64,000 bases of DNA from Verrucomicrobiota bacterium JB024 (GCA_030673825.1 JAUTCS010000145.1:1-64000), one strand, 5' to 3'; shown: positions 1 through 64,000, counted from the stretch's first letter. Translations and numbers: made by a program. The notes: generated from the sequence alone by a model not told the origin.

Positions 1-164
1 GGGCTTCGCCCAAACGCCGGACCGACTTTGAAACCCTCCCTGACACGGGCTCGCCACAATAAAAGGGGGCGGTTCATGACTGTCACAAAGGTGGCGACCC
101 AGTTTTGATGCTCCCTCCGTGTTTGTTTAAATGTGCAAAAGCTCATTTCAACAAACACGGACGC

Positions 165-224
165 GATGCGTAGCATCGAAAGTGCAGGCTCTGCCTGCCG
201 CGGGTCCGGGCTGCGCAGGCCCGG
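165..224. repeat. cluster of short palindromes after gdhA
   Basis: Three small palindromes follow one another: GATGCGTAGCATC (165-177), CAGGCTCTGCCTG (185-197) and CCGGGCTGCGCAGGCCCGG (206-224). They lie immediately downstream of the gdhA stop codon. Similar units (GATGCGCAGCATC, CCAGGGCTGCGCCCTGG) recur at 11473-11508. They look like REP-type elements; there is no T-tract for an intrinsic terminator. I see no gene in 1-227. Confidence 0.6.
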
Positions 225-227
225 CAT

Positions 228-1637
<1,410 letters not shown>

Positions 1638-1813
1638 TTATAGCAAATCCAACCGCTCCTGATCAAACAGACATTTTTCCGAAAGAAAGGCTCCATCAAT
1701 GGCTTGGAAAACCAGTACGGACACACTGCACAGGCGTGCACATTTTCTCGGGGCGGGTCCGGCAATTTCCTTGCCAGCGGGGGCGGGCGGTGCTGTGTAT
1801 AGTCTCCGTAAAA

Positions 1814-2623
1814 ATGTGCCTGCAATTCCGCATACTCGGCAGCAGCAGTTCGGGTAACGCCGCACTGCTCACTACGGCGGGCAGCAAGGTCCTGATCGAT
1901 GCGGGCTTCAGCGCGCGCAAGCTCGACCAGATGCTGACCCAGTGCGGGGAAAGCCTCGCCGGGATCGACGCGATTTTCCTCACCCACGAGCACAGCGACC
2001 ACGCCACCGGCATCAAGGGGCTGCGCCGCTACCCGCACATCCAGGTCTTTGCCAACCGCGAGACCATGCAGGCCGTGCAGGCCCGGTTGACGTTCCGGCC
2101 CGCCTGGCAGGTCTTCGAGACGGGGGCGATGTTCGGCTTCCGCGACCTGGAGGTGACGGCGTTCAGCGTCCCCCACGACGCCTACGACCCGGTGGGGTAC
2201 TTTTTCGAGGGCGGGGGCGACACGCTCTTTGAGCCACGCCGCAGCGTGGCCTGGGCGACGGACCTGGGCTACATCCCCGCCAACGTGAGCGAGAAAATCC
2301 GCCATGCGGACTTCCTCGTGCTGGAGGCCAACCACGACACGGAGATGCTTGAAAAGGACGAACGTCGCCCGTGGTCCCTCAAGCAACGCATCCGCGGTCG
2401 CCACGGCCACCTTTCCAATGACGCCGCCCTTGAGCTGCTGTGCGGGGCGGAGTCGCCGCGCTGGCGCCATGTGTGCCTGGCGCACCTGAGCCGCGATTGT
2501 AATGATGTCGGGCTCGTCGAGCGGCACTTCTCCGTCCTGCGCGAGCGGGGGCGGGACTTCGGCCTGAGCGTGATCGACCCGGTAAACGGCATCGGACCTG
2601 CTTACGATCTGGCAACACTCTAA
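1814..2623 (+). CDS. MBL-fold metallo-hydrolase, YycJ/WalJ-like
   Basis: A 269-aa single-domain metallo-beta-lactamase-fold protein. It begins with LGSSSSGN, carries the metal-binding motif THEHSDH, and has GHLSND near the C-terminus, all characteristic of the YycJ (WalJ) group of cytosolic hydrolases. Members of that group are thought to be nucleases; the substrate here cannot be read from sequence. The ATG at 1814 (MCLQFRILG) is preferred because the family starts at about this point, whereas the in-frame start at 1736 would add 26 Arg/Cys-rich residues. The gene is followed 94 bp later by pyk on the same strand, but the spacer leaves room for a separate promoter. Confidence 0.85.
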   Translation: MCLQFRILGSSSSGNAALLTTAGSKVLIDAGFSARKLDQMLTQCGESLAGIDAIFLTHEHSDHATGIKGLRRYPHIQVFANRETMQAVQARLTFRPAWQVFETGAMFGFRDLEVTAFSVPHDAYDPVGYFFEGGGDTLFEPRRSVAWATDLGYIPANVSEKIRHADFLVLEANHDTEMLEKDERRPWSLKQRIRGRHGHLSNDAALELLCGAESPRWRHVCLAHLSRDCNDVGLVERHFSVLRERGRDFGLSVIDPVNGIGPAYDLATL

Positions 2624-2717
2624 TTTCACCCACATACCGGCTCGGGAGAAAGGATATTGATCCCCGACCGCCGGCAGGTGTTCTATAACCACTCTCACAT
2701 CCACTGATTCATCCCGC

Positions 2718-4151
2718 ATGTATTTCGACTACCGACACACCAAGATCATTTTCACCCTCGGCCCGGCCACGGAGAGCGAGGAAATGCTGCGCGACATGAT
2801 CGTCACCGGCGGCGTGGACGTCTGCCGGTTGAACATGGCCCACGCCAACCACGAGTGGACCGAAAAGATCATCGCACGGGTGCGCAAGGTCTGCTCCGAC
2901 GTCAACCGCCATGTGGCCATCATGATGGACGTGAAGGGCCCGGAAATCCGCACCGGCGACCAGCCCGAGCCCATCGAGCTGGAAGCAGGCGAGCTCTTTG
3001 ACTTTCTCGTCTCGGGCGACCGCTCCGCCCTGGAACAGGGCGTGCGCGGCGTCACCGTGAACTACCCGCGCCTGCACAACGACGTACGCGTGGGCGACAC
3101 CCTGCTGGTGGACTCCGGCCTGGTGCGCATGCAGATCGAGGAGATCCGCGAGGACCGCGTCCGCTGCAAGGTTATCATCCCCGGCCCCATGGGCAACCGC
3201 CGCCACATCAACCTGCCCGGCGTCAAGGTCAACCTCCCCGCCCTCACCCAGAAGGACAAGGCGGACATCGAGGTCGGCATCAAGCACAACATCGAGTTCT
3301 TCGCGCTGTCCTTCGTGCGCGAGGCCGACGACCTGGACATCCTGCGCCGCCACTTGAAGTCCCTCAACTCGGACGCGCGCATCATCGCCAAGATCGAGGA
3401 CCAGTCCGCCATTTCCAACCTGGACGAGATCATCACCGCCGCAGACGCGCTCATGGTCGCGCGCGGGGACCTCGGCATCGAGTGCCCCTACGAGGAGCTG
3501 CCGCTGATCCAGCGCCGCGCCGTCAAAGCCTGTATCCAGAAAAAGAAGCCCGTCATCATCGCCACGCATATGCTCGAAAGCATGATCGAGCAGCCCATCC
3601 CGACGCGGGCCGAGGTGACGGACATCGCCAACGCCGTCTTTGAAAAGGCCGACTGCATCATGCTCTCGGGCGAGACCACCACCGGCAAGTACCCGGTCGA
3701 GTGTGCCCGTGTCATGAACCGCATCGCCCGCCAGGTCGAACGCTCCCGCGAGGCCAAGGACTACGAAAACATCCCCCTGAACAAGCCCAAGGCCAAGATG
3801 CTCCGCGCCGCCGTGCACTTGGCCCAGGACATGAACAAGGCAGGGATCGTGGTCTTCACCCGCAGCGGCTACCTGCCGCAGATTCTCTCGGCCTTGCGCC
3901 CGACGCGTGTGCCCATTTTCGCCTTCACCGACCAACCGCTCATTTTTAAGCAGATGCTGCTGATGTGGGGCGTCGAGCCGTTCATGATCGAGTTCGGCGA
4001 GGACTCCGAATCCACCATCAAAGCTGCCTTCGAGCGCCTCTACACAGGCCGTATCGAGTGGGCCAGCCCCGGCGACTGGATGGTCGTCATCACCAATATA
4101 CTGGTGGGCGAACACATCATCGACAGCATCCAGCTGCGACAGGTGGAGTAA
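2718..4151 (+). CDS. pyk: pyruvate kinase
   Basis: Last step of glycolysis: phosphoenolpyruvate plus ADP to pyruvate plus ATP. The 477-aa length is normal for a bacterial enzyme. Visible motifs are [13 protein letters not shown], the catalytic-lysine segment [15 protein letters not shown], the MLESM segment and [16 protein letters not shown]-terminal allosteric-type domain (about residues 350-477) is present. The N-terminal active-site strand reads [12 protein letters not shown] where most enzymes have RLNFSHG, so the usual Ser-His is Ala-His. This divergence may be a lineage trait. The gene converges on ftsK across a large inverted repeat. Confidence 0.92.
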
Positions 4152-4187
4152 GCGCCGCGCCCAGGCTGGGACACCCGAGGGGAACGT

Positions 4188-4386
4188 TTTTTTCTCTCAC
4201 AAAGGCACAAAGGACACAAAGGGAGAACACGTTGATCGTGTCTCTTCCTTCTCTTATCTCAGTGCACTCCGTGCGCTCCGTGTGAAACTTTTCTTCTCAC
4301 ACAGAGGACACGGAGAGCACTGAGGAGGATAGAAAGACAGCAAGACTCACGAGCCAAAGCCCTTTGTGCCTTTGTGAGAGAAAAAA
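4188..4386. repeat. large nested inverted repeat between convergent pyk and ftsK
   Basis: Outer arms are a perfect 26-bp inverted pair: 4188-4213 (starting TTTTTTCTCTCACAAAGG) and 4361-4386. Nested inside is an imperfect 27-bp pair, 4259-4285 and 4297-4323, built from the CTCCGTG / CACGGAG vocabulary. The same words (CACAAAGG, CACGGAG, CACAGAGG) recur at 8279, 12530, 13498, 43371 and 52453. Its place between convergent genes and the T-rich outer ends would allow a bidirectional transcription stop, which is an inference. Confidence 0.75.
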
Positions 4387-4428
4387 GAACGGCGGTAGCT
4401 GTCTCGTCAGGCTCGTGCCTTCGTCCCT

Positions 4429-7023
4429 TTACAGCGAGTCCAGGTCGCGGAGGATTTCGCGGGGGCTGGAGCCGTTTTCGGGGCCGACGATGCCCTCGTC
4501 CTCGAGGATTTCCATGATGCGGGCGGCACGGTTGTAGCCGATCTTGAGGCGGCGCTGGAGCATGGAGGTGGAGGCGCGCTTGGTAGAGCGGAGCACGTCG
4601 ATGGCGGCGGGCACGAGATCGTCGTCCCACTCGCCTTCGGCCCCGCCGCCGCCGTCCTCGCCGTCGGACTCGATCTGCTGTTGCACCTCCTCGGCGAACA
4701 GCGGGTCGCCGTTGCGCTCGTTGAGGAAGTCCACAATGCCGTTGATCTCGTCGTCGGAGACGAACGCGCCCTGGGCACGCACGAGGTTCGAGGTGCCGGG
4801 GGGGATGAAGAGCATGTCGCCCTTGCCGATGAGGGCCTCCGCCCCGCCCTGGTCAAGGATGGTGCGGCTGTCCACCTTTGAGGCGACCTTGAAGGAGACG
4901 CGGGTGGGCAGGTTGGCCTTAATCACGCCGGTGATGACGTTGACCGACGGGCGCTGGGTGGCGAGGATGAGGTGGATGCCGGCGGCGCGGGCGAGCTGGG
5001 CCAGACGGGCGATGCCCGTCTCGATGTCCGCCGGGGCGACCATCATGAGGTCGGCCAGCTCGTCGATGATGCACACGATGTAGTGCATGCGCTTGTCGGG
5101 GATCTCAAACTCCACGCCGTCGTCGCGGGGCACCTCCATATTGGCGGCGGCGGCACGCTCCTCGGGGCTCATGGCGGAGGACATTTCGGCCTCGCGGGCC
5201 TCGGCCTCGGCGCGTTCCTTTTTGTTCTTGGCGATCTTGGCGTTAAAGCCCGCGATGTTGCGCACGCCGAGCTTGGCAAAAATCTGGTAGCGCCGCTCCA
5301 TTTCGCCGATCAGGTACTTGAGCGCGCCGGGCACCTTTTTGGGCTCGGTCACGACGGGGATCAGCATGTGCGGCAGCTTGTTGTAGACCTGCATTTCGAC
5401 GACCTTCGGGTCCACCATGAGGAAGCGCAGGTCCTCGGGCGCGGCGTGGTAAAGCAGGGAGGCGATGACGGCGTTGATGCAGACCGTTTTCCCCGAGCCG
5501 GTGGAACCGGCGATGAGCATGTGGGGCATGCGGGTGAGGTCCTCGACAATGGGCTTGCCGGTCACGTCCTTACCCAAAACGACGGGGATCTCGGCCTTGG
5601 ACTCGGCCCAGGCGCGGGACTCGACGATCTCGCGCATGGTCACGGGCAGGGGCTTGGGGTTGGGCACCTCGATACCGACCGTGCCCTTGCCGGGGACGGG
5701 AGCGAGGATACGCACGGCCTCGGCCCGCAGGCCCAGGGCGAGGTTCTTGTCCAGGTTGAGAATCTTCTCCACGCGCACGCCGGGGGCGGGCACGACCTCG
5801 TAGCGGGTAATGACCGGGCCGGTGTGGACCTCGGCGGGCTCGACCTTGACGTTGAACTCATCAAGAATGCGGGCAATGTCGCGGGCGCGCTGCTGGTGCT
5901 CTTCGGGGGAGGCGTGGTTCTCGCCCGGCTGGACGGGCTCGTTGAGCAGTTCGATGCTCGGGAAAGTGTGGTTACCCTTTTTGTCGGGGCGGGCGACCCG
6001 GGCCTTTTCCGTCACCTCACTGTCGAGGATTTTCAGGCCCGGCGAAGTCACCTTGAGCGGGCGCTTGGGCGCTTCCTTCTCCTCGTCCTCCTTCTGACGG
6101 GTGAGGTTAAAGATGGCCGGGCCCTTCTTCGGCTTCGCGGCTGGCTCGGGCTCGGGTTCGGGCGGGAGCGGCTCTTCCACCTCTTCGGGGACAGGATCGA
6201 CGGTCACGACCACTTCGTCATCGCGCAAGGAGGGTTTGCTGCGGGCGCCCATTTTCGGCGGAGGCGCTTTTTTCGGGAAAATCCCCTCCATGGAGCGCTC
6301 GGGTGGGGCTTGCTTGGCGCGGGCGGCCTTGAGCTCGGCCATGCGGGCCTTGCGCTTCTCTTCCAGCCGCTCGATGGTCTGGTGAATGTTGTCTGTGAAC
6401 AGGAAAATCCCGCTGATCAGGAAAACCAGCATGATGGTCAGGCTCGTGCCGAAGGAACCGGCGTACTTGATCGCCACGGGGTTGAGCACAAGGCGGCCCA
6501 TGAGACCGCCCAGACCGTTGAAATAGTAGCGGCGCTCAGGGGCATCCTGACTGGAGGTGAGGATCTGCAGGCCGGTATCCTCCTGAGCGCTGTCCCAGGA
6601 ATACTCGGCCGGGCGCGGCGTCTCGAAAACCTGCTCATCTACCAGCGTGGCCAGTCCGGTCAGCGAAATCAAAAAGAACACCGCCGAAATCGCCAGGCGC
6701 AGACGCACCCGATGAGCCTGCCGGAAAAGCAGCAGGTAGCTGATCCAGAACAACAGCAGCGGGATCAGCCACGAGACGACCCCGAAGAGGTGGAAGGTCC
6801 GGTAGGCCAGCTCCGCCCCCAGCGTGCCGGTGAGGTTGCGGTCCGCCTCATCGCCCACGCGCAGGTGCGGCGACTGCATCGGATTAAAGTCCAGCAGGGC
6901 AACAATGTAGATCACGCTCAGGGCCAGCACCACCAGCGCCCAGAAGGGCTTGGACTGGGGTTTACGCGGGGCGAACGAGGTTTTCTCCTGCGTGGCGTCA
7001 GGTTTCTTTGCGAAGATGCCCAT
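4429..7023 (-). CDS. ftsK: DNA translocase FtsK
   Basis: Septum-located DNA pump that clears chromosome termini and activates dimer resolution. The 864-aa product has four hydrophobic segments in about the first 210 residues. A Pro/Glu/Lys-rich linker follows (about 230-370), then the RecA-like motor with Walker A GSTGSGKT and Walker B-like IVCIIDELADLM. At the C-terminus is a winged-helix gamma domain (SMLQRRLKIGYNRAARIME). The start at 7023 (MGIFAKKPDA) is preferred over 7038 because GGGAG lies 8 nt upstream of it. The linker is short compared with E. coli FtsK, as in SpoIIIE-type proteins. Convergent with pyk. Confidence 0.95.
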   Translation of the reverse strand: MGIFAKKPDATQEKTSFAPRKPQSKPFWALVVLALSVIYIVALLDFNPMQSPHLRVGDEADRNLTGTLGAELAYRTFHLFGVVSWLIPLLLFWISYLLLFRQAHRVRLRLAISAVFFLISLTGLATLVDEQVFETPRPAEYSWDSAQEDTGLQILTSSQDAPERRYYFNGLGGLMGRLVLNPVAIKYAGSFGTSLTIMLVFLISGIFLFTDNIHQTIERLEEKRKARMAELKAARAKQAPPERSMEGIFPKKAPPPKMGARSKPSLRDDEVVVTVDPVPEEVEEPLPPEPEPEPAAKPKKGPAIFNLTRQKEDEEKEAPKRPLKVTSPGLKILDSEVTEKARVARPDKKGNHTFPSIELLNEPVQPGENHASPEEHQQRARDIARILDEFNVKVEPAEVHTGPVITRYEVVPAPGVRVEKILNLDKNLALGLRAEAVRILAPVPGKGTVGIEVPNPKPLPVTMREIVESRAWAESKAEIPVVLGKDVTGKPIVEDLTRMPHMLIAGSTGSGKTVCINAVIASLLYHAAPEDLRFLMVDPKVVEMQVYNKLPHMLIPVVTEPKKVPGALKYLIGEMERRYQIFAKLGVRNIAGFNAKIAKNKKERAEAEAREAEMSSAMSPEERAAAANMEVPRDDGVEFEIPDKRMHYIVCIIDELADLMMVAPADIETGIARLAQLARAAGIHLILATQRPSVNVITGVIKANLPTRVSFKVASKVDSRTILDQGGAEALIGKGDMLFIPPGTSNLVRAQGAFVSDDEINGIVDFLNERNGDPLFAEEVQQQIESDGEDGGGGAEGEWDDDLVPAAIDVLRSTKRASTSMLQRRLKIGYNRAARIMEILEDEGIVGPENGSSPREILRDLDSL

Positions 7024-7223
7024 TACCAAAACTCCCATGGTAGCCCGGCTGAGCCCAAAAACAAGTCCGAACCCGGCAACCGGGAGTTTTCATGATCCGG
7101 ACGGGACCAAAGGCGGTAGGAAACCGCCGCCACCGCCCCAGGCCGCCAGACGGGACACCCCAATCGATCTTATACGCAGCCTGACATTGACCCGAGCGCG
7201 GCCACGCTCTAAGAGTCACGGCC

Positions 7224-8183
7224 ATGCGCATGTACTTTTTCAAACCGATCTATCAGGAACGCGTTTGGGGCGGCCGCGGGCTGCACGAGCAGCTCGGGCG
7301 CGACCTGCCCGGCACCGCCCCCATCGGCGAGAGCTGGGAGATCGTGGACCGCCCCGAGGCCCAGTCCGTCGTGGCCGAGGGGCCCCAGGCGGGGCTCACC
7401 CTGCGCGAACTGCTGGAGACGCATGCCGGGTCCGTCATGGGCCCCGGCTACAATCCAGCCACCCCCTTTCCCATCCTCGTCAAGTGGCTCGACTGTCAGG
7501 ACCGCCTGAGCCTCCAGGTCCACCCCCCGGCGGACATCGCCCCGAGCCTCGGAGGCGAGCCCAAGACCGAGAACTGGTACGTGGCCGAAGCCGAACCGCA
7601 CGCGGCCATGCTCATCGGCCTGAAAAACGGCGTCACCCGTGAGCAGTTCGAGACCGCCCTGCGCGAAAACCGCCTCGAACCCCTCGTCCACCGCATCCCG
7701 GTGAAAAAGGGTGAGTCGATGTTCGTGCGCAGCGGGCGCCTCCACGCGCTCGACGCCGGGTGCCTCATCCTCGAAATCCAGCAGAACTCCGACACCACCT
7801 ACCGCGTGTACGACTGGGGCCGGGTCGGGCTCGACGGCAAGCCCCGCCAGCTCCACATCGACCAATCCCTCAAGTGCATCGAGTTCAACGACTTTGAACC
7901 CACTCAAACCAAGCCCGCCGGCAAGACCCAGGTCATCGCCGAGTCCGAGCTGTTCAACCTCACCCGCCACACGCTCAACTGCGGCGAAAAGCTGACTTTC
8001 CCCGCCGGGGAGCAGCCGCGCCTGATCGGCGTGGTCGAGGGTGCCCTGCGCGAGACGACCGACGGCGTCACCGTCCACCGCAGCGCCAACGTCCTGCTGC
8101 CCTACGCCGAGAGCTTCATCTTCGAAGCCATCGCCAGCCCGACCACGGTTCTCGTGACCGACGGCTTCGGCGGTGGTGCGTGA
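7224..8183 (+). CDS. manA: class I mannose-6-phosphate isomerase
   Basis: Interconverts mannose-6-phosphate and fructose-6-phosphate; a zinc-dependent cytosolic cupin. The 319-aa protein is of the short Bacillus-type. It shows YQERVWGG near the N-terminus, the metal-binding LSLQVHPP and the segment GESMFVRSGRLHAL, followed by ILEIQQNSDTTYRVYDWGR. It could feed mannose or GDP-sugar precursors to the polysaccharide genes further along. The stop codon TGA at 8181-8183 lies inside an intergenic-type repeat (8176-8205), so the final residues are encoded by repeat DNA. A second possible ATG is two codons downstream. Confidence 0.92.
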   Translation: MRMYFFKPIYQERVWGGRGLHEQLGRDLPGTAPIGESWEIVDRPEAQSVVAEGPQAGLTLRELLETHAGSVMGPGYNPATPFPILVKWLDCQDRLSLQVHPPADIAPSLGGEPKTENWYVAEAEPHAAMLIGLKNGVTREQFETALRENRLEPLVHRIPVKKGESMFVRSGRLHALDAGCLILEIQQNSDTTYRVYDWGRVGLDGKPRQLHIDQSLKCIEFNDFEPTQTKPAGKTQVIAESELFNLTRHTLNCGEKLTFPAGEQPRLIGVVEGALRETTDGVTVHRSANVLLPYAESFIFEAIASPTTVLVTDGFGGGA

Positions 8184-8205
8184 CCGCGCTCGACATTGAG
8201 GGGGG
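8176..8205 (+). repeat. GTGCGTGACCGC repeat, copy 1
   Basis: Reads GTGCGTGACCGCGCTCGACA and continues TTGAGGGG. It matches three other copies at 11072, 13738 (minus) and 35244 (minus). The core GTGCG-TGAC-CGCAC is palindromic in the best copies; here one arm base differs. The manA stop codon is the TGA of this core. Confidence 0.6.
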
Positions 8206-8278
8206 TCCGGCTGGACCAGCAATCGCCCCTTACGCGGCCTGACAGGCCGCACTCCCCGCCCAGCAAGCAAAACAGACA

Positions 8279-8424
8279 TTCAAAAATTCTATTTCTCACA
8301 CGGAGGCACGCAGACACAGAGGCTTTTTAGATTTTTACGCGGCCCTTTTGTGTTCTTAGTGTCTTTGTGAGAGCTATCATTCCCTCCGCTTCGCGCTCCT
8401 TCGCGTGGCTTCGCGGGAAACTCT
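8279..8424. repeat. CACGGAG/CACAAAG-type intergenic repeat, copy 2
   Basis: A left part carrying CTCACACGGAGGCACGCAGA is opposed by a right part ending TAGTGTCTTTGTGAGAG, an imperfect inverted pair. It is followed by a CTTCGCG-rich tail (8386-8424) that closely matches 12584-12618. It occupies most of the gap between manA and the AsmA-like gene. Confidence 0.55.
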
Positions 8425-8436
8425 CTCCTCTCACCG

Positions 8437-9246
8437 ATGTTAAAACTCCTGCTCAAGCCCTTCGGGTGTCTGGCCAGCCTGCTGGCCGGTATGCTGGTGA
8501 TCGCGGTCATCGCGCTGATCGTGCTGTTCTGGGTGGCCGAGGCGTGGACCCCGAAGTTCGTGGCCGGGTGGATGGAGCAGCACAGCGGCTTTGACGTGCA
8601 GATCGACGACGCCAACCTGGAGCTCTTTTCCCAGCAGCTCGTCTTCGAGGACATCGTCGTGCACAACCCGCCGGGCTTCCCCGAGGAGAGCTTCCTGCGC
8701 ATCCGCAACCTCTCCGTCAAGCTCCCGCTGGCCGATGTCGCCGATCAGGACTTCCGTGCCCGCTCGGTCGAGATGGACATCGAGTCGCTCACCATCGTCA
8801 TCCCTGAGCAGGGCACAAGTAACCTCGCGGCCTTTATCGACACAGTGGACTACCAGCCCACCCTGGCCGATCTCGCCGCCGGGACCAGCGCCGACGCCCC
8901 ACGGCTGGAAAGCTTCAAGCTCTCCGTTGGCGAGGCCGTGATCGAGAACCACACCTTCCGCCGCCCCGACATCGTCCGGATCAAGCTCGACTACACCGGC
9001 AGCTTTGCCAACGTCAGCCGCAGCACCGAGGTCTTTCCCCAAATCGAGCAGGACCTGCGCGCGCGCGGGCTGCCCGGCCTGAGCCCGGCTTTTTTCCAGG
9101 CGCTCTTCGCCTCGCTCCCGGTGCAGTGCTTCGCGGACATCACGCCGACCTCCCCGGATTTGATCCCGGATCGGCTCCCCGACTCCGTTACCGACGCGCT
9201 CAAGGAACGCGCCGCCGAGGCCCTCAAACCCACGCCGAGCCCGTAA
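8437..9246 (+). CDS. AsmA-like membrane-anchored protein
   Basis: A 269-aa protein with a single N-terminal transmembrane segment (about residues 15-38) and a large presumably periplasmic part. The sequence after the anchor (WMEQHSGFDVQIDDANL, then LRIRNLSVKLPLADV) has the pattern of the AsmA/TamB-like N-terminal domain, in which amphipathic strands describe sub-terms of an outer-membrane lipid or assembly factor. It is much shorter than AsmA, about the size of one such domain. The similarity is by pattern only and function is not assigned. It lies just upstream of grpE on the same strand with an 82-bp gap. Confidence 0.65.
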   Translation: MLKLLLKPFGCLASLLAGMLVIAVIALIVLFWVAEAWTPKFVAGWMEQHSGFDVQIDDANLELFSQQLVFEDIVVHNPPGFPEESFLRIRNLSVKLPLADVADQDFRARSVEMDIESLTIVIPEQGTSNLAAFIDTVDYQPTLADLAAGTSADAPRLESFKLSVGEAVIENHTFRRPDIVRIKLDYTGSFANVSRSTEVFPQIEQDLRARGLPGLSPAFFQALFASLPVQCFADITPTSPDLIPDRLPDSVTDALKERAAEALKPTPSP

Positions 9247-9284
9247 AATTGGCGTTTTCCCGTGCGTCCGCACAAAAAAAGCCC

Positions 9285-9306
9285 TTGAATCTGGCACGGA
9301 TTGGGC
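9285..9306 (+). promoter_or_regulatory. possible promoter of grpE-dnaJ
   Basis: TTGAAT at 9285-9290 resembles the -35 box of heat-shock promoters (CTTGAA). Overlapping it, TGGCAC at 9292-9297 with GC at 9305-9306 gives the GG-N10-GC spacing of a sigma-54 -24/-12 element. Only one of these can be right and neither is tested; no CIRCE operator is visible. Confidence 0.3.
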
Positions 9307-9328
9307 AATGGTTTGTCCCCTTAGCTCT

Positions 9329-9928
9329 ATGTCTATGAAGGACGAACCCGAAAAACAGCACCCGGAAGCGGCCAACGCCGATGAACAGGCCACCCAGCGC
9401 CCGGAAGAAACGGTCGCGCCCGAGGAGACCACCCCCGAAGCCGATCCGCAGTCGGCCCTGATCGAGGAACTCGACAAGGCCCAGGCCCGCGCCAAGGACT
9501 ACGAGGACCGCTACCTGCGCGCCATGGCCGACCTGGACAACTTCCGCCGCCGCGCCGCCCGCGAAAAAGAAGAATCCCGCCTGCTGGCCAACGCCGGCCT
9601 GATCGAGGAACTCCTGCCCGCGCTCGACAATTTCCGCCTCGGCCTCGCCGCAGCCGCCAACCACCCCGAAGCCGCCGAGGTGGCCAAGGGCTTCGAAGTC
9701 GTGGCCGCCCAACTGCGCCAGATCCTTTCCGAGCACGGCCTGGAGGTCATCGAGCCCGCCCCCGGCGAGGACTTTGACCACCACCGGCACGAGGCCGTCT
9801 CCCAGGTCCCGCACGCCGAGATCCCCGACCACAAGGTCGTCACCGCCGTGCGCGCGGGCTACCAGCTTAACCAACGCCTCCTGCGACCGGCCTCGGTCGT
9901 GGTCTCTTCCGGCCCCGCCGAGGAGTAG
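9329..9928 (+). CDS. grpE: co-chaperone GrpE
   Basis: Nucleotide-exchange factor for DnaK in the cytosolic heat-shock system. The 199-aa protein has an acidic, disordered N-terminus (residues 1-40) and a coiled coil around LDKAQARAKDYEDRYLRAMA. The GrpE signature DLDNFRRRAAREKEE follows, and the C-terminal beta domain contains the family pattern HEAVSQVPHAEIPDHKV. The ATG at 9329 (MSMKDEPEK) is chosen; another at 9335 is equally possible, and the in-frame one at 9308 adds only MVCPLSS. It is followed 6 bp later by dnaJ, so the two are surely co-transcribed. dnaK is not in this window. Confidence 0.93.
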   Translation: MSMKDEPEKQHPEAANADEQATQRPEETVAPEETTPEADPQSALIEELDKAQARAKDYEDRYLRAMADLDNFRRRAAREKEESRLLANAGLIEELLPALDNFRLGLAAAANHPEAAEVAKGFEVVAAQLRQILSEHGLEVIEPAPGEDFDHHRHEAVSQVPHAEIPDHKVVTAVRAGYQLNQRLLRPASVVVSSGPAEE

Positions 9929-9934
9929 AGAACT

Positions 9935-11062
9935 ATGGCCGACCACGACTACTACGAGCTGCTCGGCGTCAGCCGGGACGCCTCCGATCAGGACATCAAG
10001 AAGGCCTACCGCAAGCTGGCCATGAAGTTCCACCCGGACAAAAATCCGGGCAACCCGGAGGCCGAAGCCAAATTTAAGGAAATCGGGCACGCCTACGAAG
10101 TGCTCAGCAACCCGGACAAACGCGCCGCCTACGACCGCTACGGGCACGCGGCCTTCGAGGCCGGGGGCGGACGCAGCGCCGGAGGCGGTTTCCACGACCC
10201 CTTCGACGTGTTCCGCGAGGTCTTCGGCGGCGGCGGGGGCGGAGGCGGCATCTTCGAGGAGTTCTTCGGGGGTGGCCAGCGCGGCCCGCAGCGCGGGAAC
10301 GATCTGCGCTACGACCTGGAGATTTCCCTGGAAGAGGCAGCCGAAGGCGTCGAAAAGACCATCAAGTACCGCCGCCAGGCCGCCTGTGACAAGTGCAGCG
10401 GCTCCGGGGCCGAACCCGGCAGCGGGCAGCGCACCTGCCCGACCTGCGGCGGCCACGGGCAGGTCATTTCCTCGCGCGGCTTTTTCCAGGTCCGCCAAAC
10501 CTGCCCGACCTGTCAGGGCCGGGGCAAGGTTGTCGAAAAGCCCTGCACCAAGTGCTCCGGGCACGGCGTGGTGGACGAGACCCACACGCTCAAGGTAAAA
10601 ATTCCCGCCGGGGTGGACACCGGCTCGCGCCTGCGCTCCAGCGGCAGCGGCGAGGCCGGCCCCAACGGCGCGCCCGCCGGCGACCTCTACGTCATCCTTC
10701 ATGTGAAGGAGCACGAGGTCTTCGAGCGGCATGAGAACGACCTTTTCTGCCTCATCCCGATCAAGTTCACGCTGGCCGCGCTCGGCGGCACCATCGAAGT
10801 CCCCACCCTCAAGGGCAAAGCCTCGCTGAAAATCCCCGCCGGAACCCAGAGCGGCACCACCTTCCGCCTGCGCGGCAAGGGCATGCCCACCCTGCGCGGC
10901 GGCCACCACGGCGACCAGCTCATCCAGGTCGAGATCGAGGTCCCCAAGAAACTCAACGGCGAGCAGCGCGCCAAGCTGGAGGAGTTCGCCACCGCCTGCG
11001 GCGATGCCGACCAGCCCGTCAGCGAAAGCTTTTTCGAAAAAGCCAAAAAGTGGTTCGAGTAA
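9935..11062 (+). CDS. dnaJ: chaperone DnaJ
   Basis: Hsp40 partner of DnaK. The 375-aa product is full length, with a J domain at residues 1-70 containing the HPDKNPG motif, and a Gly/Phe-rich stretch at about 75-115. Four CxxCxGxG-type zinc repeats follow ([32 protein letters not shown]), then two C-terminal substrate-binding domains. It is translated 6 bp after grpE. Directly downstream begins a chain of intergenic repeats (11072-11340). Confidence 0.96.
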
Positions 11063-11071
11063 CGGCGTGCT

Positions 11072-11098
11072 GTGCGTGATCGCGCGGGACATAGACGG
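11072..11098 (+). repeat. GTGCGTGACCGC repeat, copy 2
   Basis: TGTGCGTGATCGCGCGGGAC followed by ATAGACG. It differs from the best copies by a T for C in the core and in the arm, but keeps the GACATA continuation seen in the hisG-proximal copy. It starts about 10 bp after the dnaJ stop codon. Confidence 0.55.
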
Positions 11099-11145
11099 AG
11101 TCCGCACTGGTTTTGAGCGGATCAGCGCCTCACACGGAAGCGCAC

Positions 11146-11332
11146 AACCCCAACGGGGTTCCGCATCCCAGCCCCGGGTTGGACCGAGCGAAGCAAGAAC
11201 CTACCCGGGGGGAATATCCGATGAGGGGGTAAGATCATTTTGCGCAACCCTTTCAGGGTTGAGGCGTACTCCGTCCCCTTCCCGGGGTAGCTTCGCAACC
11301 CCGGGCTGTCTTGCACAACGCCGTTGGGGTTG
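11146..11332. repeat. CAACCCC/GGGGTTG composite palindromic repeat, copy 1
   Basis: The region 11063-11484 contains no gene; this element fills much of it. It opens with AACCCCAACGGGGTT (11146-11160) and closes with CAACGCCGTTGGGGTTG (11316-11332). Between them are an inverted pair of CCCCGGG-centred arms: CATCCCAGCCCCGGGTTGGA near the left and CGGGGTAGCTTCGCAACCCC near the right. A second copy with the same order is at 34853-35083. No open reading frame with plausible codon use crosses it. Confidence 0.65.
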
Positions 11333-11472
11333 AAGGGATCATCGGCCTCGTGGGAAGGTTGGAAAGGTTGACCACCCTCTCCGCCTTTGTTGACCGTCGA
11401 CAAGGCCAGGAGACATCAAAATATCCCGTAACCCCGACGGGCCCATGCCTTTGCTCCAGGCAAAGGCATCCA

Positions 11473-11508
11473 GATGCGCAGCATCTAGGGTCCAGGGCTG
11501 CGCCCTGG
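11473..11508. repeat. short palindromes overlapping the aguA 3' end
   Basis: GATGCGCAGCATC (11473-11485) and CCAGGGCTGCGCCCTGG (11492-11508). They resemble the set after gdhA. The second palindrome is inside the reading frame of aguA and encodes its last residues (PGRSPGP), and the stop codon lies between the two palindromes. Confidence 0.55.
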
Positions 11509-12519
11509 CTGGTGCTGGGAGAGGCAGTGGACGGCACCGCCTTCCTCCAGGAACAAGCGGCAGTCGAAGCTCACGGCCTTGCGGCCGGGGAAGCAATCCG
11601 CCAGCAGGCCGCGGGCGTGGTCGTCGGCCTTGGGTTGGCCGAAGGCCGGGACGATGACCGCGTCGTTGACCAGCGCGTAGTTCAGGTAGCTGGCCGGTCG
11701 GGGCTCTTCCCAGGACGGATCGGGACCGGGCAGCGGAAGCTCCAGCACAGTCTCGAAGCGCTCCTTCAGGCGCAGGCGAGCCTCCTCCAGCCAGGGCTGC
11801 GGGGCGACGCGCGGGGGCAGCTCCTTCGGCTGGACGGCGGTGACGACCGCGTTCGCGCCGATGAAGCGGGTCATGTTGTCGATGTGGCCGTCGGTGTCGT
11901 CGTGGTCGAGCCCGCGCGGGAGCCAGAAGATTTCCCCCACTCCGAACAGCCGCCGCAGCTCGGCCTCGACGCGTTCGCGGGACCAGTCGGGATTGCGGTT
12001 CGGGTTGAGCAGCACCTCCTCGGTGGTCAGGAGCACGCCCGCGCCGTTGGACTCGATGGCGCCGCCCTCCAGAATCAGGTCCGAGCCGCGGCAGGGGATG
12101 CCCAGCGCGGCGGCCATACGGGCAGCGGCCTCGTTGTCACGGTCGTAGGGCTCGAACTTCCCACCCCAGGCGTTGAAGCGCCAGTCGGTCGCGGCGAGCT
12201 TCCCCGTGGCCGCCTCGCGCACGAAGACCGCCCCGTGGTCGCGGCACCACACATCGTCGGTCGGGTGATCGTAAAGCTCGATCACGGACAGGTCCGCCTT
12301 GGCGCGGTTGAGGTACTCGCGGATTTTCCCGTGAGCGCGGCCATCGGCGTTGATCTTGACCGGCTCGTAGCGGCTGAAGCACGCGGCCAGCTGCGCGAAG
12401 GCGGGCTCGATCTCCTCGCGGAAATCCTTCCAGATGTGCGTGCTGACCGGCCACGAGAGCCAGATCGCGTCCTGCGGCTCCCACTCGGCGGGGAGGATAA
12501 AAGTCGGTTCGGCGGACAT
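11485..12519 (-). CDS. aguA: agmatine deiminase
   Basis: Hydrolyses agmatine to N-carbamoylputrescine and ammonia in the arginine-decarboxylase route to putrescine. The 344-aa guanidino-group-modifying fold shows the family motifs WLSWPVSTHIW, DVWCRDHGAVFV, WGGKFEPYDRDN, LEGGAIESNG, DDTDGHIDN and the catalytic-cysteine motif GGAVHCLSQHQP (Cys332). The ATG at 12519 (MSAEPTFILP) is the natural start; the frame stays open far upstream only as a shadow of the neighbouring gene. The C-terminal tail after SQHQ is encoded by a REP-like palindrome. The aguB gene lies upstream in the same direction with a 101-bp repeat-bearing gap. Confidence 0.93.
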   Translation of the reverse strand: MSAEPTFILPAEWEPQDAIWLSWPVSTHIWKDFREEIEPAFAQLAACFSRYEPVKINADGRAHGKIREYLNRAKADLSVIELYDHPTDDVWCRDHGAVFVREAATGKLAATDWRFNAWGGKFEPYDRDNEAAARMAAALGIPCRGSDLILEGGAIESNGAGVLLTTEEVLLNPNRNPDWSRERVEAELRRLFGVGEIFWLPRGLDHDDTDGHIDNMTRFIGANAVVTAVQPKELPPRVAPQPWLEEARLRLKERFETVLELPLPGPDPSWEEPRPASYLNYALVNDAVIVPAFGQPKADDHARGLLADCFPGRKAVSFDCRLFLEEGGAVHCLSQHQPGRSPGP

Positions 12520-12529
12520 TTTTTTAGGG

Positions 12530-12618
12530 TTAACCACGAAGGCGCAAAGACACAAAGCGCAGTGAGGAAGATTAGAAAAAACTCCTTCGCGCCTCTTCGC
12601 GTGACTTCGCGGGGAAAA
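12530..12618. repeat. CACAAAG-type intergenic repeat, copy 3
   Basis: Left arm begins TTAACCACGAAGGCGCAAAG, and the right part is built of CTTCGCG units (12584-12618) that match 8386-8424 with few differences. It fills the gap between aguB and aguA. Confidence 0.55.
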
Positions 12619-12620
12619 TC

Positions 12621-13478
12621 TTAGTCGATGGCGCGCTTGAGGAGATCGCCGTAGGCGTCGATGCGACGGTCGCGCAGGAAGGGCCACCAGCGGCGGAACT
12701 CCTCCTGGGCGTCGAGATCGACCGTGTGCAGCAGGATTTCCGGCTGCTCGCCCGCCTCGGCCACACGTTGGCCGTAGGTGTCGGCCACAAACGAGTGCCC
12801 CCAGAACTCCGTCTCGCCCTCGGTGCCAACGCGGTTGATGGCGGCGACGGTGCAGCCGTTGGCCACGGCGTGGGCGCACTGGACAGTCTGCCAGGCGTTG
12901 AGCTGGGCCGCGCCGAGGGCGGGCTTTTCCGCCGGGAGCCAGCCGATGGCGGTCGGGTAAACGATCATTTGCGCTCCGGCCAGCGCGGCCAGCCGCGCCC
13001 CCTCGGGGAACCACTGGTCCCAGCAGATGAGCACGGCGAGGCGGCCATAGCGCGTGTCCCAGACGCGGAACCCGGTGTCGCCGGGCGTAAAGTAAAACTT
13101 CTCCTCGAAGCCAGGGTCCTGCGGGATATGCATTTTCCGGTAAATGCCCAACAGCGAGCCGTCCGCGTCGATAACGGCGGCGGTGTTGTGGTACAGGCCG
13201 CTCAGGCGCTTCTCGAAGTACGGGGCCACGATGACCACGGCCAGCTCCCTGGCCAGGCGGCAGAGGGCGTCCGTGGTGGGGCCGGGAATGGGCTCGGCCA
13301 GATCGAAGGCGTCCGGGTCCTGCGTGCGGCAGAAGTACAGCGTGGTGAACATCTCCGGCAGGCACACAATCTGCGCCCCCCCGGCGGCGGCCTCGCGGAT
13401 GAGGCGCTCGGCGGTGGCGAGGTTATCGGCAGGCGCGGGAGCCATGGCCATCTGGACGAGTCCAAGGGTGACGTTCAT
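12621..13478 (-). CDS. aguB: N-carbamoylputrescine amidase
   Basis: Converts N-carbamoylputrescine to putrescine, CO2 and ammonia, the step after agmatine deiminase. The 285-aa nitrilase-superfamily protein shows the catalytic triad Glu-Lys-Cys in CLPEMFTT, IYRKMHIPQDPGF and VLICWDQWFPE. The segment CWDQWFPEGARLAALAGA is typical of this subfamily. The ATG at 13478 (MNVTLGLVQ) matches the family start. It precedes aguA in the direction of transcription and the two probably work as a unit; the reactions follow from family knowledge. Confidence 0.93.
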   Translation of the reverse strand: MNVTLGLVQMAMAPAPADNLATAERLIREAAAGGAQIVCLPEMFTTLYFCRTQDPDAFDLAEPIPGPTTDALCRLARELAVVIVAPYFEKRLSGLYHNTAAVIDADGSLLGIYRKMHIPQDPGFEEKFYFTPGDTGFRVWDTRYGRLAVLICWDQWFPEGARLAALAGAQMIVYPTAIGWLPAEKPALGAAQLNAWQTVQCAHAVANGCTVAAINRVGTEGETEFWGHSFVADTYGQRVAEAGEQPEILLHTVDLDAQEEFRRWWPFLRDRRIDAYGDLLKRAID

Positions 13479-13497
13479 AGGACAGAAAAAGAAGGGA

Positions 13498-13527
13498 TTA
13501 ACCACAGAGGGCACAGAGCGCACAGAG
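13498..13527. repeat. CACAGAG-type intergenic repeat, half copy
   Basis: TTAACCACAGAGGGCACAGA followed by GCGCACAGAG, a single arm of the family seen at 4188, 12530 and 52453. It lies between aguB and hisG. The rest of 13479-13779 holds only the hisG terminator and a repeat copy. Confidence 0.5.
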
Positions 13528-13652
13528 ATTTCATCCGGGCGATCCATACCGGCTCGTTTCGAGTACGCATTAAAGGAACAGCGCGGGCTTTGTCGAAAGC
13601 GAAGTTTTCATCGTGTATGCCTCCCGACACGTCAGCCCCCTCCCCTTTCAAC

Positions 13653-13684
13653 AAAAAAACGCCCGGTCGCAAAACCGGGCGTTC
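13653..13684 (-). terminator. intrinsic terminator downstream of hisG
   Basis: A perfect 10-bp stem, AACGCCCGGT / ACCGGGCGTT (13659-13668 and 13675-13684), with a 6-nt loop. Read on the minus strand it is followed by a run of seven or more T. It is placed about 100 bp after the hisG stop. Confidence 0.85.
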
Positions 13685-13737
13685 GTCAAAAACTCTCTCA
13701 AGAGACGCTCCCACAGGGCAGCGGCCTTGCTGGCCGC

Positions 13738-13778
13738 GATGGGGCAGAGCCCCATCTATGTCCTGTGCGGTCACGCAC
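13738..13778 (-). repeat. GTGCGTGACCGC repeat, copy 3
   Basis: On the minus strand it reads GTGCGTGACCGCAC (a perfect palindrome, 13765-13778), then AGGACATAGATGGGGC and a GGGGCAGAGCCCC palindrome (13741-13753). It begins one base beyond the hisG stop codon. The same arrangement recurs at 35244-35280. Confidence 0.65.
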
Positions 13779-13779
13779 C

Positions 13780-14664
13780 TCAGGGGACGACCTTGTTGAG
13801 CGGGTACTCGATGATCCCTTCGGCGCCGTGGGCCTTCAGGGTCGGGATCATCTCGCGCACGATCTTCTCGTCCACGATGACCTCCAGCGCGACAAAGTCG
13901 CCGTTGGTCAGGGGGGAGATGGTCGGGTTGCGCAGGGCGGGCAGCTCCTTGAGCACATCGGCGACCTTGTCCTTGTGGATGTTGAGCTTCATGCCGACCT
14001 TGGCCTCGGCGGTCAGGGCGGCGGTCAGCAGCAGGGCGATGGTCTCGATCTTGGCGCGCTTGGCCGGGTTTTCCCAGGCCTGCTTGTTGGCGATGAGCTT
14101 GGTGTTGGTTTCCAGCAGCACGTCCACGATGCGCAGCTTGTTCGCGCGCAGGGAGTTGCCGGTCTCGGTCAGGTCCACGATGGCGTCCACCATGTCGGGC
14201 ACTTTGACTTCGGTCGCGCCCCAGGAGAACTCCACCTCGGCCTTGACGCCGTTCTTCTCCAAGTAGTTGCGGGTCAGGTTAACGACTTCCGTGGCGATGC
14301 GCTTGCCCTCCAGATCCTTGACGGTCTGGACGGAGGAGGCTTCCGGCACGACGAGCACCCACTTGCTCTTCACGTTGGAGGCGCGGCTGTAGATCAGGTC
14401 ACAGACCTCGACCACATCCGACCCGTTTTCCACTACCCAGTCATGGCCCGTGAGCCCGCAATCAAAGAAGCCGTGTTCGACGTAACGGCTCATTTCCTGG
14501 GCACGGATGAAGCGCCCGTCGAGCTCCGGATCGTCGAAACCAGGGCGGTACGACCGGGAGCTCTTGGTGATCTTGAAGCCGGCCTTGGCAAAGAGCTTGA
14601 GGGTCGCCTCTTCGAGGCTGCCCTTCGGAAGGCCGAGCATGAGCATGGGTTTATTCTCGTTCAC
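13780..14664 (-). CDS. hisG: ATP phosphoribosyltransferase, long form
   Basis: First enzyme of histidine biosynthesis: ATP plus PRPP to phosphoribosyl-ATP. The 294-aa length includes the C-terminal ACT-like regulatory domain (about residues 215-290), the mark of the HisZ-independent long form that is feedback-inhibited by histidine. Visible are [23 protein letters not shown], and the PRPP-loop-like segment [18 protein letters not shown]. No other his genes are adjacent. The gene ends at a repeat copy and then a strong terminator. It is divergent from the response regulator at 14825. Confidence 0.94.
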
Positions 14665-14726
14665 AGCCCTCCAGTGACAACGCCGGGACCGCCCGAGCGC
14701 AAGTCAAAACCGGACCTTCTAGGGTC

Positions 14727-14756
14727 TTCACTTGTAAAAAAATGATTTGATATAAG
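14727..14756 (+). promoter_or_regulatory. candidate sigma-70 promoter for the response regulator
   Basis: TTCACT (14727-14732) and TATAAG (14751-14756) are separated by 18 bp in a conspicuously A/T-rich patch of otherwise GC-rich DNA. The start codon of the regulator is 69 bp further on. Confidence 0.35.
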
Positions 14757-14824
14757 GTCTCATAAATGTAAAAAAACGGCTTTCGGGCCTGACGCCCCCT
14801 GCTGAGACTCGATTATCACGCCTC

Positions 14825-15562
14825 ATGGCCACAACCAAGCCGCTTATCCTCATCCTCGAAGACGAGAAAGAACTCGCCGCGATGGTTTCCGACCAGCTCG
14901 AGGAGGCCGGCATGATGACTCAGGTCTTTCACACCGTGGCCAATGCCGAGCGCTACCTGACGCGGAACTTCGCCAACCTCATGCTGCTCGATGTGGAGCT
15001 GCCCGACGGCAACGGGTTCGACCTGTTCGAAAGCCTGAAAAAGCGCAACATCAACATCCCCGTCATCTTCTTCACCGCCGCCAGCTCCGAGGTGCTCAAA
15101 GTCCGTGGACTGGACATGGGCGGGGACGACTACATCACCAAGCCCTTTAGCTTTCCCGAGCTCATCGCCCGCATCAACGCCGTCCTGCGCCGCGCCGAGA
15201 CCGCCAAGGATTTCCAGATCACCCAGAATGCCAAGCTGACCGAGGAACCCTTCGCCTTTTGCGGCGCGGAGATCAACCCGCTGCGCCTGGAGGCGAACTT
15301 CCCCGATGGCCAGACCGAGAAAATCGGCCGCAAGGAGTTGGGCATCATGATTTACCTCGTGTCCAACCCCGGGACTGTCCTGACTCGCCGGAGCCTGATC
15401 CACGCGGTCTGGGGCGTGCATGCGGACATCAAGAGCCGCTCGCTCGACCAGTACATCGTCAAGATCCGCGATCTGCTTGCCCGCCATCAGTGCGCCGCTG
15501 ACTGCTTCCGCACCATCCACGGCGTCGGCTACATCTACGACGAGTCCGCGGGCAAGGAGTAA
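14825..15562 (+). CDS. OmpR-family response regulator
   Basis: A 245-aa two-domain regulator. The receiver (1-120) has the acidic pair in LEDEKE, the phospho-acceptor Asp56 in LLDVELPDG, and the conserved Lys in YITKPFSFPEL. A C-terminal winged helix (about 145-240) contains LTRRSLIHAVWG and the family end HGVGYIYDES. The DNA-binding domain is rather divergent. There is no histidine kinase next to it, so its partner is unknown. It is convergent with the exonuclease gene, with a 39-bp gap. Confidence 0.9.
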   Translation: MATTKPLILILEDEKELAAMVSDQLEEAGMMTQVFHTVANAERYLTRNFANLMLLDVELPDGNGFDLFESLKKRNINIPVIFFTAASSEVLKVRGLDMGGDDYITKPFSFPELIARINAVLRRAETAKDFQITQNAKLTEEPFAFCGAEINPLRLEANFPDGQTEKIGRKELGIMIYLVSNPGTVLTRRSLIHAVWGVHADIKSRSLDQYIVKIRDLLARHQCAADCFRTIHGVGYIYDESAGKE

Positions 15563-15601
15563 GCAGGAAGCCCCGCTGTAGCGGCCATCCGTGTTCCTGG
15601 C

Positions 15602-16480
15602 CTATCGCAGGCCCAGTCCGTAACGCTCCTGCGCCTGAAGCGCGGCGGACTTCATCTCCATTGAGGCCAGGAAATCGGTCAGCGCGGGCGTATCCGGCTG
15701 TTCGACGGTCAACGCGGGAATCTCAAAGGTGTCTTTCAGGCGTACCAGCTCCAGGTTACGGCTCAGCAGCTCTCCCGAGGCCGGTAGAATCTCACGGAAG
15801 CGTGGGGGCTTGATCTCGGCCGCTTTGGCCAGCACCCCGGCGATATTCCCATACTCGGCGATCCACTTCGAGGCGGTCTTCGGCCCGACGCCGACCAGCC
15901 CGGCGATATTGTCCGAGACATCCCCGACCAGTGCGAGATAGTCGGGAATCTGCGCCGGAGTTACGCCAAACTTTTTCACCACGCCTTCGGCATCCAGCCG
16001 ACGCCAGCCCAAGCGGGGGTTGGCCGTCGGGGCCGGAAGCAATTGGTGGATGTGCTCATTCACGAGCTGGGCCAGGTCCTTGTCGGCGCTGACGACGACA
16101 GCCTTTTGCTCCGGCCCAGCCATTTGCCGGGCAGCGGAGGCGATCAGGTCGTCGGCCTCGACCCCGCAACGGGAGATGACCGGGTAGCCCATGAGCCGCG
16201 TGATCTCGCGGATCGACTCCATCTGCGCGCGCAGGGCCTCGGGCATCTCGTCCCGGTTGGCCTTATACTCGGGCAGGAGCTCCAGGTGGCGATCCGAGCC
16301 CCCCTCGTCGAAAAAGACGGCCAAGCGGTCGGGCCGCTCCATGTCCTCAAGCTTCCAGAGCGTCTTGACCCAGCCGTGGAGGGCCCCGGTAGGCACGCCG
16401 TCGCTGCGGGTCAGGTCAGGCAGCGCGTAGTAGCTGCGGAACGCAAGATTGAAGCCGTCCAGGAGGAGCACTTTCGCCAT
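15602..16480 (-). CDS. stand-alone 5'-3' exonuclease (Pol I N-domain / FEN type)
   Basis: A 292-aa protein matching the 5'-nuclease domain of DNA polymerase I without the polymerase. Metal-ligand acidic motifs are visible: LLDGFNLAFRSYYALP at the N-terminus, GVEADDLIAS in the middle, and VVSADKDLAQLV. The helix-hairpin-helix region is GDVSDNIAGLVGVGPKTASKW. It probably removes RNA primers or flap structures. Related stand-alone proteins include ExoIX/Xni. It is followed on the minus strand by the convergent response regulator. Confidence 0.88.
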   Translation of the reverse strand: MAKVLLLDGFNLAFRSYYALPDLTRSDGVPTGALHGWVKTLWKLEDMERPDRLAVFFDEGGSDRHLELLPEYKANRDEMPEALRAQMESIREITRLMGYPVISRCGVEADDLIASAARQMAGPEQKAVVVSADKDLAQLVNEHIHQLLPAPTANPRLGWRRLDAEGVVKKFGVTPAQIPDYLALVGDVSDNIAGLVGVGPKTASKWIAEYGNIAGVLAKAAEIKPPRFREILPASGELLSRNLELVRLKDTFEIPALTVEQPDTPALTDFLASMEMKSAALQAQERYGLGLR

Positions 16481-16500
16481 GGGACTAGTAACCGTTAAAC

Positions 16501-16538
16501 AAAAAAAGGCGGCAAGACCAATCCGGTCCTGCCGCCTG
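16501..16538 (-). terminator. intrinsic terminator of the secretin operon
   Basis: Stem AGGCGGCAAGACC / GGTCCTGCCGCCT (16507-16519 and 16525-16537, one mismatch) with a short loop. On the minus strand it is followed by seven T. It sits 23 bp beyond the secretin stop codon and ends the five-gene locus. Confidence 0.85.
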
Positions 16539-16560
16539 TAAAGATCGATTCCGCGCTCGA

Positions 16561-19368
16561 TTACTCGGACACTTCGCGGCTGATACCGCCGCCGGGGGTC
16601 ACAATAATCGGATTCTGGAAGAGCGAGTTGGCCTCGACGTTGCGCAGGCGCTGGCCGCTCGGCGAACCTCCGGGGGAGATCAGGTTGGCGGTGACGAAGA
16701 TCAGCAGGTTCTTCTTCGAGGAGGTTTCACCCTTGGACTGGAACAGACGGCCCAGCAGCGGGATGTCGCCAAGAAGCGGCACCTTGTCATTGACCGTCTT
16801 GACCTCTTCGCGGGTCAGACCACCGATGACCACCGTGGCGCCATCATACACGGTCACTTCCGTGCGGACTTCGCGGGTGCTGAAGATCGGCTGGTAGAAG
16901 CCCGAGGGAACCGACACCGTGGTGCCACCGGAGATAGCCACACTGGTACCGCCGTATTCGACGAACCCTTCAAACTCGGTCACGCGGGGCTCGAGCTTGA
17001 GCGAAATGTTCTGGTTTTCTTCGACCGTGGGGGTCACTTCCATTTCCACACCGACGTTGCGGACGGTGAAGTCCTGCGGCGTACCGGCGGTGATGGTAAC
17101 ACCGGCGGAACCACCCGTGGTGCTAGTCGAGGTACCGACTTCAGATTCGATGTCGCTGTAGTTTTCCGGATAGCGCAGTTCCTGGGCGACCACGATCTGG
17201 GCGGTACGACCCGAGAGAACCGTCAGGCGGGGCGAGCTCAGGAGGTCGCTGCCTTGCTTGCGAGAGAGAGCGGTGATCAGCATCTGGATATTGGCACCAC
17301 CGATACCGAAGGTCACATCGGCAGCCAAGCCGCCGGACGTACCGAGGTCGATCGTGTTCGGCAGGCTCGGGGGGCTTTGCGCATAGGTCTTGGTGCTCGC
17401 CGGGACAGTCACAGGAGGTGTGGTGTCGGTGGTGTATCCCTGCTGCTCGATGATCAGGTTGCTGGACGCCGAGTTGATGCTGAACGCACTGGAGAGGTTC
17501 CGGTTGGCGGTACTGACCGTTGAAATGCCGCCCGTGGTCGGGAAATTAACATTCCAGTTGAAGTTCATTTCGTCGAGGACGCCCTGATTGACTTCGAGGA
17601 ACTTGGCTTCGATTTCGACCTGCTTGGGCTGGTCGTAGCGGCGCAGAATGTTGCGCATCTTTTCCAGGTTCTTCGGGGTCTGGGTCACAATCAGCTGGGT
17701 ACCGTCAAAGGCGAGGCTGGAACCGCTGGTGCTCTCGAAGGGCACACCGGCCTTGGTAAAGAACTGGAGCAGGGCCGCTTCCGTATCGGAGCTGCTGCTG
17801 GTGCTGCCGCCGCCGGTAGTAGCCGGGGCAAAGGGATCGGCCGCAGCCTTGCTGCCACCACCGGAATCACCACCGACACCGGTCAGGCGAATAACCACTC
17901 CGCGGGAAATCGGGAAGAACTCGGTTTCCAGGTAGTTGCCTTCGTCACCGGGGCGCACCACCACGGCGTCGTTCTGCACGTCCCAAGTGTAGTCCACCGA
18001 GCCCGTCACGAAGTCGAGGATCTTGTCCAGGCTGAGGTTACGCAGCGTGATGCTGACCATCGGGTCGTTGCCGCCCCAGTTGGCCGGGACGATGTTCACG
18101 CCTCTGTCCTTCGCATCTTCGGTGGTCTTGTCGTAATCGACGGACAGTTCGGAAAGGGTTTCCACCACGCGGGAGAGCGGGACCTGGGCGAAGCTGACGC
18201 GGGGGATCTCGATCTTGGCGAGCTTCTGCAGCAGGGTCGTGCCACGATCCGGGCCGACTTCGGGAGGCGTCAACTGGAAAATCTGCGGGCGCTGCCACGA
18301 GCGAGCAACTTCCTGCAGCATTTCGTCGCGGGTCTTGGAATGGTCGAGGTAATTGGTGTCCTTGAGCTGGCGCATGATCTCGACCTGGAGCCCCTTGGCC
18401 GCGGCATTGTTCGGGTCGCGGGCTTCGATCTCGCGCAGGGTGGAGGAAGAGCCTTCGTAATCGCCATAAAGCATCTGAGCGCGAGCCTTGATCATGAGTT
18501 GGTCAACAACGGCCTGGTTGCTCATGAACTCGGGGCTGAGCTTTTCGGGATCCTGGTACCAGGGATCGTCTTCGAGGGCGGTCACCTTGGCTTCAAAAGC
18601 ACGGGCGCGTTCGTCGTCACCAAGCTTCTCACGGTACTGGGTGAGATAGATGGTGGCTTCGGCGGCGTTGTGGTCCTTGAGGGCGGCGTTGCCCTGATCA
18701 AGGATGATATCGCCACGCAGTTCGCGAATCTTTTCGATGGTCGAAGCAGTGGCGGTGTTGAGGGTCAGGGAATTCTGGGCTTCAGTCAGCAGCGCGTCGG
18801 CATCGGCATAACGCTCGGCCTTGATCAGCTTCTTGGCGTCGGCGATGGCTTCCTTGGCCATGCCCAGGGCCATGTCCTGAGTGGCGGCTTCGGCTTCGAG
18901 GACGGCGTCGAGCTCGGAAGTGGGCTCACCGGTCGGGGTCGGAACGACATACTCCTCAGCGTCGGTGATCATCTCGCCATTGGGGTTCTCGGCGACGGCA
19001 ACCACGGTCGTGGCCTGAACGCCATTGGAGCTGCTCGAAGAGGGGCTGAACTCCTCCACTGCGGCGGCCTGGCCGTAAACGGTCGGCTGGCCCTGATCAC
19101 GGCGCTCGATGTCCTTGTTGACCGCCAGCAGGAGGCGTTGGACATTGACGTCGTTGGGCGAAAGGCGGAGCAGCTCTTCCAAGTTGGCCTTGGCGGCATC
19201 GAGGTCACCAGCGTCGCGAGCACGGATCGCGGTGGACATCAGGCGGATCTTTTCCTGCGTGTCACTGCTTTGGGCCATCGAGGGGGTGGCCAGAAAAGCC
19301 TGACCCATCAGCACAAATGCCAAGCAGGCAAGCGTCATCAGGCGAGGGAGTTTTAGGATGTTTGTCAT
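16561..19368 (-). CDS. secretin, PilQ/GspD type (Amuc_1098-like)
   Basis: Outer-membrane channel subunit. The 935-aa protein begins with a signal peptide (about residues 1-32, ending ATPSMAQ). It continues with a long helical, TPR-like region (35-380; AMSTAIRARDAGDLDAAKAN-like pattern near its start). N0 and N1-type domains follow (IPRVSFAQVPLSRVVETL; VTQTPKNLEKMRNILRRYD). The secretin core carries GGLTREEVKTVNDKVPLLG and IPLLGRLFQ. It lacks the AMIN domains of many PilQ proteins; the tetratrico-like N-terminus is as in Akkermansia Amuc_1098. The ATG at 19368 gives a proper signal peptide. It is the last gene of the operon and is followed by a terminator. Confidence 0.88.
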   Translation of the reverse strand: MTNILKLPRLMTLACLAFVLMGQAFLATPSMAQSSDTQEKIRLMSTAIRARDAGDLDAAKANLEELLRLSPNDVNVQRLLLAVNKDIERRDQGQPTVYGQAAAVEEFSPSSSSSNGVQATTVVAVAENPNGEMITDAEEYVVPTPTGEPTSELDAVLEAEAATQDMALGMAKEAIADAKKLIKAERYADADALLTEAQNSLTLNTATASTIEKIRELRGDIILDQGNAALKDHNAAEATIYLTQYREKLGDDERARAFEAKVTALEDDPWYQDPEKLSPEFMSNQAVVDQLMIKARAQMLYGDYEGSSSTLREIEARDPNNAAAKGLQVEIMRQLKDTNYLDHSKTRDEMLQEVARSWQRPQIFQLTPPEVGPDRGTTLLQKLAKIEIPRVSFAQVPLSRVVETLSELSVDYDKTTEDAKDRGVNIVPANWGGNDPMVSITLRNLSLDKILDFVTGSVDYTWDVQNDAVVVRPGDEGNYLETEFFPISRGVVIRLTGVGGDSGGGSKAAADPFAPATTGGGSTSSSSDTEAALLQFFTKAGVPFESTSGSSLAFDGTQLIVTQTPKNLEKMRNILRRYDQPKQVEIEAKFLEVNQGVLDEMNFNWNVNFPTTGGISTVSTANRNLSSAFSINSASSNLIIEQQGYTTDTTPPVTVPASTKTYAQSPPSLPNTIDLGTSGGLAADVTFGIGGANIQMLITALSRKQGSDLLSSPRLTVLSGRTAQIVVAQELRYPENYSDIESEVGTSTSTTGGSAGVTITAGTPQDFTVRNVGVEMEVTPTVEENQNISLKLEPRVTEFEGFVEYGGTSVAISGGTTVSVPSGFYQPIFSTREVRTEVTVYDGATVVIGGLTREEVKTVNDKVPLLGDIPLLGRLFQSKGETSSKKNLLIFVTANLISPGGSPSGQRLRNVEANSLFQNPIIVTPGGGISREVSE

Positions 19369-19413
19369 GTGCGAGGTAACGTAGATCAGCAATACTTACG
19401 CTGAGGTGACTGA

Positions 19414-20364
19414 TTAATTAAAAAAGTTAAAAGCTTCCGGCAAATTAGTATCACTTTGCGGAGTGCTTGGCGTATTTTTTTCTTCGGGTTGAGGCTCGGG
19501 GTTCGTTTTAACGGGGGTAAGTACCTTGACGATCGGCTCCGGCTCGGTGCCGTCTTCAGTAGCAGAGGGGAGTTTCTCGACGGTTGCCGTCTGGTTGTCA
19601 AAGTTAAACTCCTCTAAAGTGAAGGTGGCATCGTCAAACGTTTTCTTATCGCCAACATTGGTCCAGGTGAAGCTCTCCGGCGCGTAAGGCTCGGTCGTGG
19701 ACATGTTGATTTCGTACTTGTTGGGCACGTAGAGGCGCTCGGCGGTCGTCAGGGTGAGGTTCTCACCGCTGCGGGTATCCTTGATCACCACGGTCGGGTA
19801 GCGGAAGATCTCGGTGGAGCCCTCCGTCTCGATTTCCTTACGCTCAACCTTGAAGGAAAGGATCTCGAAGTCCTGCGCGGGGAACTTGTCGCCGACGCTG
19901 CCACGGATGGTCTCGTGGTTCTCGTGGTTGTAGAACTGCACGATGGCGTGGTCGAAGTTGCCGTCGTTGGACTCAAAGTAGGCCTCGAACTGGATGCGGA
20001 AAAGTTCGCGGTTGAGGCTGTTGAGCACCAGACCGAAGGGCGGCGGCGGCGGAATGTCGTCGGGGCCGAGGGGCGCATCCCAGGTCAATTGGCCGAGGGT
20101 CGGGTCCCAGTAGATCTTGGGCGGCGTGAAGACCTGATAAATACGGTTCGGGTTGTCGTCCACCGGTTTGACATTGGGCCAGTCCGTGGCGCCGGTTTCG
20201 ACCGGTGTCGGGACGGGGACCGGCTCGAAGGCCGCGCCCGTGGGTTTGCCGCTGAGAGCCTTGCTCTCGGGGCCGCTCTGGCCTCCCATGAAGTAGAAGG
20301 CCAGGGAACCGGCCAGCAACAGCAACGCGACAACTAAAAGGATCTTATCGTAAAACTTGTTCAT
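19414..20364 (-). CDS. membrane-anchored pilus/secretion accessory protein (Amuc_1099-like position)
   Basis: A 316-aa protein with one N-terminal transmembrane segment (about residues 5-27: ILLVVALLLLAGSLAFYFMG). A Pro-rich linker follows, then a mixed alpha/beta extracytoplasmic region with WDPTLGQLTWDAPLGPDD, and a Pro/Thr/Glu-rich C-terminus. No enzyme motif is visible. By position between the PilO-like protein and the secretin it occupies the place of PilP in type IV pilus operons and of Amuc_1099 in Akkermansia. That correspondence rests on gene order. It is 12 bp downstream of the Amuc_1100-like gene. Confidence 0.65.
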   Translation of the reverse strand: MNKFYDKILLVVALLLLAGSLAFYFMGGQSGPESKALSGKPTGAAFEPVPVPTPVETGATDWPNVKPVDDNPNRIYQVFTPPKIYWDPTLGQLTWDAPLGPDDIPPPPPFGLVLNSLNRELFRIQFEAYFESNDGNFDHAIVQFYNHENHETIRGSVGDKFPAQDFEILSFKVERKEIETEGSTEIFRYPTVVIKDTRSGENLTLTTAERLYVPNKYEINMSTTEPYAPESFTWTNVGDKKTFDDATFTLEEFNFDNQTATVEKLPSATEDGTEPEPIVKVLTPVKTNPEPQPEEKNTPSTPQSDTNLPEAFNFFN

Positions 20365-20376
20365 GCGGCAGTCCGA

Positions 20377-21435
20377 TTACTGGGGGTTCTGCGACGAGGT
20401 GGCGTTCTCCAGGGCCGCCACATCGGACGGGGCCTGGACGAGAACTTTGATGTACTCGACCACGACGGTGAACTGCGAAAGGTTCTCCTCCACGATGGGC
20501 TCCTTGGCAGCGGCCTTCTGTTCCTCAGTGGGAGCAGTGGTGCCGCCAGTATCGAAGAGGTCGAAGGGGCTCGACGCGCGGCTCGAAGAGCTGGAGGCCG
20601 CGGCTTTCTTTTCGGCAGGCTGGACCTCGACGCTGCGCACTACCAGGGGCAGCTCGAACTCTTCCAGACTCTTCAGAAAATCACGCAGGCTCTGGGTATA
20701 GCCGGTGAAGACCAGGCGGAAGGCGACCGTCTCGACCGCGCCGGGGACGCGGGCGCTGAGGCCACCGATTTCAAACTCGTCGTTGTTACCCTTGCCGGCG
20801 TTCTGCTGCTTGCTCTGCTTGTTGCCCGGTTGCGGCTGGGCGGCGGCAACATCCTCGACCACGACCTCGCGCTGGATCTGCACGAGCGAGAAGGGGCGGC
20901 TGTCGTAGAGCTTGCGAAGGACGTAACTGAGAATCTCCTTCTGTTCGAAAACCTCGGGGATGAACTTGGCCGGGGGCGGCGTACCGGAGGAAAGGAAGCG
21001 CGAGAAGCCGAACTCGAAGTCCTTGGGCAGAGCCATGCCGACGTCACCCTTTTTCGCACCCTGAGGCTCGATCTCGGCGGCGTCCTTGGTGAACTGCTCC
21101 TTGAAGGCTTCTAGCTGGAAGAGCATGTCGGCCTCGGTCTTGGGCACGTCCTTGGAGATGAAGGTCGGCACGCGGCCCTTGGTGTCATCCACCTGAGTCT
21201 GGAGGGCGGCGGCGAGAGCCTCGACGTTTTTCTCGGAGGTCTCGACGTTCTGCTCGGTCGGCGCGGGACTCAGCCCGAGAGCGGACTTGTAGCTGCGCTC
21301 GGCCTGCTCGTAGCTCTTCTGAGCCTTGCCCAGGCTGGACCAGGACAGGAAAATGAAGACCAGTCCCGCTATGAATAGCAGGACGAACACGGTGACCAGG
21401 CTGGCGAAGGCAGGGTATTTTTTAAAGAAGCCCAT
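20377..21435 (-). CDS. PilO-like inner-membrane protein (Amuc_1100-like)
   Basis: A 352-aa protein: short cytoplasmic N-terminus (MGFFKKYPAF), one transmembrane helix (about 11-33), and a coiled-coil region (about 35-110, SLGKAQKSYEQAERSYKSAL). A ferredoxin-like periplasmic domain follows (about 215-275 with FRLVFTGYTQSLRDFLKSLE and LPLVVRSVEVQP). This is the PilO/GspM plan and that of Amuc_1100, the Akkermansia protein studied for host effects; Amuc_1100 itself is somewhat shorter. A Ser-rich low-complexity stretch precedes the C-terminal strand. It starts 9 bp after the PilM-PilN gene. Confidence 0.75.
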   Translation of the reverse strand: MGFFKKYPAFASLVTVFVLLFIAGLVFIFLSWSSLGKAQKSYEQAERSYKSALGLSPAPTEQNVETSEKNVEALAAALQTQVDDTKGRVPTFISKDVPKTEADMLFQLEAFKEQFTKDAAEIEPQGAKKGDVGMALPKDFEFGFSRFLSSGTPPPAKFIPEVFEQKEILSYVLRKLYDSRPFSLVQIQREVVVEDVAAAQPQPGNKQSKQQNAGKGNNDEFEIGGLSARVPGAVETVAFRLVFTGYTQSLRDFLKSLEEFELPLVVRSVEVQPAEKKAAASSSSSRASSPFDLFDTGGTTAPTEEQKAAAKEPIVEENLSQFTVVVEYIKVLVQAPSDVAALENATSSQNPQ

Positions 21436-21444
21436 GTTCGGAAA

Positions 21445-23082
21445 TCAGAGGGGTTTTTCCGGATTGGTGATAAGGTTGAACTCGAACTTGAGGATGCGCG
21501 GGTTCGAGTTGTCGAACTTGATGTTCGCCACCCGGTCGATGAACTCAGAGTCGGCGAAACTGTCCAGCAGGGTGTTGACGCGGTCCGCAGCTTGGCGGGC
21601 GCTCTCGGTCGGACTGTCCGGATTGTAATTGGTGATAAGGATCCGGCCGGTCATCTTCACCCGGTCGCCGGAGGCGCGGTCGAGCTGGAGATTTTCGAGC
21701 CAGACATCCTGCACGTCCTGCAGGCGCTGCTGCAGGTCCGTAAAGAACACGATCCAGTTGGAGCGGGAGTTGACGAGTTCTTCGAGGTTGCCGACATCCT
21801 TGCTCAACTGCTGAGCCTTGTCGCGATTCGCGACGATCTCGCTGTGCAGCTTGTTGAGGGGGGCGACTTTGCTCTGGATCTGCCGAGCGGCGTCCTTGTA
21901 TTCGGTCGCCGTGCTCTTGAAAGCGAGGATCGGCGGAACGGTGGCCAGCGCCAGCAGGATGGCCGCGATGGCGATAAAGGGGCGCTGCTTGGCGAAGCGC
22001 ATCTCGTCGGCCAAGCCGGGAGGCAGCAGGTTGATGCTGACGGCGTCCGGCTGGACCAGTTGGGCGGCCTCACCGATGACTTCACCCAGCGAGTACAGGT
22101 TGTCCCCGAGTTCGTCCTTGTCCAGCTTGCCGCCGGTGTGGACGTTCTGAAGCGGGTCGAAGTACTCGACCGGCACCTTTTGCTGTTCACTGAGAAACTC
22201 GGCCAGGCCGGGCAGAAGGGAACCGCGACCAGTCAGCAGGATGCGGGTCGGGGCCTTGGCGCCGTGCTGACGGCGGAAATTGACGATCGAGCGGGTGATG
22301 TCCTGGCTGATGCGGCGCTGGAAGATCTGCGCGTTGTTCTGCAGGATCTGCACCGAGGGGTGATCGGGCTCGTAGCTGGTCTGGCCAGAGAAGAAGGCGA
22401 CCTTGACCGTTTCGGCTTCGTTAAACTTCTTGCCGAGGTTGTCCGCAAGGTTCTGGGTCAGGGAATTGCCGCCCAGGGCGATATTACGGATAAAGAAGCC
22501 CGCTTCATTAATAAAGATCAGGTTCGAGGAGCGCGCGCCGATGTTAACCAGCAGGGTGTCCTCGTCGTCCTCGTAGTTGAGCTTGTAGGCGTTGTAATCG
22601 AGGATGGACGCCGCCGGGATGCGGGACGGGGAGATGCCATAGCCGCCGATCTGCTGGCAGAAGCTGTTGATAACGTCTGACTTGATGGCGATGAGGATAA
22701 CCTCGGTTTCGACACCGTCGTCGGAGATCACCTGATAATCCCAGACCACATCGGAGAGCGGATACGGGATGTTCTGCTGCGCCTCGAAGGCGATGATCTG
22801 CGCCTGCTTGGCAGCCTCGACGTGGGGCACCTTGATCGTCTTGGTCAGCAGCTGGTAGCCGGGGGCGATCAGGGTGGCGGGGCCGTGGAACTTGTTACGG
22901 CGGAGGATGTCACCAAGCTTGACCGTCAGCGCACTCAGCCATTCCTCATCGATCGAGTAATCGTAGTCGAGTTCCTCGATCACGAAGTCCTCAAGCATGA
23001 GGTCTCCGCTGTTAACGGAGAATGTCGAGACGGACACGTGGCTGGCACCACAATTAATAATCAGGGTCTTGGAAGCACTCAT
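21445..23082 (-). CDS. PilM-PilN fusion protein (Amuc_1101-like)
   Basis: A 545-aa protein joining two pilus-platform parts. Residues 1-335 form an actin/FtsA-like ATPase domain of the PilM type (LIINCGASHVSVSTF, TLLVNIGARSSNLIFI, ILLTGRGSLLPGLAEFL). After a linker comes one transmembrane helix (about 365-385: PFIAIAAILLALATVPPILA), then coiled coil. A PilN-like ferredoxin fold ends the protein (about 430-545: WIVFFTDLQQRLQDVQDVWL, VKMTGRILITNYN). In Proteobacteria these are two proteins. It would link the cytoplasmic ring to the PilO/secretin complex. Followed closely by the PilO-like gene. Confidence 0.82.
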   Translation of the reverse strand: MSASKTLIINCGASHVSVSTFSVNSGDLMLEDFVIEELDYDYSIDEEWLSALTVKLGDILRRNKFHGPATLIAPGYQLLTKTIKVPHVEAAKQAQIIAFEAQQNIPYPLSDVVWDYQVISDDGVETEVILIAIKSDVINSFCQQIGGYGISPSRIPAASILDYNAYKLNYEDDEDTLLVNIGARSSNLIFINEAGFFIRNIALGGNSLTQNLADNLGKKFNEAETVKVAFFSGQTSYEPDHPSVQILQNNAQIFQRRISQDITRSIVNFRRQHGAKAPTRILLTGRGSLLPGLAEFLSEQQKVPVEYFDPLQNVHTGGKLDKDELGDNLYSLGEVIGEAAQLVQPDAVSINLLPPGLADEMRFAKQRPFIAIAAILLALATVPPILAFKSTATEYKDAARQIQSKVAPLNKLHSEIVANRDKAQQLSKDVGNLEELVNSRSNWIVFFTDLQQRLQDVQDVWLENLQLDRASGDRVKMTGRILITNYNPDSPTESARQAADRVNTLLDSFADSEFIDRVANIKFDNSNPRILKFEFNLITNPEKPL

Positions 23083-23167
23083 GCGGGGAGTCAGGGGTTT
23101 TCCAGGCGTTCAGGCGGCAGGGCAAGTAAAATCTTCACGGCGATACGGTTATATCACCTATTTGCGA

Positions 23168-23761
23168 TTACTTCGGCTCTTTGCGAATAAATGCCGGGGG
23201 AGAACGGTCAACCGGGGCGTAAGGGGAGAGGTAGTAAGGCACCAGAATGCCTTCGGTCTTCGAAGCCTCGGAGTTGGCGCGGTTCAGGAAATTCTGGGCG
23301 GCAGCCAGGTCTGAAATGCTGCTGGAGGTGTTGGGCTTGTCCATCGGGACGGCCTTACCGTCCACGGTCAGCTCGATGATCCAGTAGTCCGGCTCATTGG
23401 CCAGATCGCCACGCTCAACGATGTCGTAGGGGATCCAGAAGGCCAGGAGCTTGTCCTGATTGACCTCGAGGGTGGCGATGGTCGCCTCGGACTGGAGGAA
23501 GTAAAAGGTGTTCTCGCGGCGGTCGATCAGGTAGCCGAGGGTGACGCGGATGCCGACATTATCGACGTACTTCTCATTGTACGCTTTGGGGTCGGGGTTC
23601 TCGATCGCGCGCAGCTTGACCGTCACATTGTTCCAGCGGTAGTTACCGACGCTATTGTTAAAATCTACGTCTGCGACCACCACAGGACGCTCCTGGGCGT
23701 GAAGGTTAAGAAGACCGGCGAAAATGAACAAGAGGGGGAGGAAGCAACGAAACATGGTCAT
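23168..23761 (-). CDS. small periplasmic protein of the pilus locus (Amuc_1102-like)
   Basis: A 197-aa protein with a signal peptide (about 1-22, ending LNLHAQ) and a beta-rich mature part (VVVADVDFNNSVGNYRWNNV, YWIIELTVDGKAV). No cysteine pair or enzyme motif is seen. It is the first gene of the five-gene operon, as Amuc_1102 is in Akkermansia. That protein is reported to have an immunoglobulin-like fold. Start chosen at 23761 (MTMFRCFLPL); a start two codons later is equally possible. The role is unknown. A chaperone or minor structural part of the machine is an inference. Confidence 0.65.
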   Translation of the reverse strand: MTMFRCFLPLLFIFAGLLNLHAQERPVVVADVDFNNSVGNYRWNNVTVKLRAIENPDPKAYNEKYVDNVGIRVTLGYLIDRRENTFYFLQSEATIATLEVNQDKLLAFWIPYDIVERGDLANEPDYWIIELTVDGKAVPMDKPNTSSSISDLAAAQNFLNRANSEASKTEGILVPYYLSPYAPVDRSPPAFIRKEPK

Positions 23762-23889
23762 CGGGGGAGTAAAAAGCACTCGGGCTTTGCAGTTCAATCA
23801 CAAATCTCGGGGGCAAAAAAAATAAGCGGAACTGGCCTGGGGTAGAACCCGCAGTTGACCCGCATCCTGTTCTTAGTATCACTTCGGCG

Positions 23890-24387
23890 ATGGATTCCGA
23901 CCTGCCTTTTCGCATCAGCGTGCTACTTTTTATCCGGGACGAAGCCGGGCGGCTGCTGCTCATCGAGCGCCGCAAGGCCCCCAATCTGGGCTGCTGGAGC
24001 CCCGTCGGGGGGAAGCTGGAAATGGCCCGGGGCGAGTCTCCCTACGAGTGCGCCATCCGCGAAATGCAGGAAGAAACCGGGCTGGTGGCCACCGAAAAGG
24101 ACCTCCACCTGTTCGCCATGATCTCGGAAAAGGGCTACGAGGGCTCCGGCCACTGGCTGATGTTCCTGTTCGACTGCCACAAGCCGCTCAAGGCCCTGCC
24201 GCCTGAGATCGACGAGGGCCCGATGGCCTTTTTCACCCGCGAGGAGGTGGATGGGCTCAAAGTGCCCCCCTCGGACCGCCATTTGATCTGGCCCAACTAT
24301 GACCGGCACAGATCCGGCTTCATCGCGCTGCGGGCCGATTGTCAGCCCGAAACCGATTTACAAATTGTTGTTGAAGAAAAACACTAG
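23890..24387 (+). CDS. Nudix hydrolase
   Basis: A 165-aa cytosolic pyrophosphohydrolase of nucleoside diphosphate derivatives. The Nudix box is visible as GKLEMARGES followed by REMQEETGL with the correct seven-residue spacing between the Glu and the REx2-3EE core. Two additional residues lie in the first half compared with the canonical G-x5-E. The N-terminal ISVLLFIRDEAGRLLLIERR is typical of the fold. Substrate cannot be predicted. It is divergent from the pilus locus and 65 bp upstream of pdhA. Confidence 0.88.
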   Translation: MDSDLPFRISVLLFIRDEAGRLLLIERRKAPNLGCWSPVGGKLEMARGESPYECAIREMQEETGLVATEKDLHLFAMISEKGYEGSGHWLMFLFDCHKPLKALPPEIDEGPMAFFTREEVDGLKVPPSDRHLIWPNYDRHRSGFIALRADCQPETDLQIVVEEKH

Positions 24388-24452
24388 CTGATCCACAGTC
24401 GTCAGCCCTGAACGCCGGGCTCTCACTTACCCGGCCAACACTACTTCATGCC

Positions 24453-25559
24453 GTGAGCAGCGAAACCGATATCTATAAAAAGCCTGAATACGTCAGCGTC
24501 ATGCCCGACACGGATTACTCCGATGCCGAGGTCAACAAGGTCCTCACCCCGGAGCAAAAGATCCAGCTCTACCGGGACATGGTCCGCATCCGCCGCTTCG
24601 AGGAGCGCAGCATCCGGGTGTACCAACAAGGCAAGATCGGGGGCTTTCTTCACCTTTACATCGGCCAGGAAGCCATCGCCGTCGGCACGGTTTCGCTCCT
24701 GGGCGCCGACGACCACGTCATCACCGCCTACCGCGACCACGGGCACGCCCTGGCCGTGGGCATGAACATGAACGAGTGCATGGCCGAGCTTTGCGGCAAG
24801 CACACCGGCTGTTCCAAGGGCAAGGGCGGGTCCATGCACTTTTTCGCCCCGGACAAGAACTACTGGGGCGGGCACGGCATCGTCGGCGGGCAGACCCCGC
24901 TGGGCGCCGGGATCGCCTACGCCCTCAAGTACCGCGGCCTGAAGGGTTGCTGCCTGTGCTTCATGGGGGACGGGGCCGTCAACCAGGGCGCCGTGCACGA
25001 AGCTTTCAACCTCGCCCAGCTCTGGGAGCTGCCGGTCATTTACGTGATCGAGAACAACGGCTACTCCATGGGCACGAGCCAGGTGCGCTCCTCCGCCTTT
25101 AACGAGTACCTGGCCAAGCGGGCCGAGGGCTACGCCATGGCCTGGGACGTCGTCAACGGCAACGACATCTACAGCGTCCGCGCCGCCACCGCCGAGGCCA
25201 TCAAGCGCGCCCACAACGAGTCCATGCCCACCCTGCTGGAGATCATCACCTACCGCTACCGCGGCCACTCCATGTCCGACCCGGACAAGACCTACCGCGA
25301 AAAGAAGGAGATCCAGGACTACAAGGAAAAGAAGGACCCGATCACGGTTTTCCAAAATATCCTGCTGGCCGAAAAGGTTCTCACCGACGACCTCATCCAG
25401 TCCATCGACAAGGAGGCCCGCCAGGAGGCCGAGGACGCCGCCAACTTCGCCGACCAGAGCCCCTTCCCCCCCGAGGAGTCCATCCTTGAGGACATCTACT
25501 GGGAGGAAGACAACCGCTCCGAGGAGACCACCTCGCAGGGAACCATCATCTTTGAATAA
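24453..25559 (+). CDS. pdhA: pyruvate dehydrogenase E1 alpha subunit
   Basis: Thiamine-diphosphate-dependent decarboxylase part of the pyruvate dehydrogenase complex. The 368-aa product shows the TPP-binding motif GDGAVNQGAVHEAFN ending in ENN, the segment GGHGIVGGQTPLGAG, and the YRYRGHSMSDPDKTYR phosphorylation-loop-like segment of E1 alpha. The start is a GTG at 24453 giving a 30-residue leader before the conserved core. A later start is possible. It is followed after 33 bp by pdhB and then pdhC, forming an operon. The E3 subunit is not in the window. Confidence 0.95.
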   Translation: MSSETDIYKKPEYVSVMPDTDYSDAEVNKVLTPEQKIQLYRDMVRIRRFEERSIRVYQQGKIGGFLHLYIGQEAIAVGTVSLLGADDHVITAYRDHGHALAVGMNMNECMAELCGKHTGCSKGKGGSMHFFAPDKNYWGGHGIVGGQTPLGAGIAYALKYRGLKGCCLCFMGDGAVNQGAVHEAFNLAQLWELPVIYVIENNGYSMGTSQVRSSAFNEYLAKRAEGYAMAWDVVNGNDIYSVRAATAEAIKRAHNESMPTLLEIITYRYRGHSMSDPDKTYREKKEIQDYKEKKDPITVFQNILLAEKVLTDDLIQSIDKEARQEAEDAANFADQSPFPPEESILEDIYWEEDNRSEETTSQGTIIFE

Positions 25560-25592
25560 CCGGCGCACGCGCCCCTAATCTTTTTTGTCCCA

Positions 25593-26567
25593 ATGGCTCA
25601 GATCACTTACCGCCAGGCAATCAACGACGCTCTCAGCGAAGAGGTCGAACGCGACGAAAACGTCGTCATCATGGGTGAGGAAGTCGCCCAGTTTGACGGC
25701 GCCTACAAAGTCACCGAAGGCATGCTCAAACGCTTCGGCCCGAAGCGCATCGTGGACACCCCGATCTCCGAGGCCGGCTTCATCGGCATGGGCATCGGCG
25801 CGGCCATGCTCGGCATCCGCCCCGTCATGGAGCTGATGTTCTGGAGTTTCTCCTACGTGGCCTTTGACCAGCTCTGCAACAACGCCGCCGCCGTGCGCTA
25901 CATGTCCGGCGGCCTCATCAACTGCCCGATCGTCGTACGCGGCCCGGCCAACGGCGGCACCAACGTCGGCGCCACCCACTCCCACACACCGGAGAACCTG
26001 GTGGCCAACCACCCCGGCATCAAGGTTGTCTGCCCGTCCAACGCCTACGACGCCAAGGGCCTGATGAAGACCGCCATCCGCGACAACGACCCGGTCTTCG
26101 TCATGGAGAACACCATCCTTTATAATGACAAGTGGGAGGTGCCCGAAGAGGAGTACCTCGTCCCGCTGGGCAAGGCCAACCTCCTGCGCGAGGGCAAGGA
26201 TCTCTCCATCATCGCCCACGGCCGCGCCGCCATCACCTCGCTGCGCGCCGCCGAGGAACTCAAGGCCAAGCACGACATCGACGTGGAAGTGCTCGACCTG
26301 CGGTCCATCCGCCCCCTCGACGAGGAAGCCATCCTCGAAACCGTGAAAAAGACCAACAACGTCCTGCTGGTCGAGGAAAACAAGCCCTTCTGCGGCGTCG
26401 GCGCCCAGATATCCTTCCTCATCCAGGAAAAGGCCTTCGACCACCTCGACGCCCCGATCCGTCGGATCAGCTCCATCGACGCCCCGCAGATTTACTGCAA
26501 AAAGCTCGAAGACATCCAGATCCCCAGCGTCGCCCGCGTCGTCAACAAGGTGCTGGAAATGGCGTAA
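25593..26567 (+). CDS. pdhB: pyruvate dehydrogenase E1 beta subunit
   Basis: A 324-aa transketolase-like partner of PdhA. Conserved patterns are visible: MGEEVAQFDGAYKVTEGM, DTPISEAGFIGMGIGAAM, and the C-terminal domain LRSIRPLDEEAI with ENKPFCGVGAQI. Together with E1 alpha it forms the alpha2beta2 heterotetramer typical of bacteria with separate E1 subunits. A 40-bp gap precedes pdhC. Branched-chain keto-acid E1 is the main alternative, made unlikely by the companion genes but not excluded by sequence alone. Confidence 0.95.
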   Translation: MAQITYRQAINDALSEEVERDENVVIMGEEVAQFDGAYKVTEGMLKRFGPKRIVDTPISEAGFIGMGIGAAMLGIRPVMELMFWSFSYVAFDQLCNNAAAVRYMSGGLINCPIVVRGPANGGTNVGATHSHTPENLVANHPGIKVVCPSNAYDAKGLMKTAIRDNDPVFVMENTILYNDKWEVPEEEYLVPLGKANLLREGKDLSIIAHGRAAITSLRAAEELKAKHDIDVEVLDLRSIRPLDEEAILETVKKTNNVLLVEENKPFCGVGAQISFLIQEKAFDHLDAPIRRISSIDAPQIYCKKLEDIQIPSVARVVNKVLEMA

Positions 26568-26607
26568 GCCTCACGCCGAACAAAACCATTTATCTAATTA
26601 CAGAGCC

Positions 26608-27996
26608 ATGGCCGAGATTATCGAAATGCCCAAACTGAGCGACACCATGACGGTGGGCACGCTCGTGAACTGGTTGAAGAAGGAGGGCGACGAAGTCGCT
26701 TCCGGCGACATGATTTGCGAAGTGGAGACCGACAAGGCCACCATGGAGGTCGAGTGTTTCGCGGACGGCGTCATGCTCAAGCAGTACGTCGCCGAGGGCG
26801 GGGAAATCCCCGTCGGTGCGCCCATGTGCGCGGTCGGCCAGAAGGGCGAAGAGCCCCCCGCTGTCGATACCGGTGCCATCGCCGAGAAGGCCGAAGAGCT
26901 GAAAAAGGAAGAGGCCGACTCCGAGGACAAGCCGACCGAAAAGCCCGAAGAGGCCCCCACCCAACCGGCTCCGGCCCAGCCTACCGGCGGCGCCAAGCCC
27001 CAGCCCGAAGGCCGCAAGCAGGAGTTCATCCCCGAGGACGAGGAAGGCGCTTCTGCTCCGGCCAAGTCCGAAGGGGGCCGCGTCAAGGTCTCTCCCCTCG
27101 CCCGCAAGCTGGCCGAGGAAAAGGGCATTCCGCTCGAAGCCATCACCGGCACCGGCCCGAACGGCCGCATCGTGAAGAAGGACGTGCTCAAGGCCGCCGA
27201 AGAGGGCGTCAAGGCCCCGGCCAAGCAGCCCGCCACCTCGTCGGCCCCTGCCGCCCCGGCCCAGTACGTGCCCGCGGGCGCTCCCATCGCCGAGGAAGGC
27301 CCGATCAAGGTCACCAATATGCGCAAGGCCATCGCCACGCGCCTGGTCGAGTCCAAGACCACCATCCCGCACTTTTACCTGGAGATCGAGGTCGATGCCG
27401 CCCCGCTGCTGGCCCTGCGCGCCGAGATCAACCACCACCTCTCCAACCGCGCTCCTGAGGAGGGCGGCATCAAGCTGACCGTCAACGACTTCATCCTTAA
27501 GGCCACGACCGAGGCCCTGCGCCGCGTGCCGGGCGTCAACGCATCCTGGATGGGCGACTCCATTCAGCAGCACGGGGGCGTTCACATGGCCTTCGGGGTG
27601 GCGGTCCCGGACGGGCTTGTCACGCCGGTCATCCGCGACGCCCACGCCAAGACCCTGCGCCAGATCAGCATCGAAACCAAGGAGCTGATCCAGAAGGCCC
27701 GCAACAAGAAGCTGACTCCCAACGAGATGAGCGGCTCGACCTTTACCGTGACGAACCTCGGCATGTACGGCACGGGCGGCTTCTACGGCATCATCAATCC
27801 GCCCAACGCCGCCATCCTCTCCGTCGGCGCGACGATCAAGAAGCCCGTCGTGGACAAGGACGGTAACATCGTCGTGGGCCAACGCATGGGCATCGGCCTC
27901 TCCTGCGACCACCGCGTGATCGACGGGGCCACCGGGGCGGAGTTCCTCCACGCGCTCCAGGCTGTGCTGGAAAGCCCGGCTCTCATGCTCGTCTGA
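26608..27996 (+). CDS. pdhC: pyruvate dehydrogenase E2, dihydrolipoamide acetyltransferase
   Basis: Core of the complex, transferring acetyl from lipoate to CoA. The 462-aa protein has a single N-terminal lipoyl domain (1-75) with the lipoylated Lys43 in ETDKATMEVE. An Ala/Pro/Glu-rich linker follows, then a peripheral-subunit-binding domain (about 150-190, RVKVSPLARKLAEEKGIPLE). The catalytic domain ends with SCDHRVIDGATGAEFL containing the active-site His. A strong terminator is found 43 bp after the stop, closing the pdhABC operon. Confidence 0.95.
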   Translation: MAEIIEMPKLSDTMTVGTLVNWLKKEGDEVASGDMICEVETDKATMEVECFADGVMLKQYVAEGGEIPVGAPMCAVGQKGEEPPAVDTGAIAEKAEELKKEEADSEDKPTEKPEEAPTQPAPAQPTGGAKPQPEGRKQEFIPEDEEGASAPAKSEGGRVKVSPLARKLAEEKGIPLEAITGTGPNGRIVKKDVLKAAEEGVKAPAKQPATSSAPAAPAQYVPAGAPIAEEGPIKVTNMRKAIATRLVESKTTIPHFYLEIEVDAAPLLALRAEINHHLSNRAPEEGGIKLTVNDFILKATTEALRRVPGVNASWMGDSIQQHGGVHMAFGVAVPDGLVTPVIRDAHAKTLRQISIETKELIQKARNKKLTPNEMSGSTFTVTNLGMYGTGGFYGIINPPNAAILSVGATIKKPVVDKDGNIVVGQRMGIGLSCDHRVIDGATGAEFLHALQAVLESPALMLV

Positions 27997-28038
27997 GCTT
28001 GAGCCACGCGGGTAACAACAGCTTCCCATCCTTTCCTC

Positions 28039-28067
28039 AAGCCCCGGCATTCGCCGGGGCTTTTTTT
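28039..28067 (+). terminator. intrinsic terminator of pdhABC
   Basis: Perfect stem AAGCCCCGGC / GCCGGGGCTT with an ATTC loop, followed by a run of seven T. Confidence 0.92.
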
Positions 28068-28231
28068 CGGCAACAAGTTAGCCGTGGCCGACTCCCATTG
28101 ATGCTCATCGGTACAACCTCTCACCGGGCTGCCGCAGCGCCTCTTGAAAGGATCAAACACAGGCCGCGTTAAAAATTACGCAAAACTATCCAGCCGTTTG
28201 ACTTAGCGGCAAATTCAGCGACGGTACCCAA

Positions 28232-30091
28232 ATGCCCTGGTCTCAGCAAGCGAAGTCCTACCCCGGCCGCTACATTGATTCCAACCGCCTGCTCCTGGTC
28301 ATTGCCATCATGGCGCTGATGGCCTACGGCATCGCCGGGCTGGCCATCTGGATCATCTATCAGGCCCGCCTGGAGCAGTATAGCCAGAACCTCCTCGGCG
28401 CGGCCCAGAACAAGGTCGCCCTGCTGGAATACGTCACCCGCCAGCACTACGAAAAGGAGCACGACCAGCCGCCCGCGCCGGGCAACGATACCTCCGGCCT
28501 CGCCGATTACCCCCTCAGCGAGCCCGAGCGCGTCGAGATTCTGGAGCATTTCGCCCAGGCCGTGGGCGGCAGTGGCAGCTTCCGCCTGACCGGGGAGAAT
28601 CTCCTCGTCTATACCGTCGGGAACAAGCTCACCATCACCAGCAGTCGTGAAGGCGACGAGGTCAATGATTACGGATTGAGCAGCACCGAGATGGACGAGC
28701 CGTTGCGCCGCGCCCTGGCCGGCGAGAGCGGTACGATCATCGCCCGCGATTACCGGGGCAAGAGAGTCATTGCCGCCCTCGTCCCCCTGCCCCAGCTAGG
28801 CGCAGCCATGGTGGTTAAAATGGACATGACCGAGTTCAGCGCTCCATACCGGCGGGCAGCCATCATCACCCTGTTGGTGGGTACTCTGCTGATCATCGGC
28901 AGCGGCGTATTTTGCTGGCGCGAGGGCCACCGCATCATCGGCAAGCTCGCCGCAAGCGAGAGCCGTTACCGGACACTAATGGACAACGTCCCGCTCTGCG
29001 TCTTCCTCAAAGACGGCAATGGCCATTACCTGACCGCGAACCGCTACTTTTACCTGCGCTATGGGGTGGACAAGAAAAGCATCCCCGAGATGAGCGACCA
29101 TGCGATCTTCCCACCCGAAGTCGCCCGTAAGCACATCAACGACGACCAGCGTGTGCTGGAGGAGGGCATCACACTGACCGGGTACGAGACGCAAATGCTG
29201 AATGGCGAGGAGCGCATCATCCGCTACCTCAAGTGCCCCCTCAAAAACGACGAGGGTGAGCCCAAGGGCATCGTCGGCATCCACCAGGATGTGACCCAGG
29301 ACCGGCGTAATTCCGAGGCCCTCAAACAGCTCAACGCCGAACTCGAGTCCCAGGTGCGCAAGCGCACCGCCCAGCTCGAGCTGGCCAACCGCGAGCTGGA
29401 GAGCTTTGCCTACTCGGTTTCCCACGACCTGCGCGCCCCGCTGCGGGCCATGGCAGGCTTCAGCGAGGCCCTCAAGGAGGAATACGAAAACAGCTTCGAT
29501 GCGACCGCCGCCGATTACATTAAGCGCATTCACCGCGCCACCGGCAACATGGCCGAGCTCATCGACAGTCTCCTGAGCCTCTCCCGCTCCACCACCGGCG
29601 AGCTTAAAGTCGTCCCCCTGGACCTCTCAAGAATGGCCGCCGACGTGGTGGACGACCTGCGCTCGGCCAGTCCCGATCACCGACCTCAGGTCCAGATCGC
29701 CCCGAATCTCAACGCCGAGGGCGACAGCCGACTCATCCGCAATGTGCTGGAGAACCTCATCGGCAATGCCTGGAAGTACACCCGGCTCTCAGCCGACCCA
29801 CAGATCGAGATCGGGTCCGCCATGACCCGTCCGCCCGACGAAGGCGGCGAGGAGACCGCGGAAATCGAGGCGTTCTTCGTCCGTGATAATGGCGCGGGCT
29901 TCGACATGACCTACGCGAACAAGCTTTTCCGTCCCTTCCAGCGCCTTCATACGGAAAAAGAATTCCAAGGATCGGGAATCGGACTGGCCACCGTGGAAAG
30001 AATCATCCATCGTCACAACGGTCAGATCTGGGCGCACAGCGAACCCGGACGAGGAGCCACGTTCTACTTCACCCTGGATCAATTAGCGTAA
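28232..30091 (+). CDS. PAS-containing membrane sensor histidine kinase
   Basis: A 619-aa kinase with two transmembrane helices (about 19-45 and 208-230) bounding an extracytoplasmic sensor region of about 160 residues. A PAS/PAC segment follows (about 245-360; MDNVPLCVFLKDGNGHYLTA). The HisKA domain has the phospho-acceptor His398 in SVSHDLRAPLRAM, and the ATPase domain has VLENLIGNAWKYT and SGIGLATVERI. This kinase type often pairs with Rcp1-like single-domain receivers. Indeed its stop codon overlaps the ATG of such a receiver gene (TAATG). The signal is not known. It starts 165 bp after the pdhC terminator. Confidence 0.92.
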   Translation: MPWSQQAKSYPGRYIDSNRLLLVIAIMALMAYGIAGLAIWIIYQARLEQYSQNLLGAAQNKVALLEYVTRQHYEKEHDQPPAPGNDTSGLADYPLSEPERVEILEHFAQAVGGSGSFRLTGENLLVYTVGNKLTITSSREGDEVNDYGLSSTEMDEPLRRALAGESGTIIARDYRGKRVIAALVPLPQLGAAMVVKMDMTEFSAPYRRAAIITLLVGTLLIIGSGVFCWREGHRIIGKLAASESRYRTLMDNVPLCVFLKDGNGHYLTANRYFYLRYGVDKKSIPEMSDHAIFPPEVARKHINDDQRVLEEGITLTGYETQMLNGEERIIRYLKCPLKNDEGEPKGIVGIHQDVTQDRRNSEALKQLNAELESQVRKRTAQLELANRELESFAYSVSHDLRAPLRAMAGFSEALKEEYENSFDATAADYIKRIHRATGNMAELIDSLLSLSRSTTGELKVVPLDLSRMAADVVDDLRSASPDHRPQVQIAPNLNAEGDSRLIRNVLENLIGNAWKYTRLSADPQIEIGSAMTRPPDEGGEETAEIEAFFVRDNGAGFDMTYANKLFRPFQRLHTEKEFQGSGIGLATVERIIHRHNGQIWAHSEPGRGATFYFTLDQLA

Positions 30092-30543
30092 TGTCCTTCA
30101 TGAAAGCCAAAAAAATCCTGCTGGTCGAAGACAACCCCGATGATGAAGCCCTGACCCTGCGAGCCCTGAGCAAATGCGGCGTGGTCAATGAAGTCGATGT
30201 CGTCCGCAACGGACAGGACGCGGTGGACTACCTGTTCGCCCGGGAGAAGTTTCAGGATCGTGACGCCAAAGACCTCCCCCAACTGGTGCTGCTGGATCTC
30301 AAGCTGCCCATGCTCGACGGGCTCGAAGTCCTTGAGATCATCCGCCGCGAGGAGCTGACCTGCACCCTGCCTGTGGTCATCTTCACCTCCTCCAAGGAAC
30401 AGTCGGATTTGACCAAGGGTTACCGACTTGGGGTTAACAGTTTCGTGTGCAAGCCGATTAATTTCGCGGAGTTCAGCGAATCCATCCGCCAGCTTGGACT
30501 GTATTGGCTGCTCATCAACGAACCCCCTCCCAAGACTTACTGA
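30091..30543 (+). CDS. Rcp1-like single-domain response regulator
   Basis: A 150-aa receiver without output domain. The acidic pocket is in LLVEDNPDDEAL, the phospho-acceptor is Asp69 in LVLLDLKLPMLDG, the switch Thr in VIFTSS and the conserved Lys in FVCKPINF. The NPDDE signature is that of phytochrome-linked Rcp1 receivers. It overlaps the kinase stop codon by one base and is followed 37 bp later by the hybrid kinase, so it may shuttle phosphate between the two. Confidence 0.92.
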   Translation: MSFMKAKKILLVEDNPDDEALTLRALSKCGVVNEVDVVRNGQDAVDYLFAREKFQDRDAKDLPQLVLLDLKLPMLDGLEVLEIIRREELTCTLPVVIFTSSKEQSDLTKGYRLGVNSFVCKPINFAEFSESIRQLGLYWLLINEPPPKTY

Positions 30544-30580
30544 CGCGGCACGGCCCTCCCCTACCGATACTCTCTCCCTC

Positions 30581-33500
30581 ATGAGCAAGGCTCTCGACAT
30601 ACTCCATATCGAGGACTCTGAAGACGACAGCCTCCTGGTGCGCCGGGCGTTGCGGGAGCTGGAGTTCGAGGTGGATCTCAAACGGGTCGATACACTCCCC
30701 GCGCTGCAGCAGGCCCTGTCCGAGCGCGACTGGGACCTGATCCTGTGCGACCACAATCTGCCCGACCTAGTGATGGAGGAGGCCTTCTCCATCGCTTTGG
30801 AGAACAACCCCATGCGCCCGTTTATCCTCGTGACCGGTGCGATCGGAGACGAGGCCACGGCCGATATCATGCGCTTGGGCGTCAACGACATCGTCCTCAA
30901 GGAGAATCTCAAGCGCCTGCCCAGCGTCATCCTGCGTAACATGCGGGAGGCGGATATCCGCCAGGAAATCCGCGTCGCCCAGAAATCTCTGCGCGAAAGC
31001 CAGCTGCGCTACCAGACCTTGTGGGAAAACTCGACCACCGGGTACATGCTCACCAGCAAGGGCATCATCGTGGACTGCAACCAGACCCTTTGCGACCAGT
31101 GGGGCTACTCCAAGGAAGAGATCGTGGGTAAGACCCCGGGCGAATTCTCGCCACCGCAACAGCCCGACATGCGCCCCTCCGTGGAGCTGGCCCGCCGCCT
31201 CTACGATGATGCCGCCGCCGCCAGCCAACCGACTTTCCGCTGGGTCCACCAGCACCGCGACGGCACCCCCATCCACTACTCCGTCACGCTCAACCGCCTG
31301 CGACTGGGCGAGCGCTGGCTTGTGGTCGGGGGTCTGCTCGACATCAGCGAGCAGATTGCCACCCAGGAAACTCTGAACCTCCAGGACCGCGCCCTCCAGT
31401 GTACGAACAACGGGGTCGTCATCTGCCGTTACGACGGCAAAAGCAACCCCATCACCTGGGCCAATGCCGCCTTTCTGCGCATGTCCGGGTACACCATGGA
31501 GGAGATTATTGGGCAGGACAGCCTCTTTCTCCAGTTGGAGGAGGCCCGCCCCGAGGAGCTTCAGTCCATTCGCGAGACCATGGCCAAGGGTCGCAGCGCT
31601 ACCACCACGCTCAAGAGTCACCGCAAAAGTGGACATGTCTTTTGGAATGAGCTGCGTCTGGACCCCGTTTACAGCGAAAACGGGACCCTCACCCACTACA
31701 TCGTCATCCAGCGCGACATCACCGAGCAGGTCGAGGCCGAGGAAAAGATCAAGAGCAGCGAAGGCCTGCTGCACGCCACCGGCGAGATCGCCCGGGTCGG
31801 CGGCTGGGAGGTGGATGTCCTGCGCCAGACAGTTTCCTGGACGGACATCACCCGTCAGATGCACGAGGTCCCCGAGGACTACGAGCCCAACCTGGAAAGC
31901 GCCATCGCGTTTTACCCCCCGCCGTACCGTAACCTTGTCACCAAGTGCATCGAACATGCCTCACGCACCGGCGAGCCGTTCGACTTCGAGGCCCCACTGC
32001 TCACTGCCGCCGGTCGCCTGATCTGGGTAAGGTCGCTCGGCAAGGCGGTGCTGGAAAACGGTAAGTGCATCCGCCTGCGCGGCGCGGTCCAGGACATCAC
32101 CGAACGCAAGAGCATCGAGCAGGCTATTGAACAAAGCCGCCAGCGCCTGGCCATGGCCATTGAGCTGGGTAACCTCGCGGTCTGGGACTACGACGTCAAG
32201 GAGGAGCGCCTCATCCTGGAGGACAGCTGGTACAAGCTTTTCGGCTACTCGCGCAAGGACGACTTCGGGCAGATCGACTCCATGCTCAACCTCATCCCCG
32301 AGGACGAGCGCGGCCAGCTGAAGTTCAGCTTCCAGCGCCTGCTCAATGGCCAGGCCCAGAAACTCACGGACGAGTGCTTCGTGCGCTGCGCCGACGGCAG
32401 CTACCGGCGCGTGCTCATCCGCGCGCAGGCCCTCCACGACAACGAGGGCAAGCTCACCCAGATCGTTGGTAACGTCTGGGACATCGACGAACGCTGGCGC
32501 GCCGAGGAGCGGCTGCGCCTGTTCCAGCGCCTGACCAACCAGAGCCCCAGTTGCGTCGTCCTGACCGACCCGCAGGGCAACATCGAGTACGTCAACGACA
32601 CTTTCTGCCGCATCACCGGCTACACGCGCGAGGAGGCCCTCGGCCAAAACCCGCGCATCCTCAAGTCCGGCCGCATGGACAAGGAGCACTACCGCCGACT
32701 CTGGAACACCATCACCCAGGGGCGCGAGTGGCACGGGGAATTCCTCAACAAAAAGAAAAACGGCGAGTACTACTGGGAGCGGGCCATCATCTTCCCGATC
32801 AAGGGGCGCAACGGCGCGATCACGCACTTTGCCGCGGCCAAGGAAGACATCACCGAACTCAAGGAAAACGAGGTCAAGCGCGAGGAACTCAACAAGCAGG
32901 TGCTCCAGCTCCAGCGCATGGAGACCATCGGCACTCTCGCCGGCGGCATTGCCCACGATTTCAACAACCTGCTCGGAGCCATCCGTGGCTGGACCGAACT
33001 GGCCCAGCGCCACGCCGACGGCAACGAGAACGCCATGGAGGACCTGCGCCACGTCCTCGTCGCGACCAAACGCGCCCGCGCCCTGGTCGAACAGATCCTC
33101 ACCTTCTCGCGCGAGAGCATCGGCAACATGATCCCGATGGACCCGGCCATGGTCGCCAACGAGGCCATGAACATGCTACGCTCGATCATCCCGACCACCA
33201 TTATCATCAAGAAGAACATCCCCGAGGGCCAGGGGATGATCAAGGCCGACCCGAGCCAGTTTCACCAGGTCATCTTCAACCTGTGCACCAATGCCGCCCA
33301 GGCCATGGGCGATGATGGTGGCGAGCTTGAAGTCACTCTCAGCCGCTGCACCTACCCCAAGGCGGTACCCGACAGCCCGGCGGCCTTCCCCGGCGGCGAC
33401 TGCCTGTGCCTGAAGGTTTGCGACACCGGCCCGGGCATTCCCAAAGAGCACCTGTCGCGCATCTTCGAGCCGTTTTTCACCACCAAGCCCGTCGGCGAGG

Positions 33501-34042
33501 GCACCGGCCTGGGCCTGTCCGTCGTTCATGGCATCGTCACCGCCCACAGCGGCCAGATATCGGTGGAGAGCGCGCCGGGCGAAGGCGCCACCTTCCTGCT
33601 GCGTTTCCCCTGCATCCAGGACAATGAGCCCGCCGCCTTGCCCGAAGTCGAGGAAAAGCCCCGCAGCGGCTCCGAGCGCATCCTGCTGGTTGATGACGAG
33701 AAAGAGATCATCAACGTCATGCAGCGCCACCTGACTTTCCTGGGCTACGACGTGACGATCTTCTCCGACAGCACCGAGGCCAGCCAGGCCTTCATGGCGG
33801 CCCCCGACGAGTTCGATATCCTCGTCTCCGACCAGGTCATGCCCAATCTCACCGGCCTTGAGCTGATCGAGAATGTTCGTCGCGTCAAAAAGGATATGCC
33901 CGCGGTCATCATGACGGGCTTCAGCCGCACCGTCTCGCCCGAGCGCATCGAGGCCCTGGGCAATGCCAAGATGATCATGAAGCCCTACTCGCTGACCGAT
34001 CTGACTAAGACCATCCGTCAGCTTCTGGATGAGCCGGCCTGA
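30581..34042 (+). CDS. cytosolic hybrid histidine kinase with REC, five PAS-like domains, kinase core and REC
   Basis: A 1153-aa multidomain kinase. The N-terminal receiver (1-125) has Asp57 in [11 protein letters not shown]. Five PAS or PAC-like segments follow at about 140-250, 265-385, 390-510, 515-640 and 645-770. The HisKA domain has His792 in [15 protein letters not shown], the ATPase has [15 protein letters not shown], and the C-terminal receiver has Asp1084 in [16 protein letters not shown]. No transmembrane helix is visible, so sensing is cytosolic or by the input receiver. The ATG at 30581 ([12 protein letters not shown]) is preferred; the frame is open upstream through the preceding gene. 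No output domain with DNA binding is present in this cluster. Confidence 0.9.
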
Positions 34043-34084
34043 GCGGCTGTTTCAGAACTCACGCCCCCCGTAAGAAAGGTAAGC

Positions 34085-34354
34085 CTACTGGTAGCGCTGA
34101 GAGGGGTCGTAAACGGGATTCTCGAAGTTCGAGCCCGAGGAGTGGCCTTCCTTGAGCATCGGATTTTCCGCCGCTTCGGCGGTGCGCTTCTCATTCGCAG
34201 CCTTCACACGGTCGGCGTAGGTCGCCGCCTCGTTAGGGTCACCCGTGAGGGTGGAGCGGATCGGGTCCCGGCCAACATCGTCCGGGTAGGAGTCACAACC
34301 GGCCGTTCCAAGCAGGCAGGCCGCCAACGCAGTGAGGAGAATAACCGGCTTCAT
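34085..34354 (-). CDS. small lipoprotein
   Basis: An 89-aa protein with a lipoprotein signal: MKPVILLTALAACLLGTAGC, with Cys20 as the predicted lipidation site. The mature part is short, charged and probably disordered (TYADRVKAANEKRTAEAAEN) and has no recognised domain. Many Verrucomicrobiota have such small lipoproteins but I cannot name this one. It is convergent with the hybrid kinase gene with a 42-bp gap, and divergent from ppnP. Confidence 0.65.
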   Translation of the reverse strand: MKPVILLTALAACLLGTAGCDSYPDDVGRDPIRSTLTGDPNEAATYADRVKAANEKRTAEAAENPMLKEGHSSGSNFENPVYDPSQRYQ

Positions 34355-34498
34355 CACGGCTAAAGTTAGCCGGGTCTGTTCCCTAAAGTCAAGCAGACGA
34401 ATGAGAAATGCGCGCGCAGACCGATTCGCGGAGATTTCGCCGGGCGTACGCACGGCCCGCTTGACCTTTGCCCGCGAAAGCGCCATATCCGGCTGATT

Positions 34499-34813
34499 AT
34501 GTCCGAGTTCTCGAATGTCACCGTGGTCCGCGAGGCCAATGTCTATTTCGGCGGCAAGGTCGTCAGCCGCACCGTCCGCTTTGCCGACGGCACGCGCAAG
34601 ACGCTGGGCTACATGCTGCCCGGCGAGTACACCTTCGACACCGGCGCGGCCGAGGTCATGGAAGTGCTCGGCGGCGAGATGGTCGTCCTCCTGCCCGGCC
34701 AGTCCGAGTGGCAGACCTTCACCGTGGGCCAGTCCTACGATGTCCCCGCCAACTCCAGCTTTTCCCTGAAGATCGGCGGCGACGGCGCGGACTATTGCTG
34801 CTCCTACGCGTAA
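34499..34813 (+). CDS. ppnP: pyrimidine/purine nucleoside phosphorylase PpnP (DUF1255)
   Basis: A 104-aa single-domain cupin that phosphorolyses nucleosides. It matches the family along its whole length: [40 protein letters not shown], and the C-terminal [13 protein letters not shown]. The length is normal for E. coli PpnP-type proteins. No operon partner: the next plus-strand gene is over 500 bp away, behind repeats. Confidence 0.9.
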
Positions 34814-34852
34814 ACCGGCGATCAGACCAACGCCCGGCCCAGAGGAAGCATG

Positions 34853-35083
34853 AACCCCAACGGGGTTCCGGATCCTAGCCCAGGCTTGCCCCGAGCGTAG
34901 CGAGGGACTACCCTGGGATCGATAAGAGGGGCTTTTTTCCAACCCCAACGGGGTTGCGCATGTACGCGATGGGAGCTCAAGCGCAACCCCGTTGGGGTTG
35001 GAGATAAAGACAACGCTCCTCTCGCTCCACCCGGGGTAGCTTCGCAACCCCGGGCTGCAACTGCGCAACCCCGTTGGGGTTGC
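34853..35083. repeat. CAACCCC/GGGGTTG composite palindromic repeat, copy 2
   Basis: The 519-bp gap 34814-35332 holds no gene; most of it is this element and a second repeat at 35244. It contains four CAACCCC-type palindromes (34853, about 34941, about 34983 and 35065). It also has the inner CGGGGTAGCTTCGCAACCCC block that matches the copy at 11146-11332. The left inner arm reads AGCCCAGGCTTGCCCCGAGC. Confidence 0.65.
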
Positions 35084-35243
35084 CTCTGCCGAGGCGCACC
35101 CTCAAGCAGGGGCACTGCCACGCGCGTTTAGGGGAAACGGGAAGTAGTCGTGCCGATGGACTGGGCGATTCCCTGTCCATCCGAACTCCTCCCCCGGCCA
35201 ACGAACACCCGTTGCCCGGGGTAGCCGCCTGCCTGGCGGCGCA

Positions 35244-35280
35244 GGGGCGCAGCCCCTTAATGTCCAGTGCGGTCACGCAC
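35244..35280 (-). repeat. GTGCGTGACCGC repeat, copy 4
   Basis: On the minus strand GTGCGTGACCGCAC (35267-35280) is followed by TGGACATTAAGGGGC and the GGGGCGCAGCCCC palindrome (35244-35256). Same layout as at 13738-13778. It ends 52 bp before the UDP-sugar pyrophosphorylase start. Confidence 0.65.
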
Positions 35281-35332
35281 TGTCCTGCCTTTTTCGTTGC
35301 CCTGACTGCGGGGGGCGCTTACACACGGCGGC

Positions 35333-36760
35333 ATGTCTGAACATGCTGCGTTACGGGAAAAATTTAAAGCTGCCGGGCAGGAGCAAGTGTTCCGCTTCTG
35401 GGACCAACTGTCGGCTGAGGAGCGCGACGCCCTCGCCGCCCAGGCCAAGCAGATCGACCTGAAGGAGATCGACCGCCTGGTGGCCGACCTGGTCTTCGGC
35501 AAAGGGGCCCAAGGCATCGACCTGAGCGACCTGGAGCCCGCCCCCTACACCCCGCTGCCCGCCAACGGCGGCAAGGCGGACGAGTGGGCCGAGGCCAAGG
35601 CGTTGGGCGAAAAGGCCCTCAAGGCCGGGCGCGTGGCGGCCTTTGTGGTCGCGGGCGGCCAAGGCACACGGCTGGGCTTTGACGGGCCCAAGGGCACTTA
35701 CCCGGTGACCCCTGTGCGCAAGCACTCGCTTTTCCAGGTTTTTGCGGAAAAAATCCTCGCCGCCAGCCGCCGCTACGGCAAGCCGGTGCCGTGGTTCATC
35801 ATGACGAGCCACATCAACCACGCCGCCACGGTGAAGTTTTTCGAGCAGCACGCGTTTTTCGGCCTGGAGGAGGAGCATGTGCACTTCTTCCAGCAGGGGC
35901 TGATGCCCGCCGTGGACTATGACGGCAAGGTCATCCTCGAAGCCCCCGGCACCATCGCCATGAGCCCGGACGGGCACGGCGGCTCGTTGCGGGCGCTGGT
36001 GCGCTCCGGCGCGCTCGCCACGATGGAAAAGATGGGCATCGACACCATCAGCTATTTCCAGGTGGACAACCCGCTGATCAAGATCATCGACCCGGCCTTC
36101 ATCGGCTTCCACCTCAAGGGCCAGTCCGAGATGTCCTCGAAGATGCTCCCCAAGGCGCACGCCAAGGAAAAGGTGGGGCACTTCTGCGTCCAGCGCGGCA
36201 AGACCGTGGTTGTCGAGTACAGCGACATGCCCGACGAACTGGCCGAGGCCCGCGACGACAAGGGCCAGCTGCGCTTCCTCGGCGGCAGCATCGCCATCCA
36301 CATCCTCAGCCGCGAGTTCATCGGGCGCATGGGCGGGGACAACCCCGAGGCCAGCCTCCCCTTCCACCGCGCGGACAAGAAGATCCCCGTCGTCACCAGC
36401 GAAGGCCACACCCACAAGCCCGACGCCCCCAACGGCGTGAAGTTCGAGATGTTCGTCTTCGACGCGCTGCCCTTCGCGCAAAATCCGGTTATCATCGAGA
36501 CGGCGCGGGCGGACGACTTTAGCCCGGTCAAGAACGCCGAGGGCGACGACTCCCCGAAAACCAGCCGCGAGGACCAACTGCGCGAGTACGCCCGTTGGCT
36601 CGCCGCCGCCGGGGTCACCGTCGAGCAGGACGGCTCGGGCCTGCCCGCCGTCAGCTTCGAGATCAGCCCGCTGTTTGCCGACAGCCAGGACGCCTTCGTC
36701 GAGGCCTGGGGCCAGCTGGAGAACCCGCCCGCCATCGTGGAAGGGCTTGTCATCGAGTAA
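35333..36760 (+). CDS. UDP-sugar pyrophosphorylase (UDPGP family, UDP-N-acetylhexosamine type)
   Basis: A 475-aa nucleotidyltransferase of the eukaryote-like UDPGP family, which makes a UDP-sugar (UDP-GlcNAc or UDP-glucose) from UTP and a sugar-1-phosphate. The diagnostic N-terminal loop is AGGQGTRLGFDGPKG (about residues 108-122), followed by TMSPDGHGG-like AMSPDGHGGSLRAL and the uridine-binding YFQVDNPL. Length and motifs fit UAP1/AGX-type enzymes better than bacterial GalU or GlmU. The downstream gene is a phosphosugar mutase that could supply its substrate. Sugar specificity cannot be read from sequence. Confidence 0.85.
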   Translation: MSEHAALREKFKAAGQEQVFRFWDQLSAEERDALAAQAKQIDLKEIDRLVADLVFGKGAQGIDLSDLEPAPYTPLPANGGKADEWAEAKALGEKALKAGRVAAFVVAGGQGTRLGFDGPKGTYPVTPVRKHSLFQVFAEKILAASRRYGKPVPWFIMTSHINHAATVKFFEQHAFFGLEEEHVHFFQQGLMPAVDYDGKVILEAPGTIAMSPDGHGGSLRALVRSGALATMEKMGIDTISYFQVDNPLIKIIDPAFIGFHLKGQSEMSSKMLPKAHAKEKVGHFCVQRGKTVVVEYSDMPDELAEARDDKGQLRFLGGSIAIHILSREFIGRMGGDNPEASLPFHRADKKIPVVTSEGHTHKPDAPNGVKFEMFVFDALPFAQNPVIIETARADDFSPVKNAEGDDSPKTSREDQLREYARWLAAAGVTVEQDGSGLPAVSFEISPLFADSQDAFVEAWGQLENPPAIVEGLVIE

Positions 36761-36852
36761 GCCCGCTTTCCGCCGCCCGCCGGGACGCCCCCGGCGTGGC
36801 GGTGTTTTCATCCCTTTATAAAACACACATCACCACCTTTCGCATACCGCCC

Positions 36853-38820
36853 ATGAGCACACTGGATACCGTCAAGCAGGCCGGAGAAGCCGGCAAGCTG
36901 CTGCCCTCAAGCGTCGAGAACATCACCGCCTGGCTGGAGGGCGGTTTCCTGCCGGAGTGGGCCGTCGCGGCCATCGACGAGCTGGTCGCCCAGGAGGCCT
37001 GGGACGAGCTCAACAACCGCTTCTACCAGCTGATCAAGTTCGGCACCGGCGGCATGCGCACGCGCACCATCGGCGAGATCACCCCCGCCGCCGAGCAGGG
37101 CACGCCGACCGCGCAGGGCGCCCCCGAGCACCCCGCCGTGGGCACAAACATGCTCAACGACTTTAACCTCATCCGCGCCACCATCGGCCTCTTCCGCCAC
37201 TGTCAGGAGTACCTGGCGGAGGTCGAGCAGTACGAGACGCCCAAGCTCGTCATCGGCCACGACGTGCGCCACTACTCGCGGCACTTCTGCGAGCTGGCCG
37301 CCTCCACCTGGACGAAGCTCGGCGGCCTGGCCATGATCTTCGACGGCCCCCGCGCCACTCCGCACCTGAGCTTCTCGGTGCGCTACCTCAAGGCCACCGC
37401 CGGGGTCGTCATCACCGCCAGCCACAACCCGCCCCACGACAACGGGTTCAAAGCCTACTTCAACGACGGGGCACAGGTCGTCAGCCCGCACGCCGAGGCC
37501 ATTATCGAGCAGTTCAAGGCCGTCGAACTGGGCGAGCTGCCCGCCTTTTTGGAAAAAGACCTCACCGGCGTGGTCGAGCTGCCCGTCTCCGTGGACGAGG
37601 CGTACTACGAGGCCCTGGAGGACAACGTCCTCGACCCGGAAGTTTTTGAAACCGCCACCCCGAAGTTCGTCTTCACGCCCAACCACGGCACCGGCGCGAT
37701 CAGCGCGATGCCGCTGATGGAGGCCTTCGGCGTGGAAGTCCACCCGGTCGAGGAGCAGATGGTGCAGGACGGGCGTTTCCCGACCGTCGTCTCGCCCAAC
37801 CCCGAGGTCAAGAGCGCCTTCGACCACGCCCTCAAGCTGGCCGAGGACGTGCAGGCCGACGCTGTCATCGCCACCGACCCGGACGCCGACCGCCTCGGCG
37901 TGGGGGCGCGCAACCCCGCCGGCGAGATGATCCTCTACACCGGCAACCAGCTCGGCTCCTGCCTGGCGGAGTACCGCGTCTCCAAGCTCAAGGAGATCGG
38001 CATCATCCCGCTGGAAGGCAGCGAAAATGCCGCCCTGATCAAGACCTTTGTGACCACGCCGATGCAGGAAGCCATCGCGCAGGCCCACGGCCTCAAGTGC
38101 ATTAACACGCTGACCGGCTTCAAGTGGATCGGCGAAAAGCTCAAGCACTACGAGGAGGATTTGGAGGACCGCCTCTTTGAGGAAGAGGGCCTCGCCATCA
38201 ACTACGACGAGACCGACCTGTCCACCCGCGTCAGCCTGCTGATGGACTACAGCACGTACTACGTCTTCGGCGGCGAGGAGAGCTACGGCTACCTGGCCTC
38301 CGACCGCGTGCGCGACAAGGACGCCACCGGCGCGATCCTCATGTTCAGCGAGCTGATGGCCTACCTCAAGGGGCAGGACCTGACCCTGGCCGAGTACCTG
38401 GACGCCCTTTACCTCAAGTACGGCTACTACGCCGAAAGCCTGCTCAACCTCTACTTCGAGGGCGCGGCCGGTTCGCAGAAGATCCGCAACATCATCGACA
38501 GCTACCGCACCAACCCGCCCAGGGAGATCGCCGGGGCCAAGGTGGTCAAGCTGATCGACTTCGGCCGCGACGAGATTTCCGACGCCGACGCCAAGCCCAT
38601 CCCGAAGGAAGACTTCTACTTCGTCGAGCTGGACAACGGTTACCGCTACGCCGTGCGCGGCTCCGGCACCGAGCCCAAGATCAAGTTCTACTGCTTCGCC
38701 CACGAGCCCGTGGACGAGGCCGACGCCCTCGCCTCCGTCAAGGCCGCCACCCTCGAAAAGGTGGACGCTATGAAGCAGGCCCTCGAAGCCGACGCCCGCG
38801 CCCGCGCGGAAAAGGCCTAG
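36853..38820 (+). CDS. phosphoglucomutase/phosphomannomutase-family mutase
   Basis: A 655-aa alpha-D-phosphohexomutase that interconverts hexose-1- and hexose-6-phosphates. The active-site serine loop is TASHNPPHDNG, the metal loop is DPDADRLGV, the sugar loop is GGEESYGY and the phosphate loop is RGSGTEPKIKFY. It is longer than typical bacterial ManB/Pgm and most like the PGM2-type group. The ATG at 36853 (MSTLDTVKQA) was chosen since the frame upstream overlaps the preceding gene. It lies 92 bp after the UDP-sugar pyrophosphorylase, so the pair probably makes UDP-sugars for envelope polymers. Confidence 0.92.
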   Translation: MSTLDTVKQAGEAGKLLPSSVENITAWLEGGFLPEWAVAAIDELVAQEAWDELNNRFYQLIKFGTGGMRTRTIGEITPAAEQGTPTAQGAPEHPAVGTNMLNDFNLIRATIGLFRHCQEYLAEVEQYETPKLVIGHDVRHYSRHFCELAASTWTKLGGLAMIFDGPRATPHLSFSVRYLKATAGVVITASHNPPHDNGFKAYFNDGAQVVSPHAEAIIEQFKAVELGELPAFLEKDLTGVVELPVSVDEAYYEALEDNVLDPEVFETATPKFVFTPNHGTGAISAMPLMEAFGVEVHPVEEQMVQDGRFPTVVSPNPEVKSAFDHALKLAEDVQADAVIATDPDADRLGVGARNPAGEMILYTGNQLGSCLAEYRVSKLKEIGIIPLEGSENAALIKTFVTTPMQEAIAQAHGLKCINTLTGFKWIGEKLKHYEEDLEDRLFEEEGLAINYDETDLSTRVSLLMDYSTYYVFGGEESYGYLASDRVRDKDATGAILMFSELMAYLKGQDLTLAEYLDALYLKYGYYAESLLNLYFEGAAGSQKIRNIIDSYRTNPPREIAGAKVVKLIDFGRDEISDADAKPIPKEDFYFVELDNGYRYAVRGSGTEPKIKFYCFAHEPVDEADALASVKAATLEKVDAMKQALEADARARAEKA

Positions 38821-38906
38821 TCCCCAAGCGCCCCAGCGGCGGGCAAACGACCCGTTTCACCCTCAACCGGAAGCGCCCAAGCTTTCGCGGGAGTGGGATT
38901 TTACCG

Positions 38907-38944
38907 AAAGGCCGGAATGACCGAAAAAGGTTGCTCCGGCCTTT
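38907..38944 (+). terminator. hairpin downstream of the mutase
   Basis: Perfect 10-bp stem AAAGGCCGGA / TCCGGCCTTT with an 18-nt loop, 86 bp after the stop. The following CTGCTGTTTG is only weakly T-rich, so termination is plausible, not certain. Confidence 0.45.
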
Positions 38945-39032
38945 CTGCTGTTTGAGGAAGGCCGGCTGGGAACTGGCCTCTGCAAGGACGTAGCCGGGCC
39001 CTATCCCCTTGAGACAGTCGCAGTCAAACACG

Positions 39033-39157
39033 TTGTCATCCTGAGCAAGCGTAGCGCGTCGAAGGATCTCCCGGTGCGGATTTTTACGAGATCGCCCGGC
39101 AAGCCGTACGAGGAGATCCTTCGACACGTCCGCGAGCGGACTTGCTCAGGATGACAA
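39033..39157. repeat. long inverted repeat with TTGTCATCCTGAGCAAG arms
   Basis: The gap 38821-39198 holds no gene. Its main structure is this element: TTGTCATCCTGAGCAAG (39033-39049) is exactly inverted at 39141-39157, and internal blocks GTCGAAGGATCTC and GAGATCCTTCGAC are also inverted. The arms plus the CGCGTAGC/ GTCCGCGAGC spacers would fold into one long hairpin. Elements of this wording occur in many unrelated bacterial genomes. Confidence 0.75.
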
Positions 39158-39198
39158 CCTGGAAGGTATGCGGACGGCCCCGGCCTCCGCCCGCACGC

Positions 39199-39588
39199 CT
39201 ACAACTGCGGGTTGACGCTCGGCTCGCGGTCGAGGATGGACTCGATCCAATTGAGGGCGGCGGTCAGGTCGAAGAAGATCCCCACGGGCATCTTCGGCAT
39301 GAAGCCGCGCTCGACTTGCAGCGCCTGCCAGGTCGCGGTCCGGTACGTGACGATCGCCATCGCCCGCAGCAGCGGCACCTGGTCGAGCCGTTTATAAATG
39401 CGCGGATCGATGGAGTAGCTGTGGACGCGGTTGGCGATGTAGCCAAAGGGCGCGGTGAAATGCTCCTGCGCGATCGAGCTGAGCGTGTCCAGCATCGGCA
39501 GGTCGAAATTTACGCCCTCGGCGAATTCCCCGACCATGTAGCGGTCGTGGATGGTAAAGTTGCCAAAGGGGAGTCGGTGGGTAATCAT
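39199..39588 (-). CDS. conserved-looking hypothetical protein
   Basis: A 129-aa protein beginning MITHRLPFGNFTIHDRYMVG with a probable alpha/beta fold (FDLPMLDTLSSIAQEHFTAP, then FGYIANRVHSYSIDP). The pattern of a short strand, ligand loop and amphipathic helices is reminiscent of STAS/SpoIIAA-like proteins, but the similarity is weak and no function is given. No signal peptide or membrane segment. Its codon use matches neighbours. It lies between the hairpin repeat and the FtsB-like gene. Confidence 0.6.
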   Translation of the reverse strand: MITHRLPFGNFTIHDRYMVGEFAEGVNFDLPMLDTLSSIAQEHFTAPFGYIANRVHSYSIDPRIYKRLDQVPLLRAMAIVTYRTATWQALQVERGFMPKMPVGIFFDLTAALNWIESILDREPSVNPQL

Positions 39589-39759
39589 GACAACGATTTG
39601 GGTTAGGGCGCCGGGCGTCCTGTCGGTCAGGGGGGTGCCGGTAAACTACACGCAAATCCGCCCCTTTTCAAGGGCATCAGCTTACCTTTATCCACCCATC
39701 CGGACCTTAGTCGGCGCGTCCGGCGCAAGGGTCAAAAGTATGAACTCAGCCTTTCTGGT

Positions 39760-40059
39760 TTATTCCTCCTCGAAACGGATGATGATCTCGTCTTCACGCG
39801 AGTAGCCGAGCCGTTCGCGGGCCACCCGCTCGAAAAAGTCGGAATCCGTCAGCAGCTTGTTGAGGTAAGCCTGCTTGTAGGTGCGCTCCGCCTGTGCCCG
39901 GTCGATGCTCTGCTGGAGGGCAGCTTCGCGGGTCTGGTGCACCGAATACTCCCGCCAGGTACGCAGCAACAGCAGGGCAAACACCACCACGACCACGAGC
40001 AGGCCCGTGGCCAGCGAACCGGCCAGAAACTGGTGCAAGAACTTGGGGGATAAACGCAT
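39760..40059 (-). CDS. ftsB: FtsB/DivIC-like septum protein
   Basis: A 99-aa bitopic protein: short N-terminus, one transmembrane segment (about 12-34: LAGSLATGLLVVVVVFALLL), a coiled coil (about 40-75) and the family-typical C-terminus DFFERVARERLGYSREDEII. This is the DivIC/FtsB plan, in which the protein joins FtsL and FtsQ in the divisome. The ATG at 40059 is chosen because the longer frame adds 37 residues with no family counterpart. The gene is alone, not beside eno as in many bacteria. Confidence 0.8.
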   Translation of the reverse strand: MRLSPKFLHQFLAGSLATGLLVVVVVFALLLLRTWREYSVHQTREAALQQSIDRAQAERTYKQAYLNKLLTDSDFFERVARERLGYSREDEIIIRFEEE

Positions 40060-40238
40060 TCCTAATTCAGCTAAGTAGTAACACAGACAACTTGTTCGGT
40101 AAAGACCAAACGTTATCAGTCCGACTTTTACAAGTCCCTTACCCCTTGAAGGCGTGAAAGTTCTGGCCATGGGCGGGCATTTTACCTAAGGTATCCGGCT
40201 CAAGTGCGCTTACCGCCCCCGCGCGCCCGGCCCTGTTT

Positions 40239-41057
40239 ATGTACCAGCACTTCTATGGCTTCCAGGCGATGCCCTTCAACGTGACGCCGGACCCGAAGTT
40301 TCTCTTTCTCAGTCCGACCCACCAGGAGGCGCTCTCGCACCTGCGCTACGGTATCGCCGAGCGCAAGGGCTTCATCGTGCTCACCGGCGAGGTCGGCTGC
40401 GGCAAGTCCACCCTCTGCCGCGCCCTGCTCAACGAACTCGACGAGGAGCGCTACGAGTCGGTCCTGCTGCTCAACCCGCGCATCGACGAGGAGCAGCTCA
40501 TCCTCGCCATCCTGCGCGAGCTGGGCGAGCCGGTGGACGAGCACACCCACGCCGACCGCACGGGCCGCCTGAACGAGGCCCTCCTGCGCCGCATTCACGC
40601 GGGCAAGGAGATCGTCATGATCATCGACGAGGCCCAAAACCTGTCCTTCGAGGTGATGGAGCAGATCCGCCTGCTCTCCAACCTCGAGACCGACGAGCAG
40701 AAGCTTCTCCAGATCATTCTCATGGGCCAGCCTGAGCTCAAGGTGAAGCTGCGCGAGAAGCGCCTGCGCCAGCTGCGCCAGCGCGTCCTGGTGTACTACG
40801 ACCTGCACAAGCTCGACCGCCCCCAGACCGAGGCCTACGTCCAGCACCGCCTTTCCCTGGCCGGGGCCAACGGTCGCCCGCGCTTCACCCCCCGCGCCCT
40901 GCGCAAGATTTACCGCACCAGCGGCGGTACCCCGCGCCTGATCAACAATCTTTGCGACAAGGCCCTGCTCTCGGCCTACATCCGCAACGCCGACGACGTC
41001 AACTGGTGGGACGTCCGGCGCGCCGTCAAGGAACTCAAACGCCTCGAACACGCATGA
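40239..41057 (+). CDS. ExeA-like AAA ATPase
   Basis: A 272-aa AAA ATPase of the ExeA/GspA type, which in Aeromonas helps assemble the type II secretion secretin across the cell wall. Visible are MYQHFYGFQAMPFNVTPDPK (family N-terminus), Walker A GEVGCGKST, Walker B IVMIIDEAQNL, and the sensor-like GTPRLINNLCDKALL. It lacks the C-terminal peptidoglycan-binding part of Aeromonas ExeA, as do many homologues. Its stop overlaps the ATG of the next gene (ATGA), and two GspB-like genes follow, giving the gspAB-type arrangement. Confidence 0.88.
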   Translation: MYQHFYGFQAMPFNVTPDPKFLFLSPTHQEALSHLRYGIAERKGFIVLTGEVGCGKSTLCRALLNELDEERYESVLLLNPRIDEEQLILAILRELGEPVDEHTHADRTGRLNEALLRRIHAGKEIVMIIDEAQNLSFEVMEQIRLLSNLETDEQKLLQIILMGQPELKVKLREKRLRQLRQRVLVYYDLHKLDRPQTEAYVQHRLSLAGANGRPRFTPRALRKIYRTSGGTPRLINNLCDKALLSAYIRNADDVNWWDVRRAVKELKRLEHA

Positions 41058-42181
41058 GCCTGATCAACGACGCCCTGAAAAAGGCCCAACGCGACCGCGA
41101 AACCGCCGGTAAGGAGGAGTCCGCCTCCGCTCCGGCGCATACCCCGGTCGCGCACGCCGGGCCCCGCCCCGGCAACCCGGCCGCCTCCCGCTCCTTCCGG
41201 TGGATGCGGACGATCATCGCCGGGACCCTCGTCCTCTCCGGGATCGCCGCGGCGCTGCTGTTCATGCGCACGCTCATCCACCCCGAGCCCGCCCCCGAGA
41301 CCGAACCGCCCCGCGAGGTCGCCGTCCATATCAAACTCGGTCATCCTGACGCCTCGACCCTGCCCGGCAGCCCCCCCGAGGCCGCCCCGACGCCCGTTTC
41401 TTCTGCCACTTCGGCACTCAATGCCCCCACCGGGGGAGCCTCGCCCAGCTCTAGCGGCGATATCTCAACGCCGCCCGCCGCTCCCACCCCGGCGGAGGAA
41501 CCGGCCATCGCCTTCAAGCTAGCCGACGACACCGTCCCGGAAGCTTCCGCCCCGCCGAGCCAGTCGGCAACCCCGACCAGCCCAACACCCGCTGCCGCTC
41601 AAACCGCCCCTGTCGCGGATGCGCAGCCTTCCGCCGCGCAGACTCGCCCGGCAGCAACAGCGAACAGCTCTTCCCCCGCCTCGCCCACTGCCCCAACGGC
41701 TGACAGCAGCGCGGTAGCAACAGCACCACCCTCCCCGTCATCGGGGGCCACTTCTGCTCCCACGAGTCCAGCGACCGCGACCACCGCAGCCAGCCCTGGG
41801 CAATCGTCAGGGGAGCCGACCAGCGTCCCGGCAACCGGAAGCGCCCCCGCCGCCCAGACCGAGCCCGAAGGGCCGATGGCGATCGCTTTCGCCCTTCCCA
41901 AGCAGCCCGTCACCGTGGCAGGAGGGGAAAGCGCCGCGGATGCCACCGCCTCCGCCCAGGCTGGCGCGGACCCGGCGATCATCGCCTTCTTGGAAGCTTC
42001 CCGCATCGCGGGGGTCAAAGTCGCGGGGAAACAAAGCCGTGTACTCATGAACAACCAAGTGTTTTTTATTGGCTCCGTGGTTGACCCGCAAAGCCGCTTG
42101 CGCATCAAAGCTATAACGAACAGCGAAATCGAATTTGTCGATGAGTCAGGACTCGAATACCGAAAGCGATTCCAACGCTAA
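41054..42181 (+). CDS. GspB-like membrane protein, first copy
   Basis: A 375-aa protein beginning MSLINDALKKAQRDRE, the typical N-terminus of GspB/ExeB-type proteins. One transmembrane helix lies at about 57-78. A long Ala/Pro/Ser/Thr-rich region (about 85-300) follows. The C-terminal globular domain (about 315-375) reads VAGKQSRVLMNNQVFFIGSV, then VDESGLEYRKRF. In type II secretion GspB partners ExeA/GspA at the secretin. The start overlaps the ExeA stop by four bases. Its 3' end overlaps the next gene by 41 bp in another frame. Confidence 0.8.
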   Translation: MSLINDALKKAQRDRETAGKEESASAPAHTPVAHAGPRPGNPAASRSFRWMRTIIAGTLVLSGIAAALLFMRTLIHPEPAPETEPPREVAVHIKLGHPDASTLPGSPPEAAPTPVSSATSALNAPTGGASPSSSGDISTPPAAPTPAEEPAIAFKLADDTVPEASAPPSQSATPTSPTPAAAQTAPVADAQPSAAQTRPAATANSSSPASPTAPTADSSAVATAPPSPSSGATSAPTSPATATTAASPGQSSGEPTSVPATGSAPAAQTEPEGPMAIAFALPKQPVTVAGGESAADATASAQAGADPAIIAFLEASRIAGVKVAGKQSRVLMNNQVFFIGSVVDPQSRLRIKAITNSEIEFVDESGLEYRKRFQR

Positions 42182-43307
42182 GAAAAGGCTGACGCTCAAG
42201 CGCAAGCCCACCGCCCGCGACGAGTCCGCTCCCGCCGCCGGTTCGGCGTCCCCAGCCACTCCCCGGATGAAGTTCAGTCCCCGGGCAGAGGACAAGCCCG
42301 AGCCGCCCGCTGCCAAGCCATCTGTAAAACCGCCTGCCAAACCGGAAGAGCCTCTCGTGCCCCGCACTCCGCTGGAGTCCGCACGTCCCGCGTCGGACAA
42401 ACCGGCCAACAAGCCCAAGCTCAAAACGTCCGCCTCCGAATCGCCCGAGCCCTCCCCGAAAACACCAGAGGCAGGCCTCCCCTTCAGTTTTTCTCCTACG
42501 ACCTCGACAGAGGAAACGCCTCCCCCGCCCCCGGTCGAGGAAGCGACGCCCCCTCCCCCTTCGGCTCCGAAGCCGCCGCCCGGGGTCAGAATCGTCAAAG
42601 ACGACCCCGCGCCGGTCGCCCCGGCCAAAACCGTCCCCCAAGCGCCATCCGGCCCGCCACCCGAACTTCCCCCCGTACTCCCGCCGGTCATGGGGCAGGC
42701 ATCCGCCCCGGCTGATGCCCCGCCTCCACTGGCCGCCCCGGCAGGCTTGCTGATGGACGACCTGGATGTCAAACCGGTCAAAACCAAACCCGGCGGGCGC
42801 AGCGTTGTCGGCGTCATCGTAATTTTCGTTATCCTCCTCGCAGCGCTCGGGGGCATCGGCTATGCCCTGTGGATACTGCTGGCTTCGCCCTCCGAAGATG
42901 GCCAGGCCTTCCAGCAGGACACCCTCTCCGCCGAGGTCGAGCCCGATACCCCCGGATCCGCGATCATCCAGCCAGACCAGCCCAAGCCCACCGCGCCCAA
43001 GGCCACCACTCCCGCACCGGTTGTCCCCGGGCCGCTGGAAATCCTGGACGAGCCCGAGCCGGTGCCGACCAAGCCCACCCTGGCCTCTCCTGAGCCCGGC
43101 AAGCCGGACCCGGCGGTTGCCACATGGGTCGAGCAAATGCGCTTTAACGCCCTCATCGGTAACCGCATGATCCTCGGCGGGACCACGTATCACCTCGGCG
43201 ACACCGTCAGCACTGATCCGTACATCGAGTGGATCGGTCACGATCTGGACCTGGGTGTGCTCACCTTCCGTGACGTCAACGGCATCCTCTACGAAAAGGA
43301 CTACTGA
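42141..43307 (+). CDS. GspB-like membrane protein, second copy
   Basis: A 388-aa protein with a basic Lys/Arg-rich N-terminus, a Pro/Ala-rich cytoplasmic part of about 210 residues, one transmembrane helix (about 220-242: VIVIFVILLAALGGIGYALW) and a Pro-rich linker. The C-terminal domain reads GNRMILGGTTYHLGDTV, then VLTFRDVNGILYEKDY. This last part is similar in pattern to the end of the preceding gene product, suggesting duplication. The inverted arrangement (long cytoplasmic part, short periplasmic domain) differs from copy one. ATG at 42141 is inside the preceding gene. Confidence 0.65.
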   Translation: MSQDSNTESDSNAKKRLTLKRKPTARDESAPAAGSASPATPRMKFSPRAEDKPEPPAAKPSVKPPAKPEEPLVPRTPLESARPASDKPANKPKLKTSASESPEPSPKTPEAGLPFSFSPTTSTEETPPPPPVEEATPPPPSAPKPPPGVRIVKDDPAPVAPAKTVPQAPSGPPPELPPVLPPVMGQASAPADAPPPLAAPAGLLMDDLDVKPVKTKPGGRSVVGVIVIFVILLAALGGIGYALWILLASPSEDGQAFQQDTLSAEVEPDTPGSAIIQPDQPKPTAPKATTPAPVVPGPLEILDEPEPVPTKPTLASPEPGKPDPAVATWVEQMRFNALIGNRMILGGTTYHLGDTVSTDPYIEWIGHDLDLGVLTFRDVNGILYEKDY

Positions 43308-43370
43308 GAGCGCTCCCCGTCTGGACCGCTGAAGCCGAAAAGCAGGCTTATCGGCAGGTCCTTTTTACCG

Positions 43371-43436
43371 GGAAGCACGGAAGGGATGAAGAGAAAGGTC
43401 GGAAACCATTCTTTTCGTCTTTTCCGCTCTTCCTGT
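43371..43436. repeat. CACGGAAG-type intergenic repeat
   Basis: GGAAGCACGGAAGGGATGAA on the left is opposed by a CTTTTCCGCTCTTCC block on the right, forming an imperfect inverted pair. It resembles the other CACGGAG-type elements and fills the gap between the convergent GspB-like and CapD-like genes. Confidence 0.45.
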
Positions 43437-43475
43437 TAAATACCTGTCCTCGCCCACTGGTGGGCCGAACCGGCC

Positions 43476-45329
43476 TCAGTCCAGGTACGGCGAGTATTCG
43501 GGCACCATCTGCTGGAGCGTCTGCTTGATCTGGTTGCGGTCAAGGCGCTCGATCTTGTCCATCAGCTCGCCGAGCTTGGCGTCGAGCTCGGGCAGATTGC
43601 AAGGAGAGGAGATAAAGCGTTGCACGCGCGGGTGCGTGGTGGCCACGTACTCTTCCCCCTTGTGCTGGAGCTCCTCGAAGAGCTTCTCACCGGGTCGCAG
43701 GCCGACAAAGCGGATCTCTATGTCCACCTCGGGCTTGAAGCCGCTGAGTTCAATCAGTTGGCGGGCCACATCGACGACCTTGATCGGCTGCCCCATGTCC
43801 AGGACAAAGATATCCCCCCCGACCCCAAGCACCGCCGTCTGCAGGACCAGTCCGACCGCCTCGGGGATCGACATGAAATAGCGCGTCACGTCCGGATGCG
43901 TGACCGTGACCGGCCCGCCCTCGCGGATTTGCTTCTTGAAGATCGGCACCACACTGCCGGAGGAGCCCAGCACGTTGCCGAAGCGCACCGCCAGGAACAC
44001 CGTCTTGTTTTCCGGTTCGCCCTGGAGGGCTTGCAGGTAGAGCTCGGCCAGGCGCTTGGAGGCCCCCATCGCGCTGGTCGGGTTGATCGCCTTGTCCGAG
44101 GAGATGAAGACAAAGCGCTTGCAGTGGTACCGGCTGGCCAGACGGGCGAACTTCGCCGTGGCCATGGTGTTGTTCTTGATCGCCTCGCCGGGCTGGAGCT
44201 CGATCATGGGCACGTGCTTGTGCGCGGCGGAATGGAAAATAATGGTCGGCCGGTAACGATCGAGGATGAACTCCATCCGTCCCGGGTCGTTCACATCGGC
44301 CAACAAGGGCAACACGATCGAACCGAAACCCTCGGAACGCAGCTCCTGTTCGATGACGAAGAGCGCCGCCTCGGACTGCTCGACCAGCAGGATACGGGAA
44401 GGGTTCTTTGCTGCGATCTGACGGCAAAGCTCACTGCCGATACTGCCGCCGGCCCCCGTCACCATGACCACGTTCTGGCAGATGAGCTGGTGAATCTCAA
44501 CCGCATTGGTGTCGAGACTGGTGCGCCCAAGAAAATCCTCCAGCTCGACCGGGCGAAGTTGCTCGGCCCGGACCTGCCCGTAGAGCAGCTCCTGTGGCGA
44601 GGGAACGATGAGCGTGTCCAGCCGCTCGCGGCGCGTGCGTAGCAGGACCTCGCGAATCGCCGACGGAGAGATATTCGGCTGGGCGATGATGACCCGGTCC
44701 AGGTCGTAGTGGGCAACGGCGCGGCTGAGGGTGTCGATCCCGCCGAAGACCCGCAGCCCGTGGTACTTGTGCCCGATAACGGCAGGGTTGTCGTCGAGAA
44801 TCGTGATCGGCTGCATCCCGAAGCCGCGCTTGGACTGCAGCTCCTGGATCAGCGAGTCGCACAGGAAGCCCGCCCCGTAGATGGCCACCCGGTTATTACG
44901 GAAGCCCGAACGCTCATCGATGCCCAGCGCGTCGCCGCGCACATACTGGATCAGCCCGCGGAATAGCGTCAGCGCCAGCAGCGTGAGCATGAAATTGATC
45001 AGGATGACGCCGCGGGAGGGGCAGTCCTTGCCGTCGAAGACGTACCACAGGTACATCAGGAACATCGACGTGACCCCCAAGGCCATCGCCAACTGGAAAA
45101 AGTCATAGCTGCGGAACCGTGCCGCCGTAACCTCGAACTGTCCGAAAGCATACAGCACCACGACCTCCAGCGGGATGAGCCAGAGCATGATCTCCACCCG
45201 CAGTCGCTGATGGTTGTCCGGCACCTGAAATTCCCACCGAATCTCATTGGCAAAATAAAAGCCCGCCACACACAGGAATACGATCAGTGCGGCATAAACA
45301 AGGCCTTCGCGGTTAACTTTTTTAGCCAT
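43476..45329 (-). CDS. membrane-bound nucleotide-sugar dehydratase/epimerase (CapD/WbpM family)
   Basis: A 617-aa protein with four N-terminal transmembrane helices (about 11-128), a Rossmann-like CoA-binding-type domain (IYGAGFLCDSLIQEL) and a C-terminal SDR domain. The SDR domain has TGAGGSIGSELCRQI and the active-site segment SSDKAINPTSAMGASKR. The family makes UDP-4-keto-6-deoxy sugars, usually from UDP-GlcNAc, for polysaccharides or protein glycosylation. It opens an exopolysaccharide/O-antigen cluster and is divergent from the WecA-type transferase. Exact product is not predictable. Confidence 0.92.
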   Translation of the reverse strand: MAKKVNREGLVYAALIVFLCVAGFYFANEIRWEFQVPDNHQRLRVEIMLWLIPLEVVVLYAFGQFEVTAARFRSYDFFQLAMALGVTSMFLMYLWYVFDGKDCPSRGVILINFMLTLLALTLFRGLIQYVRGDALGIDERSGFRNNRVAIYGAGFLCDSLIQELQSKRGFGMQPITILDDNPAVIGHKYHGLRVFGGIDTLSRAVAHYDLDRVIIAQPNISPSAIREVLLRTRRERLDTLIVPSPQELLYGQVRAEQLRPVELEDFLGRTSLDTNAVEIHQLICQNVVMVTGAGGSIGSELCRQIAAKNPSRILLVEQSEAALFVIEQELRSEGFGSIVLPLLADVNDPGRMEFILDRYRPTIIFHSAAHKHVPMIELQPGEAIKNNTMATAKFARLASRYHCKRFVFISSDKAINPTSAMGASKRLAELYLQALQGEPENKTVFLAVRFGNVLGSSGSVVPIFKKQIREGGPVTVTHPDVTRYFMSIPEAVGLVLQTAVLGVGGDIFVLDMGQPIKVVDVARQLIELSGFKPEVDIEIRFVGLRPGEKLFEELQHKGEEYVATTHPRVQRFISSPCNLPELDAKLGELMDKIERLDRNQIKQTLQQMVPEYSPYLD

Positions 45330-45492
45330 GGAATGAGAGTATTTTGAGGGGATTCACCGGACAGCTAGAAACCTCATGCTCTAGCGTACGCCAACCGCCA
45401 AAACAAGCCCAAAGGCTCCTCACCCAGGCGGGCCGCATCCAGCTTGACCGCCCCCGCCCCGTTCCGTTAGGGTATCCATTCTCTCTGTCACC

Positions 45493-46629
45493 ATGGATAT
45501 TGACGCGTACGCAATCCTACTGCTCTTTGGCGGGCTGGCGGTAGCCTTTACCCTGACACTGGCAACCACGTACGCGCTCAGGCAGCACGCGGAGCGGCTG
45601 GGCCTGATCGACACCCCCGACCACCGCAAGATCCACAGTACCCCGATCCCGCGCATCGGCGGGCTGGGTATCTTCGCCGGGCTGATGGGCGCGCTGCTCT
45701 ATTACTCCCTGGTGCGGCAATTCTGGCCTGCGGACTTCCGGGCTATGCCCATGCCTAATATCTACTTCATGACGGGGGGCATCGTGATCGCCGTAACGGG
45801 GCTGGTGGACGACTTCCGTGGCATCAGTTTCCGGCAGAAGCTGGTCGCCCAGTGCCTGATCGCCGTCTATATCATCCTGGCCGGCTACCGGCTGGAGCTG
45901 GATTTCTGGATTTTTCCGGGGTATGCCTCGATGGCCTCGATCTCGGTCACCTTCCTGTGGATCATCGGGGTGATCAACGCCGTCAACCTGATCGACGGGA
46001 TGGACGGACTGGCCGGGGGCATCTTCATGATTTCCCTCTTCACCCTGACCATCTGCTACTGGCTGCTGGGCAGCACGCTGGACCTGGTCTTCATTTTCTG
46101 CCTGACCGGGGCCGTCCTCGGCTTCCTCACGCTCAATACCCACCCGGCCAAGGTCTTCATGGGCGATACCGGCAGCCTGTTCCTGGGCTACGTCATCGCC
46201 TGCTATTCGCTGAAAACCAGCACGCTCGGGTACAACCATTTCATGTACATGGTGCCGATCCTGGCCGTGGGGCTGCCGGTCTTTGATACGCTCCTGTCCA
46301 TGACCCGCCGCTACCTGCGGGGTCGTCCGGTCTTTTACCCGGACAAGGACCATATGCATCACCGTGTACGCCGGGTCTTCGGCGGCAGCCAGCGGACGGC
46401 GGTGTTCCGCCTGTACTCCATCAACCTCGTGCTCGGGGCCTTCGCCATCCTGCTAAGTCTCTCCAACGACTGGCTGGCGGTGCTCATCCTTTTCCTGGCG
46501 GGGGTTTACATCGTCTATGTGGTCTGGCGGCTGCGCTACCTGCGTATCCGTGAGCTCCTCAAGAAGCGCCACAAACCCCGCCACCGCGGCCTGCTTTCCA
46601 CCGGCGGCGCGTTCCCGTACCGCTTCTAG
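45493..46629 (+). CDS. undecaprenyl-phosphate sugar-1-phosphate transferase (WecA/TagO type)
   Basis: A 378-aa polytopic membrane enzyme with about ten hydrophobic segments. Catalytic motifs are VDDFRG, NAVNLIDGMDGLAGG, and MGDTGSLFLG, and the cytoplasmic loop DKDHMHHRVRR. It transfers GlcNAc-1-P or a related sugar to the lipid carrier to begin a glycan. The start at 45493 follows a divergent promoter gap with the CapD-like gene, whose product could supply the sugar. It is the second initiating enzyme of the cluster with that at 49408. Confidence 0.92.
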   Translation: MDIDAYAILLLFGGLAVAFTLTLATTYALRQHAERLGLIDTPDHRKIHSTPIPRIGGLGIFAGLMGALLYYSLVRQFWPADFRAMPMPNIYFMTGGIVIAVTGLVDDFRGISFRQKLVAQCLIAVYIILAGYRLELDFWIFPGYASMASISVTFLWIIGVINAVNLIDGMDGLAGGIFMISLFTLTICYWLLGSTLDLVFIFCLTGAVLGFLTLNTHPAKVFMGDTGSLFLGYVIACYSLKTSTLGYNHFMYMVPILAVGLPVFDTLLSMTRRYLRGRPVFYPDKDHMHHRVRRVFGGSQRTAVFRLYSINLVLGAFAILLSLSNDWLAVLILFLAGVYIVYVVWRLRYLRIRELLKKRHKPRHRGLLSTGGAFPYRF

Positions 46630-46659
46630 GCAGGACGTGCCCTACCGGGAGTCGGACGC

Positions 46660-47787
46660 TCAGCGCCCGAAAACCTTCTCCACGCAACGGCAGACGCGCT
46701 CCTGCTGCGCTTCCGTCAACTGGCTGGGAAGGCTCAGGCCGGTCGAGGCGAGCTCCTCGGCCACCTCGCCCCCGTAGCTGCGACAATGCGCGAAGCAGGG
46801 CTGCGTGTGCAGGGGCCGCCAGAGCGGACGGGCCTCGATATTCTCTGCCTCAAGGGCGTCGAGGAGCTGTCCGCTGGTCAGCCCGGAAGCGCCAGCATCG
46901 ATCAGCAGGGAGCTGAGCCAGCGCGTGCCGGTACCGCCCGGGGTCTCGGGCATGAACGTCACCCCCGGCAGCCCACCCAGCCGCTCGACGTAACGGGCGA
47001 AAACCTCCCGGCGGCGGGCGACCTTGCCCGGCAGAGCCCGGAGCTGCGAGAGGCCGAGAGCGGCCAGCAGATTGCTCAGGCGGTAATTGTAGCCGACCTC
47101 CCGGTGCAGGTACTCGCGCCCCGGCTCGCGGGCCTGGGTGGAGAGATACCGGACCCGCGCGGCCAGTGCGGCCTCGTCGGTCAGGAGCATCCCCCCGCCC
47201 GAGCAGGTGATGATCTTGTTGCCGTTAAACGATAAAACCGCCGCCCGGCCAAAGGAACCGGCGGCACGGCCCCGGTAGGTCGCCCCCAGCGCCTCGGCCG
47301 CATCCTCGACCAGCGGCACGCCGTAGCGCGTGCACAGCTCGCCGATCGCCGCCATATCCGCGCACTGGCCGTAAGCCTGCACAACCTCGACCGCCGCCGG
47401 CAGGGCCCCCGCGGCATCGGCCTCGCGCAGGGCGTCCTCAAGACGCTGCGGGTCCATGTTCCAGCTGGAGCGCTCCGAATCGATGAAAACCGGCTCTGCC
47501 CCGCAGTAGACCACGGCGTTGGCCGAGGCGGCAAAGCTCAGGCTGGAGCAGAACACGCGGTCCCCCGGACCGACTCCCACCTCCTTCAGTGCCAAGTGCA
47601 GCGCGGCGGTGCCGGAAGCCAGCGCGACCGCGTGCCCCACACCGGTCTGGCGGCACATTTCCGCCTCGAACGCCGCCAGCGCAGGGCCTACCGGGGCGAT
47701 CCAGTTACTGCGGAAGGCATCCGTCAGGGCGACCAGATCGGCCTCGGACATGTCCGGCGGGGAGAGGTAAATGCGCTCGGCGCTCAT
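46660..47787 (-). CDS. DegT/DnrJ/EryC1/StrS-family aminotransferase
   Basis: A 375-aa PLP enzyme that installs an amino group on a keto-sugar. The PLP-lysine lies in SFNGNKIITCSGGGM, with the pattern CQVALASGTAALHLAL-like HAVALASGTAALHLAL near residue 57 and VEDAAEALGATYRGRAAG in the middle. Such enzymes (PglE/WecE type) act on the product of CapD-type dehydratases. The gene is convergent with the WecA-type transferase and divergent from the EpsI-like gene. Confidence 0.92.
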   Translation of the reverse strand: MSAERIYLSPPDMSEADLVALTDAFRSNWIAPVGPALAAFEAEMCRQTGVGHAVALASGTAALHLALKEVGVGPGDRVFCSSLSFAASANAVVYCGAEPVFIDSERSSWNMDPQRLEDALREADAAGALPAAVEVVQAYGQCADMAAIGELCTRYGVPLVEDAAEALGATYRGRAAGSFGRAAVLSFNGNKIITCSGGGMLLTDEAALAARVRYLSTQAREPGREYLHREVGYNYRLSNLLAALGLSQLRALPGKVARRREVFARYVERLGGLPGVTFMPETPGGTGTRWLSSLLIDAGASGLTSGQLLDALEAENIEARPLWRPLHTQPCFAHCRSYGGEVAEELASTGLSLPSQLTEAQQERVCRCVEKVFGR

Positions 47788-47870
47788 GGTTTGGGTTACG
47801 CTTGAAAAAAAGGGGAACGAACCTTAGCGTATTTCCCCTGTCCCCTAACTCAAACCCTTTCCTGTCCCGT

Positions 47871-48599
47871 ATGAAAAAGATCCTCATCACTCTCGCCGCC
47901 GTCATCGCCGTGACGCTCGTCGGCGTGATCATCCGCCAGGAATTCTTTTACCACCCGAAGATCACGCTGACCGAGCCCTTGGAAAACGTCATCTCGGCAG
48001 ACCTGCCCGGCTGGACCAGTGAGGACCTGCCCCTGGCCAACTCACCCGAAATGCAGGAACGCACGGAGGACATCCTGAATTTTGAAGAGGCCCTCTACCG
48101 TGTCTACAAGCAGGGCGACCGCGAGATCGGCGTGTACGTGGCCTACTGGAAGCCCAAGCAAATGCCCGTGCGTATGGTCGAGGCTCACACCCCCGACATC
48201 TGCTGGGTGCACAACGGCTGGAAGCGCCGAGAGATGGAACCCGGCGTCCCCATGGCTGTCGGCGAGACGGAGCTGTTCCCGGCCGAATACCGCGCCTACA
48301 ACACCCAGGACGGCGGCCCCCTGACCTACGTTTACTACTGGCACACCGTGGGCGACACCCTCTACGTCAACCGCAGCACCAAGCTCGGGACCTGGGACCG
48401 CCTCGACCCGATCAAGACCATCTTCCGCTACGGGCTCGACCAGATGCAGGAGCAGTTCTTTATCCGCATCTCCAGCAACAAGCCCTTCGGCGACCTTTTC
48501 CAGGTCGATCCCGGCATGCGCGAGCTCATGCAGGAGCTGGCCGACCTGACCCTGGCCCCGCCTCCGCCGCCTCCCGTCGGTCAGCCGAGCGCGACCTGA
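47871..48599 (+). CDS. exosortase-associated EpsI-like protein
   Basis: A 242-aa protein with an N-terminal membrane anchor (about 4-22: ILITLAAVIAVTLVGVII) and a periplasmic domain containing EAHTPDICWVHNGWK. This fits the H-x-P-x-x-C...GW signature of the EpsI/DUF3485 family. Those proteins accompany exosortases (EpsH/XrtA type) in exopolysaccharide loci. No exosortase or PEP-CTERM substrate is recognisable in the window. The C-terminus is Pro-rich (PPPPPPVG) and unlike the core. It probably takes part in exopolysaccharide export, by family context. Confidence 0.72.
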   Translation: MKKILITLAAVIAVTLVGVIIRQEFFYHPKITLTEPLENVISADLPGWTSEDLPLANSPEMQERTEDILNFEEALYRVYKQGDREIGVYVAYWKPKQMPVRMVEAHTPDICWVHNGWKRREMEPGVPMAVGETELFPAEYRAYNTQDGGPLTYVYYWHTVGDTLYVNRSTKLGTWDRLDPIKTIFRYGLDQMQEQFFIRISSNKPFGDLFQVDPGMRELMQELADLTLAPPPPPPVGQPSAT

Positions 48600-48644
48600 G
48601 CCAGGATATTTAACAGGGACGCCAGAAAGTGGCGCGAATCGGGA

Positions 48645-49229
48645 TCATTTCCCCGCCTGCTGGCAGCAGCCATAGCGGAAACACGAGACCATGTGGTCGT
48701 TGACCATGCCCACGGCCTGCATGAAGGCGTAGATGATGGTCGAGCCCACGAACTTGAAGCCCCGCTTCTTCAAATCGCGACTGATGGTGTCCGACAGTGG
48801 CGTCTTCGCCGGGATCTGGCTCAGCTCGGTCCAACCGTTCACGATGGGCTTGCCGTCCACATAGCGCCACAGAAACGCGTCGAGCGGGCCCTCCTGCTCC
48901 ACCAGCTCGAGGTAGGCGCGAGCGTTGGTGATGGCTGAGTTGACCTTGAGCCGGTTGCGGATGATCCCGGGGTTTTGCAACAGCGCTTCGACCTTCCGCT
49001 GGTCGAAGCGCACGAGCTTCTCGGGGACAAAATCCGCAAAGGCGGCGTGCATCGACTCACGCTTGGCCAGGATGGTGGACCAGCTCAGCCCGGCCTGCAT
49101 CCCCTCCAGCTGGAGCATCTGGAACAGGTGCAGGTCGTCGTGCACGGGCACGCCCCACTCCTCGTCATGGTACGCACGCTCAAGCTCGCCGTGTTCAGCC
49201 CAGCCACACCGGATGATCTCCTTCGCCAT
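48645..49229 (-). CDS. tag: DNA-3-methyladenine glycosylase I
   Basis: Removes 3-methyladenine from alkylated DNA in base excision repair. The 194-aa product shows the family start RCGWAEHGELERAYHDEEWG with the zinc Cys, and the middle QAGLSWSTILAKRE. The end FMQAVGMVNDH is followed by a pair of cysteines (RYGCCQ) where the second zinc ligands of E. coli Tag are found. It is unrelated in function to the polysaccharide genes around it and has its own orientation. Confidence 0.94.
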   Translation of the reverse strand: MAKEIIRCGWAEHGELERAYHDEEWGVPVHDDLHLFQMLQLEGMQAGLSWSTILAKRESMHAAFADFVPEKLVRFDQRKVEALLQNPGIIRNRLKVNSAITNARAYLELVEQEGPLDAFLWRYVDGKPIVNGWTELSQIPAKTPLSDTISRDLKKRGFKFVGSTIIYAFMQAVGMVNDHMVSCFRYGCCQQAGK

Positions 49230-49283
49230 AGTGCCCGCAGCCTAGCACAACCGCCCGCTGCGTCAACTGCCAGAGCCCCTACT

Positions 49284-49370
49284 CGTCGCGGTGCGACGAA
49301 ACAGCGTTAGCCGCGGGTTTCAACCCACGGTTCACCCGACCGGGAAGAATGTCACGTCGCGTAGCGACGT
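49284..49370. repeat. three short palindromes between tag and sugar transferase
   Basis: CGTCGCGGTGCGACG (49284-49298), CCGCGGGTTTCAACCCACGG (49311-49330) and ACGTCGCGTAGCGACGT (49354-49370). They have the REP-like style of the other intergenic palindromes but a different sequence. Confidence 0.5.
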
Positions 49371-49407
49371 TTCTACCTGCGCCCATCCAGCCTCTCGAAA
49401 ACGAGCC

Positions 49408-50028
49408 CTAGCGCCCGTCGCGTTCGTCCATCTGCGGTTCATTTCCCATGAACTCGGACATCGTGGCTTCGCCCTCGGCGGAAATCCCCCGGCGGCACAG
49501 CACGGCCTCGACCGTCATGGCGATGATTTTCAGGTCCAGCCAGAAGCTGCGGTGGTCCACGTACCACACGTCCAGCTTGAAACGTTCGGGCCAGGAAACC
49601 GCGTTGCGGCCCTTGACCTGCGCCCAGCCGGTCAGGCCGGGCCGGACGTCGTGACGGCGCGCCTGCTCGGGCGAATAGCGCGGCAGGTAGCGCACCAGCA
49701 GCGGGCGCGGCCCGACCAGGCTCATCTCGCCCCGCAGGATATTGATCAGCTCGGGCAGCTCGTCCAGGCTGGTCGAGCGCAGGAAACGCCCGTAGCGCCC
49801 CAGCCGCTGCTCGTCGGGGAGCAGCTCACCGTCGGGTCCGCGGGCGTCGCTCATCGTACGCAGCTTGATCAGCCGAAAGACCTTCCCGTGCAGCCCGGGC
49901 CGCTCCTGCCGGAAGAACACCGGACGCCCCAGCTTCACCCACGAGACCAGGCACAGCACAAGCAGCAGCGGCCACAAGACCAGCAGCGCCAGCGCCGAAA
50001 CCACGATATCGAAGAGCCGTTTGAGCAT
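49408..50028 (-). CDS. initiating sugar transferase (WcaJ/PglC-type)
   Basis: A 206-aa bacterial sugar transferase (polyprenyl-phosphate hexose-1-phosphate transferase). One N-terminal membrane segment (about 7-28) precedes the catalytic part with [31 protein letters not shown] and [13 protein letters not shown]. Only one hydrophobic segment fits the short PglC-type with no extra N-terminal domain. The ATG at 50028 is preferred since the longer frame adds 35 residues without membrane or family character. It is one of two initiating enzymes here. It is followed upstream by the glycosyltransferase gene in the same direction. Confidence 0.88.
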
Positions 50029-50151
50029 GGGTAAACGCGGGAAATGCTCGCAGGATTTGCCCGCCGCAACAAGCCGAAGCTCACCGCAGGCTGCATTTTC
50101 CCAGAGCCGAGAGGCACGGGTAAAGCGTTTCACTAAGCAAGGCTGACGAGC

Positions 50152-51294
50152 CTACTGCTGGAGCTCCCGGACAAACCCGTACACCTCCTCGAAGGCCCGG
50201 TCGCGCATCGCCACCAGCTCCCCGTAGATTTTCGCAGCCTGGGCACGCTTTTCCCGCACGGCCTCGGGGGTGATTCGCGCCACGGTCTCACGGACGGCCT
50301 CGGCCCGGGGCTTATCCGGATCGATCCGCCACCCGGCCCCCTGGAGCAGGTCCCAGTTGTCCCCCCCGGCGCTGCCGTGATAGAGGATGGCCCCGCCGCC
50401 GGAAACCGCGCTGACCGCTTTGGACGGCACGCACACGTGGTCCCAGCGGGGCTTGAGCGTGATCACATGCACGTCCACATAGGCCATCTGGCCGTGCGGC
50501 ACGCTGTCAAACTCCTCCACCACCGGAAAATCCCGGGCAAACTCCCGCAGCCGTTTCCCGTGGACGCCGTAGCTGGCCAGGATAAACCGGTGCCGCGCCG
50601 GATCGAGCGCGCGGATCGTCTCCTGCACGAACTCCAGGTCGTGCGCCTCGCCGATATTGCCGACGTAGCCCCAGACGATCTTGTCCCCTTGAGCCCAGGG
50701 CGGGCGCTGCGGGTCGGCCTGCGGGCGGGAGACCCCGGCAGGCAGCACCGCTGTCCGCGCGATCGGCCCGTAACATCCCAGCAGGTGATCGCGTTGCCGG
50801 GGGCCCAGGGCGAGCAGCGCGTCGGGTCGCCGTCCATAGACCTGCCGGCGCAGCCAGCGAAAAACCGGGTGCCCCTCGGAGACGAGCCCCGCCGAGCAGA
50901 AAGCCTCAGGGTACAAGTCCATCGTCCAGTAGATCCAGGGCCGCCGGGAGCCACCCAGCAGGCGGGCCGCCCAGAAATTCAACAGCGGCGGGTCGCTCAT
51001 GACGATGAACGGTCCCTTGCCCAGGGCGCGGGCCCGTCGCACCATGCGCCGGCCTTCCCACAGGCTGGAAAACAGCCGCCGCAGCTTGTGCTTGCCGTCA
51101 TAGACGGCGGGGAGCCGGTGGACCGTGCCGTGCACCTCGCCCTCGGGCATGGCCCCGCCGGCGTAGCGGGCCTCGACTGTCACGACATGTACCTCGACGC
51201 CCCGCTGGCGCAAGTAGCCCGCCAGCTCGTTGGCGCAGTGGCCGGTCATCCCCGGTCCGGGTGGATAATTGCGGTTGAGGATCGTGCAGTGCAT
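50152..51294 (-). CDS. glycosyltransferase (GT4-like)
   Basis: A 380-aa glycosyltransferase with two Rossmann-like halves; the N-terminus MHCTILNRNYPPGPGMTGHC has the nucleotide-sugar-transferase start of the WbuB-like group. Acceptor-side residues WTMDLYPEAF and donor-side VGNIGEAHDLEFVQ are visible. The C-terminal third has VPSKAVSAVSGGGAILYHGS and a less clear catalytic Glu. The sugar added is unknown. It lies upstream of the initiating transferase in the same direction, 123 bp apart. Confidence 0.85.
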   Translation of the reverse strand: MHCTILNRNYPPGPGMTGHCANELAGYLRQRGVEVHVVTVEARYAGGAMPEGEVHGTVHRLPAVYDGKHKLRRLFSSLWEGRRMVRRARALGKGPFIVMSDPPLLNFWAARLLGGSRRPWIYWTMDLYPEAFCSAGLVSEGHPVFRWLRRQVYGRRPDALLALGPRQRDHLLGCYGPIARTAVLPAGVSRPQADPQRPPWAQGDKIVWGYVGNIGEAHDLEFVQETIRALDPARHRFILASYGVHGKRLREFARDFPVVEEFDSVPHGQMAYVDVHVITLKPRWDHVCVPSKAVSAVSGGGAILYHGSAGGDNWDLLQGAGWRIDPDKPRAEAVRETVARITPEAVREKRAQAAKIYGELVAMRDRAFEEVYGFVRELQQ

Positions 51295-51468
51295 GGCGTG
51301 GCGCGTGAGAAGCCAAAACCGGTTTTACAACGGTAAAACGGCCCCCGGTCGATGCAAAAACACCCTAGCCGCTCTGGAAACAGGCCAAGATTCACGAAGG
51401 ACACCCGCCCGACACAAGCTTCACTAATCTGTCGCTTAAAACCTCCTGCTCACCCGGCCCCAAGCCTT

Positions 51469-52350
51469 TTATAGCGGTCGCTCCAACAGCGTCTTTAAGT
51501 ACTCCCCGTAGGAGGAGCTGCCCATGCGCACGATCTGGCGGCGCAGGGTGTCTTCGCCGATCCAACCCTGATGGTAAGCGATTTCCTCCAGACAGGCGAT
51601 TTTCAGGCCCTGGCGTTTCTCGATCGTCTCGACAAAGGTGCCCGCCGCCAGCAGGTCGGCGTGCGTGCCCGAGTCCAGCCAGGCCGTGCCCCGCCCGAGC
51701 TGTTCGACGTGCAGCTCGCCCGCCGCCAGGTAAAGCCGGTTCAGGTCCGTGATCTCCAGTTCCCCCCGGGCCGAGGGCTGGAGCGTCTGCGCCAGCGCCA
51801 CCGCCTGATCGTCATAAAAGTACAGCCCCGGCACCGCGAAGTTCGAGCGCGGTCTCGCCGGTTTTTCCTCCAGCGAGCGCACTTCGCCGCCGGGCCCCAA
51901 CTCCACCACGCCGTAAGCCCGCGGGTCGGCCACTCGAGTGGCGAAGATCGTCGCCCCCGCCGTCCGCGCCGCCGCCCGCCGGACGATCCCGATCAGGTCG
52001 TGGCCGTAAAACAGGTTGTCCCCCAGCACCAGAGCCGAAGGCGCCCCGGCCAGAAAGTCCGCCCCGATAAGAAACGCCTCGGCCAGCCCACCCGGCTCGG
52101 TCTGCTCAGCGTAGGAGAGGCTCAGCCCGAACGCCGCCCCGTCCCCCAGCAGCCGCTCGAACAGCGGGCGGTCCTGCGGGGTGGTGATGACGAGGATCTC
52201 CCGGATGCCCGCGAACATCAGCACCGACAGCGGGTAGTAGATCATCGGCTTGTCGTGGACGGGCTGGAGCTGCTTGCTCACGGCCAGGGTCAGCGGGTAC
52301 AGCCGCGTCCCCTCGCCTCCGGCCAGCACGATGCCTTTTCTCGCTTTCAT
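51469..52350 (-). CDS. rfbA: glucose-1-phosphate thymidylyltransferase
   Basis: Makes dTDP-glucose from dTTP and glucose-1-phosphate, the start of the dTDP-rhamnose and related pathways. The 293-aa product shows LAGGEGTRLYPLT (Glu where the consensus is often Ser), KQLQPVHDKPMIYYPLS, and FLIGADF, LGDNLFYG. The C-terminal part ITDLNRLYL is typical. It is downstream of rfbB in the same direction with a repeat-bearing gap. rfbC and rfbD are not in the window. Confidence 0.94.
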   Translation of the reverse strand: MKARKGIVLAGGEGTRLYPLTLAVSKQLQPVHDKPMIYYPLSVLMFAGIREILVITTPQDRPLFERLLGDGAAFGLSLSYAEQTEPGGLAEAFLIGADFLAGAPSALVLGDNLFYGHDLIGIVRRAAARTAGATIFATRVADPRAYGVVELGPGGEVRSLEEKPARPRSNFAVPGLYFYDDQAVALAQTLQPSARGELEITDLNRLYLAAGELHVEQLGRGTAWLDSGTHADLLAAGTFVETIEKRQGLKIACLEEIAYHQGWIGEDTLRRQIVRMGSSSYGEYLKTLLERPL

Positions 52351-52452
52351 GGGTGGATCACCATCCAGACTCGCGCATCCGCCGCCCTTTCACAACAGAA
52401 AATGATTCCATTGCCCCCCGCCGAAACGCACAGTTTTTAAACGTTTGTTTTT

Positions 52453-52569
52453 TTAACCACGGATGACACGGATGGACACGGATCGGAGGGAAATCATCGG
52501 CAGATGAAAAACGCAGCCCTTTGCTCTCTCTTCTTCTCCTCTTTGCGCCTTTGTGTCTTTGTGGTTAAT
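52453..52569. repeat. CACAAAG/CACGGAT-type intergenic repeat, copy
   Basis: Opens with TTAACCACGGATGACACGGA and closes with the inverted-style TTTGTGTCTTTGTGGTTAA. Same vocabulary as the elements at 4188, 12530 and 13498. Located between rfbA and rfbB. Confidence 0.55.
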
Positions 52570-52589
52570 ATAAACCTCCTCCCTCAGCC

Positions 52590-53645
52590 TCAGCCCCGGC
52601 CCCGCCGCGTCAGCGGATCGCCCCGCGCCAGCAGCGCTTCCCACCATGGGCGGTTGTCCAGGTACCAGCGGACGGTCTTGCCCAGGCCGCTCTCGAGGCT
52701 CTCCTGCGGACGCCAGCCCAACTCGGCGGCGGCTTTGGCCGAGTCCATGGCATAACGCAGGTCGTGGCCGGGCCGGTCCTCGACCAAGGTCACCAGCCGC
52801 CCGTAGGGCTGGCCGTCCGCCGCCGGACACAGCTCGTCCAGCAACGCGCACAGCTGCCGCACAAGATCGATATTCCGGCACTCGGCCCCGCCGCCGAGGT
52901 TGTAGGTCTCGCCCACGCGCCCACGCTCCAGCACCGCGCACAGCGCCGCGGCGTGGTCGCCGACGTAGAGCCAGTCGCGGACGTTTTCCCCCGTCCCGTA
53001 CACCGGGATCGGCTCGCCGCGGAGGGCCTTGAGCAGGGTCAGCGGGATGAGTTTTTCGGGGAACTGATAGGGGCCGTAGTTGTTCGAGCAGTTGGTCACG
53101 ATGACCGGCAGGCCGTAGGTGGCGTGCCAGGCACGGGCGAGGTGGTCCGAAGCGGCCTTGCTCGCGGCATAGGGCGAGCGCGGCGCGTAGGGCGAGCTTT
53201 CCGTAAAAGCCGCCTCCTGCGCCCCGAGCGAGCCGTACACCTCGTCGGTCGAGACGTGGACGAAGCGAAACCGCTCCCGCTCTTCTGCGGCCAACGTCTC
53301 AAAATACGCCCGCGCCTGCTGAAGCAGTTCGCCGGTGCCGACGATGTTCGTCTGGATAAAAGCGCCCGGCCCGTCGATGGAGCGGTCCACATGCGACTCC
53401 GCCGCCAGGTGGATGACCGCGTCGGGCTTTTCCTGCGCGAAAATCGCCGCCAGAGCCCCGCCGTCGGCGATATCGGCCCGCACCCAGCGGTAGCGGTCGG
53501 CGGCGTTGACCAGTTTCGGGGCCGGTTCGGAGCCCGCGTAGGTGAGCTTGTCTACGTTAACGACGCGGTGCGCCGTCCGCTCCAGAAAGTAGCGAACCAG
53601 GTTGGTGCCGATGAAACCGCAACCGCCGGTGATGAGGATCGTCAT
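52590..53645 (-). CDS. rfbB: dTDP-glucose 4,6-dehydratase
   Basis: Converts dTDP-glucose to dTDP-4-keto-6-deoxyglucose. The 351-aa SDR enzyme has NAD-binding [38 protein letters not shown] and the catalytic YxxxK in YAASKAASD. Normal length. In direction of transcription it precedes rfbA. With neither rfbC nor rfbD present, the product may go into another 6-deoxy-sugar or the genes lie elsewhere. Confidence 0.95.
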
Positions 53646-53702
53646 GGGAGCAAAGCGAGGCAGACGCGCGGGCTGGGGCTCAGGTAAACCCGTTGCGGGC
53701 GT

Positions 53703-56099
53703 CTATTCACGGGGACTGGCATAGAACACAATCTCGTCGAGGTCAACCCAGTCGCCCGGGCCCTGCTGCTCGATGACGAGGCGGATTTCCGCCTGCGCAG
53801 TCTCTGGAGTGGTTTCCGCCACCACCGTCAGCGGCAGCCAGCCGTACTCGCCGGGGGGCAGGGCATCGAGCTGCAAGCGTCCCAGCACCGAGCCGTCCGC
53901 CGCGCGCAGGCGAAGGATGGCATAAGCCTGCGCGTCGCCACTCAGCCGCCCCCGCGCCCAGACCCGCAGAGTCAGACGCTCGCCGGGCCGGACCGGCACG
54001 CGGCGGTCCATTTCAAAATACGTGCTGCCCGCCACCCGCAATCCGGAGCCATCACGGCCCACTTGAGCCGATTGCTCCAGCCGCATGGCCTCGGTATGGC
54101 CCATGAAAAAGTTCCACTGTCCTTCGCCGACGCCTTTCAGGTTCACCCCCGGCTGCGTCTGCGCCGTGGCGACCTCGTCCCCGAAAATGGGCTGGTCGAA
54201 CCTCTCGCGCACGAGCGGCTCGCCTGAGGGCAGGGCCATGCCGCGGTTAACCGGGCTGGCGCGCAGGAGCAGAAGCACCGAGGACATAGCCCGCCAGCGC
54301 CCGGTCACGGCAGGCTCCAGGGCGGCCTGGGCAGCCAGCCACTCGGCCGCGTCCGCCGAGGACAATCTCGGCTGGGCAGCCAGTCGGGCCCAAGTCTGGT
54401 AGGTTTCCACCATCCGCACGGTAAAGGCGAAACTGTCCGCCACCCGCTGCACGCGCCGGCGGATCAGGTCGCTGTCAGCCTGAGCCTTGGCCTCGTCGAG
54501 CAGCTCGGTCAGCTCGTCGCACAGCTCCAGCGGGAAAAGCGTGGCCTGCGAGGGGGCGGTGTAGTACTTGAGCCAGCGCCCGGGCGGAGGCTGGTCCATC
54601 CAGGCCTGCTCGCAGCGGTCGAAAAAGCGCCGCATGGGCCCGGCGGCGGCCCCGTAACAGCGGGTAAAGTACATATCCAGCAAGGCGTCGGGGTCCTGGT
54701 CCACGTCCCAAAGCAGTTGGGCCGCCAGCCAGACCTTTGGGTCGTCGAGGCCGGGGTTGCGCACCCCTTCGGCGAAAAACGAACGCACGCCCTCGGCGTA
54801 AAGGTACGGCAGGGACTCCCCGATGATCGTCGGGTAATAGCGCGGAATGAAGTACGGCACCCCCTCGTAGTAGTCCCAGGTCCCGAGCTTGTTGACCCCG
54901 GTGCGGGCCCAGCGGCGGATCAGCTCACGGTCCTCGGCGCGGTACTCCGGGTCGAACCACTGGGCGCGGTCGGAGGTCAGCCACGGCATGATCTGCGGGT
55001 GCAGCGCAAAGGTGGGCGCGTCCTCGGCGGTGAGGTAGGCCAGCTGGGTCAGGAGCTTCAGGAGCTTGTCCCCGCCCGGCCCGGCGGTCTGTTCGTCCTC
55101 AAAGAGCCGCTCGGCCACGGCGTTACTGAAGGTAAAGACCAGATCGCTGTAGTCGGGAGAGCCCCGGAAGTAGCGGAAGGGCTCGACGAGCGCCCGCGTC
55201 TGCGGGCCGGTGTCAAAAAGCGAGCTGTCGGTCGTGCCCAGCGAGGCGCTCGGCTCATCTGGATGTTCCTGGAAATACGCCCGAACCCGCTCGGCGATGT
55301 AGGCCGCGTAGCCGGGGTCGGCCAGGTTGGGCTGCGGACCGCGCCCGGTCAGGCGCGTGCGCTTGACACCGCCGATGGTGGACTGCCAGGCGGGATTCTC
55401 CGCGAACACTTCCGGCTCACTCAGTTTGTGCAAGGCATGGTTATACGAATACCGCCCGCCCAGGCCGTTACGCAGGGCCCACGCCTCCTGTTCCGGAGTC
55501 AGCGCATGGCCCACCCGGCGCTCCTCGAATGACGGCTCCACCGTCCCGCTCAGCTCCGGCAGCAGCGCCGCCCGCCCGGCAGGCAGGTCCACGCCATCCT
55601 CGCCCGGAAAAAGCCACTGCACCCCGTAGTGCTCGCGCAGCACCCAGGCTGCCCCGTAGTAAGTCCCGCGCGGGCTTGCCCCAACAATGGCCAGCCACTC
55701 GTTGCCCGCCTCGGGGCTGCGCCTAACAGGGGCTGCCGGGAAGCGCCGCGGCCCCACCCGCGGACGCCAGGCGTGGTGACGGATCAGCCGAAAACCGTCC
55801 GGGTCAAGGGCTTCCCCGCCGCAGGCTTCGTCGCGGCGGCCATAGCCCGCCCCCTCCAGCCCGACAAAGAGTCGCGGTCCGGTCGCGGGAGCTTCGGCGG
55901 CGCTGACAAGTTCGACGTGCCCCGGGTAAAGCTCTCCCAAGGTGTCGGCCAGCAGCGCTGCCGCTTCGCTCACCAACTCCGGCGCGGTCTCGAGCTCAAC
56001 GATGACCAACTGCTCCCCCGCCTCGCCACGGCCCGCCAACGGCGCCCCCAGCAGGAGGCTGGCCGCAAACAGACTGGATAAGTGGGACCGCAAGGGCAT
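53703..56099 (-). CDS. secreted DUF4838-family protein
   Basis: A 798-aa exported protein: signal peptide at about 1-26 (ending LAGRGEA), an N-terminal alpha-glucuronidase-like domain (about 27-160), and then the large central part (about 160-560). That part has YYGAAWVLREHYGVQWLFPG, NHALHKLSEPEVFAENP and LGTWDYYEGVPYFIPRYYP, the pattern of DUF4838. A C-terminal beta domain (about 650-795) may be a carbohydrate-binding-like fold. The enzymatic activity of this family is not established. It is widely multiplied in Verrucomicrobiota. The ATG at 56099 gives the signal peptide; the open frame continues 54 codons further up. Last gene before the accessory region. Confidence 0.78.
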   Translation of the reverse strand: MPLRSHLSSLFAASLLLGAPLAGRGEAGEQLVIVELETAPELVSEAAALLADTLGELYPGHVELVSAAEAPATGPRLFVGLEGAGYGRRDEACGGEALDPDGFRLIRHHAWRPRVGPRRFPAAPVRRSPEAGNEWLAIVGASPRGTYYGAAWVLREHYGVQWLFPGEDGVDLPAGRAALLPELSGTVEPSFEERRVGHALTPEQEAWALRNGLGGRYSYNHALHKLSEPEVFAENPAWQSTIGGVKRTRLTGRGPQPNLADPGYAAYIAERVRAYFQEHPDEPSASLGTTDSSLFDTGPQTRALVEPFRYFRGSPDYSDLVFTFSNAVAERLFEDEQTAGPGGDKLLKLLTQLAYLTAEDAPTFALHPQIMPWLTSDRAQWFDPEYRAEDRELIRRWARTGVNKLGTWDYYEGVPYFIPRYYPTIIGESLPYLYAEGVRSFFAEGVRNPGLDDPKVWLAAQLLWDVDQDPDALLDMYFTRCYGAAAGPMRRFFDRCEQAWMDQPPPGRWLKYYTAPSQATLFPLELCDELTELLDEAKAQADSDLIRRRVQRVADSFAFTVRMVETYQTWARLAAQPRLSSADAAEWLAAQAALEPAVTGRWRAMSSVLLLLRASPVNRGMALPSGEPLVRERFDQPIFGDEVATAQTQPGVNLKGVGEGQWNFFMGHTEAMRLEQSAQVGRDGSGLRVAGSTYFEMDRRVPVRPGERLTLRVWARGRLSGDAQAYAILRLRAADGSVLGRLQLDALPPGEYGWLPLTVVAETTPETAQAEIRLVIEQQGPGDWVDLDEIVFYASPRE

Positions 56100-56432
56100 C
56101 GGGAAGAATTCGGACGGAGAAAAACGGGGCAGTGCTGCCACGTTATATACATGCCATAGAAATGCAGAAGACATACATTGTTCATGGATGTTCAAGGTTC
56201 TTCTTACCAACGCGGTGAAGCTACAGTTATAGTGGCAATCGTTGCCGCTTGGTTGATCCATTGGTGAACGTAGACAACAGACGTAAATTTCCTCAAAAAG
56301 TTAGACCACCTCCACTCCCAGGTAAAAAGAAGCCGCCTTGTGCGGCTTCTTTTTAATACCCCCTCCGACTTGAGGCTGGGGGAGGAGGAGAAGGGTAAAC
56401 CGCCCGTAGGCACGTTGTCCCCATTCACACCT
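56100..56432. other. A/T-rich gap at the left edge of the accessory region
   Basis: No gene seen. The stretch 56130-56320 is A/T-richer than its surroundings (for example TTATATACATGCC near 56142) and could hold the DUF4838 promoter or the left junction of the accessory segment. I could not find a matching direct repeat on the right side. Confidence 0.4.
56324..56354. terminator. bidirectional hairpin terminator
   Basis: AAAAAGAAGCCGC / GCGGCTTCTTTTT form a perfect 13-bp stem (56324-56336 and 56342-56354) with a CTTGT loop. It is flanked by A and T runs so that it can work in both directions. On the minus strand it lies 78 bp beyond the DUF932 stop. Confidence 0.85.
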
Positions 56433-57209
56433 TCAGTTGAGCCCGACTTGATGATCGAGGAGGTAATAGAGCTTCTCGGTTCTGGTGGGCAGGAGGTTGA
56501 GGTTTCCTTTGAGGGCTTCGGTGAAGGCGTTCTGGAGGGACCAGAGGGTGCGATCACGGAAGCAGGGGTGGGCGGGGTGGCGCCACTCCTGGAGAACCCG
56601 GGGGATGTGTTGGTTGGAGCAGACGCCTGCATCCACGGCGCGGATGATGAGGTCGTGGGCACGGGTGTCGCGCAGGCGGGTTTGTTTGTAGGTTTCGATG
56701 CGACGGTCCTGCTCGTCGAAGCGTGAGACGAGGCGCTGGACGGCGTTACCGGCCAGAGTGTCGAGATCGCGCAGGATGAAGCGGGTGTGTTTGCGGGCGA
56801 GCTTGATCTCGCCGGTGAAGGCGAGGTTCGAGCAGACCAAGACCTGGGTGCCGGCGACGATGCCGGCGGGGAAGGTCTTGTCGTGGGAGTTGCGGATGCC
56901 GACGACCCAGCGGTAGTCGCGCCCGGCGTCGTCGGTGCCTATTTCCAACAAGCCGAAGAAGCGGTTGGCTTCCCGGTTGAGGGCGTAGGCAGAGTTGACG
57001 ATGCGCAGGCCGCGTGCGAGCAGGGCGACTTCGACCGCGTTGAGCACTGTGAGGTGCGGGACGGGTTGCCAGGTGCGGGTGGAAGGAGGCGTGGGGGCCT
57101 CCGCGATCCGGCTGCGGGTGGCGGCTTGGGCGCCGCAATGCAGCAGGAGGTTGCACCGGGTTTTCGGAGTGATCGTCGGTGCGGATGGTTCGAGCAGGGT
57201 GTTGATCAT
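56433..57209 (-). CDS. DUF932-family phage/plasmid-like protein
   Basis: A 258-aa protein with a core (about 45-240) that matches the DUF932 style: LLEIGTDDAGRDYRWVVGIR, NSHDKTFPAGIVAGTQVLVC, and SNLAFTGEIKLARKH. DUF932 proteins occur mostly on phages, plasmids and integrated elements; their biochemical role is not settled. The first 40 residues are Pro/Thr-rich and unconserved-looking. An AGGA sequence lies 10 nt before the ATG. It is separated from the upstream small genes by a terminator (57277-57314), so it has its own promoter. Confidence 0.78.
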   Translation of the reverse strand: MINTLLEPSAPTITPKTRCNLLLHCGAQAATRSRIAEAPTPPSTRTWQPVPHLTVLNAVEVALLARGLRIVNSAYALNREANRFFGLLEIGTDDAGRDYRWVVGIRNSHDKTFPAGIVAGTQVLVCSNLAFTGEIKLARKHTRFILRDLDTLAGNAVQRLVSRFDEQDRRIETYKQTRLRDTRAHDLIIRAVDAGVCSNQHIPRVLQEWRHPAHPCFRDRTLWSLQNAFTEALKGNLNLLPTRTEKLYYLLDHQVGLN

Positions 57210-57276
57210 GGTTTCAGTTTCCTTTCGGTTGGTGATTGTGGTTTGGGTTGAGGGTTGGTGGGGGATTGTTTGGGGA

Positions 57277-57314
57277 AAGCAAAAGCCCCGCGCCGGAGAG
57301 ACCGACGCGGGGCT
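57277..57314 (-). terminator. terminator after the small membrane protein genes
   Basis: AGCCCCGCG (57284-57292) pairs with CGCGGGGCT (57306-57314). On the minus strand TTTTGCTTT follows. It separates the upstream operon from the DUF932 gene. Confidence 0.7.
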
Positions 57315-57344
57315 GTAGTGGTTTTCGGATACGATCCCTACCGC

Positions 57345-57572
57345 TCAGCGGTAGGGGTGTTCGCGCTCCGGGTACTCGGGGACGAAGGGCGAGCGCCGCA
57401 CCGCCCCCACGGCGTAGCCGATGGAGCCGATGAGGATGGCCACGGAGATGACCAGGAAGGGACTGAGGGTCTCCTTGGCCTCATCGACGGCCCCGACGGC
57501 CAGCGGGCCGATCAGGGTGCCGAGGGTGTAGCAGCTCAGTCCGACGAGCAGCAGTCGCAGGATCAGGTTCAC
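57345..57572 (-). CDS. 75-aa membrane protein
   Basis: Two hydrophobic segments (about 3-28 and 38-58) separated by a short acidic loop (VDEAKETL); C-terminus PFVPEYPEREHPYR is polar. GTG start with AAGGA five bases upstream, a good ribosome-binding site. The start lies inside the preceding 101-aa frame, overlapping it by 92 bp. Function not known; the size and topology would fit a phage holin-like protein but nothing proves this. Confidence 0.6.
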   Translation of the reverse strand: MNLILRLLLVGLSCYTLGTLIGPLAVGAVDEAKETLSPFLVISVAILIGSIGYAVGAVRRSPFVPEYPEREHPYR

Positions 57573-57786
57573 GGGTGTCCTTGTGTTTGAGTTGTTTCAG
57601 TTTAGCCTGGGTGATGAGGCTCGCTCCCCAGATCAGGGAGCAGAGCACCGACGAGCCCCCGAGGACTCTCAAGGCCCCGGCGAGGGGGCCGAAGTCCACC
57701 GGGGGCGGCGGTGAGGGCGGCGGCGTGCCCCGGCAGGCGACCGCCACCCCCACGGTGAGCAGGGCGAGGATGAGGTTAGGCCACAT
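57481..57786 (-). CDS. 101-aa protein with lipoprotein-like or membrane N-terminus and Pro-rich segment
   Basis: Begins MWPNLILALLTVGVAVAC, hydrophobic with Cys18 at a possible lipidation site. Then GTPPPSPPPPVDFGP, then a second hydrophobic segment (about 44-60: GSSVLCSLIWGASLITQ) and a basic tail. Start overlaps the stop of the nuclease gene by 11 bp, which argues for translational coupling. Its last third overlaps the next gene in another frame; the true end is thus uncertain only in function, not in frame. Confidence 0.5.
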   Translation of the reverse strand: MWPNLILALLTVGVAVACRGTPPPSPPPPVDFGPLAGALRVLGGSSVLCSLIWGASLITQAKLKQLKHKDTREPDPATAARRTELLHPRHPDRPAGRRGRR

Positions 57787-58636
57787 CGCAAGCCCCCCTC
57801 CAGCGGGCGCAAGGCCCGCGGTACGGGCACCAGCCGCAGTGCATGCCCGGCTGCGGGTGCCAGCGCTCGTGATAGACCCCGTCCACCATGGCCTGGGCCA
57901 TGCTCCAGAAGCGTTCCCGGGCCGCGAGGTCGGCGGGCGGGAGGCGATGGACGATGACCTTCGGCGTCTTTGTCTTGACGAGGAAGACAAGCTCGCGGGC
58001 CGAGACCGGCTGGCCGGTGGCGGCCTCGATGAGCAACTGGTACGCGCACAGTTGCGCCTCGTGCAGGAAGGCCTCCAGCTCGACATTGGGCGTCGCGTTG
58101 ACCGTCTTGAAGTCGCACACGACAGGGCCGCCCTCGGCGGGCAGGACCAGGTCCACGTAGCCCAGCAGCGGCGAGGGCAGCTCCGGGAAGTCCTCCTGGA
58201 GCTTGACCTCGACCCCGAGGGGCTTGGCCGCGGTTTGGGCGTGGTCGCTCTCGCAGTAGGCCCGCAGGAGCGACTCGCCCTTGGCCAGGGTGATTTCACG
58301 CTCCCCTTCGGCGAAGGGGACGGGGGCCTCTTGCTCCTGGGCGGCGAAGGCCGCTGTGTAGTGGTTAACCACTACGTCGGGCGAGGTGTCCCCGCCCCTC
58401 CAACGGGCCAGCCAGTAGGCCTGGATGCCCGCGTGGACGGCCTTGCCCAGGTGCAGGCTGACGCTCCCCGGCTCCGGCAGACCCAGCACGCGCTTGAAGT
58501 AGAAGCGCAGGGAGCATTGCAGGTAGTCGCGGATGGCCGAGGGGCTGACATGGTGGAGCGCCCCGTCGCTGCTGCGCAGCGGGAAGGCCACCAGGTCTCC
58601 CGGCGGGTTGTTGTCGGGATCGGCGGGGCGGATCAT
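57776..58636 (-). CDS. RecB/Cas4-like PD-(D/E)XK nuclease with cysteine cluster
   Basis: A 286-aa protein of the phage-type exonuclease group. The PD-(D/E)XK core is seen as LGYVDLVLP then VVCDFKTV, with a QxxxY-type motif at AQLCAYQL. One Cys in the N-terminal helix (RDYLQCSLRFYFKRVLG) and three to four at the C-terminus (HCGWCPYRGPCARW) form the four-cysteine pattern of Fe-S-cluster nucleases such as Cas4 and AddB. No cas genes or repeats are near. The ATG is coupled to the upstream gene by ATGA overlap. Probable DNA end-processing in recombination of a mobile element. Confidence 0.82.
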   Translation of the reverse strand: MIRPADPDNNPPGDLVAFPLRSSDGALHHVSPSAIRDYLQCSLRFYFKRVLGLPEPGSVSLHLGKAVHAGIQAYWLARWRGGDTSPDVVVNHYTAAFAAQEQEAPVPFAEGEREITLAKGESLLRAYCESDHAQTAAKPLGVEVKLQEDFPELPSPLLGYVDLVLPAEGGPVVCDFKTVNATPNVELEAFLHEAQLCAYQLLIEAATGQPVSARELVFLVKTKTPKVIVHRLPPADLAARERFWSMAQAMVDGVYHERWHPQPGMHCGWCPYRGPCARWRGACDVA

Positions 58637-59169
58637 GGCACCCTCCCGGCTGGGGCCGTGCGGCGGGCACCGTCCCGGCGCGGCGGGCGCGAGGACGTGC
58701 CCTTGCCCCCGTAGCGCTCCAGCAGCTCGTCGATCAGCCCGGAGGCTTCGAGCTTGTTGAGGGCGCGCACGCCCTTGCCGAAGCGTTCGCGGGCCAGCTC
58801 GTCCACCTCGCGCCGGTCGAGGGTGTTTTCCTCCACGATCTTGAGGATGAGCCCGCGCTGTTTGTCCGAGCAGGCCCAGGCGTCGGTCCCGTCGGGCTCC
58901 GCCTCGCTGGCGGCGGTAGGTGTCCGGTGTCGGGTGAACCCGGTGTTCGTGGCAGCACCGGGTTGCGGCTGTCCGCCTTGCGGCAGCCAGCCGGTTTGTT
59001 GGAGTTCGCGGTCCACCGAGGATTGGAGCAGGCGGTACACCCGCTCCGACTCCTCCGGGACCTGGTTGATGTCGCCCAGCTCCGCCCGGATCGTCACCCC
59101 GTACTGGTGCGACGAATACCCCGGCAGCCCGAGCTTCTTGCAATAGTTGGCCTCCAGCACGATTGCCAT
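58633..59169 (-). CDS. phage-module protein of unknown function (178 aa)
   Basis: First gene of the nuclease operon, with a near-perfect AAAGGAGG five bases before the ATG. The N-terminal part (KKLGLPGYSSHQYGVTIRAE, then ESERVYRLLQSSVDRELQ) looks like a conserved alpha/beta unit. A disordered Gly/Pro/Thr-rich region follows. The C-terminal part (SDKQRGLILKIVEENTLDRR, then LEASGLIDELLERY) resembles the helical tail found on some phage single-strand-annealing or recombination proteins. Partnership with the exonuclease next door would fit, but this is an inference from context. Confidence 0.62.
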   Translation of the reverse strand: MAIVLEANYCKKLGLPGYSSHQYGVTIRAELGDINQVPEESERVYRLLQSSVDRELQQTGWLPQGGQPQPGAATNTGFTRHRTPTAASEAEPDGTDAWACSDKQRGLILKIVEENTLDRREVDELARERFGKGVRALNKLEASGLIDELLERYGGKGTSSRPPRRDGARRTAPAGRVP

Positions 59170-59443
59170 GAGGGCCTCCTTTCTGGTTCATCGACCCGTC
59201 CAGATACAACAAGACCCGGCCTGCGGTCGATCCACGCCGGGTCTCAGATAACGGAACCCTCCGCTATCAAAGGTATATAACGCAGAAACAGGGCGAGTTG
59301 CCGGGGGAGGGGTGGAGGAGCTAGCCGATGCCGCCTCGCCGAGCAGCGTAGCTAGGGCGTGTTCAGATAGAACATTAAGGTGTTACTCGCTTGAAACCAT
59401 CGAAGCGAAATTGTTTTGGGGCTATAAATATTCACAAAACCTA
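59170..59443. promoter_or_regulatory. upstream region of the phage-like operon
   Basis: No gene. A hairpin AGACCCGGC / GCCGGGTCT (59212-59220 and 59236-59244) lies in the probable leader of the operon. On the minus strand a TATATA-rich block near 59272 is a candidate -10 region. The right part (59360-59443) is A/T-rich and ends at the IS630-type element. Confidence 0.45.
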
Positions 59444-60402
59444 GAGTATTTCAAATAAAGCTATAGCTATTTAATGGGGTATCTGTTAGAGAGTAGTGAT
59501 GAAAACGCTATCGTTGGATTTGAGACGGCGGATCGTGGAGAGCTACGATGAAGGCAAGTGCACGCAGGCCGAGGTGGCTCAGCGTTTCCGGGTGTCGTTG
59601 GGGATGGTGAAGAAGCTGATCCAGCAAAGGCGCCGGACTGGCCAGATCGAAGCGCGCCATCGGTTTTCTGGCCGCAAGGCTCGCTTGTTGCCTGATCATG
59701 GGCAGGAACTAAAGGCACTAGTGGGGCAGCATCCGGACTTGACGCTGGCCGAAATCAAGGAGCGTCTGGACTTAGGCTATACGGTCGGAGCGATCCATTG
59801 GGCCCTGGACCAGTTGGGTCTGACATATAAAAAAAGACGCTCCATGCCTCCGAGCAAAACCGCCCCGAGATCGCGCAAGCCCGCCGCCGCTGGAAGCGCA
59901 GCCAAGGCGGCCTCGACCCGGCGGCCAAGACTAACCTGACCCGGTTACGGGGTCGCGCCCCTCGGGGCCAACGTCTGCTCTGCCATGCTCCGCATGGGCA
60001 CTGGCATACCACCACGATGATCTCCTCGGTGCGCCTAGACGGCACCACCGCCTGCATGACTGTTGAGGGCGCAGCTAACACCGAGGTCTTTTCAAGCCTA
60101 TGTGCTCCAGATCCTCGTCCCCTCCCTGCGTCCCGGAGACATCGTCATCATGGACAACTTGCGCGCCCATAAAAACGAGGACACCCTCAATCTGATCCGA
60201 CAGGCAAAGGCCCAAGTCCGCTCTCCGGACCTCAATCCCATCGAAATGATGTGGAGCAAGCTCAAGGCAATCCTGCGAAAGTTCCAGGCACGAAACTATC
60301 CCCATTTACTCGACGCCATCGCTAACGCATTGGCGGACGTATCCACCAACGATGTCCGGGGCTGGTTTACCCATTTCGGATACAGTTTTATTTGAAACAC
60401 TC
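59444..60402 (+). mobile_element. IS630-family insertion sequence, decayed
   Basis: Inverted ends GAGTATTTCAAATAAA (59444-59459) and its complement at 60387-60402 agree in 15 of 16 positions, and both ends are flanked by TA (59442-59443 and 60403-60404), the target duplicated by this family. The total is 959 bp, slightly shorter than usual for IS630-type elements, in line with internal deletions. The right TA lies in the kpsF stop codon. Confidence 0.88.
59496..60395 (+). pseudogene. IS630-family transposase, inactivated
   Basis: The first frame (59496-59939) encodes the N-terminal helix-turn-helix: LSLDLRRRIVESYDEGKCTQ, AEVAQRFRVSLGMVKKL. At a run of seven A (about 59829) a -1 shift leads to the catalytic frame (KTLHASEQNRPEIAQAR ... 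LTRLRGRAPRG), as in family members that use programmed frameshifting. Two faults follow. The segment between LDPA and AKTNLTRL lacks about ten residues that carry the first catalytic Asp (VFIDE-type). An extra T near 60093 moves the rest out of frame. The rest has IVIMDNLRAHK and DLNPIEMMWSKLK, also short of a few residues before DLNPIE. Not functional. Confidence 0.85.
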
Positions 60403-61352
60403 TAGCTCAACAGGTCGTGCATGCGCAGGATACCCGCGACGCGGCCCTCGGCATCGACCACCGGCACGACATAAATTTTGTGCCGCTCCATCAGGTCCAT
60501 GATCTCGCCCACGGCGGTGTCCGGGCGGACGGTTTTGGGCCCGGCGGTCATGAGGACGCCGGCCTTGGCCGGGCCGCGCCCACCAGGCAGCATGGCGCGG
60601 CGGATGTCGCCGTCGGTGATGATGCCCAGCAACTTTTCCACCTCGTCCACGACGAAGACAGCGCCGAGGTTGGGCCGGTTCATCTCTGCGATCAGTTGCT
60701 CGAAGCTCGCCTCCGGCCCGACCATGGGGAGGGTCTCCCCGGTCAGCATGACGTCCGAGGCGGTCAGCAGCAGGCGGCGGCCCAGCGTGCCACCGGGATG
60801 GAAGAGCGCGAACTGCTCCGGCTGGAAGTGGCGGGCGTTCATCATGGCCACGGCAAGGGCGTCGCCGATGACCTGGGCCACGGTGGCGCTGGTCATCGGG
60901 GCCAGGTTGAGCGGGCAGGCCTCTCGCTCGATGGAGGCATCCAGAACCAGGTCGCAACGTTCGGCCAGCCGGGTGTTGGTCTTGCCGAAAATGCCCAATA
61001 CCTGCGCGCCGATCCGCTTGATCGAGGGGAGCATCTTGATCATCTCGACTGTCTCGGCGCTGTTGGAAACCATCAGCACGACGTCGCCAGGGGCCACTAC
61101 CCCGAGGTCGCCATGGAGCGCCTCCGCCGCGCTGATATAAACTGCGGATGTGCCCGTGCTGGCGAAGGTGGCAGCGATCTTGTGGGCGACGATGCCGGAC
61201 TTGCCGATACCGGTCAGCACGACCTTCCCGCGCACCGCCAGCAGGGCCTCGACAAAGCGGTCGAAAGTGGGCCGGATGCGCTCCAGCGTTTCAGCCAGGG
61301 CCTGACGGTCCCGGTCGAAGACATCGCGGGCGGATGAAAAATGGTCGGTCAT
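60402..61352 (-). CDS. kdsD: arabinose-5-phosphate isomerase
   Basis: Converts ribulose-5-phosphate to arabinose-5-phosphate for KDO synthesis. The 316-aa KpsF/KdsD-type protein has an N-terminal SIS domain (GKVVLTGIGKSGIVAHKIAA, then SNSAETVEMIKMLPSIKRIG) and two CBS domains (about 205-315, ending VVDAEGRVAGILRMHDLLS). Operon with kdsA upstream (11-bp gap). The TAG stop codon shares its TA with the target duplication of the IS630-like element, so the protein ends at the original point. Confidence 0.93.
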   Translation of the reverse strand: MTDHFSSARDVFDRDRQALAETLERIRPTFDRFVEALLAVRGKVVLTGIGKSGIVAHKIAATFASTGTSAVYISAAEALHGDLGVVAPGDVVLMVSNSAETVEMIKMLPSIKRIGAQVLGIFGKTNTRLAERCDLVLDASIEREACPLNLAPMTSATVAQVIGDALAVAMMNARHFQPEQFALFHPGGTLGRRLLLTASDVMLTGETLPMVGPEASFEQLIAEMNRPNLGAVFVVDEVEKLLGIITDGDIRRAMLPGGRGPAKAGVLMTAGPKTVRPDTAVGEIMDLMERHKIYVVPVVDAEGRVAGILRMHDLLS

Positions 61353-61363
61353 GAAAAAACTCC

Positions 61364-62164
61364 TCAGCTAAGGTTACGGACGGCGGACCAGACGCGCAGA
61401 CACGCCTCCACCAGCGCGGGGAACTGCGTCAGCGGGATCTGGTTGGGCCCGTCGGAGATGGCCTTGTCCGGGTCCGGATGGGTTTCAAAAAACAGGCCGT
61501 CAGCCCCGGCGGCAAGCGCCGCGCGAGCCAGGGCGGGCACGAACTCGCGCTGGCCGGTGGTCTTGCCACCGCCCGCACCGGGCAGCTGCACGCTGTGGGT
61601 GGCGTCGAAAACGGTTGGGTGCCCGTAACCCTTCATGATGGAAAACGAGCGCATGTCCACCACGAGGTTCTGGTAGCCGAAGGTCGAGCCGCGCTCGGTC
61701 TGCCAGAGCTCGGCGGCCCCGGCGCCCTCCAGCTTGTCCACCACGAAGCGCATCTCCGTCGGCGAAAGGAACTGCCCTTTCTTCACGTTGACGACGCGGC
61801 CTGTCGCAGCGGCGGCCACCAGCAAGTCCGTCTGGCGGCACAGGAACGCGGGCACCTGGAGCACATCGCAGACCTCGCCCACCGGCGCGGCCTGCTCGGG
61901 CAGGTGAAAGTCCGTCGTCACCGGCAGACCGGTCTCTGCCTTGACCTTGGTCAGCAGGGCAAGGCCCTCGTCCATGCCGGGCCCGCGGTCGCTGCCGAGG
62001 GAGGTACGATTGGCCTTGTCAAAAGAGCCCTTGAAAACCGGGTTCAGCTCCGGATGCTTGGCCGCCACGGCGACCAGTTGCTCCGCCACGGCGAAGGTGA
62101 CCCGTTCGTTTTCCAGCGAGCAAGGTCCGGCGATCAAAAGCAGGCGTTCGGGATCGTAAAGCAT
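61364..62164 (-). CDS. kdsA: KDO-8-phosphate synthase
   Basis: Condenses arabinose-5-phosphate and PEP to KDO-8-phosphate. The 266-aa product shows [42 protein letters not shown] and [11 protein letters not shown]. The Cys in AGPCSLE is at the place that is Cys in metal-dependent KDO8P synthases and Asn in the E. coli type, so this should be the metal-dependent class. It starts 2 bp after the stop of the O-antigen ligase gene and is followed by kdsD. Confidence 0.94.
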
Positions 62165-62166
62165 AA

Positions 62167-63750
62167 TCAGGCGGTTTCGGTGTTGTCGTCGGGCTGGCGG
62201 AGACAGGGGGCGAGCTTCATCCAGGTCACCCCAAGCGCGACGATCAGGCTGACCAGAATCAGCACGGTGGGGTTGCTCAAGTTGAACTCAAAACTCGCGT
62301 GCGCCAGGGCGACTATCCCCCCGACAAAAAGCATGACGTGCTCGCTGTCGAGCGCCCGGATATAGTAAATAGCCAGGCCGATCCAGCTCAGCGTCAGTCC
62401 CGCCAGCAGCGCGCCGCCCGCCACCCCGAGCTCTGTCAGATACTGCAAGAGGTCGCTGTGGGCGTACTTGATGGAGTAATAAACGTAGAACGGTGGGCTT
62501 CGCTTCGGGACGATATAGGTGCGCCAAAGCTGCTCATACTCGGGCTTGAGCTGATAATTGCGGAACGCCCAGCGGTACGAGCCGCCCCCCCACCCCAACC
62601 AGGGATGCTCTTTGTACATATCGTATGTCGCTTTCCAAATCATCACGCGCAGGTCGGAGGACTTATCTCCCGCCAGCTTACCCTCCTCTCCCACAAACTC
62701 CTCAAAACGCCCCTTGACGCTCTCAACATCGACGAATCGCATCATTGCAAGATACCCCACCCCACACAGAACCAGCCCGAGCACACCGGCTTCCAACGCC
62801 ACTCGCAGAGAGCGGCTGCGCAACACCGACAGAAGGTACAGAAGAGCGAAGACTCCCAGCAACACCCCCCCCATCAGGATGCCTCCACGTGAGCTGGACG
62901 CGAACAAGGCCACACTGATCGTCAGCGCCAATAACAAAAGCATAATACCCGGGTGCGACCGCTGCATCCGTCGTCGCGCGCGCCCCTGATAATAAAAGAA
63001 GAGCGACAAACACACCCCCAGGGTCGGATACAGGTAGGCCGCCGCATGGTTACGGTAGTAAAAGGAACTGAAAGGCAGCACGTGCTTGGGGATCTCGAAA
63101 TTCCACAGCAGCAACTCCGCTCCGGTCAGCTGCTGCGCCAGCCCGACCAGTCCCAATGCCGCCCCATTCAGGCCGATAATCCACAGCAGGATGACGACCG
63201 AACGCCGGTTGCTCAGCCCGATCCACGCCGTCCACATAGCAAGCAGCGGCATGGCCCAGAGCATGAGCGAACGCCACGCGTTCATGTACCGGAAGGGTGC
63301 CTCCACGCTGGTCGGCAGCCAGTCGATGTGCTTCACGGGTACCATCATCCACGTCCCCTCCCGGATCACCCAGTCGGGGATGTCCTTGTGAACGACCTTC
63401 AAGGAGGGATTCAGGGCCTGAATAAATATATATACCAGCAGCGCCAGCCCCAGCCAGAAGACCGGGAAGCGCAGCAACTTCCCCAGCAGCCGGCGCGGAA
63501 TCTCGTCTCGCCCGTGCGCGGGGATGAACAGCTGGAGAAACGTCAGCAGGCTGATCGCAAAGAGCGCGATCTGCGGCCACATTTTCATGCTGCCCAGCAT
63601 CCACGGCCCCACCGTGACCAGCAACGCCAGCCCGGCGATGGTGCGCCATTCGCGCCCCGGGATCGGGGTCGATGGTCGGCGACGGCTGCCCTGGGAACGG
63701 CGGCGGAAGGCCTCGACCGGGTCCGCGGAATGTCTCTGAGTTTCGCTCAC
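62167..63750 (-). CDS. O-antigen ligase/polymerase-like membrane protein (Wzy_C family)
   Basis: A 527-aa polytopic protein with about 12 hydrophobic segments. A large extracytoplasmic loop (about 310-440) follows the typical segment [20 protein letters not shown] (the Wzy_C RNHxA-type motif). It either ligates O-antigen to the lipid core or polymerises polysaccharide repeats; sequence alone does not decide. It is translated just before kdsA. The gmhA-like gene precedes it with a 38-bp gap. Confidence 0.85.
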
Positions 63751-63788
63751 GACTACAACGCGCTAAGCATGAATCGCCGCCGTGTCCA

Positions 63789-64000
63789 TCACGGAAGCGG
63801 CGCGGTCCAGTCCTCCGCCTCGACCATTTCCAGCCACTGGTGCAGGATAAAGGTGTGAACCTCCTGGATGCGAGCCGTCACCCGTGAGGGCACGAGCACG
63901 GCGTGATCGACGAGGGCGCGGGCCTTGCCGCCGCTCCCGCCGGAGACGAGGATGCTCGTCACCCCGCGCGCCCGGCAGACCTCGAAGGCCCGCAGCAGGT
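63789..64000 (-). CDS. gmhA: SIS-domain phosphoheptose isomerase, 3' part
   Basis: The gene runs off the window; only the last 70 codons are seen. They read VTSILVSGGSGGKARALVD, then LVPSRVTARIQEVHTFILHQ, the phosphosugar-isomerase end of GmhA-type SIS domains. The latter segment contains the TARIQEVH motif that makes the active-site base. GmhA makes D-glycero-heptose-7-phosphate for LPS heptose. It precedes the O-antigen ligase gene, with KDO genes after it. Confidence 0.8.
   Translation of the reverse strand, partial: LLRAFEVCRARGVTSILVSGGSGGKARALVDHAVLVPSRVTARIQEVHTFILHQWLEMVEAEDWTAPLP

Follow-up and report, generated by a model that had tools for sequence, protein, structure and literature searches.

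Five consecutive genes of an Opitutales genome very probably encode the alignment complex and gate of a type IV pilus-type machine, the half that spans the envelope; they are homologous to the MUL2 locus of Akkermansia, and the motor would lie elsewhere in the genome. The window, the whole stretch of 64,000 nucleotides analysed here, is contig C145 of a genome that measures 4.6 Mb in 163 contigs, an Opitutales MAG and not Akkermansia. Five same-strand ORFs run on its minus strand from 23761 to 16561, with intergenic gaps of 85, 9, 12, and 21 bp. The terminator at 16537–16507 was the strongest among the scanned sites and lies just beyond position 16561, which was taken as the block edge in the initial annotation and is the stop codon of the secretin gene. 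The features, in order of transcription, are:

23168..23761 (−), first gene, Amuc_1102-like (MUL2A-like) exported Ig-like/beta-sandwich protein; 197 aa, Sec signal peptide ending LHAQ
21445..23082 (−), Amuc_1101-like PilM-PilN fusion; 545 aa, PilM domain about 1–340, periplasmic PilN-like part
20377..21435 (−), Amuc_1100-like, PilO/GspM-like inner-membrane anchored periplasmic protein; 352 aa
19414..20364 (−), Amuc_1099-like, assigned as PilP/GspC-like; 316 aa, N-terminal TM helix 2–30, linker, beta domains
16561..19392 (−), Amuc_1098-like PilQ-type secretin; TTG start 19392 (943 aa) or ATG 19368 (935 aa)
16507..16537 (−), intrinsic terminator at the operon end; 14-pair stem, 3-nt loop, run of T

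The initial annotation had read this stretch as a same-strand locus of five genes closed by a terminator, opening with a small signal-peptide protein and a PilM-PilN fusion, ending with a secretin, and adjoining no pilin, PilB-type ATPase, or PilC gene. All of these points held in our analysis, as did the proposed order of Amuc_1102 to Amuc_1098, for which profiles, synteny, and the fold of the 1102 protein agree. The flanks looked ordinary by eye, with a 5'-3' exonuclease-like gene past the terminator (15602–16480) and, on the upstream side (23890–27996), a Nudix-like gene together with genes of the pyruvate dehydrogenase type.

Homology to the Akkermansia locus

Sequence profiles and, for 1102, additionally the predicted fold identify each of the five genes as a homologue of its counterpart in the series Amuc_1102 to Amuc_1098, in the same order, and this homology and gene order are directly established. 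The Akkermansia muciniphila locus (Amuc_1098–Amuc_1102; MUL2 plus secretin) shares the five genes, their order and strand, the PilM-N fusion, and an exported first protein, but identity is only 24% for the fusion and 13–19% (profile alignments) for 1102, 1100, and 1099, and coaE-rho is not adjacent to the block in the window. Given that scores remained below the NCBIfam equivalog cut-offs (Amuc_1098_fam, 401 of 750 bits; Amuc_1100_fam, 88.7 of 180 bits; Amuc_1101_fam, 346 of 650 bits), the block is filed as a homologous locus and not as an equivalog.

The 545-aa protein was PilM-like (PilM_2, E 1e-22; NCBIfam Amuc_1101_fam, E 4e-103), and its PilN half is supported by a PilN-type INLLP motif at 350–354, directly ahead of a TM helix at about 370–390, together with weak family-level matches to T2SSL (5 of 29 members) and PilN (1 of 29). 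The 352-aa protein, with a TM helix at about 13–31, matched Amuc_1100_fam (E 4.6e-25) and weakly GspM/XpsM (E 0.0017) and T2SSM_b; another paper gives Amuc_1100 the name PilO. The last protein matched Amuc_1098_fam (E 8e-120) and carried a Pfam Secretin domain at 708–905 (E 8e-38) behind a TPR-like N-terminal region, and its start is more likely the ATG at 19368 than the TTG at 19392.

Single-sequence searches gave nothing for the smaller proteins, neither in NCBIfam and Pfam profile scans (316- and 197-aa proteins) nor in the PDB (352-, 316-, and 197-aa proteins). Profile-profile comparison of Opitutales-only with Verrucomicrobiales-only alignments returned 97% for 1102, 99.5% for 1100, and 96% for 1099, with cross-family negative controls at 0.2–3.5%; the match of the 352- and 316-aa proteins to Amuc_1100 and Amuc_1099, as first proposed, is sustained. 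For 1102, an hmmsearch with an Opitutales-only profile did not reach 7dsz (Amuc_1102). A wider profile did, and given that it contains Verrucomicrobiales members, the 1102 claim rests on the fold search and the profile-profile comparison. With the AlphaFold model of the 197-aa protein (pLDDT 89), the only Foldseek matches in the PDB at E<1e-3 were three chains of 7dsz, to which VIA aligned 163 residues with a Z of 14.9.

The protein at the Amuc_1099 position had been annotated as a second single-anchor protein. The N-terminal TM helix stands, and we refine the description to a most likely PilP/GspC-like protein on the basis of predicted structure and position, not sequence. Its AlphaFold model (pLDDT 84) contains an HR-like beta domain at about 110–208 and a second beta domain at about 212–285. 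Foldseek returned no significant match for this model (PulC chain, E 0.57). Re-alignment of the top Foldseek chains by VIA (988 chains) ranked 3jc8_Pa highest (Z 8.1, 73 residues), a chain of a type IVa pilus machine model, with a score near the level reachable by common arrangements; the PulC HR domain (6hcg_e; Z 6.8, 66 residues) came second and an unrelated chain at 4.7 third. We took chain Pa as PilP from its letter, by analogy with chains Ma and Qa of this entry, which carry the names PilM and PilQ. At the sequence level, none of 48 members of the 1099 family scanned against Pfam matched PilP or T2SSC, and butyrophilin matches were discarded because they rest on the TM and linker stretch. 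In pilMNOPQ operons, pilP lies between pilO and the secretin gene. If 1099 is PilP/GspC-like, the operon therefore reads as 1102 followed by a pilM-N fusion, pilO, pilP, and pilQ in canonical order, a full set. Amuc_1099 and amuc_1100 are called uncharacterised in PMC13174399; new in our study is the PilP/GspC-like fold predicted for the protein at the Amuc_1099 position.

A bacterial TSP3 repeat of the calcium-binding type was present in 8 of the 48 aligned 1099 relatives (e.g., L241, L247, and L262; E to 3e-10), apparently in the linker ahead of the HR-like domain, but not in the 1099 protein of the window.

Measured against the type IVa pilus genes, the block has the PilM domain, the INLLP motif before a TM helix, and the secretin; with a putative PilO and a putative PilP, the latter with a predicted HR-like fold, its order would be PilM-PilN-PilO-PilP-PilQ. 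It differs in that PilM and PilN are fused, an additional exported protein (1102) stands in front, the putative PilP is anchored by a TM helix, as GspC is, and contains a second beta domain, and the secretin has a TPR-like N-terminus.

Distribution across Verrucomicrobiota

Of 288 Verrucomicrobiota genomes, 223 contained the Amuc_1100 family, and 146 of these belong to classes other than that of the window (table count); in a control set of 14 well-known genomes, the family gave one sub-threshold match. Amuc_1101 family matches occurred in 276 of the 288, the weakest being generic PilM; the equivalog cut-off was passed in 29 of 288 genomes for 1100 and likewise in 29 of 288 for 1101. We sampled 79 loci around Amuc_1100- or Amuc_1101-family matches, from the window and 78 other genomes, using an iterative profile search seeded by the window proteins only. 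All contained 1101, nearly all contained the secretin, 1100, and 1099, and 65 contained 1102. The order 1102-1101-1100-1099-1098 recurred in 61 of the 79 loci, which argues against chance, and 13 more lacked only a detectable 1102. Among the remaining loci, three were without the secretin, one had 1102-1101-1100 only, and one had 1100 and 1099 in overlapping ORFs. One locus in this sample (L091) was recognised as Akkermansia because its 1100 strongly matched PDB entries 6lad/6kny and its 1102 strongly matched 7dsz, and all five genes were present in order in a genome taken as Kiritimatiellia (G074, L120).

Wilkie et al. (2026, PMC13174399) had already reported the locus from Verrucomicrobiales, aquatic Akkermansiaceae among them, and to a lesser extent from Chthoniobacterales, but not from Methylacidiphilales. 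The MUL2 loci of these non-gut hosts have the same synteny, and the same verdict of an ancestral locus is reached there. Our survey adds Opitutales, of which we found no mention in that paper, as well as further classes, and proposes a PilP/GspC-like assignment for 1099. Given that the locus is phylum-wide, our results support the view that the Amuc_1100-type operon is an old general envelope device and not a gut invention, in line with the initial proposal of an ancestral envelope locus in a non-Akkermansia genome.

The proposed motor and rival assignments

The initial annotation had also suggested that the system might be reduced or divided. It appears divided and not reduced: the search for pilB, pilC, pilT, and prepilin genes that it had called for found all of them, and PilB, PilC, PilT, PilD, and prepilins are all encoded in the genome away from the block. 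Contig C88 carries a coaE-rho-pilB1-pilT-pilB2-pilC cassette (L027:8489-13079), the single prepilin peptidase match in the genome lies on C31, and 80 prepilin-type N-termini were detected at E <= 1. At the same threshold, each of two Akkermansia genomes had 7. Other ATPase and PilC fragments lie at contig ends.

The arrangement pilB1-(pilT)-pilB2-pilC, in which the position of pilT varies, recurs in the genus of the window and elsewhere in Opitutales, in Verrucomicrobiales (Akkermansia among them), and in further classes. In a tree, all PilB1 sequences formed one group and all PilB2 another; PilB1 rows had QAPN before GEIRD and PilB2 rows had QDPD, the motif not being found in two PilB2 rows. 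The motor is preceded by coaE and rho in the window's genome as well as at five further motor loci of Opitutales (L170 and L172–L175). In Akkermansia and at several loci from other lineages, one or both of these genes follow 1098 instead, so that a shared neighbourhood links the two halves. Twenty further downstream stretches were searched for one super-operon having the motor right behind 1098-coaE-rho, and none showed it; one of them (L158) had pilB1 about 6.5 kb downstream.

The presence of these other parts and their co-occurrence with the locus are direct observations. Of 18 genomes that carry the locus, 16 had the tandem pilB pair (exceptions, G046 and G211). Among 20 genomes chosen for lacking the locus, the pair was intact in one (G108), present with stops or as fragments in two (G283 and G121), and absent from 17. 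Fisher's test, which ignores relatedness, gave p of about 1e-5 with decayed pairs counted as present and 1.5e-7 with these counted as absent. The broken pilB-pilT-pilB cassettes (G121:C1:1030276-1036489 and G283:C65:95529-99565) belong to genomes without a clear five-gene locus, and cassette and locus look as if they were decaying together.

The genome also contains a second, divergent pilM-N-O-P-Q-like set on C105 (L032:3352-8251), beside which no motor gene was called and which is a possible competitor for the C88 motor. With two alignment complexes in the genome and the C88 motor unlinked to either, the motor could serve the C105 set, leaving the block in the window motor-less, as a static adhesive or transport pore. 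We consider this unlikely, given that the coaE-rho link and the co-occurrence tie the motor to the 1098–1102 locus. Additionally, orthologues of the C105-type set were found in G128 and G045, but Akkermansia (G024) keeps pilB1-pilB2-pilC, its only pilB pair, with no such set beside its second Amuc_1098-type secretin (L269:7900-10425, 841 aa), which stands alone without pilM-N-O-P neighbours.

PilMNOPQ and GspC-D-L-M are homologous, and the block could instead be the secretin and inner-membrane arm of an enzyme-exporting type II secretion system (GspC, D, E, F, L, and M) that uses pseudopilins and makes no surface fibre. The secretin, the putative HR domain, and the GspM-like protein have homologues there: 1100 matches GspM profiles, the model of 1099 shows a resemblance to the HR domain of PulC as well, and the GspD profile gives 1098 a better score than the PilQ profile (157 vs 132 bits). 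However, a Gsp-type operon equipped with a secretin, an ATPase, and a PilC-type gene of its own lies apart on C117 in the same genome, and a further one lies on C20. Moreover, PilM, arranged as in pilus systems, is a complete FtsA-like domain, and the motor cassette includes a PilT retraction ATPase in Opitutales. No GspE, GspF, or GspG genes form one operon with the secretin among the window ORFs around the block. We therefore regard a secretion arm as improbable and favour the pilus-type alignment and gate complex.

1102 is probably an exported accessory of this complex and not a pilin. Its N-termini look like Sec/signal peptidase I signals ending in A-x-A-Q in at least 50 of 65 members by a crude pattern, with a prepilin-type motif in one, 1102 was not detectable anywhere in eight Opitutales genomes that keep pilMN-O-P-Q, and in another Opitutales genome (G172) it is displaced from the operon; together, these observations make an accessory role the likelier one. 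A role as the fibre's pilin subunit, suggested by a reported similarity of 1102 to type IV pilins of archaea and by its place as the first gene of the operon, is very unlikely, since such N-termini imply a mature protein without the N-terminal helix that packs pilins, and the operon is kept in genomes in which 1102 is missing or has moved.

Proposed machine and significance

In the machine that we propose, the PilM-N fusion would provide the docking part on the side of the cytoplasm and inner membrane, 1100 (PilO-like) and 1099 (PilP-like) would form the periplasmic link, and the PilQ-type secretin (1098) would be the outer-membrane gate, with 1102 as a putative exported accessory. The C88 motor, comprising two paralogous PilB ATPases, PilT, and PilC, would power both the assembly and the retraction of a filament of pilins, which may be built from some of the many prepilins of the genome after processing by the single prepilin peptidase. 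The parts would assemble into one machine making a retractable fibre. That the C88 motor drives the block is inferred, as are the pilin and the function involved; by analogy with the glycan attachment or uptake role reported for Akkermansia in PMC13174399, the fibre may serve polysaccharide attachment or uptake. It is conceivable, and we suggest it only tentatively, that the ancestor of Verrucomicrobiota had one dedicated polysaccharide-handling type IV machine, with a fused PilM-N, PilO, PilP, and PilQ, an exported 1102 on the glycan side, and a two-ATPase motor whose PilB1 had an altered Asp-box stretch (QAPN for QDPD). Amuc_1100 would then be an internal PilO, and its host effect would be a by-product.

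Amuc_1100 has been studied as a gut-active, probiotic-like protein, and the operon that encodes it turns out to be a block of the PilMNOPQ type that extends across the phylum. With 1099 likely a PilP, 1102 probably not a pilin, and the probable motor located, a set of 'hypothetical proteins' becomes a testable machine, and the free-living relatives in Opitutales allow pilus, secretion, and glycan uptake functions to be compared.
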